DNA of 64,000 nt from Spiroplasma turonicum (GTDB lineage: Bacteria; Bacillota_I; Bacilli_A; Mycoplasmatales; Mycoplasmataceae). The stretch covers positions 1,178,001 through 1,242,000 of the forward strand of contig NZ_CP012328.1 of NCBI RefSeq assembly GCF_001262715.1, given 5' to 3'. Positions 1 through 64,000 of the stretch are shown here, piece by piece. A program made the position numbers and the translations under genes. Each line of letters begins with the position of its first letter. Within the stretch, counting starts at the first letter, position 1. The notes beneath the pieces were generated by a model, which was not told where the DNA came from, did no database searches, and saw only the letters and a program-made list of their open reading frames with translations.

Positions 1-361
1 TAAAGTCTCTAACACGAGGTAATGCCACATTTATAACTTTTTGTAAGAATTCATACATTCTTTTTCCTCTTAAAGTAACTTTTGCTCCAATTGGCATACC
101 TTCACGAAGTTTAAACGCAGCTAATGATTTTTTAGCCTTTGTAACAAGAGGTTTTTGTCCAGTTATTAATGATAACTCATGAACTGCTGCATCAAGTCTT
201 TTTGAATCTTGTACAGCATCTCCAACTCCCATGTTAACTACTATTTTAGTGATTTTAGGAACTTCCATAATTGATTTATATTGTTTTTCCTTAAATAGTT
301 CAGGAACAATCTTATCTTTATATAAAGCTTCTAAACTATTTTTAGTATCATTTTTTGCCAT
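1..361 (-). CDS. rplE: 50S ribosomal protein L5 (partial, runs off window start)
   Basis: Ribosomal protein uL5 binds 5S rRNA in the central protuberance of the large subunit. About 120 N-terminal residues are visible. They begin [20 protein letters not shown] and contain the family signatures [26 protein letters not shown] and [13 protein letters not shown]. The C-terminal third lies before base 1. The ATG at 361-359 is preceded by a purine-rich GGAAGGGGAT ribosome binding site. It follows rplX by 17 bases, the usual place for L5 in the spc operon. Family assignment is certain; only the 3' end is missing. Confidence 0.97.
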
Positions 362-378
362 TTTTGATTATCCCCTTC

Positions 379-696
379 CTATTTAATTTCTGCTCCTGAT
401 CTTTTGGCAATTCTTACTTTTTTGCCATCAGTAATTTTATAACCAACCCTTGTTGTGTTACCTTTACTTTTTGGATCTATAAGAGCAACATTAGAAATGT
501 TAACTGGAACTGCAACTTCTTTAATTCCACCTTCTTGATCTGTTTCAGATGGTTTTACGTGTTTAACTCCATTAACACCTTCTACATAAACTTTAGATTT
601 ATCTTTTGATAATTTTTTAACTGGTCCAGTTTTACCTTTGTGACTTCCTGAGATAACTTTTACAACGTCACCTTTTAAAATTTTTGATTTATTCAT
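379..696 (-). CDS. rplX: 50S ribosomal protein L24
   Basis: Ribosomal protein uL24 is an assembly initiator that binds the 5' end of 23S rRNA and sits near the exit tunnel. The 105-residue product has the KOW motif near its N-terminus (KGDVVKVISGSHKGKTGPV, residues about 8-27) and a basic C-terminus, and matches the usual bacterial length of 100-105. It lies 11 bases downstream of rplN in the conserved S10/spc order, with a good AGGAGG-type site before its ATG. Confidence 0.97.
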   Translation of the reverse strand: MNKSKILKGDVVKVISGSHKGKTGPVKKLSKDKSKVYVEGVNGVKHVKPSETDQEGGIKEVAVPVNISNVALIDPKSKGNTTRVGYKITDGKKVRIAKRSGAEIK

Positions 697-707
697 AAAA
701 GAACCTC

Positions 708-1076
708 CTATAAAACTTCTGGAGCAAGTGATGCGATTTTATTAAAACCTGCATCTTTAACTTCTCTTGCTATTGGACCAAAAATACGTGTACCCCTTGG
801 GTTTTTATCATCTCTTATTATAACTGCGGCATTCTCTGAGAATTTGATGTATGTTCCATCATTTCTTCTTAAACCTCTAACAGTTCTAACTATAACAGCT
901 TTAACTACTTGACCTTTTTTAACAGCACCACCTGGTGATGCTGCTTTAACAGTTGCTACAACAATGTCCCCTATATTTGTGAACTTTCTAACACTACCAC
1001 CTAAATTACGTATTACTAATATTTCTTTTGCTCCAGAGTTATCTGCAACTTTTAATCTTGATTCATTTTGTATCAT
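708..1076 (-). CDS. rplN: 50S ribosomal protein L14
   Basis: Ribosomal protein uL14 lies at the subunit interface and forms bridge B8. The 122-residue product is exactly the usual length. It starts [20 protein letters not shown], the near-invariant L14 N-terminus, and ends with [23 protein letters not shown]-type residues. No extension or truncation is visible. It sits between rpsQ and rplX in the operon. Confidence 0.98.
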
Positions 1077-1088
1077 ACTTAACCTCTA

Positions 1089-1346
1089 TTAAATAATTGC
1101 TTTCTCTACAACTCTAACAAGTCTAAAGTTTTTAGATTTACTTAATGGTCTTGTTTCCATAATTTCTACTCTATCACCTAAATGAGCTTGTTGAGTTTCG
1201 TCATGAGCTTTGTATTTTTTTGAATATTTAACACGTTTCTTATAAATAGGATGGTTTTTATAAGTTTCAACTAGTACAGTAATAGTTTTATCCATTTTAT
1301 CTGAAACTACTTTACCAACATAGGTTTTTCTAAGATTTCTTTCCAT
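1089..1346 (-). CDS. rpsQ: 30S ribosomal protein S17
   Basis: Ribosomal protein uS17 is a primary 16S rRNA-binding protein. The 85-residue product has the expected OB-fold features: [19 protein letters not shown] near the N-terminus, then the [19 protein letters not shown] block and the terminal [21 protein letters not shown] signature. Length is normal. Only two bases separate it from the extended rpmC upstream, so the pair is probably translationally coupled. Confidence 0.97.
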
Positions 1347-1348
1347 AA

Positions 1349-2293
1349 CTAGTTATCTCCTTTTTTTGTTGTAGTTTTTTTTGGTTTATCGTCACTTGTA
1401 GTTTTTGTAGTTGTTTTTTTAGAAGCTAACTTTTTATTTGCTTCAGCTATTTGTTTTTTTGCTTCTTCAGCATTTGAACCAAATGTGTATGTTTTAGCAT
1501 CTTTTGGCTTTGAAGAAAGCTTTAAATCAATTGCTTCAACATTTTCAGCTTTAACAGTTCCAACTTTAACTGTTTTTGGTTTCACTTCTTTAAAAGCAGC
1601 TTTTCCTTTACCAGTACCTTTTGCTTCTGAAGTATCTATTTGATGTAATTCTAAATCTTCTGAAGCTGTTTTAGTTTTAGAAGATGCTTTACCTGTTTTT
1701 TTAGCTGCTTCTTTTGTTAAAACAGGTTCAATAACTGCTTCTTCTTTTTTAGTTGCAGATGGTTTTGAACTTGTCTTTTTAACATCAGTAGCAGATGTTT
1801 TACTTACATCTTTTTTTGTTGTTGCTTTTTTTTCAGTTGCTTTTTTAACTTCTTTTTCTGATGTTGCTTTTTTAACTTCTTTTTCTTCTGATTCATCTAC
1901 AGCAGCATTCATAGCTGCTAATATTGCATCTTCAGATAACTGACTTTGTTCTGAACCTGCATTTTGTTCTTGTTGCATTTTTTCTAATAATTCACGTTGT
2001 TTTTTACGAACTTCTTTTCCAGCTTTTTCAGCATTCTCAACAGCTTTTGTGTAATCTGGTTTAACAACTATTTTTTCAACCTGTTCTCCAGATTTTTTTC
2101 TTTCCCCTAATAACAATTGAATTCTTGCAATATCTTTTTTTAAATCTTTAATTTTGTGAGTTTGTTCTAAGCTACCAATTGCAGCTTGAAACTTAAGTGC
2201 AAATAATTCAGCACGACGATCTTCACTTAATTTAATTAAATCTTCAACTTTTTTTGTTTTTAATTCCATTAGGAAATCTGCGCTTTTTGACAT
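1349..2293 (-). CDS. rpmC: 50S ribosomal protein L29 with a ~240-residue C-terminal extension
   Basis: The first 65 residues or so are a normal uL29, which lies by the polypeptide exit tunnel. Visible blocks are the helix [20 protein letters not shown], then [20 protein letters not shown] and [12 protein letters not shown]. Bacterial L29 is usually 60-75 residues, but this frame runs to 314. The tail starts with a Gln/Glu-rich helix and continues as low-complexity Lys/Thr/Ala/Ser sequence with EKEVKKAT-like repeats, ending [10 protein letters not shown]. It is probably disordered and positively charged. Extended ribosomal proteins, L29 included, are known in Mycoplasma pneumoniae; the length here is striking. 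The start ATG shares one base with the rplP stop (TAATG). Confidence 0.95.
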
Positions 2294-2706
2294 TATTCAT
2301 CACCTCTTTTTACAATTTTGCAAGTAACAGGTAATTTATGCATAGCCAATCTTAATGCTTCACGAGCAACTTCCTCAGAAACTCCTGCTATTTCAAACAT
2401 AAATTGACCTGTTTTAACTATTGCCACTCATTCTTCTGGTGAACCTTTACCTGAACCCATACGTACTTCTAAAGGTTTTTTAGTTTTTGCCATATGTGGG
2501 AATATTCTAATTCAAACTTTACCAAAACGTTTCATATAACGAGTCATAGCAATACGTGCTGATTCTATTTGTCTTGAAGTAATTCATGCCCCTTCAAGTG
2601 ACATTAAACCATACTCTCCAAAAACTATTGTTTTTCCACCTTTTGCTTTACCTTCATAGCTTACTCTGTGAGGTCTACGATATTTAACTCTTTTAGGCAT
2701 TAACAT
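2293..2706 (-). CDS. rplP: 50S ribosomal protein L16
   Basis: Ribosomal protein uL16 sits beside the A-site tRNA and is needed for peptidyl transferase function. The 137-residue product reads [20 protein letters not shown] and has the conserved [20 protein letters not shown] block, [20 protein letters not shown] and the GSPEEWVA segment. Several tryptophans are encoded by TGA, so a standard-code reading breaks this gene. I chose the ATG at 2706-2704; an in-frame ATG two codons later (2700) is an alternative. The stop overlaps the rpmC start by one base. Confidence 0.97.
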
Positions 2707-2712
2707 AAGTTC

Positions 2713-3423
2713 TTACCCTCCCTTTGAAACTTTCTTAAACGTTTTTTTCTCTTCGATAACTTTTGAATCTCTATTGTGCATTCCTTTGCCAAGAATTTCT
2801 CCATGGTTTATTCAAACTTTTACACCAATTTGTCCGTATGTTGTTCTTGCTTCATACAATGCATAATCAATATCACTTCTAAGAGTTGATAGTGGTACAG
2901 AACCTTCTAAATAACCTTCAGTTCTTGCCATATCAACTCCACCAAGTCTTCCTGATACTGCTGTTTTGATACCTTTTGCTCCAGCTTTTAGAGCTTTTCT
3001 TATAGCTAATTTTTGAACTGTTCTAAAACTAGCACGGTTTGTTATTTGTTCACCAATAAATTGAGCAACTAATCTTGCATCAACATCAGGATTTTTAATT
3101 TCAATTACTTTTACTTTTACAACTGCTTTTTTATCATGAATTGCTTTTTTTACTATTAATACAATATTTTCAACATTTTTTCCTTCTTGACCTAGAACTA
3201 TAGCTGGACGAGCTGAACGAATAACTAAAGTAATTTCTTTTTTGGTTCTTTCAATTTCGATTTTTGAAACTGCTGCATTTCTAAGTTTTTTAAGAACTGC
3301 TTGTCTTATTTTAATATCTTGGTGCAATCATTTTACATACTCTTGTTTTTCTGCATATCAACGATTGTCTCAACTTCTGATAATCCCAATTCTTAAAACA
3401 TTAGGTGATACTTTTTGTCCCAT
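2713..3423 (-). CDS. rpsC: 30S ribosomal protein S3
   Basis: Ribosomal protein uS3 forms part of the mRNA entry channel and helicase on the small subunit. The 236-residue product begins MGQKVSPNVLRIGIIRSWDN, with Trp codons written as TGA. It contains the KH domain with its GQEGKNVENI-type loop (residues about 60-100) and the C-terminal GVDMARTEGYLEGSVPLSTLR signature. The C-terminal tail is lysine rich. Length is close to the bacterial norm of 210-240. It is six bases upstream of rplP. Confidence 0.97.
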
Positions 3424-3438
3424 ACTTACAATTCCCTT

Positions 3439-3774
3439 CTAGTTTTCATCACTAACTACAATAGTTATATGACTAGTTCTTTTTAAAATTTCATAAGCTC
3501 TTCCATGTGCTCTTGGTCTAAATCTTTTTAATGTTGGTCCTTCATTTACAAATATTGTTTTTACAAACAATCTATCTGCTTCCATACCATTATTGTTAAC
3601 AGCATTTGCAACTGCAGAGTTTAATAATTTTAAAACTGGTTCTGATGATCTTTTATCTTGGTTTTGAAGAACTGCGATTGCATTTGCAATCTTTTTATTT
3701 CTGATAGAGTCTGCTACTAATCTAACTTTTCTTGGTGATATTCTAATCATTTTTAATTTTGCTATTGCTTCCAT
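3439..3774 (-). CDS. rplV: 50S ribosomal protein L22
   Basis: Ribosomal protein uL22 contributes its beta-hairpin to the narrow part of the exit tunnel. The 111-residue product matches the usual length. It shows [20 protein letters not shown] near the start and the C-terminal [27 protein letters not shown], the hallmark of the family; macrolide-resistance changes map to this hairpin. It sits between rpsS and rpsC as expected. Confidence 0.97.
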
Positions 3775-3793
3775 ATTGAACTCCTCTTAATGA

Positions 3794-4063
3794 TTATTTT
3801 TTCTTTTTCTTGTCATCACCATGTCCACCAAACTTACGTGTTGGTGCAAATTCTCCTAGTTTGTGACCTACCATGTCTTCTGTTACATAAACTGAAATGA
3901 ATTCTTTACCATTGTGTACACTGAATGTATGACCTACAAAACTTGGGAATATTGTTGAACGACGTGATCAAGTTTTAATAGTTTCTTTTTTACCAGTCAT
4001 TGCATCAACTTTTTTTAATAAATAGTCATCAGCGAATGGACCTTTTTTTAATGATCTTGACAT
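3794..4063 (-). CDS. rpsS: 30S ribosomal protein S19
   Basis: Ribosomal protein uS19 lies in the head of the small subunit and contacts the A-site tRNA and bridge elements. The 89-residue product begins [19 protein letters not shown] and includes the signature [20 protein letters not shown] and [20 protein letters not shown]. The tail is basic ([11 protein letters not shown]). One conserved Trp is encoded by TGA, which is why a standard-code reading truncates it. Confidence 0.97.
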
Positions 4064-4076
4064 ATTATATTCCCTC

Positions 4077-4919
4077 CTATTTGCTTTCTTTACGTCTTCT
4101 TATAATTAATTTTGAAGAAGCTTTTTTATTATCACGTGTTTTCACACCCAAAGCTTTTTTACCTCAAGGTGTTAATGGGGCTTTTCTACCAATTGGAGCT
4201 TTTCCTTCCCCTCCACCATGTGGGTGATCATTTGGGTTCATAACAGAACCACGTACTGTTGGTCTTATTCCTCTTCAACGGTTTCTTCCAGCTTTTCCTC
4301 AGTTTATTAAGTTATATTCTTCATTTCCAACTTCACCGATTGTTGCAAAACATTCTGCTAATACTTTTCTAACTTCACCTGAACCTAGTTTTAATGTTAC
4401 GTATTTACCATTTTCATCTTTACCTAAAATTTGTACTTTGCTTCCGGCACTTCTTGCTATTTGTCCACCTTTACCAGGTTTTAATTCAACATTGTGAACC
4501 AAAGTTCCCTCAGGTATATTTTTTAGTGGTGCTGCATTACCAAGTTTTATATCTGCATTTAATGATGAGACAACTTCTTGTCCTACTTTCATTCCTTTTG
4601 CAAATAAAATGTATCTCTTTTCACCATCTAAGTAACTAACAAGACAAATAAAAGTATTTCTATTTGGGTCGTACTCGATTGTCTTAATCTTTCCTACTAC
4701 ATCTAGTTTATTTCTTTTAAAATCAATTATACGATACTTTCTTTTGTGCCCTCCACCTTTATGGCGAGTTGTAATTTGACCGTGATTATTTCTTCCTGCC
4801 TTTTCATTAATTTTTGAAAGCAATGAGCTTTCAGGCTTTGAAGTTGTAAGGATACTATAATCTAAGCTTGTCATATTTCTACGACCGTTAGTCGTTGGCT
4901 TATACTTTTTGATTGGCAT
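4077..4919 (-). CDS. rplB: 50S ribosomal protein L2
   Basis: Ribosomal protein uL2 is needed for subunit association and peptidyl transferase activity. The 280-residue product starts [20 protein letters not shown]. It has the RNA-binding block [20 protein letters not shown] and, in its C-terminal part, the [17 protein letters not shown] segment that includes the catalytically important histidine. TGA-encoded Trp occurs in the last quarter, so the true stop is the TAG at 4079-4077. Length matches the family (about 275-282). Confidence 0.97.
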
Positions 4920-4966
4920 AATTATCCTCCTTTTATCGCCTAATCTTTATCTAAAAAATAAATTAA

Positions 4967-5251
4967 CTATTCTTCGTTTAAGATATCTAGTTTTTCTCCA
5001 TCTTTTAAAACGATTATTGCTTTTTTATATGAAGCTGTTTTACCAGCGTATTTTCCCATTCTTTTGTCTTTTCCATCATAATTTAAAGTTCTTACTGACT
5101 TAACTTTAACATTAAAAATTTCTTCGAATGTTTTTTTGATTTGTGTTTTGTTTGATCTTTTATCTACAATGAATGTGTATGAATTATTTGAGTGCCCAAT
5201 GTATGTTTTTTCAGTTAACAAAGGTTTTTTAATTACTTCTGTTATGTGCAT
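4967..5251 (-). CDS. rplW: 50S ribosomal protein L23
   Basis: Ribosomal protein uL23 lines the exit tunnel and is the docking site for trigger factor and SRP. The 94-residue product has the N-terminal [12 protein letters not shown] motif, the [20 protein letters not shown] helix and the [20 protein letters not shown] loop. Its ATG overlaps the rplD stop by one base (TAATG), and rplB follows after 47 bases. Confidence 0.97.
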
Positions 5252-5877
5252 TATGCATACACCTCCTCAATTTTGCTAACTGCATCTACTGTTACTAATA
5301 ATTTAGTTGCATTTAACAAATCAAATAGATTCATTTTTTGGAAATCAAGAGTTTTTACACCTTGAATATTACCAGCAGATCTTACAACAAAATCTTCATG
5401 TTCTTTAGTTACAATTAAAGTTTTTTCACTATCAGTTTTTAAATTTTTCATAACCTCTATCATTTCTTTTGTAGATGGTTTTTCAAAACTAAATTTATCT
5501 AAAATAATTAAGTTATTTTCTTTTGCTTTTATACTTAAAGCACTTCTTATAGCAAGTCTTCTAATTTTTTTATTAACTGCTTTTTTATAATTAATATTTG
5601 GTGTTGGTCCAAAAGCTATTCCCCCACCTCTTCATTGTGGAGCTCTTATTGAACCTTGACGGGCACGACCTGTACCTTTTTGTCTTCAAGGTTTTCTTCC
5701 CCCACCGCTAACTTCAGCTCTTGTTTTAGTTTTTCTTGTACCTTGTCTTAAAGCTGCTTGTTGTGAGATAAGTGTGTCATATAAAGCTTGGTTATGAGGT
5801 TCAATAGATCAAACATTATCATTTAATGTAATGTCTTTTACTGAAGTTCCTTTAATATCTAATACTTTTGCTTTCAT
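5251..5877 (-). CDS. rplD: 50S ribosomal protein L4
   Basis: Ribosomal protein uL4 has a globular domain on the ribosome surface and a loop reaching the exit tunnel. The 208-residue product includes the loop signature [20 protein letters not shown] followed by [14 protein letters not shown] (residues about 60-95), with TGA for Trp. The C-terminal half carries [19 protein letters not shown] and the [12 protein letters not shown] end. The start ATG at 5877 follows rplC by 17 bases. In some bacteria L4 also regulates this operon; nothing in the leader proves that here. Confidence 0.96.
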
Positions 5878-5894
5878 AATTACTTACTCCTTAA

Positions 5895-6587
5895 CTAAGC
5901 AGTTTTAGTTTCAACTTCTTTGTTATTATTAGAATTTCTATTTAATAATACAGAAGCTTCAACTGCTTTTTTACCTTTTGCATTTTCTTTAATCACAACA
6001 AAACTTTTTCTTGGTCCTGGTACTGAACCTTTAACTAAAACAACATTTTTTTCTACATCTATTTTTATTATTTCTAAATTTTGGATTGTTACTTGTTCAT
6101 GTCCTAAATGTCCAGCCATTTTTTTAGATTTAAAAATTCTATTTATAATAGCTCCCATTGAACCAATACCACGGTGATAACCTGACCCATGACCCATTGG
6201 TCCTCTTGCATAATTATGTCTTTTAATAGCACCCGCAAATCCTTTACCTTTAGATATACCTGTTACATCCACAAATTGACCTGCAGCAAATAATTCTTCA
6301 AATTTAACTTGTGAACCGATTTCATATCCGTCCATATCTCGAATTTCCTTAACGAAGCGCTTAGGTTCTGAGTTAATTTTTTTGAATTGACCCATGTCTG
6401 GTTTGTTTAATAAGTTAGCTCTTTTATTAACACAAGCAAGTTTAAGTGCTTTGTACCCATCTTTTTCAACTGATTTAGCTTGTAAAACTACATTTGGTTC
6501 TACTTCAATAACAGTAACAGGGATAAGCTTACCACTTTCGCTAAAAATTTGTGTCATTTCTAACTTACGTCCTAAGATTCCTTTCAT
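5895..6587 (-). CDS. rplC: 50S ribosomal protein L3
   Basis: Ribosomal protein uL3 is an early assembly protein whose loop reaches the peptidyl transferase centre. The 230-residue product opens [20 protein letters not shown] and has the central signature [20 protein letters not shown] and the [20 protein letters not shown] block. The last 25-30 residues ([17 protein letters not shown] at the end) go slightly beyond the usual 205-210 and are low complexity. It is the second gene of the S10 operon. Confidence 0.97.
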
Positions 6588-6632
6588 GTTGATATTTCCT
6601 CCTGAATTTAAATCATGTATACCTTGCTATAA

Positions 6633-6941
6633 CTATAGTTTTATTTCTATATTTACACCAGTAGGTAATTGAACTCTAGTTAATGAATCCATTGTTTTAG
6701 GTGTTGGTTCTACAATTTCAAGTATTCTTTTATGTGTTCTCATTTCGAATTGTTCTCTACTATCTTTATACTTATGAGTAGCTCTTAAAATTGTAATAAT
6801 TTGCTTTTCTGTTGGTAAAGGTATGGGTCCACGTACTTGTGCTCCAGTTGATTCAGCAACTTCAATAATTTTTGCAATTGACTGGTCAATTATAGCGTGA
6901 TCATAGCCTTTTATTTTGATTTTTATTTTTTGTTGAGCCAT
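6633..6941 (-). CDS. rpsJ: 30S ribosomal protein S10
   Basis: Ribosomal protein uS10 is part of the small-subunit head and also partners NusB in antitermination. The 102-residue product matches the family length. It carries the [20 protein letters not shown] stretch and the [20 protein letters not shown] signature. It is the first gene of the operon, with an AAAGGAGGAAAA ribosome binding site just before its ATG and a promoter upstream (see the separate entry). Confidence 0.98.
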
Positions 6942-7013
6942 TTTTCCTCCTTTTTATATGACAACTTTTTCTAGTGTGTTGTAATAATGAACACAAAATA
7001 TACATGCTTTAAG

Positions 7014-7042
7014 ATTATTACATAATAAATAAAGCAATTCAA
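7014..7042 (-). promoter_or_regulatory. Predicted promoter of the S10 ribosomal operon
   Basis: Reading the minus strand, TTGAAT (7042-7037) and TAATAAT (7020-7014) are separated by 16 bases, and the -10 is preceded by TG (extended -10). It lies about 75 bases upstream of the rpsJ start and is the best sigma-A-like match in the gap. This is a consensus-based call only. Confidence 0.6.
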
Positions 7043-7080
7043 GTAATTTATACATTCTTTTATAATTTATTTATAAAAAT

Positions 7081-7101
7081 AAAAAAACCCATAAGGGTTT
7101 T
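7081..7101 (-). terminator. Rho-independent terminator of the FtsX-type permease gene
   Basis: On the minus strand AAAACCC-TTAT-GGGTTTT forms a 7-bp stem with a 4-base loop and runs into a stretch of seven T residues. It overlaps the stop codon of the permease gene and separates it from the S10 operon promoter. Confidence 0.85.
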
Positions 7102-10100
7102 AGTTTGCCACTCCAGTTAGTGATGCTAATTTTACTCTAAATAATGATCTTATTATTATTACATATGCTGTTGAAAATATTAATACAGATACTATAAAAA
7201 CAATTATATATACATATCAGCTAATCATTAATGGTATTGCTATTTCAATTGATAGTAACATTTTAGGAACTAAACCTAACATTAATCCCATTGTTGTACT
7301 AATTGCAAGAACTGAAAATAATATCGTTAACGGTAAAAAAATTCATAATATTATTGAGTTGATTTCCCTTAATGAATAACCTTGTACTCTCATATAGTTC
7401 ATGAAGCTTTTATATCTACCAACAAATAAGTCAGTAATTACATATATTATAATAATTCCTACTATCATTGATATAGTAATAAATACGATTGAAATGCTAG
7501 AAACAGATGTAATTAAATTAGAAGTCGCTGCTTTTTTAAGATTTATATAGTCTGTAAAACCGATTGCATCAGTCATGTATTTAGAAGCTTTTGTAGTGGT
7601 GTTATTTCAATTCTTGAATTTAACAATGGCTCTATTGAATACGTCTACTGGTTCAACATTTTTACTCATTTTAGCATTACTTCAAATATTTATCTTTGAA
7701 TCATTTTTAAATAATTTATTAGAGTCAAAGTTTTTAAATCCAATTACTTTATTCAATCTCACTTGATCCATATAAATTTTCGGACTATCATAAACTTTTT
7801 CTACATTTAGCACTTTAATATTTATTTCTCTAGTCTCTAATTTATTTTTAATCAATCCATTTTCAAGTGCAATATTTCATCAACTATTTGTACCATTAAT
7901 TAAATCTTCAAGTCCAATATCCTGAGCTACACCATTTTCATAGACTCTTATATCAAAAGGATTAAATTCTTTTTTAGTAGCAATATCTAAATCATTTCCA
8001 GAAATATCTTTATATTCACCATTTACTTTTTTAAATACTTCTTGATTAAGAACTGAAGTATCTTTAATTTGAAGAGATAATTTAGATAGGTCTTTATATT
8101 CTTTATACTCACCATTTTCTTCATAATATAATTTATCAACACTATTGTTGCTACTTGAATTATAAGCGAAATGACCTAAGTCCAAATTGTTAACATCGAT
8201 CTCTTCATTATTATATTTTCATATAAAATTATCTGTTGCTACTTGAATTGAATTTTCATTATTTAAATAGCCTAGTTCTTCTACATCAAATTTAAGATTA
8301 ATTTTTGAACCTACATCATAACCTTTAAGTTTTAATGTTTCATTGATAGATGCATTGATAATGTTTTCATCATCTGACTCATAATATAAACTATCTCTAT
8401 TTTTTAAATTAATATTCTTAATTTTTGAATCTTTATTTAGACCATATAACTTAATGTTATTATATTTTGAATCAATTGCTTTTATATTTGTATATACTTC
8501 ATCTTCAGACTCATTATATGGAATTACATTAAAATTAAAACTAAAACTTAAAAATGCATTGTTATCATCAGTTCATTTTTGTTTAATTGTTGAAGGAATT
8601 ACATTATTTGTCATAGATTTAATACATTCATCATACTCTGCATTATCAATTGCTGGTTGATCAAATAAAGAAGGCATAATACTACATGCTATTTGATTAA
8701 CTGTTCTTTTTGGACCATTGCTTGTATTTGAACCTTTATATACCTCTGTTGAAGTATCTACAATTTGTTTCATGTTCCCTGTTGATAATAAATAACCATT
8801 TAAACCAAGCGCTTTGTGTTTGATTATACTTTCAAAGAAGTTTCCATAATCTTCAGATGACCATCCTTTTGAATCAAATAAGCTAAGATATCGACCATCC
8901 TTTTTCATATATGAAGAAAATAGAGAATTCTGGTCATTAAATTCTTTATCATTTCCATTAGAACTTCTTCAGTTATATTTAGTAAATGGATTATTTGCAA
9001 TTATTTCTGTATATGTATAATCATTATTATAATTAATTGCACTATAGTATTCATTTGACATTGTAGAAAGAGCATTTGGAATAGATGCAGAAACAGTTAG
9101 AATTGTCGTACTGATAAATATTACAAATGAAAATACAAATAAATCTTTAAATGACATAGCAATTAAAGAACCACGTATTTTATTAGTAAACTTAATAAAT
9201 GAAAATCTATTAAATAATTTAGTTAGAGCAATATTAGGTTTGCTGCCTTTATTAGGTTGCATTAAAATAAGTGGATTCTTTTTAACTGTCATAAATGAAA
9301 TAAATCAAATCAAACTAATTGCAAGTACTGCGAAAATAAATCATTCTACAAGTAAGAATTTTCAATCAAATATTGCATTTACAGGTATATTAAAGTAAAT
9401 ACTAAAGATATTTATTAAAGGTTTTTGAATTGCAATGCTTATACCTCAACCAATTGGTACCATGAGTATAATTGGTAAACTTAAATAAAGTATAAAATTA
9501 ATAATTATTTTGGTTTTTCTAACTCCCAAAGCTTTTAAATTTCCTATTTGCCCTCTTTGTGAATTTAAAAATTTCTTAGTTAAGTTATAAGTAATAAATA
9601 AAATAACTGATAATAATATTAAACAAAATATAAATGATATTAATAAAAATACTTTTGAAGCCTGACCAAAAAAACCACTTCTCATGTTGAATACTTTTGT
9701 ATCGTTAAATGATTTTGGATTTAACCTAGATAATGAAGAATAATCAAATTCATTTTCTAAAGTTGAAGTTTCATAATAATTGTTTATTTGGTTTGTAATA
9801 TCACCTAAATTAATTAGATTATCTGCTGCAAATAATTTAAATAAATTAATATCTTTTTCTAAATCATCTGGGTTAGAAGTGTGTTTTAAGTAAGCCTTAG
9901 AGACATCCTGAAATTTACTATTAATAACGGTACTAGTTGCACCAGCATCTTTCTCATTGAAAAGTTCTGAAAATAAGCTTGAATTAACATAAAAAATCGC
10001 ATCATTAACTTGATTAGTTAGAATATCTTCATCATAAATAGTAGGATAAGTGTTTAGAGCGTCAACTCCAATGGCATCTAGTCTTAATTTATTGCTCATC

Positions 10101-11527
10101 GTAGCAGGTATGGCATCTTTTGGTATAATACCGTATTCTGAACCTAATTGTAAATTATTATTTTTATAATAACCATATGTTGTTATAAAAGATCTTTTTG
10201 ATAAAAAGTCATCTTTTTTGTTTGGGTTTTCTTCATAAATTGTATATAAATCTTCATTATTAAATTTTACATTTCTCTTAGTATTATCTTCACTTTGATA
10301 ATCTGTAAATGCAGAAACAAATCTATATTTACCTTTTGTATCTCACATTACAACTTCATTAGTATAAGTTATATCAAAGTTGGTAAGGTCAGATAATAAA
10401 TCATAATAAGAATTAAATAAATCTTTTGCTTTTAAAGTTGCAACTTTATCTATGAAGTAATTACCTTCATTTGTATTTGCAGATTTAAATAACTTTTCTG
10501 TATCATAATTTTTTAAATAGTAACTTCCGTAATTCTTTATTGTACTAAAATCTCATAATTTAGTAGATTTATTGTTTATTTTACCAGCATCTTCATCAAC
10601 AATAAAATATTTTTGTGTATCTTCACTTGTAAATAAATTACCTATTCTACCATTATAACCTTTAGTTTTAAAGTCATCTTCTGATTCATAGTTAATATCT
10701 TTACCACTATAATTAACAAAGTTATTTACAATTGTGGTTCAATTGCTTTGATCATTTAGATTTTTATTTATCGTATTATTTAAAATAAAGTTTTTTATTG
10801 ATGATGTAAATGAAGAGTTATTTACATAAAACATATAGTTAAAAATGTCTAGTGCAGTTTTCTTTTGTTTATCATTCAAATTACCTTCAAAGTTATTATT
10901 TTTTTCATATAATTGACCAATTAAAGATGATTTAAATGCTTTTGAGTTTTCATTAAATACATAAAAGCGACCAAATTCTTTTTCTTTTACAAACCTTTTG
11001 ATTTTTTCTTCATCAGATAATTTTAGAATTGATTCACTATCATTAGGTAAATAACTAAAATTACCTTGTGTCTCTGTTTTTTGATATCCTTCAACATCTC
11101 CAAAACCAAAGTTTAATAAATACTCATTTTTACTTGCATCAGCATATTTGTATATAGAAGAATTATATGTAGATTTTGAACCTTGCATTTCATTTTTAAA
11201 TTCGAATTTTTTTAAAACAGAATCATCACTTCCAATTGTAATAGTTGGGAAGAAGTTTTTAGAATATCCCACATTATCATTACTAAATGCAAAAAATGGA
11301 GACAAGGTTTGGGTATCATTAGATTCATAAGAACTTGAAGTAAATTTATAACTATAATCATAGCCCTTAAAGTTTTGAGATATTGAATTATTAGTTCTAA
11401 CTAAGTTAGAAGATACAATTCCAAATGCTGAAGTAAATATTACTCCAATACTAATCAAAGTAACATAAATTAAAAATTGTAACCAATCTTTAAAAAGTTG
11501 TTTAATTCCATTTTTAAACAAAAGCAT
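7100..11527 (-). CDS. Very large FtsX/MacB-type ABC transporter permease (1475 aa)
   Basis: One open frame in code 4, interrupted in the standard code by several TGA triplets. Residues about 16-40 are a first membrane segment (LQFLIYVTLISIGVIFTSAF). A long polar region follows, probably outside the cell. Next comes a membrane cluster at about 623-800 containing an FtsX-like core with the cytosolic motif GNLKALGVRKTKIIINF. A second long polar domain follows, and a C-terminal cluster of membrane segments (about 1335-1475) has the equivalent MNYMRVQGYSLREINSI motif. The duplicated core with two large outer domains is typical of FtsX-family permeases, which export or act mechanically rather than import. 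No ATPase gene is adjacent, so its partner must lie elsewhere. The ATG at 11527 is chosen because AGGAAAG is well spaced from it; an upstream GTG is too close. Substrate unknown. Confidence 0.85.
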
Positions 11528-11626
11528 AAACACTTTCCTTTTCTAAAAATACAATCATTGTAAATGATTACATAATTATAATTATATAACTATTAATGAT
11601 TTTATCAAATTAATTTAAAAATAACT

Positions 11627-11944
11627 TTATGTTTTATGATATCGTTTTGTTATTGAAATAAATAAAGATCATGAAAAATGTATTGTTAAAAAAACAAAAG
11701 ATAAGATAATTATTATTTTAATAATTTTAAAACTATTAAAATAAAAAAAATAAAAAGATATATAATTTAGAATAAAAAATAAACAACATAATAATAGTAT
11801 AAGTTGAATAGAAAAGAAGTATTTGTACTTTTTTTTGTTGATTATGAAACATTTTATTGAGTTAATAAACTCAAATAATGAGTAAAAAAGGAACAAAAAT
11901 GTTGTAATTGTTGCAATTAAAACTAACTGATCAAATACATTCAT
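11627..11944 (-). CDS. Small membrane protein, unknown function
   Basis: A 105-residue, very hydrophobic protein with about three membrane segments (residues about 5-27, 45-68 and 75-92) and a short basic tail ending TKRYHKT. A TGA-encoded Trp lies 14 residues before the end, so the true stop is at 11629-11627. Its start codon overlaps the stop of the polysaccharide deacetylase gene by one base, so the two are very likely co-translated and may work together. I do not recognise a family. Confidence 0.7.
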
Positions 11945-12684
11945 TATATATTTAACTCCCCATAATTTTTATAATAATTTTTAGAATTAGGGTTAAAAGT
12001 CGCAAAAGCGTAGCCCTCACTTTTTAGTCTTAATATTAGGTCTGGTAAAAAGTTTATAACTTTAGGAAAACTATGAATTATTAAAATATTTTTTTCAGAG
12101 ACGTTTTTAATATACCTTTTAATTAACTTTTCTTTACCAAAAGTATTATATTTTCAATCTCCACTCAAATAACCTTCAACAAAGTAGTTTTGGTTAAGTT
12201 TTTCTAAAACTCATTCTAAACCGGCAAAATATTGTAAGTAAGGTAGTCTAATAGGTATAAAATAATTGTCTGGGTTTTCTATGTTATTTAATATTAGTTC
12301 GTTTGTTTTATAAATTTCTTCAAGTAATAAACCTTCATTAAATTGGTATTTACTATGACTATATGTGTGATTACCAATATATGAACCACTATCTAATATT
12401 CTTTTAAACAAAGTTTTAACATTTTGAGAGTTTTCTTCAATATTTCTTCCTATATAAAAGAATGTACCTTCAACATTATTTTGTTCTAATATGTCCATTA
12501 TTTTATTATCTACATCTAGTGATGGTCCATCATCGAAAGTTAACATACAAACTTTTGAGTTTGAATGAATGTTGTTAACTACAAGCTTTTTTTTGTCAAA
12601 AATTGAAAAAGATATTATGAAAAAGAAAAATGAAATTAATAATAGTCCCATAATTATAAGTACTGTTTTTTTGACTAAATTCAT
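11944..12684 (-). CDS. Membrane-anchored polysaccharide deacetylase (NodB homology domain)
   Basis: A 246-residue protein with an N-terminal membrane anchor (residues about 7-27, very Phe/Ile rich) and one NodB/CE4 domain outside the cell. Motif 1 is VCMLTFDDGPSLD (catalytic and metal Asp). Motif 2 is SYIGNHTYSHSKY, giving the metal-binding H-x3-H. Motif 3 is probably IPIRLPYLQYFAG, and the late motif LIIHSFPKV matches the usual LLHD region but with Ser in place of Asp. Family members remove N-acetyl groups from chitin oligomers or peptidoglycan. A wall-less bacterium has no peptidoglycan, so a host or exported glycan is more likely (inference). TGA codons occur near the C-terminus. Confidence 0.85.
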
Positions 12685-12783
12685 TTGCTACCCCATATCT
12701 TTATTATAATAAATTAGAAACAAATTAATAAATTAAATAAATTAGTTAACTATTTGAATTATATAAATCATTAAAATTTAATT

Positions 12784-15462
12784 TTATTTAATGATTTTTC
12801 CTTGAGCAAGCAGTTGGTTTCCTCCGCCTTTAAGACAGTGTGAAGTAACATTTTTAAAAATATTTATTGCACTAAATTCATTGGTTAAGTCTTTAGCTAC
12901 AGAGACATAATAAGTTGATTTATTTATGTTTATGATATGTAAAATTAAATTTTCATGTTTGTTTTGTAAGGTGTCTATTAAGACTTTTGTTTCATAATCG
13001 TCTAAATCATTTACTTCTAAAACAATTTCATTGTAATTTTCTTTTTTTATAAAGTTAGTATTTTTGTATTTTTTAATATTATTTTCAACTGACAAATCTC
13101 TAAACTCTTTTTGTAGTTTTCTATTTTCTTCTTTAATTTCTTCAACTAATACTTTTACTTCATCTATGTTATCTTTTTTAAGTTTTATTTTATTAAAACT
13201 TTCTAATTTATTTAATATTTTTTCACAGCTAACTACATTCTTATAAGAAATTACTTTTTCACGTATTTTTTCAACTTCTTCTTTAAATAAGTTTTGCAAA
13301 TTATTTAAATAATTATTGATTGCTGAGTAGCTTGTTAATGCACTATATCTGTATAAACCACTACCTTTTGATTCAATATTGGTTATTAATAAATCTTCTA
13401 TTTCTTTTGTTGATTTTACATGAGTACCCCCACATAATTCACAAGAAAATGATCCAAATTTAATAACTCTTACTGTTGAATCGTATTTTTCAGTAAATAA
13501 CGCCAATGCATTATAATCATCTAACGCTTCTTTTAAACTACAATAAATTACTTCACACTTTAAATCATTTTTTATTTCTCGTTCGATAACATTGTGTATT
13601 CTTTTAACCTCAGAAATTGAAGGTGGTCTTTTATAAGATATATCTATTCTGAATCCATTTTCATCATTATAGCTACCATTTTGTAATGCTTCTTTACCCA
13701 AGACTTCTTGAATTGCAGCCTGTAAAATATGAGTTCCTGAGTGATTTTTCATTGTGTAGTGTCGCTTATCTTTATCAATAATTAATTTAAATTTTTGATT
13801 TAAATTAATTTCACCATCAACAATAATAGTGTGTATGTTTTGTTTATTAGGTCCTTGTTGAACATCTATAACCTTATAATAATTATTATTTTCATCAATT
13901 ATGAATCCATTATCTGCTGCTTGACCACCTTTTTCAGCGTAAAAAGGAGTTTTATCAAATATTGCATAAACAGTTTGGTTTGTTGCTTTTTGTAATGCTT
14001 TGTCATCTCAAAATAGAAAGTTCACGTATGATTCACACTCATCAAGTTCATAACCTACAAATTCTGACTCAACGCTTAATGATGTTAGTATTGGTGATTG
14101 TTTATTTCATGCTTTATCAGACTTTCTTGCTTTTCTAGATAACTCTTTTACATTTTCAAGTAGATTATAATAATTTTCTAGATCAATCTTAACGTTTTTT
14201 TCAGATGATAATTCCGAAGTTAATTCTATTGGAAATCCATAAGATTCAAATAATAATAAAGCATCTTGTGCGCTTACAAATTTTTTATTTTCAATTATTG
14301 ATTCAAGTAAATCATAACCTTTGTTAAGAGTTTTTAAAAATTTATTTTCTTCTTCAAGTATAACTTCTTTAACCAACTCTTTTTTTTCATTTATATATGG
14401 ATAAAAATAACTCATACTTTCTACAACGATTTCAACTAATTTATACAAAAATGCTTCGTTAATTAATAATTTTCTACCATAAACTGAGCTTCTTCTAATC
14501 AATCTTCTAATTATATATCCTCTATCTTTATTACTTGGAAATACTCCATCACTTATCGCAAAAACTACTGCTCTAATATGATCTGCAATTACTTTAAAAG
14601 CTGTATTTATTTTTTGTTGGTTTGTATCAATATTTTGATAATTATTATATATGTACTTGAATTCATTATTTGCTAATTTTTCAACTTTTCTAATAGTTGA
14701 TAAAAATAAGTCAGTTTCAAAGTTTGTTGGAGTATTTTGAAATATTGAAGCTAACCTTTCCAGTCCTGCTCCAGTATCAATATTTTTTCTTGGAAGTTCT
14801 GTATAATTATTTGATCCATCATTATTAAATTGTGAAAATACAATGTTTCATATTTCAATATATCTATCATTTTCAATGTCATCTTTTAAAAGTTTTGTTC
14901 CTAAGTTATTTTTGTCTCATTCATTACCACGGTCAAAAAAAATTTCAGTATTGGGCCCACAAGGACCTTGTCCAACATCTCAAAAATTTGTATCTTTACC
15001 ACCTTTAAATATATGGTCTTCTTTTATTTTTATTTCCTTAGTTCAAATTTCATAAGCTTCAATATCTTCTTCATATACAGTTATGTATAATAAATCTTTA
15101 TCGATGCCAAACCATTGATCACTAGTTAATAACTCTCAGGCCATTGATATAGCTTCTTTTTTGAAATAATCTCCAATTGAAAAATTACCTAGCATTTCAA
15201 ACATTGTTTGGTGTCGTGCTGTAATACCAACATTTTCAATATCATTAGTTCTAATAGATTTTTGAGAATTTGTTAATCTTGGTGAAGGAGGTACTAATCT
15301 GCCATCAAAATAAGGTTTTAAGGTAGCTACTCCTGAGTTTATTCATAATAAACTTGGATCATTTACAGGAACTAAACTTACTGGTTCTAAAAAATGATGG
15401 TTTTTTTCTTTAAAATATTTTATTCACATATCCCTTATTTGGTTTGTTGATAAATTTTTCAT
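12784..15462 (-). CDS. alaS: Alanine--tRNA ligase
   Basis: Charges tRNA-Ala and edits misacylated species. The 892-residue product has the class II catalytic domain (start [50 protein letters not shown]) in the first 400 residues or so. The editing domain follows with the zinc-type motif [10 protein letters not shown] and the later [10 protein letters not shown] coiled-coil segment leads into the C-terminal domain with the terminal [11 protein letters not shown] block. Many Trp codons are TGA. The ATG at 15462 follows a strong AGGGGGAAA site. It appears to have its own promoter. Length is in the usual range of 870-900. Confidence 0.97.
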
Positions 15463-15491
15463 TATTTCCCCCTAATAAAATTTACATTTAG

Positions 15492-15497
15492 ATTATA
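15492..15497 (-). promoter_or_regulatory. Predicted -10 element upstream of alaS
   Basis: On the minus strand a consensus TATAAT lies 30 bases upstream of the alaS start codon. A second TATAAT occurs about 20 bases further upstream (15517-15512). No convincing -35 and no T-box antiterminator sequence was seen in this 96-base gap. Confidence 0.5.
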
Positions 15498-15558
15498 ATA
15501 CATAATACTAGATTATATTTTTAAATATCTACTTATAAAACTTAAGATATTGCACTAT

Positions 15559-15813
15559 TTAATGACATTTTTTATGTACAGATAATGTAATTCCACTAAA
15601 CTTATTATCATTAAAATTTTCATTGTTATAGAACATAATATCTCACTCTAAACCTGAAGAGTCAACTGAATAATGCTTATTATAATGCATAGGTTTTAAG
15701 CAAATTAAACACAACCTATGAATATCATTAGTATCTTCTTGACCTCCACACTTGCATTCTAATGCATTACTTCATGCGTTTTCTGCAATATCATCTAACT
15801 TTATTTTTTTCAT
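15559..15813 (-). CDS. Small Cys-rich protein, possible zinc ribbon
   Basis: An 84-residue protein reading MKKIKLDDIAENAWSNALE with two TGA-encoded Trp codons. It carries Cys residues spaced ECKCGGQED and, 13 residues on, RLCLICLKPMHYNKH, a plausible two-knuckle metal-binding site. The C-terminus ends SVHKKCH. Its start ATG shares one base with the pepF stop codon (TAATG), so it is almost certainly translated with pepF. I do not recognise a family; a structural zinc site is inferred from Cys spacing only. Confidence 0.7.
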
Positions 15814-17597
15814 TAATACTCCTTTAATAAACTTTTTAATTGTTCAAGCAATTTCTTAATTTCCATCACTAAAGGTAAATAAACATTTTCATCATTGAAA
15901 TCAACACCAACATCTTTCAATGCTTCTAAAGGATCTTTTGAACCACCTAGTTTAAGAAAGTTTATGATATTTTCTTTTTTGCCGGCTTTAAAATCTTCAT
16001 AAAGTTTAAAACTTGCAACTATATCAATAGCATATTTATAAACATAATATGGAGAATAAAAAAAATGTGATATATCAGCTCATGAAAATACTTCTCTATC
16101 TTTATCATCAAATATTTCATAACCATACTCATCTTCAATTGATTTAAACAATTTTTCTAATCTTGAAGAACTTAAAGACTCATTGTTTGCAATCATTTTA
16201 TGAGCGCTATGCTCGAATTTTGCAAATTGTATTTGTCTAAAGAATGTAGATATAATATCAAATATTCTTTGTTGGATTAATAATATTTTCTCATCCTTGG
16301 TTTTTGCAATATCTAACATGTAGTCAAATAAAATGTGTTCATTAAAAGTAGAAGCAACTTCAGCTAGTATAATTGGGTATTCGTCCAATGGTGAAGGTTG
16401 ATGCTTAGTAGAAAATAAAGAATGAACTGAATGACCAATCTCATGAGCTAATGTGTTTAAAGAAGAGAATTGATTATCTCAATTCATAAGAATTATGGGG
16501 TCTAAATGATGGTTTGATGATGAATATGCACCACTAACTTTATTTTTATCCTCATAATAATCGATCATATTATCTTTAAATGCTATATCGAGGTTAACAA
16601 CGTACTCTTCTCCTAGAACGTTTAAAGCTTTTTTAACAATACTTATACCTTCTTCTACACTATAAGTAGTTGGTTCTGAATAGCTTAGTTTTAAATCTCT
16701 ATCTGTTGTAAAAAATTTATCTAGTTTAAGATTATTTTTAATTAACTTGAAGTAATCTTTATAAACATCAATGTGTTTTTTTCCAGCATCTAACAATTTA
16801 TCATAAATGTTTTCATCAACTTTATCAGAATATAAATACATACTTATTGTAGAACTAAAATTTCTAATACTAAAATCTTCTTTGTCTTTTTGAAGTATAC
16901 TTTCATAAACTTTTGCATATGTATGTTTATTATTAATATACTTAGCATAATATTTTCTAGTAACTTCTTTTCTTTTATCTTGATCTTTAATCGGGTCAGA
17001 ATTTTGTATTATATCCATAAAAGTATTTAAATCAACAACAATATCTTTGCCATTATAATTAATTATTTCTTCGCTAATATCAGCATATGTTAATGATTCA
17101 TAAATATCAATATAATTTGATCTACTTAATTCAACTTTTGCAAGTAGTTTTTCTTTCTCTTTTGATAATATATGATTTTTACTATCAAATAAATCTATAT
17201 ATGATTTTACATATCTATCTAAATTATTTGCTTTTAAAAATTTTAATATATCGTTTAAATCTAAATTCAAAATTTCAGGTGTAATGAAACTCAATTTAAC
17301 ATCAATTTCTTGTGAAGTACTATTATAAATTGAATCTATTTCTTTTAATTCCTCACTTGTTTTATCTAAATCATATAAATGTAAATACCTAGTTAACTTA
17401 GATTCTATTTTATCAGCTTCTTCTTCTAAATTTATTAACTTGATAAAACTGTCTTCTTTATTTAGAGTGCCTTTTAAACTATAAATCTTGTCAACTAAAC
17501 TTAACAAAGTATTTAGATCTGATTTTCATTCAGTAATATTTTTATAAATGTTATTGAAGTCTCATTTATATTTATTTAATGCTTCTTTTCTTTTCAT
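15813..17597 (-). CDS. pepF: Oligoendopeptidase F (M3 family metallopeptidase)
   Basis: Cytosolic zinc peptidase that cleaves medium-length peptides, useful in an organism living on imported peptides. The 594-residue product begins MKRKEALNKYKWDFNNIYKN, the usual PepF opening. The catalytic M3 motif LAHEIGHSVHSLFSTKHQPS lies at about residue 380, with the expected downstream Glu-bearing segment (YPIILAEVASTFNEHI). Length fits the family (about 595-605). There is no Shine-Dalgarno sequence before the ATG: a TATAAT hexamer ends only six bases upstream, which suggests a leaderless mRNA. The stop overlaps the next gene by one base. Confidence 0.93.
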
Positions 17598-17603
17598 AAT
17601 ATA

Positions 17604-17609
17604 ATTATA
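17604..17609 (-). promoter_or_regulatory. Predicted -10 element of pepF, implying a leaderless transcript
   Basis: TATAAT on the minus strand is followed by only six bases before the pepF ATG. Transcription would start at or within one base of the start codon, and no ribosome binding site is present in the gap. No good -35 is seen at the usual distance. Confidence 0.45.
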
Positions 17610-17692
17610 AGTTATTAAATACTAAATTATTTACAATAACTAGAAAATTTTTATTAGTTTTAAAGGTTTATTAATAATAATTCTATTTATGG

Positions 17693-17698
17693 TATAAT
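17693..17698 (+). promoter_or_regulatory. Predicted extended -10 promoter of the lipoprotein gene
   Basis: The sequence ATGGTATAAT gives a TATAAT with the TG of an extended -10, 23 bases before the lipoprotein ATG. The same ATGGTATAAT string occurs upstream of the large repeat-protein gene (minus strand, about 32788-32797). No clear -35 is present. Confidence 0.6.
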
Positions 17699-17721
17699 AA
17701 CACACATAGGAGAAGAAGAAA

Positions 17722-18279
17722 ATGAAAAAATTATTAGGTTTATTTAGTGCTTTTGGTGTTATTGCATCAACAGCAGCAATTTCAGCAAATGTTGTATCTT
17801 GTGGGAATAAAGATGACGCAAAAAGTCTTACATATAATGAAGGTAAAAGCGATAAAGATGTAGTTGAAATGTTAACAAATGAATCAGCAAAAATTGGTAT
17901 GGAAGATTCAAAACCTTTACAAGTAAAAGACGGAAAGTTAGATGCAGATTATAAAGACACCGAAAATACAAATGAAGATGGTCAAAAAGTTACAATTGAA
18001 GGAGCTTTTGTTATATCAGCTTCAAGTAGTTCAAAGGATAAGTCTTTTACAGATGAAGTGAATAAAATATTTAAAGAAACTGGTGACTTAATACCAAGTC
18101 ATAATGATGATGATACAGGTTTTGATTACCTTATGACCATTAAGGGTTCAAAGGGTTCAAAAAATTTTGATTTAAATATTGTTAAATTTACAGTTGCTAA
18201 AAATGGTGATAAATACAGTTATGAAACAAAAACAGACTATAGAATAACTGTTACAATACCTTCTGAAAGCACAAAATAA
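17722..18279 (+). CDS. Surface lipoprotein, paralogue of the one at 46958-47548
   Basis: A 185-residue lipoprotein precursor. The signal peptide MKKLLGLFSAFGVIASTAAI ends in a lipobox with the acceptor Cys at residue 27 (ANVVSC). The mature protein is polar and acidic. The ribosome binding site is AGGAGAAG. It shares an ordered set of motifs with the second lipoprotein of this window: LTYNEGKSDKD / LTYKSNKSDKD, KLDADYKDT / KLNKDYLET, VNKIFKETGDL / VNEIFEQTSDL and FDYLMTIKG / IDYVMTING. The pair therefore forms a small family. Function unknown; exposure on the outer membrane face is expected from lipidation. Confidence 0.9.
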   Translation: MKKLLGLFSAFGVIASTAAISANVVSCGNKDDAKSLTYNEGKSDKDVVEMLTNESAKIGMEDSKPLQVKDGKLDADYKDTENTNEDGQKVTIEGAFVISASSSSKDKSFTDEVNKIFKETGDLIPSHNDDDTGFDYLMTIKGSKGSKNFDLNIVKFTVAKNGDKYSYETKTDYRITVTIPSESTK

Positions 18280-18288
18280 TTTAAGTTT

Positions 18289-18317
18289 AAAAAAATGCCT
18301 TTGTTGGCATTTTTTTT
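18289..18317 (+). terminator. Rho-independent terminator of the lipoprotein gene
   Basis: AAAAATGCC and GGCATTTTT form a 9-bp stem around a 6-base loop, followed by a T-rich tail. It lies about 10 bases after the stop codon. Confidence 0.9.
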
Positions 18318-18377
18318 ATTTTATTTTTTATTTTTTTAAAAATAGTATGTAAAACTAAATTAATAAATATAATAAGT

Positions 18378-19712
18378 TTATTTTAATAATTCAAACATTG
18401 ATTTTAACATTGGCGCTTTACCTCTATGTTCAGAATCGGCAGTTGCTGCTATATCTAAATGTAAATATTCTTTACCTTCTGCGAATGAATCCAAAAATGC
18501 AGCAGCTGTTGAAGAACCTGCTTCTCTACCTGGTTCAGAGTTTGTTAAATCAGCAATTTTTGAGCATTTCATAGCTTCTAAATGATCACAAATTAGTGGT
18601 TGTCTTCAAACTGGTTCAAGAGCTTTTTTTGCTGCTTTTTCAAACTCTGTAAAGAATTCATCTGATTTAGTGAATACACCTGTAAATCACTTACCTAAAG
18701 CAACTACAATTGCACCAGTTAATGTTGCTACAGTAATAACTTTTTCAGCTTTTTGATTTCTTACTGCATAAGTTATTCCATCAGCTAAAACTAATCTACC
18801 TTCAGCATCAGTGTTATTTATTTCAACAGTCATTCCATTCATTGAAGTTATAACAGATTCTGTAAGTGTAGCGTGGCCACCAATTCTATTATCTGTAAAC
18901 ATTCCAACTGCTACAACATTACATTTTGCTTTTGCTTTTGCTAATGCCATTACAGTTGATAATGTAATTGCTGCACCAGACATATCAAATTTCATATCAT
19001 CAAGATAATTAGAAGGTTTTAAGTTGTAACCTCCTGAGTCAAATGTTATTCCTTTACCAACAAGAGCTACTTTTTTTTGATTTGAGTCTCCAGTATATTC
19101 TAAAACAACTACTCTTGGTTCAACATATGAACCTGCATTTACACTTAATAATAAACCCATTTTCATTTCTTCAATTTGTTTTTTGTCATAAACTGTAACT
19201 TTTAAGTTTTCAATACCTTTTGCTTTTTCTTTAATTCTTTCTGCTAACTCAACAGAAGTACCTATATTTGGGGGAAGGTCTTGTAAGTCTCTTGCAAAAT
19301 TTTGGAATTCCATTTTGTTTGAAGACTCGTTAAATAAATCATTATATTTTTCATTAAACATAAAGTTATAATTTTTACATTTACAATCTTCTTTTTTCAT
19401 TGTATATTGTTTGTGTGTTTCAAAATACAAAGTTTCAACAACAGCTTTAAAAGCCATTTCTTTTTCACTGAATAGGTTTAAGAAAGAATCAACATCAATA
19501 TTTAAGTCATACTTGTTGGTTTTAAAGAATGGTATTAGCACTTTGACTAAACCTTTTACACAACATTTATCTTTAATAAAAAAGTATATTGTTTTTTCAC
19601 TTTCAATTAAAGTTGTTGAACCATGTTCTTTTATTACTAATTCATTTAATTTATCTTCTGGTCCAACAGCTTTTAGTGTTAAACCTAAACTTTTATCATT
19701 TATTGTTATCAT
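18378..19712 (-). CDS. pepA: Leucyl aminopeptidase (M17 family)
   Basis: Cytosolic two-metal aminopeptidase that removes N-terminal residues from peptides. The 444-residue product has a divergent N-terminal domain and a well-conserved catalytic domain. It includes VGKGITFDSGGYNLKPS (metal-binding Lys and Asp), NNTDAEGRLVLADGI (metal-binding Asp and Glu plus catalytic Arg) and the late PGREAGSSTAAAFLDSFAEG block. TGA Trp codons split the gene near 18685. Length is typical for mollicute PepA (about 445-455). The next gene downstream on this strand is alaS, past pepF. Confidence 0.95.
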
Positions 19713-19728
19713 AATATTTCTCCTTTAT

Positions 19729-20340
19729 TTATATTCTATTATATAGTAAGCCATTAAAATCATAAAGATTTATTATTTGTTTACATAATTTATTTCTACA
19801 CTTAACAAAAACATTAAGTTTTATTGATAATTTATTAACATTCAACAATTTTGATGTCATATTACCGTGATTTTGATCACACTTTGCTTTTTTAGACAAA
19901 AGTTTTGTATTTAAGTTATATATTTTTGAACGCAAGATATATATATAATAAGTTTCTAATAATAGTCTTTTATTTTGATCACTTTCGAAAGTTAAGATTA
20001 GAAACTTTATATTTTTTTCAGAAGCTCCTAAACTTCTCATTTTTTTATATTTCTTTTTTGTTGTATTTAGATTTGCAACATGTTGTCTGAATCTCTTGAA
20101 TAAATCAATTGATTCTCCAACATAAGTAAATATTATTTCATTATCAATTTCACAATACATCAAATAAACACCAGAAAAAACTGTTTTTTCTTTTTTTATT
20201 AAATTATAATCAATACATATTTTTAAACCTTTTAGATAATTTATAATTTTATAATAATAAGCTTCATGTAATCTAATTAACTCCTGTTTTAACTTAGTTT
20301 TAACATCTTTAATAATGTTGAATTTTTCTTGAGCATTCAC
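19729..20340 (-). CDS. GIY-YIG domain protein, putative small endonuclease
   Basis: A 203-residue basic protein. A GIY-YIG-like core spans residues about 55-130: GVYLMYC stands for the GIY part and FTYVGES for the YIG part. It is followed by the conserved Arg region DLFKRFRQHVANL and a possible metal-binding Glu in LLLETYYIYIL. The C-terminus is Lys/Asn/Leu rich with two Cys (VKCRNKLCKQI). GIY-YIG domains occur in UvrC, homing and restriction enzymes; this is a stand-alone domain with no associated methylase. It seems to start at GTG 20340, as the nearby ATG is out of frame and no ribosome binding site is visible. Biological role unknown. Confidence 0.7.
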   Translation of the reverse strand: MNAQEKFNIIKDVKTKLKQELIRLHEAYYYKIINYLKGLKICIDYNLIKKEKTVFSGVYLMYCEIDNEIIFTYVGESIDLFKRFRQHVANLNTTKKKYKKMRSLGASEKNIKFLILTFESDQNKRLLLETYYIYILRSKIYNLNTKLLSKKAKCDQNHGNMTSKLLNVNKLSIKLNVFVKCRNKLCKQIINLYDFNGLLYNRI

Positions 20341-20363
20341 TTTTAGGGTACTTTTTATTTAAA

Positions 20364-20852
20364 TTAAGATAAGCTATATCCGTTATTTAAAGCAAAATGT
20401 ATAGTTACAATGAAATAAATTCAACAAAACAAATAATTTATTATTGGAGTTAAAAACATTAGTATCACAATGAAGTATTGTCCTACACATCTAGAACTAG
20501 AGAATGATTTAAAAACTCGTAAACAAGATATTGACAATATAACTGATTTCAAATAAAGAGATATAACAAACACAATTGCAAATACATACAAAGTTGTTAC
20601 AACTTCTGTTAATGTTTTAGTCTCGATTACAATTGAACCTTTTTTTATTAATAGGTAAACCACTAACATTGCTATTGAAAATAATAATTCAAATAAACCT
20701 ATTAATAAAAATCAAATTATTTTGGACTTTTTTATTTCTCTATTATCAATATTTTTATTAGTAATTATGAATAAAAACAAAAAAACAAAATATATTAAGA
20801 CAAATTCACCAATTGTGCTTCTATTACGATTTCTGTTAGAATATTTTGACAT
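20364..20852 (-). CDS. Integral membrane protein, unknown function
   Basis: A 162-residue protein beginning MSKYSNRNRNRSTIGEFVLI, with about four membrane segments (residues about 14-32, 46-70, 82-102 and 118-150). The cytosolic ends are basic. There is an AAGAGGT site ahead of the ATG, and TGA-encoded Trp occurs twice. The stop at 20366-20364 is 23 bases before the GIY-YIG gene, so the two are probably co-transcribed. No family recognised. Confidence 0.7.
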
Positions 20853-20890
20853 TTTAACCTCTTATTTTTTATAAGATTATTATAAACTTT

Positions 20891-20942
20891 TAAAACAAAA
20901 AAAACATTTTATAGTAAACAAATGTTATCTATAAAATGTTTT
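20891..20942 (-). terminator. Rho-independent terminator of tuf / str operon
   Basis: AAAACATTTTATAG (20901-20914) and CTATAAAATGTTTT (20929-20942) make a 14-bp stem with a 14-base loop. On the minus strand the stem is followed by a run of T residues. It begins eight bases after the tuf stop. Confidence 0.85.
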
Positions 20943-20949
20943 AAAGTTA

Positions 20950-22137
20950 TTAAACTTCTATTGAAGTAACTGTTCCAGCTCCAATAGTTCTTCCACCTTC
21001 TCTAATTGAGAATTTAGTTCCTTGTTCAACAGCAATTGGTTTTATCAATTCAATTGTTAATTCAACATTATCTCCAGGCATAACCATGTCTGTACCTTGT
21101 GGTAAATGAACTTCTCCAGTAACATCTGTTGTACGGAAGTAAAATTGAGGTCTATATTTATTAAAGAATGGTTTGTGACGTCCACCTTCTTCTTGAGTTA
21201 AAGCATAAACAGATGCTAAAAGTTTAGTATGAGGTTTAATAGTTCCTGGTTTTGCAAGAACTTGTCCACGTTCGATATTGTTTCTATCAACACCTCTTAA
21301 TAATGCCCCAACATTATCTCCAGCTTCTGCATAATCAAGTAATTTTCTGAACATTTCTAAACCAGTAACAACTACTTTTTTGCTTTCTTCAACTAAACCA
21401 ACAATTTCAACTTCATCGTTAGTTTTAATAACTCCTCTTTCAACTCTTCCAGTTGCAACAGTTCCACGTCCTGTTATTGTAAATACGTCTTCAACAGGCA
21501 TTAAGAATGTTTTTTCTTTATCACGAACTGGTGTTGGGATATATTCATCAACTGAGTTCATTAGTTCTTCAACTTTTGCAACTCATTTTTCATCACCATT
21601 TAATGCTCCTAGAGCAGAACCATGAATAACTGGTGCTCCATCTCCATCAAATTCATACTGACTTAATAATTCTCTAACTTCCATTTCAACTAATTCAATT
21701 AGTTCTTGGTCATCAACCATATCACATTTGTTTAAGAAAACAACGATAGCTGGTACACCAACTTGTCTTGAAAGTAGAATGTGTTCTCTAGTTTGAGGCA
21801 TTGGTCCATCAGTTGCAGCTACAACTAATATTGCTCCATCCATTTGTGCAGCTCCTGTAATCATGTTTTTAACATAATCGGCATGACCTGGACAGTCCAC
21901 GTGAGCGTAGTGTCTTTTATCTGTTTTATATTCAACGTGAGATGTATTAATTGTAATACCACGTTCTCTTTCTTCAGGTGCGTTATCAATATTTGCGTAA
22001 TCTTTAAATTCTGCACCACCTTTTGCTGCTAAAACTTTTGTAATTGCAGCTGTTAAAGTAGTTTTACCATGGTCAACGTGTCCAATTGTTCCAATATTAA
22101 CGTGAGGTAAACTACGGTCGAATGCTTCTTTTGCCAT
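20950..22137 (-). CDS. tuf: Elongation factor Tu
   Basis: GTPase that delivers aminoacyl-tRNA to the ribosome. The 395-residue product has the G1 motif [10 protein letters not shown]2 [13 protein letters not shown]3 [12 protein letters not shown] and G4 NKCDMVDD, followed by both beta-barrel domains. It ends [13 protein letters not shown]. One internal Trp is TGA (near 21582). The ATG at 22137 is chosen over the in-frame TTG nine bases upstream because the AAAGGAA site lies at the right distance and MAKEAFDRS is the usual N-terminus. It is the last gene of the str operon. Confidence 0.98.
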
Positions 22138-22233
22138 AATTTTCAATTCCTTTCATAATAATTTTTTAAAATGTCATAAATAATTTTAATTGATTTTATA
22201 TAAAATACAATAGTTTTTATTTTAAGATAAATT

Positions 22234-24303
22234 TTATTTTTGAGATTTTTTGATTATCTCTTCTGCAACGTTTCTTGGGGCTTCATTATAGTGACTAAAA
22301 ATCATTGTATAGTTTCCACGCCCTTGTGTAAATGATCTTAATTCAGTTGCATAACCAAACATTTCTGCTAAAGGAACTTTTGCCTTAACAGTTTGAGCAT
22401 TTCCTCTTTGTTCTGAACCCTCAATTAATCCACGTTTTGATGATATGTTACCCATAACATCACCATAATATTCATCAGGGACAGTTACTTCAACTGACAT
22501 AATTGGTTCCAATAAAACTGGATTAACTTTTTTAGCAGCCTCTTTTAATGCAAGTGAAGCTGCAATTTTATATGCCATCTCACTTGAGTCAACATCATGG
22601 TATGAACCATCAACAATTGTTGCTTTTACATCAATCATTGGGAATCCTGCAATAACACCGTTTTGTAATGCATTTTCTAAACCAACTCTTGCTGCATTAA
22701 TGTATTCTTTTGAGATTTTACCACCAACAATTTTGTCAACTCATTCGAATCCTTTATCATGGTTTGGTTCGAACTCAATCACAACGTGTCCATATTGTCC
22801 ACGTCCACCTGATTGTTTAACATACTTACCTTCAACTTTTGCAGAACCTTTAATTGTTTCTCTATAAGAAACCTGTGGTGCACCAACGTTTGTTTCAACT
22901 TTGAATTCTCTTTTTAACCTGTCAACAATAATGTCAAGGTGTAATTCACCCATACCAGCAATAATTGTTTGACCTGTTTCTTCGTCTGTGAAAGTTCTAA
23001 AAGTTGGGTCTTCTTCAGATAATTTATTTAGTGATATACCTAGTTTTTCTTGATCAGCTTTTGTTTTTGGTTCAAGAGCTAAATGAATAACTGGTTCAGG
23101 GAATACCATTGATTCTAATATAATAGGATTTTTTTCATCTGATAATGTATCACCTGTTGTTGTATCTTTCAAACCAACAGCTGCTGCAATATCTCCTGCA
23201 TATACTTCTTCAATTTCTTCTCTATTGTTGGCATGCATTCTTAATAAACGACCAACACGTTCTTTTTTATCTTTTGTAGCATTTAATACATAACTACCTT
23301 TATTCAATACACCTGAGTAAACTCTAAAAAATGTTAACTTACCAACAAATGGGTCAGTCATTATTTTAAATGCAAGTGCTGAGAAAGGTTCATCATCAGT
23401 AGAATGTCTTTCTGATTCTGAACCATCAGGCAATTCACCTTTAATTGATGGAACATCTAATGGTGAAGGTAAATAATCAACAACTGCATCTAATAAAAGC
23501 TTAACTCCTTTATTTTTAAATGCAGAACCTGCAAGAACAGGAAAGAATTCAGCTGAAATAACACCCTTACGTATTGCACTTTTTAATTCTGGTATTGTAA
23601 TTTCTCCACCATCTAAAAATTTCATCATTAGTTCTTCATCATATTCCACAGCCGCTTCAACTAATTGAGCTCTTAATTCTTCAGCTTGTGCTTTTAGTTC
23701 AGTTGGTATTTCTATTTCCTTAGCTATTTCTTCAGCTGCACCATCAAAGTGTCATGCTTTCATTTCAACTAAGTCAATAATCCCTGAGAACTGATCTTCA
23801 GCACCAATTGGTAATTGAATTGGAGATGCTTTTGCACCCAATCTATCCCCAATTGTTTTCACTGAATATATGAAGTCTGCTCCAGTTTTATCCATTTTAT
23901 TTACAAAAACGACTCTTGGAACTTTATAAGTAGTTGCTTGTCTTCATACTGTTTCAGTTTGTGGTTCAACACCACTTTGTCCATCAAGAACTGCTACAGC
24001 TCCGTCTAATACTCTTAATGATCTTTCTACTTCAACTGTAAAGTCAACGTGACCTGGAGTATCAATAATGTTAAATCTATGGTCTGCTCAAAATGCAGTA
24101 GTTGCAGCAGAAGTAATTGTTATACCACGTTCTTGTTCTTGTGCCATTCAGTCCATTTGTGATTCTCCTTCATGAGTTTCACCAATTTTGTGAATTTTAC
24201 CAGTGTGGAATAAAATACGTTCTGTTGTTGTAGTTTTACCCGCATCAATATGAGCCATAATACCAAAGTTTCTTGTTTTATCTAAACTATATTCTCTTGG
24301 CAT
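22234..24303 (-). CDS. fusA: Elongation factor G
   Basis: GTPase that drives translocation and, with RRF, ribosome recycling. The 689-residue product begins [20 protein letters not shown] and contains the G1 motif in [10 protein letters not shown], the RGITITSA-type switch I region and [20 protein letters not shown]. Domain IV carries the [13 protein letters not shown] segment and domain V the terminal [13 protein letters not shown]. Several Trp are TGA. Length is the family norm (about 690). It lies between rpsG and tuf. Confidence 0.98.
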
Positions 24304-24322
24304 AATTGCACCTCCTTAAAAA

Positions 24323-24790
<468 letters not shown>

Positions 24791-24809
24791 TGTTTTATCT
24801 CCTTTCTAA

Positions 24810-25229
24810 TTATTTTTTATCTTTAGGTCTTTTAGCACCATAAAGAGAACGACTTTGCATTCTTTTATTTACACCTGTAGTATCAAGTGTACCTCTTATT
24901 ATATGGTAACGAACCCCGGGTAAATCTTTAACTCTACCACCACGTATTAGAACAACACTATGTTCTTGTAAATTATGTCCTTCACCAGGTATATAAGCAG
25001 TAACTTCCATACCGTTTGTTAGTCTAACCCTTGCATATTTTCTTAAAGCAGAGTTAGGTTTTTTAGGTGTCATAGTTGCAACCCTTGTACAAACACCTCT
25101 TTTTTGAGGAGAAGATACTTTAGTCACTTTTTTTAGTAAAGTATTAACACCTCTATTAAGAGCTGGAGCTTTAGTTTTAAAAGTTTTAGCTTTTCTTGGT
25201 TTTCTAACTAATTGATTAATTGTAGCCAT
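24810..25229 (-). CDS. rpsL: 30S ribosomal protein S12
   Basis: Ribosomal protein uS12 is part of the decoding centre. The 139-residue product begins [20 protein letters not shown] and has the decoding loop [15 protein letters not shown] and the second streptomycin-resistance region [20 protein letters not shown]. Both resistance-associated Lys sites (K in [11 protein letters not shown] and in the GRVKDLPG segment) are the sensitive-type residue. The ATG at 25229 is preceded by GGAGGAAA. First gene of the str operon. Confidence 0.97.
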
Positions 25230-25279
25230 TAGGTTTCCTCCTTTCCACAATACCGAGTGTTTAATATTACACAAAAGTA

Positions 25280-25285
25280 ATTATA
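25280..25285 (-). promoter_or_regulatory. Predicted extended -10 promoter of the str operon
   Basis: TGTATAAT on the minus strand, about 50 bases upstream of the rpsL ATG. The upstream side is only AT-rich and no good -35 is seen; the TG makes it an extended -10 candidate. Confidence 0.5.
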
Positions 25286-25345
25286 CATTATTATTTTAAA
25301 AAATAAAAAAAATTATTTAAATTTTGTTATAAAAATAAGCTATAA

Positions 25346-26107
25346 CTAATTATATAAATTTATATTTGGTAACATTTTATCAAATGCTTGTTTGTTCATA
25401 AGACCCTCATTAAGTGGATATGTTAAAACTAATTCAAGTAATAATACTATAAGATAATAAGTTTCTAAATATTGCATAAATAAGTCAAATCTTTTAACAC
25501 TTAATTCATCTTCTTTAGTTTTTGCTAGTTTGTTTTGAAGCTGATTATAATTATCAATAAAAGTCATCATATTTTCTAATAACATTGATACTGCTAACAT
25601 TGAATCTAATTCTGTTACTTTAATAATTCAAATGTTAAAATTTTTAAAAACTTCTTGATTATCTTGGTCTAGTCCTAACTCATTATATTTAAAATTGAGT
25701 TCACTAAATTTAACTCCTATTGCCTGGACTGATGTAGTAATTAGAGTATCTATGCCTTCTTTAGTAGAAATAGATTTAGTTTCTAGTTCACTAGATTTTA
25801 AATTAGTATCAAGTGATAACATTACTACAATTGCATTTTTTATAATCGATAATAAGTGATTAATAATTATTAATTCATCTTTATTATTATTTAATGGTTG
25901 TCAATCTTTAAATGATTTATGTATAGTTTCACCTAAATTTTCTAAATTACTCATTGATTTCAAATCAATATTATCTTCTAAAAATTCTAATACATTCTTT
26001 GGTATTGCAAAATGATCTCTTATATTATTTTTCATGTTTTGATAAACTTTATCTACTCTTGCAATCATTATTTTTTCATAATTTAAATTATTTGTTAATT
26101 TTTGCAT
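25346..26107 (-). CDS. Unrecognised 253-residue helical protein
   Basis: The frame is open from 26107 to 25346 in code 4, with TGA Trp codons breaking it in the standard code. The product MQKLTNNLNYEKIMIARVDK is largely helical, with no signal peptide. One moderately hydrophobic stretch lies near the C-terminus (YLIVLLLELVLTYPLNEG). The middle holds a polar helix pair (SSELETKSISTKEGIDTLIT). It stands alone between the str operon and a divergent gene and has no motif I can name. It begins the block of unrecognised proteins extending to 34142. Confidence 0.7.
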
Positions 26108-26181
26108 TTAAAATTACTCCTTTTATTGTATGTTTAATATTATCTCATAGTTTTTAATACAATTAAAATAGATAAGATTGA

Positions 26182-26187
26182 TATAAT
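26182..26187 (+). promoter_or_regulatory. Predicted -10 element of the 26210 gene
   Basis: A consensus TATAAT 22 bases before the start codon, in the divergent gap between two unrecognised genes. No clear -35. Confidence 0.45.
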
Positions 26188-26209
26188 ATACTTAATATAA
26201 GAGGTTGTT

Positions 26210-27337
26210 ATGTGAGGCGAAAGTAATACAAGGAATTTTATAGATTGAGCAGATATTTGTCAATCAAGTTCATTAAGAAGTAGATCAATTAAAAGCTTAA
26301 GTAGTTTTGATTATAAAGCAAACTTAAATTCAGAAACAACAAGAAATGCAATGCATGAAGTTTTAGAATTCATTAAACAAAATAAAACAATGAGTATTCA
26401 ACATTTTTATAATACAGCACCTGCTATTTATGCTTCAAATCCAACAACTAAATATATATTATTACAATTATACTTTGAAGATTGTATCAAGTTAAAGGGT
26501 GAAATTGATAATACTAATTATAAAGAAAAAAATTATTCTATGGCATTTTCTAAAAATTTAGAAAAAAAACAACAAGTATTAAAAAATAATAATGTTAAAC
26601 AAAAATCTAATATAGAACAAATGATTGATAATAATTGATTTGCAACAGGTAGAAAGCTTGTTTTTGAAAAGAAAGATAAGAATGTCAGTCGTGAATATAA
26701 TATAAGTTTAAAAAATAATAATGTTAAAACAACTAATATGGAAGCTGTTAAGCCAATAATTGATGTTAGAAATACAATCAAAAAAGAAGAAAGAATTAAT
26801 AATACAGTAATTGCAAATAATGTAAATAAACCTGAAATAACAGAAGAATCTAAACCATCATTAAAATATATAAGTATTCCTAAACCTACTGTTGAAGATA
26901 TAAAACCCAATATAAACTCTAGTCTAAACTTAACAAAAAAACCAGAGACTGTTAAAAATAATTTTGAAGAAGAAAGTAAAATATTTGCAGGTCTAAATTC
27001 TTATGAACTATATTTTTTATACTTCTTTTATAAAGATTTAATTAATAGAAATATAGACAAGTCAAAAGAAACATTAAGTCTTGTTGAAATTATTCAAATT
27101 AGAGCTGACATTCAATATACAAAAGAAGGAAGAGATAAAAATGCATTGTTAAAGTTCACTACAATAACCTTGTGTTTTTTAATAATAGGTTTTATTTTTA
27201 TACCATTAGTTTTTCACAACAAGCAAAAAAAACTTGCATATAAAGATTATTATAATCAAGTTAAAATCAGCTCGTTTTCTGATGTTAATAAATCATTAAA
27301 TATTAAGTACCCGAACATTGTGAAAAAAATATATTAA
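26210..27337 (+). CDS. Unrecognised 375-residue protein with one C-terminal membrane segment
   Basis: Starts at ATG 26210 (MWGESNTRNFIDWADICQSS, Trp as TGA) after an AAGAGG site. Residues about 1-110 are helical. Residues about 120-250 are a low-complexity Asn/Lys-rich linker. A second helical domain (FAGLNSYELYFLYFFYKDLI) is followed by a single membrane segment, KFTTITLCFLIIGFIFIPLVF, and a short cytosolic-looking tail of about 45 residues. This looks like a tail-proximal anchored protein. No enzyme motifs seen. It is the only plus-strand gene in the 25-46 kb interval and ends at a bidirectional terminator. Confidence 0.75.
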
Positions 27338-27362
27338 AAAAATACGCATTGCGTATTTTTAA
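27336..27362. terminator. Bidirectional rho-independent terminator
   Basis: AAAAATACGC and GCGTATTTTT form a perfect 10-bp stem with a 3-base loop and poly-A/poly-T flanks. It lies between the convergent genes ending at 27337 (plus) and 27359 (minus) and overlaps the stop of the latter. Confidence 0.9.
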
Positions 27363-27544
27363 CTATTTTTTGAAATTTTCAACATTTTCATTTCACTTTT
27401 TATTTTTTTTCTTTGGTTAAGATTATTTTTATAATGAATTTTTGCTTGTTTTATATTTTCTTTTGATTCTTTTATTTTTGTTTCAATATCTTGTCTTTTA
27501 TCTTGTATTTGTTGTTTACGTTCTTTATATTCTTCTTTAGTCAT
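27359..27544 (-). CDS. Small coiled-coil protein (61 aa), unknown function
   Basis: A short, highly charged, Lys/Glu/Gln-rich protein starting MTKEEYKERKQQIQDKRQDI, predicted to be one continuous coiled coil. GGAG precedes the ATG at a good distance and a TATAAT lies at 27567-27562, so it looks like a genuine small gene with its own promoter. Composition resembles the C-terminal part of the large repeat protein just upstream, but I see no direct homology. Confidence 0.6.
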   Translation of the reverse strand: MTKEEYKERKQQIQDKRQDIETKIKESKENIKQAKIHYKNNLNQRKKIKSEMKMLKISKNS

Positions 27545-27561
27545 AATTGCTCCTAACTGTT

Positions 27562-27590
27562 ATTATAAAAAAAATAAAAGTTGAACTTTT
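27562..27590 (-). terminator. Terminator of the large repeat-protein gene, overlapping the -10 of the next gene
   Basis: On the minus strand AAAAG-TTCAA-CTTTT is followed by a long T-rich tract (about 27575-27566). The end of this tract merges with TATAAT (27567-27562), the -10 candidate for the 61-residue gene. Terminator and promoter therefore share bases. Confidence 0.6.
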
Positions 27591-27634
27591 AATTTTTATA
27601 TTACTATTTAATTTTATCATAAATATATATTTAA

Positions 27635-30600
27635 TTAATGATTTCTTTTTTTGTTGTACTCATATTTTTTAAGCAATACGTTGTGTTCTCTTTTAGAGTT
27701 TTTTGATACTTCCATTTCTTTATATAATAAATCTAACTTATTCATTATAATATCTAACTCTTGTTTATAGTCATTTGATTTTTTTTCTTGATTTAAATTA
27801 TTTAATGCTTTTTCAATACTACTTATTCTTGATTCAATAGAATCAATTTTCTTTAATGTTTTATTACTTTCATTAATAACATTGTTATCATCTATTTCTA
27901 AATCAAGAATATTTTTAAGATCTGCTTCTAAAGCAATGTTTTGTGCATCTTTTTTTAAATCTAATATTACATTGTCATCATTGTATTCAATCACACTATC
28001 GTTACTATGATTAAATTTATTTTCTTTGTTAAGTTTGAAAAGTTTAAAATCATCAAACAATTCATTAATATTTGATTCATTGTCATTTGTAGTGCTTGAT
28101 AAATTATTTATACTTTCATCAATTGCACGAGCCATTTTTTCTTTAATGAATTGTTCACCAAGTGCATTTGTACTTGGTGCAGAAGAATCAATTCTAGTTT
28201 CAGGTCTTTTAAAAACATTTTGATTTGTTATTTCTAAATCATTAAAAATGTTTGGAGTTGAAATTGTTTGATCAATTCTTGTTTCAGGTCTTTTAAAAGT
28301 TGTTGGCTCTGGCTTTTGTATAAGTTTTTCTTCTTGATTATATTTATCATATGCATTAGAAGTTTTAATTTTGAAATTATCAAACAATTCATTAATATTT
28401 GATTCATTGTCTTTTGTAGTGCTTGATAAATTATTTATACTTTCATCAATTGCACGAGCCATTTTTTCTTTAATAAATTGTTCACCAAGTGCATTTGTAC
28501 TTGGTGCAGAAGAATCAATTCTTGTTTCAGGTCTTTTAAAAACATTTTGATTTGTTATTTCTAAATCATTAAAAATGTTTGGAGTTGAAATTGTTTGATC
28601 AATTCTTGTTTCAGGTCTTTTAAAAGTTGTTGGTTCTGGCTTTTGTATAAGTTTTTCTTCTTGATTATATTTATCATATGCATTAGAACCATATACTTCA
28701 TAATCTTTAAAGATATTATTTAATTCTGTTTCTTTTTCATCTCTTGATTCAATTAAAACATCTAAATCCATATTAATCGCACGAGCCATTTTTTCTTTAA
28801 TGAATTGTTCACCAAGTGCATTTGTACTTGGTGCAGAAGAATCAATTCTTGTTTCAGGTCTTTTAAAAACATTTTGATTTGTTATTTCTAAATCATTAAA
28901 AATGTTTGGAGTTGAAATTGTTTGATCAATTCTTGTTTCAGGTCTTTTAAAAGTTGTTGGCTCTGGCTTTTGTATAAGTTTTTCTTCTTGGTTATATTTA
29001 TCATATGCATTAGAATCATATACTTCATAATCTTTAAAGATATTATTTAATTCTGTTTCTTTTTCATCTCTTGATTCAATTAAAACATCTAAATCCATAT
29101 TAATTGCACGAGCCATTTTTTCTTTAATGAATTGTTCACCAAGTGCATTTGTACTTGGTGCAGAAGAATCAATTCTAGTTTCAGGTCTTTTAAAAACATT
29201 TTGATTTGTTATTTCTAAATCATTAAAAATGTTTGGAGTTGAAATTGTTTGATCAATTCTTGTTTCAGGTCTTTTAAAAGTTGTTGGCTCTGGCTTTTGT
29301 ATAAGTTTTTCTTCTTGGTTATATTTATCATATGCATTAGAATCATATACTTCATAATCTTTAAAGATATTATTTAATTCAGTTTCTTTTTCATCTCTTG
29401 ATTCAATTAAAACATCTAAATCCATATTAATTGCACGAGTCATTTTTTCTTTAATGAATTGTTCACCAAGTGCATTTGTACTTGGTGCAGAAGAATCAAT
29501 TCTTGTTTCAGGTCTTTTAAAAACATTTTCATCAACAGGTCTTAAATAATTATTAGAGTCTTCATTTTGTTCGCTAACTAATGTATCTAAAATACCATGT
29601 TGGTCATAACTTGAAGTACTTAAAATATCGTTTTTATGAAGTTTATCTTCTGTTAATTTTAAATCAGATAAATCCATATTTATAGCTCTAGATAATTTTT
29701 CTTTTAAAAACTCTTCACCAAGACTGTTTTGATTACCATACCCATATTCAGGGTATGCACTTTCAAAATCGTCCATTTCTTCTGTAGTAAAAGTCTCAAT
29801 ATTTAAATTTTCTTTAGCTTGCTCATTATTAAAGTTATCATCTTTGTAATCATCCTCCAAAGTTGTTTCAACTTCAATGTCTTCAATTAATTCAAATATA
29901 GAGTTTTCGTCATTTATTGTTGAACTCATCATACTATCTTGATAAATATATTCAACAAAAAAACTGTTAGGTATTTCAAGTTGTGATGCTAAATCATTAA
30001 TTTTTTTTGCTTTATAATTGAAACTATTAATTAATTTATCAATTACATTTTGTTTAGTATTTTCTTTAGAAGAGATTATCTGATTTCGAAGTTCTATTAA
30101 AGAGTTTCTTTGTTTTTTTCATCTTTGATGTTTTTTTCTATATTTAATATCCAATTTGTGTTCATCACTTGGCAACGCATCTTTATCAATGTTTTTTATC
30201 AGACCATTTCTGTTTTTTTCTTGGTTTGATTCTATTTTTTTTAAAGTCACGTTGCCATTTTGCTTTCCCTCTTTAGCAACCTCTCTTTCAAACTTTTTCT
30301 CTTCTCGATTGATTGATATCAAGTTTCTTTCTTCTGCATAGTTGTTCAAAGCATCATTATCAAATAAAACAAACTCTAATATTACAAGTCCAAATACTAA
30401 TGATCCAGCAACTATTAATAAAATAGTTTGACTAATTAACATAAAAGCTACTACTAAAAGCAATAAATAAGCTTTTACAAATGGTTTTGATATCTTTTGT
30501 TTTTTTCTTAATCTAGATAGTTCAATGCTAGCAACTATTATTAATGTTAATGCTATAAAAATTAATACTCCAAGCATTATAAATGCTCCTAATTCTTTAT

Positions 30601-32761
30601 TAGCCATATTTGTAGCATTAACTAAAAAACTACTATCATTACCTGCAACACTTGAATAAGGGTGTCCAGACAATAAATTATAAATCTTCATTAAAATTGC
30701 AACTTTTGCAATCATTGTCAAAAGCAACGACAATGTTAAATAAGCAATTAATACAACTGATGAAGTTATAACTATTGATCAAGCACTTATTATTAAAAAT
30801 GCAAACATACTTACCTCCTTTTTATTTAAATTCTCTCAATTACTACCTTGGATAGTAAAGAGATTATTTCCTTCTTGTTCTTGTTTTTTCGAATATAAGT
30901 TTTCACTTATACTTATTTGTTGGTTACCAACTTCCATGCTTCGATCAAATAAATTATAATTTTTATCATTATTTTTACTTATTGATGAGTCGGCCAATAT
31001 TTCTGTTCTGAAGATTGGTCCTTCAGTTTTTTGTTTTGATTCCCATTCTTCTTTTTTATTAATTTTATCAAGTTCAATTTGTTGTTTTTCTAATACTCTA
31101 CCAACATCAATTCTCATCTTACTATTTAGAATGCTAGATACTTTGTTTGATGCATCTGAATTAGCACTTAACAATGATGTTTTGTTGTTAAAGCTGTTAG
31201 GTGGCTCATTTTGATTTGGAAAATTAAATGAGTTTAAATTAGTATTTTGGTTACCCATAAAACTTGGTTGTTGAGTTACCAAACTTTGATTGGGTAGACT
31301 TATATCTTTATTTAAATTGAGTTCGGTTGCGTTTGTAGTGGAGCTACTTGGGGGTAGACTTGATAAAGTGTTTATAACAGATTTTAAAGAGGAGTCATTA
31401 TCTAAAAAGTCATTGTTTAGTCTTGTAAAATTTAATACTTCTTCATTAACTTCTTTAAAACTTTTTTCTTGGCTTAAAACATTATTGTCCAATTTTTTAT
31501 TTAGATTATTTTTTTCAACCATTTTTATAATTATATCTACATATTCAAAAATATATTCTTTTGAAAATTCTTTATAAAAATCAGAGTCAGTCATAAAGGT
31601 TAGATTTAGGTTAGGTATTTTTACAACTATCTTATTAAAAAACTCAATAAATGATTTTTTAAGATTTATATCTATTGGTATGAAGTTATCAACAAATACT
31701 GAAATTCTATTTGTAAAATTATATGATTCAAATAAATTTTTAAACTCAGAAACAATTAAATCTACTGGATCATCAACCACAAAGACCTCATCCATAATAT
31801 CTTCAAAATCATCAACTAATTCAATTTGTCCTCAACTAGTACCTTTTAACATTAAATCAACTCGTTCTCATAATTCTCTTCTATCTTCAAGATCTATTTG
31901 AATAGGTAATTTAGATATTAATTGTTTTAAAAAGAATCTGTACGGTCTTCTGTACTTTGATATCTCAGAAACATCAATGAAGATACTATATAAATTAGAT
32001 ATATTTGTTTTTATATATTTTAAAACTCTTCTATTATTTTTTTTATCAACAGGGATCATTAATAATTTATTATCAAGATTTTCATTATTAAAATACTCTT
32101 TATATTCATCTAATTTTAAGAACGTGCAGTCTTCTTCGATTTCATTTAAATAATTATCTTTAGTTGAATGTTCAAAACTTGTATAAATAGGTTCTTTTAT
32201 TGATTCTTTTATATCTTCAATAGGTAATATACTTTCATTAATAGTTGATAGAGGACTTTTTAAATTTTTAAAAATATCATTTTCTACTACTAAATCTTTT
32301 TCATTATTAATACTAATATTGTTATTTATATTGTATGTTTCTTTAAATTTAGAAGTAGTATCTTTGTTATCTAAGCTATTATTTTGAAAATTATTAGCAT
32401 CTTTTATTTCATCATTAACTAATTGATTCTCAAAAGGAAAATTATAACTATTATTCATGATTTGCTGTGTATTAGTAGATTGCAAATCATTGAATTTGTT
32501 ATATGAGTTTGAATTAGAATCAGATCATGATGGTTGTTGACTTGAATAATTATCACTCAAACCTGGGAAAGGTGGAACAGAAACCTTGTTATTATCATCT
32601 AACATTGTTTTGATGAAAGAAGGTATTACATCTTTGTTATCTACAAAACCCATCTGAGCTCCTAAACGTATATATTTTTCTTTTTCTTTTTGTTTTTCTG
32701 CTTCTTTTTTTACTTCATCTTCTTTTTGTTTTTTCATTCTTTCAAATGGATTAATATACAT
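27635..32761 (-). CDS. 1708-residue repeat-containing membrane protein (single open frame, possible internal start at 30808)
   Basis: The frame is open in code 4 from ATG 32761 to TAA 27635. Residues 1-90 are highly charged (start MYINPFERMKKQKEDEVKKE). Residues about 90-215 are an Asn/Ser-rich linker. Residues about 217-430 look like an alpha/beta domain (IFIDVSEI, ISVFVDNF, LTFMTDSD). Another disordered stretch follows to about 650. Residues 652-800 hold about four membrane segments. Then come a charged region, the 109-residue tandem repeats (residues 1079-1573) and a C-terminal coiled coil (ESRISSIEKALNNL). The 5' end has AAGGAGGTG and a TATAAT promoter. A second ideal site (AAGGAGG-TAAGT-ATG) precedes Met652 in the same frame, so a separate 1057-residue product is possible. 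Alternatively these are two ancestral genes now fused. No family recognised; function unknown. Confidence 0.8.
28043..29527 (-). repeat. 327-bp (109-codon) near-identical tandem repeats, 4 full copies plus one partial
   Basis: Copies run 29527-29201, 29200-28874, 28873-28547, 28546-28220 and a partial one, 28219-28043. The spacing of identical words such as GCATTTGTACTTGG is exactly 327 bases throughout. Each unit encodes FKRPETRID twice (NVFKRPETRIDSSAPSTNAL and TTFKRPETRIDQTISTPNIF), plus LGEQFIKEKM. Copies 1-3 share one middle module (INMDLDVLIESRDEKETELN). Copies 4-5 carry a different one (IDESINNLSSTTKDNESNIN). The flanks are nearly identical, synonymous sites included. Confidence 0.95.
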
Positions 32762-32787
32762 AGAAACACCTCCTTATTACATTGATA

Positions 32788-32793
32788 ATTATA
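32788..32793 (-). promoter_or_regulatory. Predicted extended -10 promoter of the large repeat-protein gene
   Basis: ATGGTATAAT on the minus strand, with the hexamer 26 bases before the start codon. It matches the lipoprotein promoter at 17693. No convincing -35 is present. Confidence 0.6.
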
Positions 32794-32849
32794 CCATAAA
32801 ATTAATAAAAAAGTTATAAATCTATTGTAATTGTTAATCTACTTTGCTA

Positions 32850-34142
32850 TTATATATTGTCAATTTTGGTTGAAACAAAACTTATTTTGTAGTTTTTTAT
32901 AAGTTTTGTACCAATAATTACATAAGATGTTATAAATAAACTAAAAGTTATTATTGCATGAGAAACATACTTAATTCCATATAAAAAGAAATCTTTTATT
33001 GTTCCATCAGAGTTTATGAATGAACTTCCAAGTTTCTTATAAAGATACTCATTTGTGTTTATGAAATGACTTAAATTGTTTTCATTTCAATAATTATAAA
33101 TTTCATTTAGTTTGTGCATTGAATATGTATTTACACTAATCAAAAATATAACCTCGATAAATAAAATAATAAATTGAGTTATTAAAAATTTATAATTAAT
33201 TTCTTCTTTTTTAAAATAAATAACACCTAATACACAAATAGTTGCTATCATAAATCCAGAAGTTATGATAGGTAAGTTTTTAATTGCAAACTGAGAATAG
33301 TTTTGAGATAGATCACTTTTATTGATTAGTTCTAGTCCGCTAAATGTTCAGTTTAACATTGAGTTTAAAGAGTTATTATGTATAGAAATTGTTATTACAT
33401 AAATAAAATGAGGTATGAAAACAGCTAGGGCAGATAAAATTATTCAAAGTGAGATGTTTTTTTTACTATTTAAAGATAAACTGCTTAATATTGTTGAAAA
33501 TTTTTCTTGACCAAAAACTTTTTTAATATGGCTAGTATTAAGTTTTTTCTTTTCTAATGAATTACTAAAGAAAGAAAAGTATATTATTGTTATCGTTACC
33601 TTAACTAAACAAAGTCACCATGTCATTGTATCAGTTGCTCAACCATATATAGTCTTTTCATTATAATTATTCTTTAATTTTTCTATAACATTTTCTAAAA
33701 CAGGGTTTGCATTATCTATATTTGAATTTGAAACATAACTATACATTTGAAAAAATTTTGAGTAGTTGTATTCACTTACTGATGTTATTAAAAAACTCAT
33801 TATAATTAATGAACCTAAACCAACTATAACTGTATGTTTCATTTTATTCAGCTTAGTTTTATTCAATAATTTATCTAAGAATAAAATAAAAATAATTGAA
33901 ATAATATAAATTGAAGTACCAAATCAAGCACTTATCATGATTAAGTTATAAGTTGGTAAAGAGAGATTAATAAAGTAATTTTGAAGAGTTTCATAATTAT
34001 TTTTATAAATATCAAATGAGTTATTTAAATACAAAATAATTATAAATAGTACTTGTGGAATTACTAATAAAGTAAAAACAAATGCCATTTTTAAAATGGA
34101 GCTTCTTTTTACTTTATTACTTGTATCGAATGTATTTATCAT
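32850..34142 (-). CDS. Polytopic membrane protein (430 aa), unknown function
   Basis: A protein with about eight membrane segments, the first at residues about 18-42 (AFVFTLLVIPQVLFIIILYL), separated by short polar loops and one longer Asn/Ser-rich loop after the third segment. Several Trp are TGA. The ATG at 34142 lies one base beyond the prmC stop, so it is co-transcribed with prmC and prfA. The reading ends VSTKIDNI at TAA 32852-32850. I do not recognise the family; a transporter or membrane enzyme is possible, but no diagnostic motif is visible. Confidence 0.75.
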
Positions 34143-34143
34143 A

Positions 34144-34959
34144 CTAAACCTTCTTTAAAATAAAATATCTTCATAAATTAGAATAGTCTTTCTTAAATTC
34201 TATTTTATATTTTACTCTCTTTAAATTAAAAATGCCCTCTAGCTTTTGTTTTTGTTCAAAACCAAATTCACATAATATTATTAAATCTTTATTTAAATTA
34301 AAGAGTTTTTCTAGGTTATTATAAAGAACTTTATAAAAAAATAAACCATTATCTTTTGCAAAAAGAGCCGTTTTAGGCTCGTTTTTTTTGACTAAAATAT
34401 CTAAATTTTTATCTCTTTTATCGATATATGGTGGGTTGATTATTATAAAATCAGGTTTCAAATTTTTTTCAAATATAAAGTTTATAAAATTAGACTTGTA
34501 AACTTTGGCTTTAGCATTTAAAAGTTTTATATTTTTCTTTGTAACATTTAGAGCTTTTTTGCTAATATCAGACATAAATAAATTAATATTATTGTTTTCT
34601 AAATAAATACTTAGTCCTATGCAACCTGTTCCACAACATATGTCGAAAACATTTTTATTTTGAAGGTTATATTGTAATACTTCTTCAACTAAAAGTTCTG
34701 TCTCTGGTCTTGGTATTAAAGTATTTTTATTAACAATAAAATTGTTTTTATAAAAAAACTTTCTATTAGTAATATATTCTAATAATTGTCCTTTTTTTAA
34801 TTTCTTAAATATTTTTCTTATTTCTTTTATCTCATTTTTTGTAACGATATCGTCATCAAAAAAAACATCTTTATACAAAACATGTTTAATAATATTTTTT
34901 ATTTGTTTTTTATCAAAATCTTTTGAATAAAATTCAACAACTTCCTTAATTATCTTCAT
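34144..34959 (-). CDS. prmC: Release factor glutamine methyltransferase
   Basis: SAM-dependent enzyme that methylates the Gln of the GGQ motif of release factors. The 271-residue product has an N-terminal helical domain and the hallmark [19 protein letters not shown] motif I is [15 protein letters not shown] and the catalytic tetrapeptide lies in [18 protein letters not shown] Trp near the end extends the protein to a TAG at 34146-34144. It overlaps its substrate gene prfA by 14 bases, the classic prfA-prmC arrangement. Confidence 0.95.
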
Positions 34960-36037
34960 TGATTTGTTCAGCTATTAATTCTTTCTGATGATTTTTTATT
35001 AAACCGTCAATAATTTCTTCTAAATTACCTTCCATAACCTGATCTAACTTACTTAATGTTAAATTAATTCGATGGTCTGTTATTCTGTTCTGCGGATAAT
35101 TATAAGTTCTTATTTTTTCACTTCTTGCTCCTGTACCTACTGCACTTTTTCTTTGACTTGCTTCTTGTTCTTGTTTTTTTTGAAGCTCATACTCATAAAT
35201 TCTAGCCCTTAACATTGTCATAGCTTTGTCTTTATTATCGTGTTGACTTCTTCCATCTTGAGATGAGGCAACTATTCCGGTCGGAATATGTGTAACTCTT
35301 ACAGCAGAATCAGTTGTATTAACATGTTGACCACCAGCTCCAGAAGACCTATAAGTATCAATTCTAAGATCTGATAGTTTAATATCTACTTCCAAATCTG
35401 AAACTTCTGGTAAGACAGCAACAGTAGCTGTAGAAGTTTGAATTCTTCCTTTGGACTCTGTTTTTGGAACTCTTTGTACTCTATGGCTTCCAGATTCAAA
35501 CTTCATTTTTGAGTATACATTATCACCTTTCACCATAAATGAAATTTGGCTAAATCCTCCTGCTGTTGATTCGCTCTCTTCTAAAACTTCAACTTTTCAA
35601 TTGTTTTTTTCGGCATATCTTGTATATAGTCTAAATAAATCTCCTGCAAAAATGTTAGCTTCATCACCACCTGCTGCACCTCTAATTTCAAATACAACAT
35701 TTTTATCATCATTAGGGTCTTTTGGTAAAAGTAACAATTCTATGTTTTTTTCTAAGGTTTCAATTTTTTCTTCTAAGTCTTGTAACTCACTTTTAGCAAG
35801 TTGTTTAAGTTCAGCATCTTTTTCATTTTTTAACATATAGTTTGCTTCATCTAAGTCGCTTTTTATTTTTTTATATTCTAAATATTCATTATATATGCTT
35901 TCTAAACTAGATCTTTCTTTATTTAATTCTGTTAGTAACTTAATGTCTGATAAATTTGCTTCATCTTGTAACTTAGAATCAATCATATTTACTCTTTTTT
36001 CAATAACATTAAGTGCTTCTAATGTCTTTGCGTTCAT
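34946..36037 (-). CDS. prfA: Peptide chain release factor 1
   Basis: Terminates translation at UAA and UAG. The 363-residue product has the N-terminal coiled-coil domain ([20 protein letters not shown]), a central domain with the [20 protein letters not shown] region, and the catalytic loop [21 protein letters not shown] Trp separates the two halves. In code-4 mollicutes RF2 is absent because UGA is sense; this RF1 would be the only stop-codon factor. The adjacent prmC probably modifies its GGQ glutamine. Confidence 0.97.
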
Positions 36038-36045
36038 ATTATCTC

Positions 36046-36648
36046 CTACCTTGGTTCCTCAAAACAATGTCTACATCTTGATTCATATTTTTCGTTTGCT
36101 GCAATAAATATTAAGGGACTATCAAGAGAAGCTGGTTTACCATCAATTATTCTTTGAGTTCTTGTTCCATTACCACCACATTTATGACAAATAGATGTTA
36201 ATTTATCAATATACTCAGCATTAACAAGTAGTTTGTCAACGTTTTTAAATGGTCTATTTCTAAAATCTTTATCTAAACCACTTGCAATAACTATAATTCC
36301 TTTATTTGCAAAATTATCTAATACATTAACGATGTTTTCATCAAGAAATTGTACTTCATCAATTCCAATTACATCAATATTTTTATTTTTATTTTTTTCA
36401 TTAAAAACTTTTATTAGTTCTTCACTATTTTGAATTGGAATTGCGTCAATGTTCATTCTAGAATGTGAATAAATTTCTTTTTGACCATACCTATCATCTA
36501 TTGCTGGTTTAAAAACAATAATATTTTGATTTGCATATTGATATCTTCTTAATCTTTTTATAAACTCTTCTGTTTTGCCTGCAAACATACAACCTGTAAT
36601 TAATTCAATTCATCCTTTTTTGTTTTTTAAATTTAATATATTACTCAT
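36046..36648 (-). CDS. tdk: Thymidine kinase
   Basis: Phosphorylates imported thymidine with ATP (salvage pathway). The 200-residue product begins MSNILNLKNKKGWIELITGC and has the P-loop GCMFAGKTEEFIKR, the Walker B-like GIDEVQFLDENIV, and the C-terminal lasso with two Cys pairs (CHKCGG and CRHCFE) that bind structural zinc. Length is normal for type II TK. It overlaps the end of nrnA by eight bases. Confidence 0.96.
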
Positions 36649-37588
36649 CTACTTTATCCTCTTTAAATAATTTATCCAACTCTTTGTTTAAAAGTTTTAA
36701 CTCTTTTCAACTTTGCAATGTTAAACCTGAAGCAAGGATATGTCCACCCCCACCAAATTTTTCTGCTACTTTATTTACATTGTGTTTTCTACTTCTTAAT
36801 GAGACCTTAATTTTTTTTGATGAGTTAGACTCGTAAGCTATGTATCAAACTTCTATTTCTTTAATATTAAGAAAAATAGATAAAGAAGATTTTACTTCAA
36901 ACTCTGTTAAATTTTTATTTTTGAAGTCTTTCTTTTTTATTTTCAAATATGCAACTTTTTCATTTTTTAACTGTTTTATTTTGCTAAAACATTTACTATT
37001 TCATCTAGCTTGGTGTATACTTTTTAAATACAAACTTTCATAAACAGTTGTTATTTCTGTAAATACTTCTGATAAAATCATAGCCGCTTTAAAACTTTTT
37101 GAATTTGTATTTTTATACAAGAATCTTGCAGAGTCGGTTATTAAACCATAGAACAAATATCTTGCAGCTTTTTTATCTATTATTAAGCTATTATCATATG
37201 CTCATAATGTAATAACTTGAGTACAAGCTATTGCGTTATCTTCAACAAGCTTAAACTGAGTGAAATTATCAACTTCTATATGGTGATCTATTTTATATAT
37301 TGTTTTTATATGTTCTAACCTATCAAAATCTATTCTATCATAATTAGCAACATCAACAGTAATAAATAAGCATTTTTCAAGAATTTCCTCATTCAATATT
37401 GCTTCGTCTTTTTCTCTACAATCGCTTTCCATATCTCATCCAACAATATAAACATTTTTCGATGGAAAATTGGTTTTGATGATTGATTTCAAACCATATG
37501 CTGAACCATGTGTATCTCAATCTGGACTTTTATGTTTTGCAATCACAATATGATCAAAATCTTTTATAAATTGTATTAGATCTTTCAT
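36641..37588 (-). CDS. nrnA: DHH-family nanoRNase / pAp phosphatase
   Basis: NrnA-like phosphodiesterase that degrades 2-5 nt RNAs and 3'-phosphoadenosine-5'-phosphate. The 315-residue product has motif I as AKHKSPDWDTHGSAYGL, a second Asp motif FITVDVANYDRID, the diagnostic KIDHHIEVD, and the DHHA1 domain with AEKFGGGGHILASG near the C-terminus. Several Trp are TGA. Length is typical (310-325). Family is clear; the precise in vivo substrate is inferred from homologues. Confidence 0.9.
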
Positions 37589-37597
37589 TATACCTTT

Positions 37598-39454
37598 CTA
37601 TATAACTTTAAATATTGCATCTTCAGTTACATAAACACTTATTTTTTGTTTAGCTTTATAATTTAAATCTGAATAAAAGTAAAGTTTGACTTGTTTATCG
37701 TCTGAAACAAAATATTTAACTTTTTCATCAGAGAATAATTTGTTATCTTTAATATATCCTTTTATTTCAAAAAGATTGTTTTTAGTTTCTTTTTTACTAC
37801 TGCTTAATTTTAAGGGGTCTAGAATTATATATCCTTTAGCATTAAATGATAAGGAGTTACTTTTAATTTTATTATTTAATATGATAACTTTATCTTTTAC
37901 TCTTTCATATTGTATTTTATTATTATTGTAGAAAATTTCAGAAGCATGGCTGTTTCAATTATTTTTTATAAAATCAGAAAAAGATAGTTTTAATATTTTA
38001 GATTTATTTATAAGATAGAATTCTTTATTTAAACACGCAACATTTTGAATTTGGGTATCTAAAAATATAAACTTATAATTATTATCTAATTTATATAAAT
38101 TATTTAAAACATGAAATAATTCTCTGGTTTCATTTAAAGATAACTTTTCCAGTACTTTATAAAATATTAAGTTATATTTTTTTAGAAAGATTGATTTTAA
38201 AATTAAATATCAAATATTTATTACACCATTCCACTTAATAGAAAATAAATCTAGTTTTAAATCTAGTTTTTCACATAAATCGTTTATGTAATTTTTAGAT
38301 TGTTCTGACATTGTATTAATTTTTGATTTCAAAGCTTTTAATTCTGTTTTAAATAAACTTGTTTTTTTATAACTTATATCTTTTTTTAAGATTTGTTTGT
38401 GGAACCCATGGATTACTTCCACAATTTTTCCTCTTAGTGTTGTAGATTCATCAGTTAAACCATCAAAAAACATTTTTTCTTGTTTAATAACAAACTCTGA
38501 TCTTTGGTCATTGGAAGCCTGCCTTCAACCAAAATAAACGTCAAGATTTTTTAACTTTTTATTTATTTTATTCAACTTAATCATTTCAAAGTTGATTTGT
38601 TTTTTCAGACTTAATATTATATTTTTATTTTTTAAGATTTTATTCCTAATGTGACTAATCTTAACATCAATAATTTTTAATTGTTTTCTAACTACATAAT
38701 TAACTTGATTAAAGTTTAAATGCTTTGCAAGTTTTTTAGTTGATTTATCTTTTGATTTTTTAGCTATATACTCACATTTACAAAGAGATGTTAACTCCAT
38801 AAAATTATAAACTTTATCTCATAAACTTTGTAAAAAAGTCTCTAACAACTCGTAATTTAGTGTTTTATCGATTAAAAAATAATAATCTTTAACTATAATC
38901 TTAATGTGTTCTTCGAGAGTTTCATTTTTTTCTTCCAAGTTTTTATTATTAAAATTGATTTGCTGATTTAGGAAGTCTTGTAACCATTGTTCTTCAATCT
39001 CAATAGAACTATTAATAAATGTGAGAATCATTTTTTCAACTTTTTTTCTCATATTCAAATCTTCAGTTATATTGTATGATGTTGAATAAGATAAATAATC
39101 ATATTTATCATTTAAATAATTAATTTTAGCATTGTTATAAAACTCTTTATTAAGTAATAAATATGTTGATAACCAAAATTTTTCTGGTCATTTTCTAAGG
39201 TTTTTGCTCATAGAAATTACATCTACATGCTGTTTAGTTCAATCTTTATTAACTTTATCATAACCATCTATTTTGAAATAACCTGATTTAACTAAATATT
39301 TTCCAGTTAATATAGTTTTAAAACTTTTCAAATCTTCTGAGTTATTTGAAATAACACTAGTAAATATGTCTTCTGTCTCAAAAGTAACTTCATTTGGAAC
39401 TACTTTTTTATTAATGAACGTTGCTTTTTTAAGTTTTAAACTCATTTCTACCAC
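37598..39454 (-). CDS. ABC-ATPase-like pseudoenzyme with a large coiled-coil insertion
   Basis: A 618-residue soluble protein. The N-terminus looks like an ABC ATPase (MSLKLKKATFINKKVVPNEV; ILTGKYLVKSGYFKIDGYD at residues 45-63, cf. the usual ILTGLxxPxSGxIxIDGxD). But where the Walker A should be there is SNNSEDLKSF, with no GxGKS/T. After the Q-loop region a helical, Lys-rich insertion of some 350 residues follows. ABC-like sequence then resumes near residue 440 (LSLNETRELFHVLNN for LSGGE, KFIFLDTQIQNV for Walker B LLLDEPT). All catalytic residues are altered, so ATP hydrolysis is unlikely. TGA Trp codons are scattered through it. It follows rpmE on this strand and precedes nrnA. Role unknown; homology to ABC ATPases is my inference from motif order. 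Confidence 0.65.
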
Positions 39455-39504
39455 CTAAACCTAATTATATTATGCTTTTTAAAATAGTACTATTTAAATA
39501 AAAT

Positions 39505-39541
39505 AAAAAAGTACAACACTAATGTAATCATACTTTTTTAA
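39505..39541 (-). terminator. Terminator downstream of rpmE
   Basis: AAAAAAGTA and TACTTTTTT form a 9-bp stem around a 17-base loop, with T residues following on the minus strand. It begins eight bases after the rpmE stop. The stem is AT-rich, so efficiency is uncertain. Confidence 0.65.
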
Positions 39542-39548
39542 TTATATA

Positions 39549-39836
39549 CTATTTTTTTTCTTTTGCTTTTTTAGCATTTTCAGCTTTTTGACTTTCAGAA
39601 GCTTTTTTCATTTCTGCTTGAACTGCGTCTTTTTTAGCAAACTTTTCTTTAAACTTCTCTACACGTCCTTCAGCATTTGCAAAATTTTGCTTTCCAGTAT
39701 AGAAAGGGTGACAATTTGAACAAGTATCTACTCTTACTTCTGATCCTTTTGTTGAACCAGATAGAAATTCGTTACTACATGATGTACAAATAAATTTTGC
39801 TTCTTGATAATTTGGATGTATTCCTTGCTTTGGCAT
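39549..39836 (-). CDS. rpmE: 50S ribosomal protein L31 (zinc-binding type) with basic tail
   Basis: Ribosomal protein bL31 bridges the two subunits. The 95-residue product begins MPKQGIHPNYQEAKFICTSC and has both Cys pairs (CTSC and CSNC), so it is the zinc-containing form, followed by HPFYTGKQNF. Standard bL31 ends around residue 70. Here a Lys/Ala/Glu-rich tail of about 25 residues (ASESQKAENAKKAKEKK) is added, a smaller version of the extension on L29. Single-gene unit with its own terminator. Confidence 0.95.
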   Translation of the reverse strand: MPKQGIHPNYQEAKFICTSCSNEFLSGSTKGSEVRVDTCSNCHPFYTGKQNFANAEGRVEKFKEKFAKKDAVQAEMKKASESQKAENAKKAKEKK

Positions 39837-39930
39837 TCTTTCACCGTCCTTTAAAATATAGATACAAAATTAATAATATCATATATTTTAAATAAAGATA
39901 TCATCAATTATTATTTTTTAATAATATTAA

Positions 39931-40824
39931 TTACTTAGCTTTACCTTGACAACCGAACCACTTAGTTAACTCTAAGAAAGTCTCTTTAATTGCTTTTGAA
40001 CCAGGAGCTAATAATTTTCTTGGGTCAAAACCTTTTCCATGATCATCTAAATCTTTTTTATCTTCTATATATTTTCTTGTTGCATCTCTGAATGATAATT
40101 GTAATTCAGTATTAACATTAATTTTTGAAATACCTAATTTTATTGCTTTTTCTACTTGATCTTGAGGTATCCCTGAACCACCATGTAAAACCATTGGTAG
40201 TTTACAAGCATTTTGTAATGCTTCTAAAGTTTCAAAAGATAAAGATTTTCATCATTCAGGATATTTACCATGTATATTACCTATACCAGCAGCTAACATT
40301 GAAATACCAAGTTTTGACATTTCTTCAGCTTGTAATGGATCCCCTAATTCACCTTCACCAACAACACCATCTTCTTCACCACCAATTGAACCGATTTCTG
40401 CTTCAACTGAAACTTCATGATCATTTGCAAAAATCATCAATTCTTTTACTTTGGCAATGTTTTCTTCATATGGTAAATGTGAACCATCAAACATTACTGA
40501 AGAGTAACCTGCTTCTATACATTTTTTAGCCATTTCAACAGATTGTCCATGATCTAAATGTAAAGCAACAGGAACTGTTATATTTAATTCTTCTAAAAGA
40601 CCATTAACCATTCCAACAATAGTTTTTAGACCTCCCATATATTTAATTGCTCCTTCAGAAGTTGCAATTATTATAGGTGTTTTAGAATCTTGAGCTGCCT
40701 CCAATAAAGATTTAGTTCATTCTAAATTATTTATGTTAAAGTGACCAATAGCATATTTATTTTCATGTGCATCTTTAACCATTTTAGTAGCATTTACTAA
40801 TCTACTATTATATAATTTTGCCAT
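39931..40824 (-). CDS. fba: Fructose-bisphosphate aldolase, class II
   Basis: Zinc-dependent aldolase of glycolysis. The 297-residue product begins MAKLYNSRLVNATKMVKDAH. It has VALHLDHGQSVEMAKKCIEA (catalytic Asp and zinc His), VSVEAEIGSIGGEEDGV (zinc Glu), GNIHGKYPEWWKS and VLHGGSGIPQDQVEKAI (zinc His residues and phosphate binding), and KINVNTELQLSFRDA. Two Trp in a row are encoded with TGA near 40250. Length and motifs fit the class IIB enzymes common in mollicutes. Confidence 0.96.
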
Positions 40825-40877
40825 TATTATTTTTCCTCCACAAAAAGATTATACAACTTTAATTACATTACTTTACT

Positions 40878-42476
40878 TTATTGTACATTTTTAATAATTG
40901 ATTTTATAAATCCTTTGAATAAAGGATTTGGTTTATTAGGTCTACTTGTAAATTCTGGATGGTATTGACAAGCTATAAAAAATTTATTTTTTGGAATTTC
41001 TATAATTTCGACTAAATTTTTTTCAACATAAATACCAGAAAATACCATACCATTTGATTCAAACTTTTCTTTATATTTATTATTGAACTCATATCTATGT
41101 CTGTGCCTTTCAATTACTTCATTAGAATTATATAATTCTTTAGCAAGTGTATTATCTAATAAGGTTGTTTTATAAGCTCCTAGTCTTAATGTGCCACCAA
41201 TATCTTTAGTATTTTTACCTTCTAATATATCTATTATAGGGTTATTAGTATTTGGATTAATTTCAGTAGAACTTGCATCTTTCAAATTCAAGACATTTCT
41301 TGCAAATTCTACACAAGCAACTTGCATTCCTAAACAAATACCCAGATATGGTATATTGTTAACTCTTGCATACTTTGCGGCACAAATTTTACCCTCTATT
41401 CCTTCTTCACCAAAACCACCTGGCACTAATATACCTTTAGAATCTTTTAAAATTTCTTCATAATTGCTTTCACTTATTCTTCTTGAATTAACTCATTTTA
41501 ATTTAATTTTATGTTTTAAATCATAACCTGCAATTTTTAAAGACTCTATAACTGATAAATAAGCATCACTTAACTCAACATATTTTCCTACTATAGTTAT
41601 TTCAACTTCTTCTGTTGAAGCATTTATATTATCTACAAAAGAGTTCCATTGAGACATATCAGTATCTTTTAAACTTAAGTTTAGTTGTTTAGCAACAATT
41701 TTATGCATATTTGATTTTTGAACTATTAAAGGTACTTTATATATTGAATCACTATCGCTACATTCAATTACATTTTCCTTAGGTACGTTACAAAAAGAAG
41801 AAATTTTGTCTTTCAGCTTATCTTCAAAACTAAATTCACTTCTTGCTACAATGATGTCTGGTTGTAACCCTAAACTTAACATTTCTTTAACTGAATGTTG
41901 TATAGGTTTTGTTTTAAACTCATTAGATACTTTCAAATAAGGTAATAATGCAATATGTATAAATAAAACATTTTCCTTAGACTTTTCCATTCTTATTTGT
42001 CTGATTGCTTCAAGAAAGGGTTGTGACTCAATATCACCAACAGTTCCTCCGATTTCACTTATTATTACATCATAGTCATTATTTTTTTCAACTTCATAAA
42101 TTTTACTTTTTATTAAATTAGTAATATGGGGGATTACTTGAACTGTTTTGCCTTTATAACCACCTTGTCTTTCAATATCCAAAGCATCGGCATATATTCT
42201 ACCAGCTGAATATGAAGAGCTTTTTGTTAAATTTACATCTATAAATCTTTCATAATGTCCTAAATCAAGATCTGTTTCTCCTCCATCATTAGTTACAAAA
42301 ACTTCACCATGTTCAATTGGATTCATTGTTCCAGGATCTATATTAAGGTATGGGTCAAACTTTTGCATAAATATCTTTAAACCGCTATTTTTTAATAAAA
42401 CACCTAATGAGCTTCCTGTTATACCTTTACCTAAACCTGAAACTACACCCCCAGTTATAAAAATGTGCTTACTCAT
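40878..42476 (-). CDS. pyrG: CTP synthase
   Basis: Aminates UTP to CTP using glutamine. The 532-residue product has the synthetase domain (start [50 protein letters not shown]) and a C-terminal class I glutamine amidotransferase domain with [13 protein letters not shown], the nucleophile in [14 protein letters not shown] and [12 protein letters not shown]. The ATG at 42476 is chosen over upstream alternatives because the conserved N-terminus starts there. TGA Trp codons occur between the domains. It follows rpoE, an arrangement also seen in Firmicutes. Confidence 0.97.
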
Positions 42477-42535
42477 ATAAAAAATCTCCTTATAAACTAA
42501 AATTTGTAAATCCAATCAAACAATAAAAAAGATAA

Positions 42536-43012
42536 TTAATCGCCATCACCATAATCATCTTCTTCAAAATCTTCGTCAAAATCATCAAAATCTTCATCAT
42601 CATTTAAATCTAATGAAATATCATCATCGGTATCAATTTCGCTATCTAATCTAAGCTTAGCTTTTTTAACGCTTTCTCCTGTATCGGTATCAAAATCATA
42701 TAATTCAGAAGTTTGGAAAGGATCTAAATCATCAAACTCTTCAGTTGTCTCAAACTTATCAACGTATTCATATTGTTTCTTTACATCTTCAAACTTTAAA
42801 TAATCTCTCAATCCTCATTTTCCATCAGCTGTTAAGGCAAATCTATTATCTAAAACTAAATCACTATATAATTCAGCAATAATTTCATTCTTTCTCTCGT
42901 TACTTGCCTCTATTTCTCTTGAAATCGAATTTCAAATATCCTCAAATGACATATTGTTTTTAACAGAGCTTAAGTAGCTGTATGCTAATTCAATAGGTGA
43001 TGTTTTATGCAT
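42536..43012 (-). CDS. rpoE: DNA-directed RNA polymerase subunit delta
   Basis: Delta helps RNA polymerase recycle and increases promoter selectivity in low-GC Gram-positives. The 158-residue product has the N-terminal globular HARE-HTH domain (PIELAYSYLSSVKNNMSFED, then DNRFALTADGKWGLRDY with TGA Trp) and a very acidic disordered C-terminus (DDDISLDLNDDEDFDDFDED). Domain order, charge and position upstream of pyrG match Bacillus rpoE exactly. Confidence 0.93.
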
Positions 43013-43030
43013 AATTACCCTCCATATTTT

Positions 43031-44215
43031 TTATTCTACCTTATTCTTAACGAAAATATAGAATTTTTTATTAATATCAACACTTACTAAGATTTTAGAA
43101 ACTTCTGTTATTGGTTTTATTTCATCCTTAGAAAGGATAAATATATCCTTAGAATAGTCAGATTTGTCTCCTTCATAAATATTAAAACTTGATTCTTTCA
43201 TAATACCAAAGTAATAATTAGTATCATAAGGGAAATTAGATTTGTAAGTGTTGTATTGTTCTTCATCGATACTAGACGAAACACTTACAAATGATCTATT
43301 TAAAATTCTTGATGCTAAATCTTTAAGGATAAAATCATTTTCCTCTTCGCTTTGTTTTATAAACTCAATAACTGTATAGTCATCAAGTCTTAAATAATCT
43401 TCTACAGATAATTTTTTATCTTCTAAGATATTTTTTAAAACTTCTATAAAGTATGTATTTTTAAAACTAAAACCTTTTTTAAACAAAAATTTCAATCTCT
43501 CAAATCATTTTTCTAATGTGAAATCGAATGCTTTAGAAATTTTATGGTGGTATACTTGTAAAAACATATGATACCTACCAAGTAAAAAATGTTCAATTGA
43601 ATTAACAGTTTTTTCTGGGAAAACAATTTTATTATCGTGTACCATAGTATGCCTTATAATTCACTGTAAATCTAATTTTGAATAATTAACACCTGCTCCT
43701 ATGGAGTCTCTTAATAAATAATCAATTCTATCTGCATCAATTTGACTTGAAACTAAATTGCTTAAGACTAAATTTTTATGTTTTCCTTCTATTATATCTG
43801 TAACTTCTTTTGGGTTAATTGAATATTTATTTAAGATGTTATTTATTTCATAATCCTCATGAATAATTCTTTTTGAAAACTCTTCATGTTTCTGATTTAT
43901 AACTTTTTCAAAGCTATGAGAAAATGGCCCATGACCAATATCATGTAAAAGTCCTGCGCATTTTAAAGCTTTAATTTCATTACTATTCAAAGATTTAAAA
44001 ACTGATTCATTTTCTAAAAACTTGCAAATCACATGATAAACTCCAATTGAGTGAGAGAATCTTGTGTGAGATGCACTTGGAAAAACAAACTGTCCTCCAC
44101 CTAATTGGATAATTCGGCGTAGTCTTTGAAATGCTTTTGATTCAATTAATTCAATTATAAAATCTTCATTAATTGATATTTCACCATGTACATTATCTCT
44201 AATAAATTTTTTCAT
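43031..44215 (-). CDS. HD-domain phosphohydrolase (dGTPase/SAMHD1-like)
   Basis: A 394-residue protein of the HD superfamily. The N-terminus MKKFIRDNVHGEISINEDFI is followed by QRLRRIIQLGGGQFVFPSAS, HTRFSHSIGVYHVICKFLE, the metal-binding GLLHDIGHGPFSHSFE and SSQIDADRIDYLLRD, which together supply the His/Asp metal ligands. The C-terminal 180 residues are less conserved. Relatives include the Bacillus YwfO group and SAMHD1-like dNTP triphosphohydrolases. The motifs support a metal-dependent nucleotide phosphohydrolase; exact substrate not shown by sequence. It is nine bases downstream of gltX. Confidence 0.88.
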
Positions 44216-44224
44216 ACAAAATAC

Positions 44225-45653
<1,429 letters not shown>

Positions 45654-45661
<8 letters not shown>

Positions 45662-46130
45662 TTTCTTTCCCCTTTTTATAAATTAATATTGTTGAGTAAC
45701 ATTTAATAATAGATGTATTATTACCTTCTGATGTAGTTGCCTTTATAGAAATGTTTCTTTCATCTATACACAAAATTTTATGTAAGTTATTTTTGATTAA
45801 AGTTTTTATTGACTTCAAATTTGGACTATCTAACTCAATTAAAATATCGACATTTGATATAAAATAATTCTCATTTTTTAAAAAATTCATCGCACTATTT
45901 AAAATTATAACTGAATCAAAACCTTTAGTCATATTAGACTCATTATAATAAAATCCTAAATCTTCTAATCCTAAAGCACCATGTATCGATTCAGATAAGG
46001 CATGAAATAATACATCCCCATCACTATAAGATTCTACCTTAACATTGCAATCTATAAATATACCACCAATCTTAATTCCTTCTCCAGGAATTAAATTGTG
46101 AGTATCTTTTGAGAAACCGACTTTATACAT
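45654..46130 (-). CDS. ispF: 2-C-methyl-D-erythritol 2,4-cyclodiphosphate synthase
   Basis: Enzyme of the MEP isoprenoid pathway. The 158-residue product has the metal-binding [11 protein letters not shown] (Asp and His) and the [27 protein letters not shown] core with the third metal-binding His. Also present are [16 protein letters not shown] and [12 protein letters not shown]. The usual FTGRxEGIA loop after KATTTE is shortened to [10 protein letters not shown], so the C-terminus is atypical. Most mollicutes lack the MEP route; its presence is patchy in the group. No other MEP gene is in this window. An AGGT site precedes the ATG at 46130. Confidence 0.88.
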
Positions 46131-46206
46131 AATTACCTCAATAACTTACTTTATTATAATTAAAAAATATTAAAATAGACATTAAATTTAGTTTAAATAA
46201 GCACTA

Positions 46207-46833
46207 TTAAATAATTTTGTTTTTTAAAACCTTACCCAACTTCGCTAATTGATCTGCTCTTTCATTATATTTATCGTTTGAATGAGCTTTGACTTTATTA
46301 AAACTTATATTTATTTTATCTTTAACAGTTGCAATATACTTTTTGTAATCATTTGAGACACTTGTGTTTGCAGATCAAGTATCATTCGCTCAACTAATTA
46401 AACCAATATAATCTACATTAATAAGTACAGATTTAATATTATTATTCAAACAATAATTTAGAACTTCAATTACAGCTGAAACTTCACCTGCTATATTTAT
46501 GGATTTTAATCAAGGTTGATAATTATAAGAATAAGACATTTCTGTAATTACAATATTATTTTTTATTAGAACAACTCCAGATTTAAAAATATTTTTATTG
46601 TTGATATCATAGCTTCCATCAGTGTAAGCTACTACTTCATAATTTTCATCTTTTATTAGATTAATATTCTTTTTATTATTTATAAATTTTTCTGCATCCT
46701 CATATGAAGAAAATGCTTTATAAATGCTATTAGGATATCCACTTACACTTTGTTTACATTTTTCTCAACTATCAAAAATTCCAATTTCTTTTCCGACTTT
46801 AACAGCATAATACTTTTTGACTTTATTGTACAT
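46207..46833 (-). CDS. rnhA: Ribonuclease H with N-terminal viroplasmin domain
   Basis: A 208-residue protein. Residues 1-50 are a viroplasmin/Caulimovirus-type domain (MYNKVKKYYAVKVGKEIGIF, then SWEKCKQSVSGYPNSIYKAF) that binds RNA-DNA hybrids. Residues 65-205 are type I RNase H. The catalytic carboxylates can be placed in VVAYTDGSYDINN, IAGEVSAVIEVLN, LINVDYIGLISW and HSNDKYNERADQLAKLG. It would remove RNA primers or R-loops. Many Trp are TGA, so a standard-code search would miss this gene. It lies between ispF and the divergent lipoprotein. Confidence 0.9.
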
Positions 46834-46957
46834 AAAAACCCCTTATTTTAATATCATCTAATTATATCAATTTGATTATATTAAAAATTATATTAAATCA
46901 ATATTATAAATCTTTAAATATATTAATGTTAAAATAAAAGTGTTTTATGAGGTAAAC

Positions 46958-47548
46958 ATGAAGAAATTATTAACATATGCATGTTCTTTAACGCTTGCAT
47001 TATCAAATATATATGTATTAACTAGCTCAGTATCATGTAGTAAAGATACACTTGAAGGTCCTAACAAATATATGGGTGAGCTTACTTATAAAAGTAATAA
47101 GTCTGATAAAGATTTAATAAATTTGTTATTAGATAAAAATGAAGTTGAAATTGGGGAAGACAAAAAAACATTAGAGTTAATTGATAACAAACTTAATAAA
47201 GACTATTTAGAAACAATTAATTATAATACTGATTCTTATACAGTTCCCAATATCGAAGGTTCAGTAATTAATTTCTTAACTAACCCAAAGGAAAAATACA
47301 ACTCTTTTAATCAAAAAGTTAACGAGATATTTGAACAAACTAGTGATTTATCAAATGTAATTTTAGAGAACTCAAAATCAAAAAATACATCTTTTAAAAA
47401 AATTGATTATGTTATGACAATAAACGGAAAAACAAATAATGATTATTTTTCCATTAATATTATAAAAATATATTTAGAATATGAAATTCTTTCAGAAGAA
47501 AATGTTGGTTTAACAATTAAGATATATGATAAAAAAATTAATTTATAA
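46958..47548 (+). CDS. Surface lipoprotein, paralogue of the one at 17722-18279
   Basis: A 196-residue lipoprotein precursor beginning MKKLLTYACSLTLALSNIYV with a lipobox SSVSC (Cys about residue 27). The mature part shares ordered motifs with the 17722 lipoprotein (KSDKD, a KL-xx-DY block, VNxIFxxT, DYxMTI and a terminal beta-rich stretch) at low overall identity. The ATG at 46958 is preferred over the in-frame GTG at 46940 because GAGGT lies just ahead of it and it gives a normal signal peptide. It precedes mreB by 115 bases on the same strand, but mreB has its own promoter. Function unknown. Confidence 0.88.
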   Translation: MKKLLTYACSLTLALSNIYVLTSSVSCSKDTLEGPNKYMGELTYKSNKSDKDLINLLLDKNEVEIGEDKKTLELIDNKLNKDYLETINYNTDSYTVPNIEGSVINFLTNPKEKYNSFNQKVNEIFEQTSDLSNVILENSKSKNTSFKKIDYVMTINGKTNNDYFSINIIKIYLEYEILSEENVGLTIKIYDKKINL

Positions 47549-47564
47549 CAATAATAATTTCTAG

Positions 47565-47612
47565 ATTATGCATATCTTTTTAGATAAAATTCTAATATAA
47601 TATATGCATAAT
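47565..47612 (+). promoter_or_regulatory. mreB promoter flanked by an 11-bp inverted repeat
   Basis: A TATAAT -10 lies at 47596-47601. ATTATGCATAT (47565-47575) and its exact reverse complement ATATGCATAAT (47602-47612) flank it, one arm near -40 and one at the transcription start. This could be a repressor operator or a DNA-loop site. Consensus-based prediction only. Confidence 0.55.
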
Positions 47613-47634
47613 AGGTTTGTTATATAAGACAAGA

Positions 47635-47657
47635 TCCTATTTTTAAAAATTAGGAGG
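47635..47657 (+). promoter_or_regulatory. Hairpin overlapping the mreB ribosome binding site
   Basis: In the mreB leader TCCTATTT (47635-47642) can pair with AAATTAGGA (47647-47655, one bulged T). The right arm contains the first bases of the AGGAGGG site (47652-47658), which lies eight bases before the ATG. The stem is short and AT-rich, so it might act as a temperature- or protein-sensitive switch. Inference only. Confidence 0.4.
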
Positions 47658-47663
47658 GTTATT

Positions 47664-48710
47664 ATGAGAAGTTTAAACAAACATAGACAGACATTTGTAT
47701 CAATTGATTTAGGAACATCAAATACTCTTGTATACATCTCAGACCAAGGAGTCGTTTATAATGAACCATCAATTATTGCTTATAGGATTAAAGAAAACTC
47801 AATTGTAGCTATTGGTAAAGAAGCTTATAAAATGATTGGTAAAGGAAATAAAAATATAAGAATTATAAAACCAATGGTAGATGGTGTAATAACTGACATT
47901 AGAGCTACAGAATCACAACTAAGATACATTTTCAAAAGATTAAAAGTGGAAAAATGACTTAATAATTGCATAATGTTATTAGCTTGCCCTTCAGTTGTTA
48001 CTGAATTAGAAAAAACTGCTCTTTCTAAAATAGCTAAAAATCTTGGAGCTCAAGAAGTGTTTGTTGAAGAAGAAGTAAAAATGGCTGCTTTAGGAGGTGG
48101 AGTAAACATATATGCTCCTACTGGAAATCTAATCGTTGATACTGGTGGTGGTACAACCGATATTGCTGTAATAGCATCTGGCGATATAGTTTTGTCTAAA
48201 TCTGTTAAAGTTGCTGGTAATTATTTAAATGACGAATGTCAAAAATTTTTACGATCACAATACGGTTTAGAAATAGGTTCAAAATCAGCAGAGGCTATTA
48301 AAATTAACATTGGATCATTAGCAAAATACCCTGACGAAAGAAGAATGAAAGTTTACGGACGTGATGTTGTTTCAGGTTTGCCAAGAGAAGTAGAAGTTAC
48401 TCCTGAAGAAGTACGAGAAGTACTAAAAGTTCCGGTATCAAGAATTGTAGATTTGACTGTACAAGTACTAGAAGATACACCACCTGAATTAGCTGGGGAC
48501 ATCTTTAGAAATGGTATAACAATATGTGGTGGTGGAGCACTTATTAAAGGTATTGACAAGTACTTTGCAGATACATTACAATTACCAACTAAAATTGGAG
48601 AGCAACCATTACTTGCAGTTATAAATGGTACAAGAAAATTTGAGTCTGAAATTTGAGAAAAACTTAAAGAACTTCATGAAAAAAGAGGAGACTCATTATT
48701 ACTAGGTTAA
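47664..48710 (+). CDS. mreB: Rod-shape protein MreB (actin-like cytoskeleton)
   Basis: Actin homologue that in spiroplasmas forms membrane-associated filaments and helps shape and move the helical cell. The 348-residue product has the phosphate-1 loop FVSIDLGTSNTLVYI, the adenosine region LLACPSVVTELEKTAL, phosphate-2 LIVDTGGGTTDIAVIASGD, and the C-terminal motif NGITICGGGALIKGIDKYFA. One Trp cluster is TGA (KWLNN). Length matches MreB (335-350). Spiroplasmas usually carry several MreB paralogues; only this one is in the window. A hairpin terminator follows. Confidence 0.96.
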
Positions 48711-48717
48711 AAGTATA

Positions 48718-48741
48718 AAGTGGACATAAGTTCATTTTTTT
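48718..48741 (+). terminator. Terminator of mreB
   Basis: AAGTGGAC-ATAA-GTTCATTT can form an 8-bp stem (two G-U pairs) with a 4-base loop followed by a T run. It begins seven bases after the stop codon. Confidence 0.6.
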
Positions 48742-48948
48742 ATTAACCTTGATTATTAAGAGTCTAAATATTTTGTGTTAAACATAAAATTAGTTGTAAG
48801 GACCAATTAAACATCAATATCAAGGTTTAAGAAAAATAAGGGTTAATATTCTGAGGTTTTTATGATTCCAGCTTTAATTAAATAATAATTATTTAAATTC
48901 TTTAAATTAAATAATTTAACAAAAAATACATAAATAGAAAAATAAAGG
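48742..48948. other. Non-coding gap between convergent mreB and ychF
   Basis: About 207 AT-rich bases, one of the longest non-coding stretches here. AACCTTGAT (near 48745) and ATCAAGGTT (near 48818) form a distant 9-bp inverted pair. A near-palindrome of TTTAAAT/AATTATT words around 48880-48920 could be the ychF terminator. A 7-codon frame with a GAGG site (48862-48885) is too short to call. No tRNA or larger ORF seen. Confidence 0.5.
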
Positions 48949-50046
48949 TTAATTATTAAATTTGAAATAACAAACATCTCCATCTTGGACAATGTAGTTT
49001 TTTCCTTCTAATCTAATTTTACCTTTATTTTTTAATTCTTGTTCTGAGCCTAATTCTAAAATATCATTAATTTGATAGATATCAGCCTTAATAAATCCTT
49101 TTTCAAAATCAGTATGGATTATTCCTGCACATTGTGGCGCTGTAGAACCTTTTTTGAACTGTCAAGCCCTAGCTTCCTGTGGACCTGCTGTAAAATACGT
49201 TTGAAGACCTAAAGTCTTGTATGCTGCAATAGTTAACTTATCTAATCCAGAAGTACTTATACCATAATCATTTAAAAACTCTTCTTTGTCTGCACCTTCA
49301 AGTTCACTTAAATCTTCTTCAACTTTTGCACAAACAACAACAAACTCAAATTTGTTTTTTAGAGCTAATTCTCTAACTTTTTTGACATATTCATTTTCAT
49401 TTTTTATATCATTTTCTGATACATTTGCTACATAAATAAATTTTTTTAATGTTAGCAAACCAAGTGTTTTTACATATAAAGATTCCTCTTCATCAAAATT
49501 TAATTTATTTAATAATATACCTTCACTTAAAGCATCTTGTAATTTCTTTAAAATATTGTATTCAAAAATAATGTTTGCATCCTTTGAAGTTTTGAATTTA
49601 GGTTCAATTTTTTGCATTCTTTTTTTAACCACAGATTCGTCTGCTAAAATTAGTTCTAGCTCAATAATTTCAATATCTCTGATTGGGTCAACAGACCCCT
49701 CTACATGAGTGATGTCCTTAGAATCAAAACATCTAATAACCTCACATATTGCATCAGTTTCTCTAATATTTGCTAAAAACGCATTTCCTAGACCTTCACC
49801 CTTTGATGCACCAGCTATTAAACCTGCAATATCAACAAATTCAATAGTTGTAAAAATAGTTTTTTTAGATTTAAAAATTTCAGCTAATTTTATTAGTCTA
49901 TTATCTTTAACTTCAACTACTCCAACATTTGGTTCTATTGTTGCAAATGGATAATTAGCTGCTTCAACACTTGAATTAGTTATTGCATTAAACAAAGTTG
50001 ACTTTCCAACATTTGGAAGTCCAACAATTCCTACTTTTAGACTCAT
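48949..50046 (-). CDS. ychF: Redox-regulated ATPase YchF (Obg-like)
   Basis: Ribosome-associated P-loop ATPase of the Obg family (OLA1 orthologue). The 365-residue product begins MSLKVGIVGLPNVGKSTLFN (G1), has TIEFVDIAGLIAGASKGEGL (G3) and a helical insertion, and the C-terminal TGS-like domain with TYFTAGPQEARAWQFKKGST and AGIIHTDFEKGFIKADI. A TGA Trp lies at the ARAW position. Length is the usual 364-367. It is 15 bases downstream of parB. Confidence 0.96.
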
Positions 50047-50061
50047 ATTATTTCCTTATTA

Positions 50062-50931
50062 CTATTCTTCTATAAAACCAAGAAGTTCTAAAATTCTATT
50101 TAGATCATCTATATCAGTATACTTTATTGCAATTTTAGAAGAGTCAATTGCAACCTTTGTACCAAGCTTTCTCATTAACTTGTTTTCCATATTTTTTAAA
50201 TTTGGATTTATATTTTTAACCTTATTTGTAGAAACTTCTTCTAAAGTTTTATTTTTGACTAATTTTTCTACTTCTCTAACAGTTATGTCCTCTTTTATAA
50301 TTTTATTAAAGATATTTAATAAAAGTTTTTCATCACTAATTATTGTTAATAAAGGCTTAGCATGACCCATGGTTAATTTTTTTTCTAATAATGCTTCTTG
50401 AACATAATCAGGCAAGTTTAATAATCTCATTATATTTGCAATATGAGATCTAGATTTACCAACTCTTTTTGAAATTTCTTCTTGTTTAAGTTTCAAGCTA
50501 TTTGATAATTGTTTGTATGCGATTGCTTCTTCAATTTCTAAAAGGTCAACTCTTTGAATATTTTCAATTATTGCAAATTCTTCCATTTGCACTTTTGATA
50601 AATTAATTATTATAACAGGCACTGTTTTTAAACCTGCTATTTTTGCTGCTCTCATTCTACGTTCGCCAGCTACAATTTCATTATCATTGTTAATGATTAT
50701 TGGTTGTATAATCCCATGAGTTTTAATTGATTCTGATAGCTCAATGATTTCTTCATCATCAAAAACCTTTCTTGGTTGATATGGGTTAGGTTTAAGAATA
50801 TTTATATCGATGTAACTCTTTGCTTCCTCATTTAACTTTTTGTCATTTTCAATTTTTCCAACAACATCTACTACTGACTCTCCGAAGATATCATCTAAAC
50901 CTTTAAAGTTATATCTTTTTTTAGTTGCCAT
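50062..50931 (-). CDS. parB: Chromosome-partitioning protein ParB/Spo0J
   Basis: CTP-dependent DNA clamp that loads at parS sites near the origin. The 289-residue product has the N-terminal CTP-binding fold (DINILKPNPYQPRKVFDD; IVAGERRMRAAKIAGL, containing the GERRxRA box) and a helix-turn-helix (KRVGKSRSHIANIMRLL). The C-terminal dimerisation domain ends in ILELLGFIEE. The ATG at 50931 lies inside the end of parA (11-base overlap), the standard parAB coupling. No parS was noticed in the neighbouring sequence, though I did not scan exhaustively. Confidence 0.95.
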   Translation of the reverse strand: MATKKRYNFKGLDDIFGESVVDVVGKIENDKKLNEEAKSYIDINILKPNPYQPRKVFDDEEIIELSESIKTHGIIQPIIINNDNEIVAGERRMRAAKIAGLKTVPVIIINLSKVQMEEFAIIENIQRVDLLEIEEAIAYKQLSNSLKLKQEEISKRVGKSRSHIANIMRLLNLPDYVQEALLEKKLTMGHAKPLLTIISDEKLLLNIFNKIIKEDITVREVEKLVKNKTLEEVSTNKVKNINPNLKNMENKLMRKLGTKVAIDSSKIAIKYTDIDDLNRILELLGFIEE

Positions 50932-51691
50932 TTTCTTTAAGTACCTCTTTAACAAAATCTGAGTAAGCTATTGAACCTAAACCACTTTTATCATATTCAA
51001 AAATTGATTTTCCTTCTATTGAAGATTCTGATATTTTAATATTTCTTGGAATAACTGCCTTATAAACTTTTGGTCCAAATGTTTTCATAATTTCTTCAAG
51101 CACGTCATGAGCTAATTTAGTTCTTGAGTCAAACATAGTTACTAAAACTCCTTCTATTGTAAGTGAAGGGTTTAAAGTTTCTTTAACTTTTTTTATTGTT
51201 CTTAGCAATTGTGCAACACCATGCATTGCATAATGTTCTGCTTGAATAGGTATTAAAACAGTATCTGAAGATGCTAGCCCGTTTCTATTAATTAAACCTA
51301 GACTTGGTGGACAATCAATTATAATAAAATCATAATTATTTCTAACAGAATCTATTTGTTCTTTTAAAATATTTTGGTTACTATGTTTTTGCTCAAGTAA
51401 AATTAAGTCTACAGCGGCAACGTCAATTGAACTTGGCGCTAAGTCAATATTTTGTTTAATTTCTTTAATTATTACATCTTTAATAGTTTTTTCACCAACG
51501 AAAACATGATACATACTCATTGAGTTACTATCAATTTCATAACCTACACCTGTTGTTGCATTAAATTGCGGATCAGTATCTATTAATAAAACTTTTTTAC
51601 CTTGTAATGCTAAACCGCATGCTAAATTAACTGAAGTAGTTGTTTTACCAACACCACCTTTTTGATTTGAAATTGATATTACTTTTGCCAT
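50921..51691 (-). CDS. parA: Chromosome-partitioning ATPase ParA/Soj
   Basis: Deviant Walker A ATPase that moves ParB-bound origins and can regulate DnaA. The 256-residue product begins MAKVISISNQKGGVGKTTTS with the KGGVGKTT motif. It continues with VLLIDTDPQFNATTGVGYEI, then FIIIDCPPSLGLINRNGL (Walker B region) and IPIQAEHYAMHGVAQLLRTI. Length matches chromosomal Soj (about 250-255). It follows rsmG by 37 bases, the origin-proximal gid-par gene order of many Firmicutes. Confidence 0.96.
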   Translation of the reverse strand: MAKVISISNQKGGVGKTTTSVNLACGLALQGKKVLLIDTDPQFNATTGVGYEIDSNSMSMYHVFVGEKTIKDVIIKEIKQNIDLAPSSIDVAAVDLILLEQKHSNQNILKEQIDSVRNNYDFIIIDCPPSLGLINRNGLASSDTVLIPIQAEHYAMHGVAQLLRTIKKVKETLNPSLTIEGVLVTMFDSRTKLAHDVLEEIMKTFGPKVYKAVIPRNIKISESSIEGKSIFEYDKSGLGSIAYSDFVKEVLKENGN

Positions 51692-51728
51692 TATATGTAT
51701 CCTCCACTATCAATTATTATATATTTTT

Positions 51729-52424
51729 TTAATCTCCAATTGGCTTATTTTTTATCTTATTGTAACTTCTTGGATATAATGAAGAAGTTTTTTTAAATTT
51801 TTTATAAAATAAATTAGCTCTTAATCCAAGGTGATTGTCTTCAACAATTTGTTTTTTATCGAATAATAATCCTAATTCTTTTTCTTTTTTATTTAATTGT
51901 TTAATTTCTAAATCATAATTTTTACCCTTTAAAGCAATGAAATAACCATCTATTTTTAAAGCCTGTACTCCTAATTCTAAAAGTATATTTAATTGTGCTA
52001 CAGCCCTTGATATTACAATATCAAAACATTCAATATTATTTTTAGTATACTCTTCAGCTCTTTCATTAATAACAATTATATTTTTTAAATCAAGTTCTTT
52101 TATAACCTCTTTTAAAAATAATACTTTTTTGTTATTTGACTCAAGCAAAACTAAATTTGTATTTGGAAAAAAAATCTTTATTACAATTCCAGGAAATCCT
52201 GCACCAGAACCAATATCTAATATACTTTGATTGATTAAATCTATATAACTAGAAAAAATGAGGGAGTCATAAAAATGCTTTTTTATAATTTCCTCATCAT
52301 CAGTTATAGCTGTTAAATTAAACTTTGAGTTTCATGTTTTTAATAAATCTTTATATTTTTTTAATTTTTCAAATGCTATATCACATTCAAAGTTTTTATT
52401 AATTTGAGTTAAAATATTAAACAT
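51729..52424 (-). CDS. rsmG: 16S rRNA (guanine-527-N7) methyltransferase
   Basis: Methylates G527 in the 530 loop of 16S rRNA. The 231-residue product begins MFNILTQINKNFECDIAFEK and has the WNSKFNLTAITDDEEIIKKH signature. The SAM motif is SILDIGSGAGFPGIVIKIFF, with DIVISRAVAQLNILLELGV downstream. The ATG at 52424 overlaps the end of the permease gene by eight bases. TGA Trp occurs in the N-terminal part. Confidence 0.95.
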
Positions 52425-53981
52425 TATTTTTATTACCTTTTTTATTTAAATACTCTTTAACTTTTTGTTCTTTATTATATTTTATCCAATTTTTTGGATT
52501 CAATCTTAGTATAAAATCGTTTTTTTCTATATTTTTTTTAGATAACAAAATTTCATTTATAAATCATATTATAGCAATAATTATTCCAAAAACAATTAAT
52601 AAAAGAGGGTCTGTATAATCTTTATTAATCATTTTGTTTACAAAGAAATCATAATAAGCATAACCAAGAACAATTGTTAACATAACGATACTAATAATTC
52701 CAGTTACTAAACCACCTTTGATATTTTCAACTTTTACTTTTTTAGTTTTCTTATTGACAAGTACACCAATCATAATTATTAAATAAGATGTAAATGAAAA
52801 CATAACTGAGCTATTAGAAGAATAGTTTGATATATAAAAAGCACTTAATTCATTTATATTTTTTGATGTAATAATAATTGAAAGTGAAACAAAGATAATA
52901 TATATTAAACCACATATTGCGAATCCTAAATATCCACCTTTTTTATAAAGATTACTTTTAAAGTTTAGAAATATTAGTTTTTCTTCAATAGCAGAATTAA
53001 TTGTTTTAGGAAGCAAAGTAGAATAACCATTTAATATTGTTAGCATTGTTAAAGCTATAATAATTTTGAAAAAAACAACTAGATAAACATTACTGTTAAA
53101 AATGCTATTGAATAGTTCAAATATATTTCCATCTTCTCTTGAAACAAATATTGATACAGTTACAGTTATGTAAAATAATGTGACTGCTAAAATAGCTGAA
53201 AGCATTGCTGGTGGCACTACCTTTTTATTTTCACAATCTTTTCTTAAAGTTGCTGCATAAACAAACCCATCAAAAGCAAACATTATTGGAATTATTGTTG
53301 CAAATATTGTAGTTAATTTTCATGACTTTTCAAATGGTTCAGAAGGGTTAAAACTATTTTTTTGATCAACACCACCTATGAAAAATACACTAAAACTTCC
53401 AACAATAGCAACAATCAAAGGTAAAAACTTAACGAAAGTTAAAATTGTTTGGATATATCTTGAAGGTGAGAATGTATATATATTTAACAATTGAAAAAAT
53501 ATAAGAAGAATTGTTGAAAGAACTATTTTTATAATAGTAAATTTAACCATTCCTCATTTTGATGCAATGGAAAAAAAATCATTAAATGTATCAAACACAA
53601 TTTCTATTGAGAATAACGCTGCTAAACTTATTAAAACAGGCATATACATACATATGTACAATATTGAAAATAAGCTTGCAGATCTTCTATTGATAAATTT
53701 TTTTGCCCAACTTTGAACAGTAGAATGATCGCCATCATTAGTTGCAGTTGATGTAGCTTCAATAAATGTTAACATCATCAAAGTACACATAACACCTATA
53801 AAAACTCAGACAAATATTGCTATATAAGGGTTCCCAGCCGCTTCACCAAGAACTCCTCCAGGTTCCTTACTGTTTTTTAAGTAAATACCATTACCTATAA
53901 CAAGTCCAAAAACCATTGAAAAAACAGTTAAAAACTCAAAAATTTTATTTTTTGCTTTATTTTTTTATTTACTTTTATCAT
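52417..53981 (-). pseudogene. APC-family amino-acid permease with a frameshift in a 7-base homopolymer at its start
   Basis: From about 53964 to 52417 the frame is open in code 4 (about 515 codons) and encodes a polytopic protein. The start FEFLTVFSMVFGLVIGNGIY contains the first membrane segment of amino acid-polyamine-organocation transporters; about 12 segments follow. However, no start codon exists in that frame upstream of a stop. The natural ATG (53981, after AGGAAA) reads MIKVNKKIKQKIKFLSF and then stops. Adding one base to the T7 run at 53960-53966 (A7 on the coding strand) joins the two exactly: MIKVNKKNKAKNKIFEFLTV. So the gene is off by one base in a slippage-prone tract: phase-variable, recently broken, or a sequencing error. 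The 3' end is intact and overlaps rsmG. Confidence 0.75.
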
Positions 53982-54010
53982 TGTAATTTCCTAACCTAAC
54001 GATTATTATT

Positions 54011-55873
54011 TCATTTATTTATTTTTTTTAAATGAAACGCCAACATATGAATATCTGATGGGTTTACTCCAGTTATTCTTGAAGCCTGCCCAAGTGATGT
54101 TGGTTTGACTTTTGATAACTTTTGTTTTGCTTCTGTTGCAATGTTATCAACCATATTATAATCTAAATTAGTTGGAATTAATTTCTTTTCTAGTTTAATT
54201 AATTTCATAATTTCTTCTTCTTCTTTTTTAATATATCCTTCAAACCTAATAGAAATTAATATATTTTGAAGTTGCAATGTAGATAAAGATACCAATTCTG
54301 GTATGTAATCTTTTAATAAATTAATATCAACTTTTGGTTGTTTTAAAATTTCATATGCACTGAAACCTTGAGTTAAATTTGCTTGTCCTAATTCTTTAAG
54401 TTTAACAGCCAAATTTGTTTTTGGTGTAAATCTAATATTTTTTAATAACTCAATTGTATCTTCGATTTCATTTTTGAATTTTAAAAAACTTTCATACTCA
54501 CTTTTTTTAATTAATCCAATTTTATATCCATACTCTTTTAACCTTAATTCTGCATTATCATTTCTTAAAATTAATCTATTCTCAGCTCTGCTTGTTAATA
54601 ATCTATAAGGTTCAACAACACCTTTGTTTACTAAATCATCAATCATTACACCTATATAAGACTCACTTCTACTTAATAATAAAGGTTCAGTATTATTAAC
54701 TTTGGCTACAGCATTTATTCCGGCAATAAGACCTTGACCTGCCGCTTCTTCATAACCACTTGTTCCATTAATTTGTCCAGCAAAAAATAAACCATCTATA
54801 GTTTTAATCTCTAATGATAATTTTAATTGTTGTGGATCAATACAATCGTATTCAATTGCGTATGCTCATTTGTCAACTACTACATTTTCAAATCCTGGTA
54901 GACTTTTCAACATTTTTTCTTGTACATCTATTGGCATTGATGTTGAAAATCCCTGCACATAAAATGTATCTAAATCCATTGATTCAGGTTCCAAAAATAT
55001 TTGGTGTCTTTCTTTATCTGAAAATCTAACTATTTTATCTTCAAAGCTTGGACAATATCTTGGTCCAACTGATTGAATAGATCCTGAATACATTGCTGAT
55101 TTATTCAAATTATCTTCAATTATTTTTTTTGTTTCATTTGTAGAATGTATTAAATAACAAACTTCTTGTTTATCATATTCTAACAACTTATTAGATGTAA
55201 ATGAAAACTTTAAATCCATGTCTGTTCCAGGTTCAATTTTAGAATAAGAAAGATCTACTGAATCTTTTTTGACCCTTGGTGGTGTTCCTGTTTTAAATCT
55301 ATATGTTTTAATATTAAACTTATTAAAAAAATTTGATAAGCCTTTTGATGTTTTTTCTTTATTAGGACCTGATTCGAAATTATCTGAACCTTGAAAAATT
55401 TTACTTGACAAGTATGTTCCTGTTGTTAAAATCAGTGTTTTGCAACTTATAATTTCTTCATTTTCCATAATGACACCTTTGACAACATTATTTTCAACAA
55501 TAACATCGATAACTGTCCCAACTACAAAAATAAGATTTTCTTGATTTTTAATTACGTCATGCATATACTGTGAGTATTTTATTTTATCAGATTGTGCACG
55601 TAATGCTCAGATTCCAGGGCCTCTAGATGAGTTTAATAATTTCATTTGTAAGGCAGTTTTATCTGCGGCTTTACCCATTTCTCCACCAAGAGCATCAATT
55701 TCACGAACTACAATACCTTTTGCAGGCCCCCCAATTGAAGGATTACATGGCATAGTTGCAATTTTGTCCTCGTACAGGTTTATTAATATTGTTTTTTTAT
55801 TCAATCTTGCAGCAGCAAGTGCAGCTTCAACTCCAGCATGTCCTGCACCAACAACAATTACATCAGCTTCCAT
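54011..55873 (-). CDS. mnmG: tRNA uridine-5-carboxymethylaminomethyl modification enzyme, large subunit
   Basis: FAD protein that with MnmE modifies U34 of several tRNAs. The 620-residue product has the dinucleotide-binding fold at the N-terminus ([20 protein letters not shown]). It then shows [20 protein letters not shown] and [20 protein letters not shown] (Trp as TGA). Further on are [31 protein letters not shown] and the C-terminal helical domain ending [18 protein letters not shown]. Length matches (about 620-630). It lies between metG and the permease. Confidence 0.97.
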
Positions 55874-55887
55874 ATAATTCCTCCTAA

Positions 55888-57402
55888 CTATATTCTTTTA
55901 AATAAAATTTCTCTATCCGTTAATTTATTTATTTTATAAGAACTATTTAATAAAGTTTCAAAGTTTATTTCATTTTCATCTACACCAACTTGTTTAAGCA
56001 TTTTATTACAACTTTCAACTAATATTGGACTTAGCAAGTAAATTATAATAACAATGTTTCTGTGTAAGACGTTCAATACTTTTGCTAATTTATCCATTTG
56101 ATTATTCTTATCTAAGTCTCAGGGTCTTATTTCTTCAATATATTTATTACATTCTTGTCCTAACTTTAAGACTGAATCTATTGATTCTGAAATATTATAT
56201 TTATCCATTGAACACTTATAGCTTTTAATTGTTTGATCACCTATTAAATAAATTGGTTCATCTTTAATATCTACATTAGGTAGCATACCATCAAAATATT
56301 TTATTATCATATTTGAAGTTCTTGAAATTAGATTACCAACATTATTTGCTAAATTATTATTGTATGATTCAATAAATAACTCATCAGTAAAACTTCCATC
56401 TTTATATGTTGGTAAATTATATGAAATATAAAATCTTAAAGAATCACTTGAATATTTATTTATTACATCAACTGGGTCAATTACATTATTTAACGATTTA
56501 CTCATTTTATCATTTTTACTCAAGATTCATCCATGCGAAAGTATTTTATCAGGTAATCGTAAATCAAGTGATTTTAAAATTACTGGTCAATAGATTGAAT
56601 GGAACCTTGTTATTTCTTTACCAATAATTTGTAAAACCTCTGTTTCTTCGCTTCAAAAATCATTCATAACTTGTGGCTCATTATTCAAGTAACCTAATGC
56701 ACTTATGTAATTACTTAAAGCATCAATTCATACATAAATTACATGTTTAGGGTCTTCTATAACAGGAATACCTCAACTAAAATTAACACGAGTAACAGAT
56801 AAATCTTCTAATTCATTGTTAATAAAATTATTTAACATTTCTTTTTTTCTGTTTTCTGGTTCCAAAAAATTAGTGCTAAATAAATTAGTTAAAAACTCCT
56901 TAAATTTTGATACCCTTAGCATATAAGAATCTTGTTCAAATATTATAAATTCATTTTTACAAACAACATGGAATTTATTATCTAATATTTGTTCTTTTGT
57001 TAAAAACTCCTCACAACTTATACAATATTCTCCTTTATATTTAGATAAATATATTAAATCTTTTTTTAATAAAGTTGAAAAAATTTTTTGAACCGTTTCA
57101 ATATGAAAATTATCAGTTGTTCTTATAAATTTATCGTAGTTGATATTAAGTTTATTCCATAAATGTTTAAAGTTTTTAACAATGTTGTCAACATAAGTTT
57201 TAGGATCTAAATTATTTTCTTTTGCTTTTAACTCTATTTTTTGTCCATGTTCATCTGAACCAGTTAAAAAAAAGGTTTTATAACCATCCATTTTTTTATA
57301 TCGACAAATAACATCTGCTAATGTTGTTGTGTAAGCATGACCTATATGCAAATTACCACTAGGGTAATATATTGGCGTTGTAACATAAAAATTTTTTTTC
57401 AT
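55888..57402 (-). CDS. metG: Methionine--tRNA ligase
   Basis: Charges initiator and elongator tRNA-Met. The 504-residue product has the HIGH motif in [36 protein letters not shown], the connective knuckle with [13 protein letters not shown], and the KMSKS loop as [20 protein letters not shown]. The anticodon-binding helices follow. Several Trp are TGA. The knuckle keeps one Cys pair and a further lone Cys (HVVCKN), so zinc binding may be partial. No C-terminal EMAP domain. The start is two bases from the hpt stop. Confidence 0.96.
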
Positions 57403-57404
57403 AA

Positions 57405-57935
57405 TTATTCATTTATTTCCAAACTATAAATAGCTTTTAAACCTCTATAACTTTCGTTATAAGTTAGACCATAACCTACTATAAATAAGTTTTCAATCTT
57501 AAATAATGATTCAAATTCTAAGTCTATAATTCTATCTTTATTTTCTTTTTCAAGCAAATTTAAAATTCTAATACTTGAAGGTTCTTCTTCTTTAACATAA
57601 TCGTATAATCTTGTTAAAGTTTTACCATTTAATAAAATATCATTTACGATTAATACATTTTTATCTTTTAAAGAAGAGGTTAACCCTAAATCTATTTTAG
57701 ATTCATGTAGATTACAATTTTCAACATCATGAGTTGGTGTAGCTACAAATTGAATTGTTACATCAATTGGTAACTCTCTAATTAAATCAGCAATAAAGAT
57801 GAATGAGTTTCTTAAGTCTGCAACTATAGTTAATTGTTGATTTTCATATAATTTTGCATATTTTTGAGCAGCATTTGTTATTGCTGATTTTATTTCTTCT
57901 TCAGTTATCATTGTTACAAGTTTTTGGTTTTCCAT
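57405..57935 (-). CDS. hpt: Hypoxanthine(-guanine) phosphoribosyltransferase, divergent active site
   Basis: Converts hypoxanthine/guanine and PRPP to IMP/GMP. The 176-residue product fits the family in length and landmarks. LRNSFIFIADLIRELPIDV aligns with the usual LKGSFxFxADL block, and the C-terminal NLFIVGYGLTYNESYRGLKA is a clear HPRT signature. The PRPP-binding loop, normally VEDIxDTG/SxT, reads VLIVNDILLNGKTL here. The catalytic Glu-Asp pair has become Asn-Asp and the Thr/Ser-Gly part is altered. Genes downstream of purA-purB on the same strand support a purine role. Activity may be reduced or changed (inference). Confidence 0.85.
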   Translation of the reverse strand: MENQKLVTMITEEEIKSAITNAAQKYAKLYENQQLTIVADLRNSFIFIADLIRELPIDVTIQFVATPTHDVENCNLHESKIDLGLTSSLKDKNVLIVNDILLNGKTLTRLYDYVKEEEPSSIRILNLLEKENKDRIIDLEFESLFKIENLFIVGYGLTYNESYRGLKAIYSLEINE

Positions 57936-57938
57936 AAG

Positions 57939-59234
57939 TTATTTAACCACCCTTTCAAAAACACGATCAACATGTCTTAAGAAGTAATTTAAATTAAAAA
58001 GATTGTTAAATTCATCGATATTAGTAATGTATTTTGTTACACCATTATCAAGTAATACTGATTTAAAGTCTTTTTTAGAAAGTTGACACTCTAAAGTACA
58101 TTTTTGTACAAAATCATAAACTTCTTCTCTAGAAAAATTATACTTTATTAAAATGTATGTTAAAACCCTTTGACTATAAAAAATATTATTTTGACTATTA
58201 ATGTGCTCCAACATAATGTTTTTATTAATAACTAAGTTTTCAATAGTGTTTGCAGTTCTTTTTAAAATATAAACTAAAATATTATAGATATCAGGTAACA
58301 TTAATCTCTCATTTGAACTATGAGATATGTCTCTTTCATGCCATAAAACATTATTTTCAAGTGCAGTAGAAACAAATCCCCTTATATATCGTGCTAATCC
58401 TGTAACATTTTCTGAACTTATTGGATTTTTTTTATGTGGCATGGAACTTGAGCCTTTTTGACCCTTTTCAAAACCTTCACAAATTTCTTGTACTTCGCTT
58501 CTTTGAAATAATCTAATTTCTGTTGTTATTTTTTCTAATGTTGTTGATATATTTGCAAATACTTGTATCAAATTAGCATGTCTATCTCTTTGAGTAACCT
58601 GTGTTGATAGGTTATCTAATCCTAGTTCAAATTCTTTTGCAACTATATGTTCGATTTCAGGTTCAATATTTGCATAATTGCCCATTGAACCAGAAATTTT
58701 TGCTACCTCAATTTGTTTTCTTGCAAGATCTAATCTTTCTAATTGCCTTTTCAATTCTTCAAATCATAATAAAAACTTTAAACCAAGAGATGTGGGCTCA
58801 CCATACATTCCATGAGATCTTCCCATTATTAATGTATATTTGTTTTCTATTGCTTTATTTTTAATTTTTTCTAGCAGATTAATTATAGAAGAAAATACAA
58901 GATCATTAGATTTTTTAATCAAAATATTTTGTGCAGTATCAACTACATCAGTAGATGTTAGTCCTAAATGAATTCATTTTTTTTCTTCACCAAGATATTC
59001 TGAAATCATTCGAGTAAAAGCTACAACATCATGCTTGGTTTCTTTTTCAATTTCTAACATTCTATTAATATTTATCTGATTTAATTTATAAATTTTATCT
59101 AAATCACTTTTAGGAACAACTCCTAATTGTTGTCAAGCTTTTACAACCACTTTTTCTACTTCTAATCATGTTAATAATTTATTATTTTCACTTCATATTT
59201 CTTCAACTTCTTTAATACAATATCTTTGAATCAT
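57939..59234 (-). CDS. purB: Adenylosuccinate lyase
   Basis: Splits adenylosuccinate to AMP and fumarate, the second step from IMP to AMP. The 431-residue product begins MIQRYCIKEVEEIWSENNKL and has GLTSTDVVDTAQ, the catalytic HDVVAFTRMISEYLG and MGRSHGMYGEPTSLGLKFL. The superfamily signature follows as GSSSMPHKKNPISSENVTGL. TGA Trp codons fall mostly in the first third. It lies 11 bases after purA, together forming the IMP-to-AMP branch. Confidence 0.96.
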
Positions 59235-59245
59235 TTAAATTTCTC

Positions 59246-60538
59246 CTAAAAAAACTCTTCGTAAAGAATTGTTTGTTTTCTATCTGGACCAACTGAAAAG
59301 CCATCAACTTTAATTTCACAAATTTTTTCTATTAATTTAATGTAGTTTTTTGCTTCATCTGGTAACTCAACAAATGAATTAACTTTGGTAATATCTTGCT
59401 TTCAACCAGGAGTTGAGACATAAATTGGAGTACATTCTGCTAAATCTCTTGCATTAGCAGGCATATTACTGTTTTTAGTTCCATTATGTTCATAACCTAC
59501 ACAAATATTTATGTTGTCGATACCAGTTAATACATCTAATAATGTAATAAAAATAGAATCTAACCCAGAAGTTCTTATTGCATGTTTTAATGCCACTGCA
59601 TCAAATCACCCTACTCTTCTTGGCCTTCCAGTATTTGATCCATATTCATTACCAACTCTTCTTATATTTTCTCCGATTTCATTATTAAGTTCACTAGGAA
59701 AAGGTCCCTCTCCAACTCTTGTGCAATAAGCCTTAACTATACCTAGTGTTTTTTGAATTAATTTATGACTTATACCAGTTCCAATTGATGCATTATTTGC
59801 AGAAGTATTTGAACTAGTTACATATGGATAAGTACCGTGGTCTATGTCTAATAAAGCACCTTGAGCACCTTCAAATAAAACATTCTTATTGTCTTTTATT
59901 GCATTTTCAACAAATATTTCACAATCAGTAATTCTATGCTTTAATATTAAATAACATTCTTGTAATTCATTATATATTTCTTCAAGTGAGATTTTAAAAT
60001 TAATATCAAACATTCTTTTTAAAAATTTTACATTGTAATTATAAGCAACCTCTAACTCACTTTTAAAATCTGGTCTTGCTATATCACATAGTCTTATACC
60101 CATTCTTGATATTTTATCACTGTATGCAGGTCCTATACCTTTTTTTGTTGTTCCTATTTTAAGAGATTTTCTTTCTTCTTCAATAGCTTTATCAATTTCA
60201 ATATGATATGGCATTAAAATGTGTGCCTTGTTAGATATTATTAAATTTCCATATTCTTTACTTTGTTTCTCAATAATTGAGATTTCATTTATTAAATTTC
60301 TAAGATTTATTACACAACCATTCCCAATTACATTTGTTGTTTTTTTATTAAAAATACCTGATGGAACTAGAGTAACTTTATGCTTCTCACCATTAAAATT
60401 TATAACATGACCGGCATTATCTCCACCAGAGAATCTTACAACAACATCTGCTTTTTGTGCAAAATAATCGGTCATTTTACCTTTTCCTTCATCACCTCAT
60501 TGAGCTCCCACTATTACAAGTGAATTATATTTTTCCAT
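59246..60538 (-). CDS. purA: Adenylosuccinate synthetase
   Basis: GTP-dependent joining of IMP and aspartate. The 430-residue product begins MEKYNSLVIVGAQWGDEGKG (the QWGDEGKGK signature, with TGA for Trp). It has FSGGDNAGHVINFNGEKHKV, GIGPAYSDKISRMGIRLCDI, FEGAQGALLDIDHGTYPYVT and VGRPRRVGWFDAVALKHAIR-like residues with Trp as TGA. It ends LYEEFF. Length is standard (425-432). The ATG at 60538 gives the canonical N-terminus. Confidence 0.97.
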
Positions 60539-60546
60539 ATATCTCC

Positions 60547-61110
60547 TTAATTGTATTTATTCATAATTTTTGAAAAATCAATATCATTTAAAAAATCAAT
60601 AACAAATTCGTCCTTAGATTTTAAAACTCCTATAATATCATTTAATTCATCGATGTTTAGCTTCATTAAGACTCAATCTATTATTTTAATATTATTAATA
60701 GGTTTACCAACACCAACTCTTAACCTTTTAAAGTCTTCAGTACCTAAATGATGAATTATGTTTTTTAAACCATTGTGGCCACCAGAACTACCACTTTGCT
60801 TAAACTTAAAAGCTTTAATATTTAAATCTTTATCATCATGGATTATAAGCAACTCTTTATATGTTAATTTAAAGTACTTTAAGATTCTTATAATAGCCTC
60901 TCCAGATAGATTCATATATGTTTGTGGCTTAACAAATATTATTTTTTTTCCATTTATACGACTAATAAATATCTCAGATTGAAACTTGTTTGTTTGTTTT
61001 TCATAACCATACTTATCTAATAAATAATCTATTACTATAAAACCAGCATTATGTCTCGTTCTTAAGTAATTAGTACCTGGATTTCCTAAACCGACTATTA
61101 TTTTTTCCAT
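60547..61110 (-). CDS. pth: Peptidyl-tRNA hydrolase
   Basis: Recycles tRNA from dropped-off peptidyl-tRNA. The 187-residue product begins MEKIIVGLGNPGTNYLRTRH and shows TRHNAGFIVIDYLLDK (catalytic His), FVKPQTYMNLSGEAIIRILK, LIIHDDKDLNIKAFKFKQSG and GSSGGHNGLKNIIHHLGTED. A TGA Trp near residue 147 splits the frame in the standard code. The start overlaps the prs stop by one base (TAATG). Confidence 0.96.
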
Positions 61111-62144
61111 TATTTAAAATTCTCTACATATTTTTTAACTTTTTCTGCAATTTTTGATTGTTCATCTTCATAAACCTTAGTTAATGGGTTTTTTTCATAG
61201 GAGCTTTTTATCATTGCTGACATTAATTTTGCAACTGATATTATTTTTAAACCCTCAAATTTTTTTTCCTCAGGAAGATTTATGGTATTTGTAACAACAA
61301 CTTGCTTAATTACACCTTCATTAATGGCAGTTTTTAAGTTGTCAACTGCTTTACCATTAAATAGACCATGACAAGCTATTAAATAAATATCTTTTGCACC
61401 TTCTTCTTTTAAAGCTCTTGCTGCATTAATGATAGTCCCTCCTGTGTCGATCATATCATCAATTATAAAACAGGTTTTGTTTGCAACATCTCCTAATATG
61501 AACTCTACCTCAGCCTTGTTAGGTTCTGGTCTACGTTTAGCAATAACTGCTATACCATTAGTTATGTTTCCAGCATATTTTGCTACGCCATGGACTCTAG
61601 TTAACCCTCCATAATCTGGTGAAACTAATATACACTCCTTAGGATCTAGTTTGTTTTTAATAATGTCGTTAATAATTTCTGAAGCTACTGCTTGAGCAGT
61701 TGAAAAATTATCAATTGGAACATTAAAAAACCCCATAATTTGTGTAGAGTGCAAGTCAACAGCAATTACTCTATTTACTCCTGACTTCTCTATTAGGTTT
61801 GCAACTAATCTTGCTGTAATAGGTTGTCTTCCAGCTGCTTTTCTATCTTGTCTAGCATATCCAAAATATGGGATAACTACATTAATTTTTGCAGCACTTG
61901 CTCTTTTAAAGGCATCAACTGCAATTAATAACTCCATTAAATTTTCATTAACAGGTTGGTTTGTTGATTGGACTATGTATATATCTTGTCCTCTTACTGA
62001 TTCCATAGATTGAACTAATATTTCGCCATCCATAAATCTTGATATTTTTGTTTGCGATTCTTTTACTCCTAATAAATCGCAAATTTCTTCTACTAATGGT
62101 TTATTTGATGATAAACCAAATATCTTAATATTATTTTTTTCCAT
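61110..62144 (-). CDS. prs: Ribose-phosphate pyrophosphokinase
   Basis: Makes PRPP from ribose 5-phosphate and ATP, the substrate for hpt and other salvage enzymes. The 344-residue product begins MEKNNIKIFGLSSNKPLVEE and has GEILVQSMESVRGQDIYIVQ. The catalytic block follows as IPYFGYARQDRKAAGRQPIT, with VIAVDLHSTQIMGFFNVPID (metal binding) and the PRPP loop CFIIDDMIDTGGTIINAARA. The ATG at 62144 fits the conserved N-terminus better than the upstream in-frame codons. Slightly longer than usual (315) at the C-terminus. First gene of a long minus-strand run down to ychF. Confidence 0.97.
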   Translation of the reverse strand: MEKNNIKIFGLSSNKPLVEEICDLLGVKESQTKISRFMDGEILVQSMESVRGQDIYIVQSTNQPVNENLMELLIAVDAFKRASAAKINVVIPYFGYARQDRKAAGRQPITARLVANLIEKSGVNRVIAVDLHSTQIMGFFNVPIDNFSTAQAVASEIINDIIKNKLDPKECILVSPDYGGLTRVHGVAKYAGNITNGIAVIAKRRPEPNKAEVEFILGDVANKTCFIIDDMIDTGGTIINAARALKEEGAKDIYLIACHGLFNGKAVDNLKTAINEGVIKQVVVTNTINLPEEKKFEGLKIISVAKLMSAMIKSSYEKNPLTKVYEDEQSKIAEKVKKYVENFK

Positions 62145-62292
62145 TATTAATCTCCATATTAATAATAACAAATTTAGTAAAGGTTTTGATATATCTAAAC
62201 ATTATTTATATATGATTAAGCATGAAACTTAGATTTTAATATATGTAATTAAATTTTTTTGATTAATATACTAGTTATTTAGATTATTTTAT

Positions 62293-62298
62293 TATAAA
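62293..62298 (+). promoter_or_regulatory. Possible -10 region of the ABC-F gene
   Basis: TATAAA at 62293-62298, about 34 bases before the ATG, in the 188-base divergent gap between prs and the ABC-F gene. The rest of this gap is AT-rich and shows no ORF or hairpin. Confidence 0.35.
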
Positions 62299-62332
62299 AT
62301 CAATAATTAGTTTATAAATGTAAGGTGGTATT

Positions 62333-63865
62333 ATGGGTTTAGTAAGCATAACAAATTTGACTCACGCTAATGGAGAAAAAAAGTTATATAAAGAAACAAG
62401 CTTAAAATTAAATAGAAAAGAACATATTGCTCTTGTCGGGCCTAATGGGGCTGGAAAAACAACACTGCTTAATATAATTTCAAAAAAAATTATTCCTGAT
62501 ATGGGGAAAGTAGAAATTCATGCTAGAACTAAGGTTGGTTATTTAGATCAGCACTTAAACATTGAAGAAGATATCTTTGTTGGTGATTATTTAAAAACCG
62601 CATTTAAAGAACTTTATGATATTGAAAGCAGAATGAATGAAATTTATGAGAAAATGGCTGAAAACTATGACGAAGATGAATTAGTTAAAGCTTTAAAATA
62701 TCAAGATATCTTAAATCATAATGATTTCGACTCAATTGATAAAAAGGTTGGAAACCTTGTGAATGGATTGGGAATTGGAATTGATAAGTTAGAAAATAAA
62801 ATGTCTGAACTTAGTGGTGGACAAAAAAATAAAGTAATGCTCGCTAAACTACTTCTTAGTGATAATGACTTTTTAGTTCTTGATGAACCTACAAACTTTT
62901 TAGATATTGAACAAGTTAATTGATTAGCAAATTTCTTGCAAGGTTATGAAAAAGCATTTATTATGGTCTCACATGACCAGGATTTTATTAATAAAACTTG
63001 TAATATTATTTATGCTCTTGACAATTTAAAATTAACTAGATATGTTGGTAATTACGATAAATATCTTGAAGAATTAGCAATACAACAAGAACAATATGAT
63101 AAAGATTTTCTAAGTCAACAAAGAAAAATTAAGAAGTTAGAAACTTATATTGCAAAAAATAGTGCTAGACTATCAACTGCGAAATCAGCACAATCAAGAA
63201 AAAAGACTCTTGACAAAATTGATGTTATGGACAAAAGAAAGGAAAATCCTAAACCAAATTTTAACTTTTTATATAAAGCTGCAGGTTCTGATGTAATTTT
63301 AAAAGCAGAAGATTTAGTAATTGGTTATGATTCGCCCTTATTGCACAAATTAAACTTTGAAATTAGAAAAGGTGAGAAGTGTATCATTAAAGGTAAAAAC
63401 GGTATTGGAAAAACAACTTTTTTAAAAACTCTATCAAAAGAAATAGAACCATTTTCTGGTGTTGTGTCTCTTGGTAATGGTGTTAGTTTTACATATTTTA
63501 AACAAATAGAAAAGGTTGGAGAAATTAATGCAATTAACTATTTAATGAATAAATATCCTCAACTAACAGATAGAGAGGCTCGTGCGAAAATCGGTCAGTT
63601 TGGTTTAAGAAATGACTTAATGATTAGACCTATGTCAACATTATCAGGAGGAGAACAAACAAAGGTACGATTATCATCTTTAAGTATGTTACCTTGTAGT
63701 CTTTTAATACTTGACGAGCCCACAAACCATATAGACAGCTTAGCAAAAGAATCACTTTTAGAAGCTATCATTGATTTTGAAGGTACTGTATTACTTACAA
63801 CCCATGATATTAACTTTTCAACAAAATGAGCAGATAAAGTAATTAATTTTGAAGATTTGATATAA
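62333..63865 (+). CDS. ABC-F family ATPase (ribosome-associated)
   Basis: A 510-residue soluble protein with two ABC domains in one chain and no membrane part, the ABC-F layout; these proteins act on the ribosome rather than in transport. Domain 1 has Walker A GPNGAGKTT, signature MSELSGGQKNKVMLAK and Walker B VLDEPTNFLDI. The linker between the domains is charged and helical. Domain 2 has GKNGIGKTT, STLSGGEQTKVRLS and LILDEPTNHID. Both catalytic Glu are intact. TGA Trp follow the first Walker B (QVNWLANF) and the late FSTKWADK. An AAGGTGG site precedes the ATG. Subfamily (EttA, Uup, YbiT or antibiotic-protection type) not assigned. Confidence 0.92.
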
Positions 63866-63888
63866 AAAAAGGCCTTGGCCTTTTTTTA
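63862..63888. terminator. Bidirectional terminator downstream of the ABC-F gene
   Basis: AAAAAAAGGCC-TT-GGCCTTTTTTT is a perfect inverted repeat with A and T runs on either side. It sits between the ABC-F stop and the stop of the convergent gene at the window edge. Confidence 0.9.
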
Positions 63889-64000
63889 TATATATTTAGA
63901 AGCGTTATAAAAGGTTAGTTTATTATTTTCAGCATCAAAGTAATAATAATTAATTCTGTTAGTTAAGTTATTTTTTACTAAGGTTGAAATTAATGAGTTT
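63886..64000 (-). CDS. C-terminal fragment of an unidentified protein
   Basis: 38 codons, open to the window edge, reading NSLISTLVKNNLTNRINYYY and ending YNASKYI before TAA at 63888-63886. It converges on the ABC-F gene and shares its terminator, the usual layout for a real gene end. Too short to identify. Confidence 0.45.
   Translation of the reverse strand, partial: NSLISTLVKNNLTNRINYYYFDAENNKLTFYNASKYI

Follow-up and report, generated by a model that had tools for sequence, protein, structure and literature searches.

In Spiroplasma turonicum, two adjacent genes, here called N (upstream) and C (downstream), form one reading frame. The pair has very probably (probability about 0.85) been fused by loss of the stop codon of N, while the start signals of C have stayed intact.

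The fused frame and its junction

The frame lies at positions 27635-32761 on the minus strand of the window, the whole 64,000-nucleotide stretch of contig NZ_CP012328.1 that was analysed. Read with genetic code 4 (table 4), it is a single frame of 1708 codons, uninterrupted by TAA or TAG, as the original prediction had stated. The features of the region are as follows:

32762..32796 (-): start signals of N, an extended -10-like sequence TGGTATAAT and AAGGAGG 7 bases before the ATG at 32761 (read by eye)
30809..32761 (-): ancestral gene N, 651 codons, with conserved MYINPFERMKK at the N terminus, conserved GSNWENLNK near the C terminus and an AAA+/ORC-like domain in the centre (searches and alignment)
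31487..32128 (-): N core, a predicted AAA+/STAND-like alpha/beta fold without the Walker A loop (AlphaFold2, VIA-align, alignment)
30818..30820 (-): codon AAG (Lys648), the site of the TAG stop of N in the sister genome G038 (junction comparison and tree)
30814..30820 (-): Shine-Dalgarno sequence (SD) AAGGAGG of ancestral gene C (sequence, junctions of relatives, survey of GGAGG...ATG sites)
27635..30808 (-): ancestral gene C, 1057 codons and a stop, with the start ATG at 30808-30806 (open reading frame and junctions of relatives)
30194..30808 (-): conserved membrane domain of C, with predicted helices at residues 2-32, 73-101, 109-125 and 128-204 (alignment and prediction)
28121..29529 (-): repeat region in the tail of C, where a unit of 327 bp (109 aa) occurs in 4.3 tandem copies with 95% matches (repeat detection)

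The junction reads AAT TTA AAT AAA AAG GAG GTA AGT ATG, and the residues across it are WENLNKKEVSMFAFLI. The SD AAGGAGG is separated by a spacer of 5 nt from the in-frame ATG of Met652 (30808-30806), and the ideal SD that had been claimed five bases ahead of this methionine is thus confirmed. The TGA at 30838-30836, described earlier as the only one near the junction, was placed correctly: it encodes W642 and is the nearest TGA upstream. It is not the sole one, as a second TGA, encoding W661, lies at 30781-30779, 9 codons past Met652.

A survey of 283 kb of S. turonicum found 45 GGAGG-N3..9-ATG sites, 36 of which start open reading frames (ORFs) of at least 60 codons. The N-C junction was the only one of the 45 with at least 60 open in-frame codons on both sides. 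Since GGAGG...ATG marks gene starts in this species, the lone in-frame exception needs explaining. The RNA at the junction did not fold more strongly than shuffled sequences (z 0.35), and no structure occluding the SD was found there that was stronger than in the shuffles.

Two separate genes in the relatives

Protein searches over 60 genomes of the family detected C, the downstream half, in 39 genomes and N, the upstream half, in 25, and the DNA around the N-C pair was retrieved for 31 relatives from five genera of the family. In all 31, N and C are neighbours on one strand with the stop of N before C, and the long fused frame was absent from every one of them. The junction comparison with related spiroplasmas that the original prediction had proposed thus found a stop throughout, and together with the junction of G038 described below it supports the option, listed there among others, that two genes had lost the stop between them.

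The two genes share a frame in 16 of the 31 relatives, and there only stop codons divide them. Among the 19 same-genus relatives, the gap from the stop to the ATG ranges from 2 to 21 nt; the stop overlaps the SD as TAGGAGG in ten of these, and an eleventh has TAGGGGG. The relatives vary in the frame relation of N and C and in the position of the stop, and an SD ahead of C was found in nearly all. The internal SD of S. turonicum is the ordinary start signal of gene C, since the same combination of SD and ATG opens a separate gene in every relative. Recoding of TAG in the relatives was also considered and found unsupported, as frames and gaps differ by species and read-through often would not join N to C.

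In the tree built from the core of N and the membrane domain of C, S. turonicum is sister to G038 (92/87), with G032 joining next (100/100). Both of these genomes are unfused; S. turonicum thus nests within an unfused clade, and the fused state is derived. At the junction, G038 reads ...AATAAATAGGAGGTATATATG and S. turonicum ...AATAAAAAGGAGGTAAGTATG, a direct match of TAG to AAG with no indels. Also the longer alignment, AATTTAAATAAATAGGAGGTATATATG in G038 and AATTTAAATAAAAAGGAGGTAAGTATG in S. turonicum, is of equal length and includes the TAG to AAG difference. Because the TAG of G038 sits exactly at the AAG of S. turonicum, one T-to-A change at 30820 would suffice for the fusion and is most simply the route to it, judging from the aligned junctions. 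A formal alternative is that the A5 run has gained an A: dropping one A from the run gives AGG AGG TAA GT ATG, which is the arrangement of G032.

When other fused pairs were surveyed against G038 and G032, N-C was the sole pair in which two long genes were clearly fused, and most of the further candidates were fragments of antisense ORFs. The fused state was read from one S. turonicum genome.

Probable products of the fused frame and competing explanations

The ancestral state would have been an adjacent N-C pair, mostly split by only a stop and a few bases in the Spiroplasma genera that carry it. The unfused relatives resemble translationally coupled gene pairs (PMC6728339, PMC10666635) in that the stop and the SD overlap or lie close, with short gaps. 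Classic coupled pairs overlap stop and start (ATGA/TGATG), whereas in the relatives of S. turonicum the overlap is between stop and SD, and in S. turonicum itself the stop is gone. From the stop-SD overlap and the small distances, C in the relatives would seem to be translated by way of its own SD, perhaps aided by ribosomes finishing N.

The fusion would have arisen when TAGGAGG, in which the stop of N is joined to the SD of C, changed from TAG to AAG. Ribosomes initiated at Met1 would then read on into C and produce a 1708-aa protein, in which a cytosolic AAA+-fold domain lacking the P-loop would be joined to the four-helix membrane domain of C and its repeat-rich tail. Ribosomes that bind directly at AAGGAGG would start at Met652 and produce the ancestral 1057-aa protein; direct initiation should still yield this form, because the SD has been preserved and the RNA around it shows no unusual folding. 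Free N would no longer be encoded and could be obtained only through cleavage, and C would have lost any stop-and-restart coupling to N. In the sequence as recorded, the fusion of the frames, its derived state and the intactness of the SD and the ATG are demonstrated, and the products are most likely the 1708-aa fusion and an internally started 1057-aa protein.

An internal translation product is known from a mollicute: P28 (HMW2-s) of Mycoplasma pneumoniae, from within HMW2 (PMC4669176). The earlier remark that in-frame internal starts are rarely recorded in mollicutes was therefore overstated. In both cases a gene of a mollicute has an in-frame internal product that corresponds to its C-terminal part, in N-C one predicted from the sequence. 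Unlike in HMW2, the internal start of N-C would be the former start codon of a separate gene, and its short form would be a whole membrane protein. N-C has an SD and an in-frame start inside a longer ORF, and the arrangement is conserved in none of the 31 relatives.

It is rather unlikely that only the 1708-aa protein is made and that the internal SD and ATG are a silent relic, masked by elongating ribosomes. The two signals now lie within a translated frame, and terminating ribosomes can no longer bring about coupled initiation, but the SD and its spacing are perfect, the RNA shows no more folding than the shuffles, and the HMW2/P28 case shows that an in-frame internal start works in a mollicute.

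An error of sequencing or assembly would mean that the chromosome retains a stop between N and C, with TAG misread as AAG or A5 written for a true A4. A single base parts the fused from the unfused state by either route, and the sequence CP012328 of strain Tab4c (1,261,374 bases) was produced by PacBio only (PMC4653801). When Lo et al. resequenced Tab4c by Illumina at 288-fold coverage, just 12 SNPs and one 1-bp indel were found in 1.26 Mb, and the genome became 1,261,375 bases (PMC5034139). The T-to-A site could be among the 12 SNPs, but the chance of a SNP error at this codon is about 1e-5, when the fact that the site was chosen for its oddness is ignored. The reported indel added a base, whereas correcting an over-called A at the junction would shorten the genome, so the two are not the same. 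Neither of the two genome notes (PMC4653801, PMC5034139) discusses the N-C junction. When 181 ORFs of G038 were compared with 283 kb of S. turonicum (59,799 aligned residues), no true frameshift was found; the one apparent frameshift was a tRNA gene. The ORF comparison and the published resequencing together make the base-call error, which the original prediction had left as an alternative, very improbable. The G+C content was 24.8% in the part examined versus 24.2% published, and no CRISPR array was found in the 303 kb examined.

A conserved dual-start gene, in which selection would keep a nested long and short membrane protein as a regulatory design, has the perfect in-frame SD and ATG, unique in 283 kb, in its favour, but can scarcely be upheld for the genus when all 31 relatives have the stop and none the long form, the frame relation and stop position vary among them, and the SD is accounted for as the ordinary start of C. 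The in-frame stop in relatives, which the original prediction had itself named as a sign of recent fusion or of a base-call error, indicates a recent fusion instead.

The N and C proteins and their module

Searches with N and C against Pfam, NCBIfam and PADLOC found no convincing match for either. In the class-wide search, matches outside the family were weak and partial (E 4e-6 to 7e-4), and by these searches the N-C module appears to be spread over several Spiroplasma genera, with no convincing occurrence in the rest of the class. Scans of public GTDB contigs gave no or few named loci, perhaps because TGA is read there as a stop. Between prmC and the N-C pair, a 430-aa protein (32850-34142) is conserved in G038 and G032 with about 62% identity; it had no match in Pfam or NCBIfam.

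The N core is predicted to have an AAA+-type alpha/beta fold (AlphaFold2 pLDDT 87.6). The closest folds to the predicted model in VIA-align were RdrA (Z 12.3) and ORC5 (Z 11.6), which are tied; identities were 10-15%. The predicted fold is thus shared, at Z 11-12, with ORC/Cdc6-type AAA+ proteins and with RdrA of RADAR. Unlike these, the N core is without the Walker A loop, and the shared fold shows no function. None of the 32 N sequences has a Walker A motif (GxxxxGK[ST]) following the first strand, which makes ATP hydrolysis by the N core doubtful; the GKT present in 14 rows of the alignment sits after a helix near residue 90. The N core and its homologues are a candidate pseudo-ATPase family, for which no Pfam entry was found.

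With the exception of the genus g9, the N proteins begin with MYxNPFERM(K/R)K. Those of g9 (L082, L083, L084) are without the N-terminal MYxNPFERM and end in NPFERKK or NPFKNKK, as if a short motif had shifted from the N to the C terminus. The motif W..(L/I/M/F) occurs within the final 14 residues of N in 21 of 21 relatives of g1, g4 and g6, and across L061-L091 there is, directly ahead of the N stop, a W..L motif (g1, g4, g6) or a DYWAMRGG-type end (g8). This conserved motif directly before the stop suggests that the free C terminus of N may bind a partner. In S. turonicum GSNWENLNK is kept but has become internal, with KEVS-M after it.

The membrane domain of C carries the motif LFDxEALNNYAEERNLIxIYxEExxFExEVxKEGK, and its fourth helix (128-204) continues into a long helix. 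Comparison of the domain with PDB structures gave no match at E below 0.001, and a sequence search with it gave no convincing match. The N terminus of C is predicted to be cytoplasmic, as suggested by RLRKKQKISKP, a basic loop that connects helices 2 and 3, and fusion to a cytosolic domain would thus be topologically possible. Several relatives seem to carry related repeats in the tail of C, while g4 and g9 are almost tailless (C about 200-210 aa).

Stop-loss fusions of neighbouring genes are a known kind of event. Like Rosetta-stone fusions of this kind, N-C consists of adjacent genes that are separate in relatives and form one frame in one genome, a likeness suggesting that the two products act together. 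Unlike them, N-C keeps the SD and ATG of C, so that a nested short product is possible, and it is very recent, involving one base. Subunits of complexes are over-represented among gene pairs that overlap or lie very close together (PMC10666635). We infer that the N and C proteins are partners. A further reading, in which the fusion is real and functional, with 1708-aa and 1057-aa forms from one frame and with N and C parts of one Spiroplasma-specific membrane complex, is tentative and falls somewhat short of even odds.

The N-C frame is a tidy but ordinary gene fusion in an uncharacterised Spiroplasma membrane module. Its junction cleanly captures a gene fusion that turns on one base and leaves the second gene with its start signal, so that what becomes of an internal start once the stop is gone can be tested directly. 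The fusion also points to a two-gene membrane module whose parts probably act together. If the fusion is functional, a membrane-anchored form would replace the free P-loop-less AAA+-fold protein, and N and C would make up one complex.
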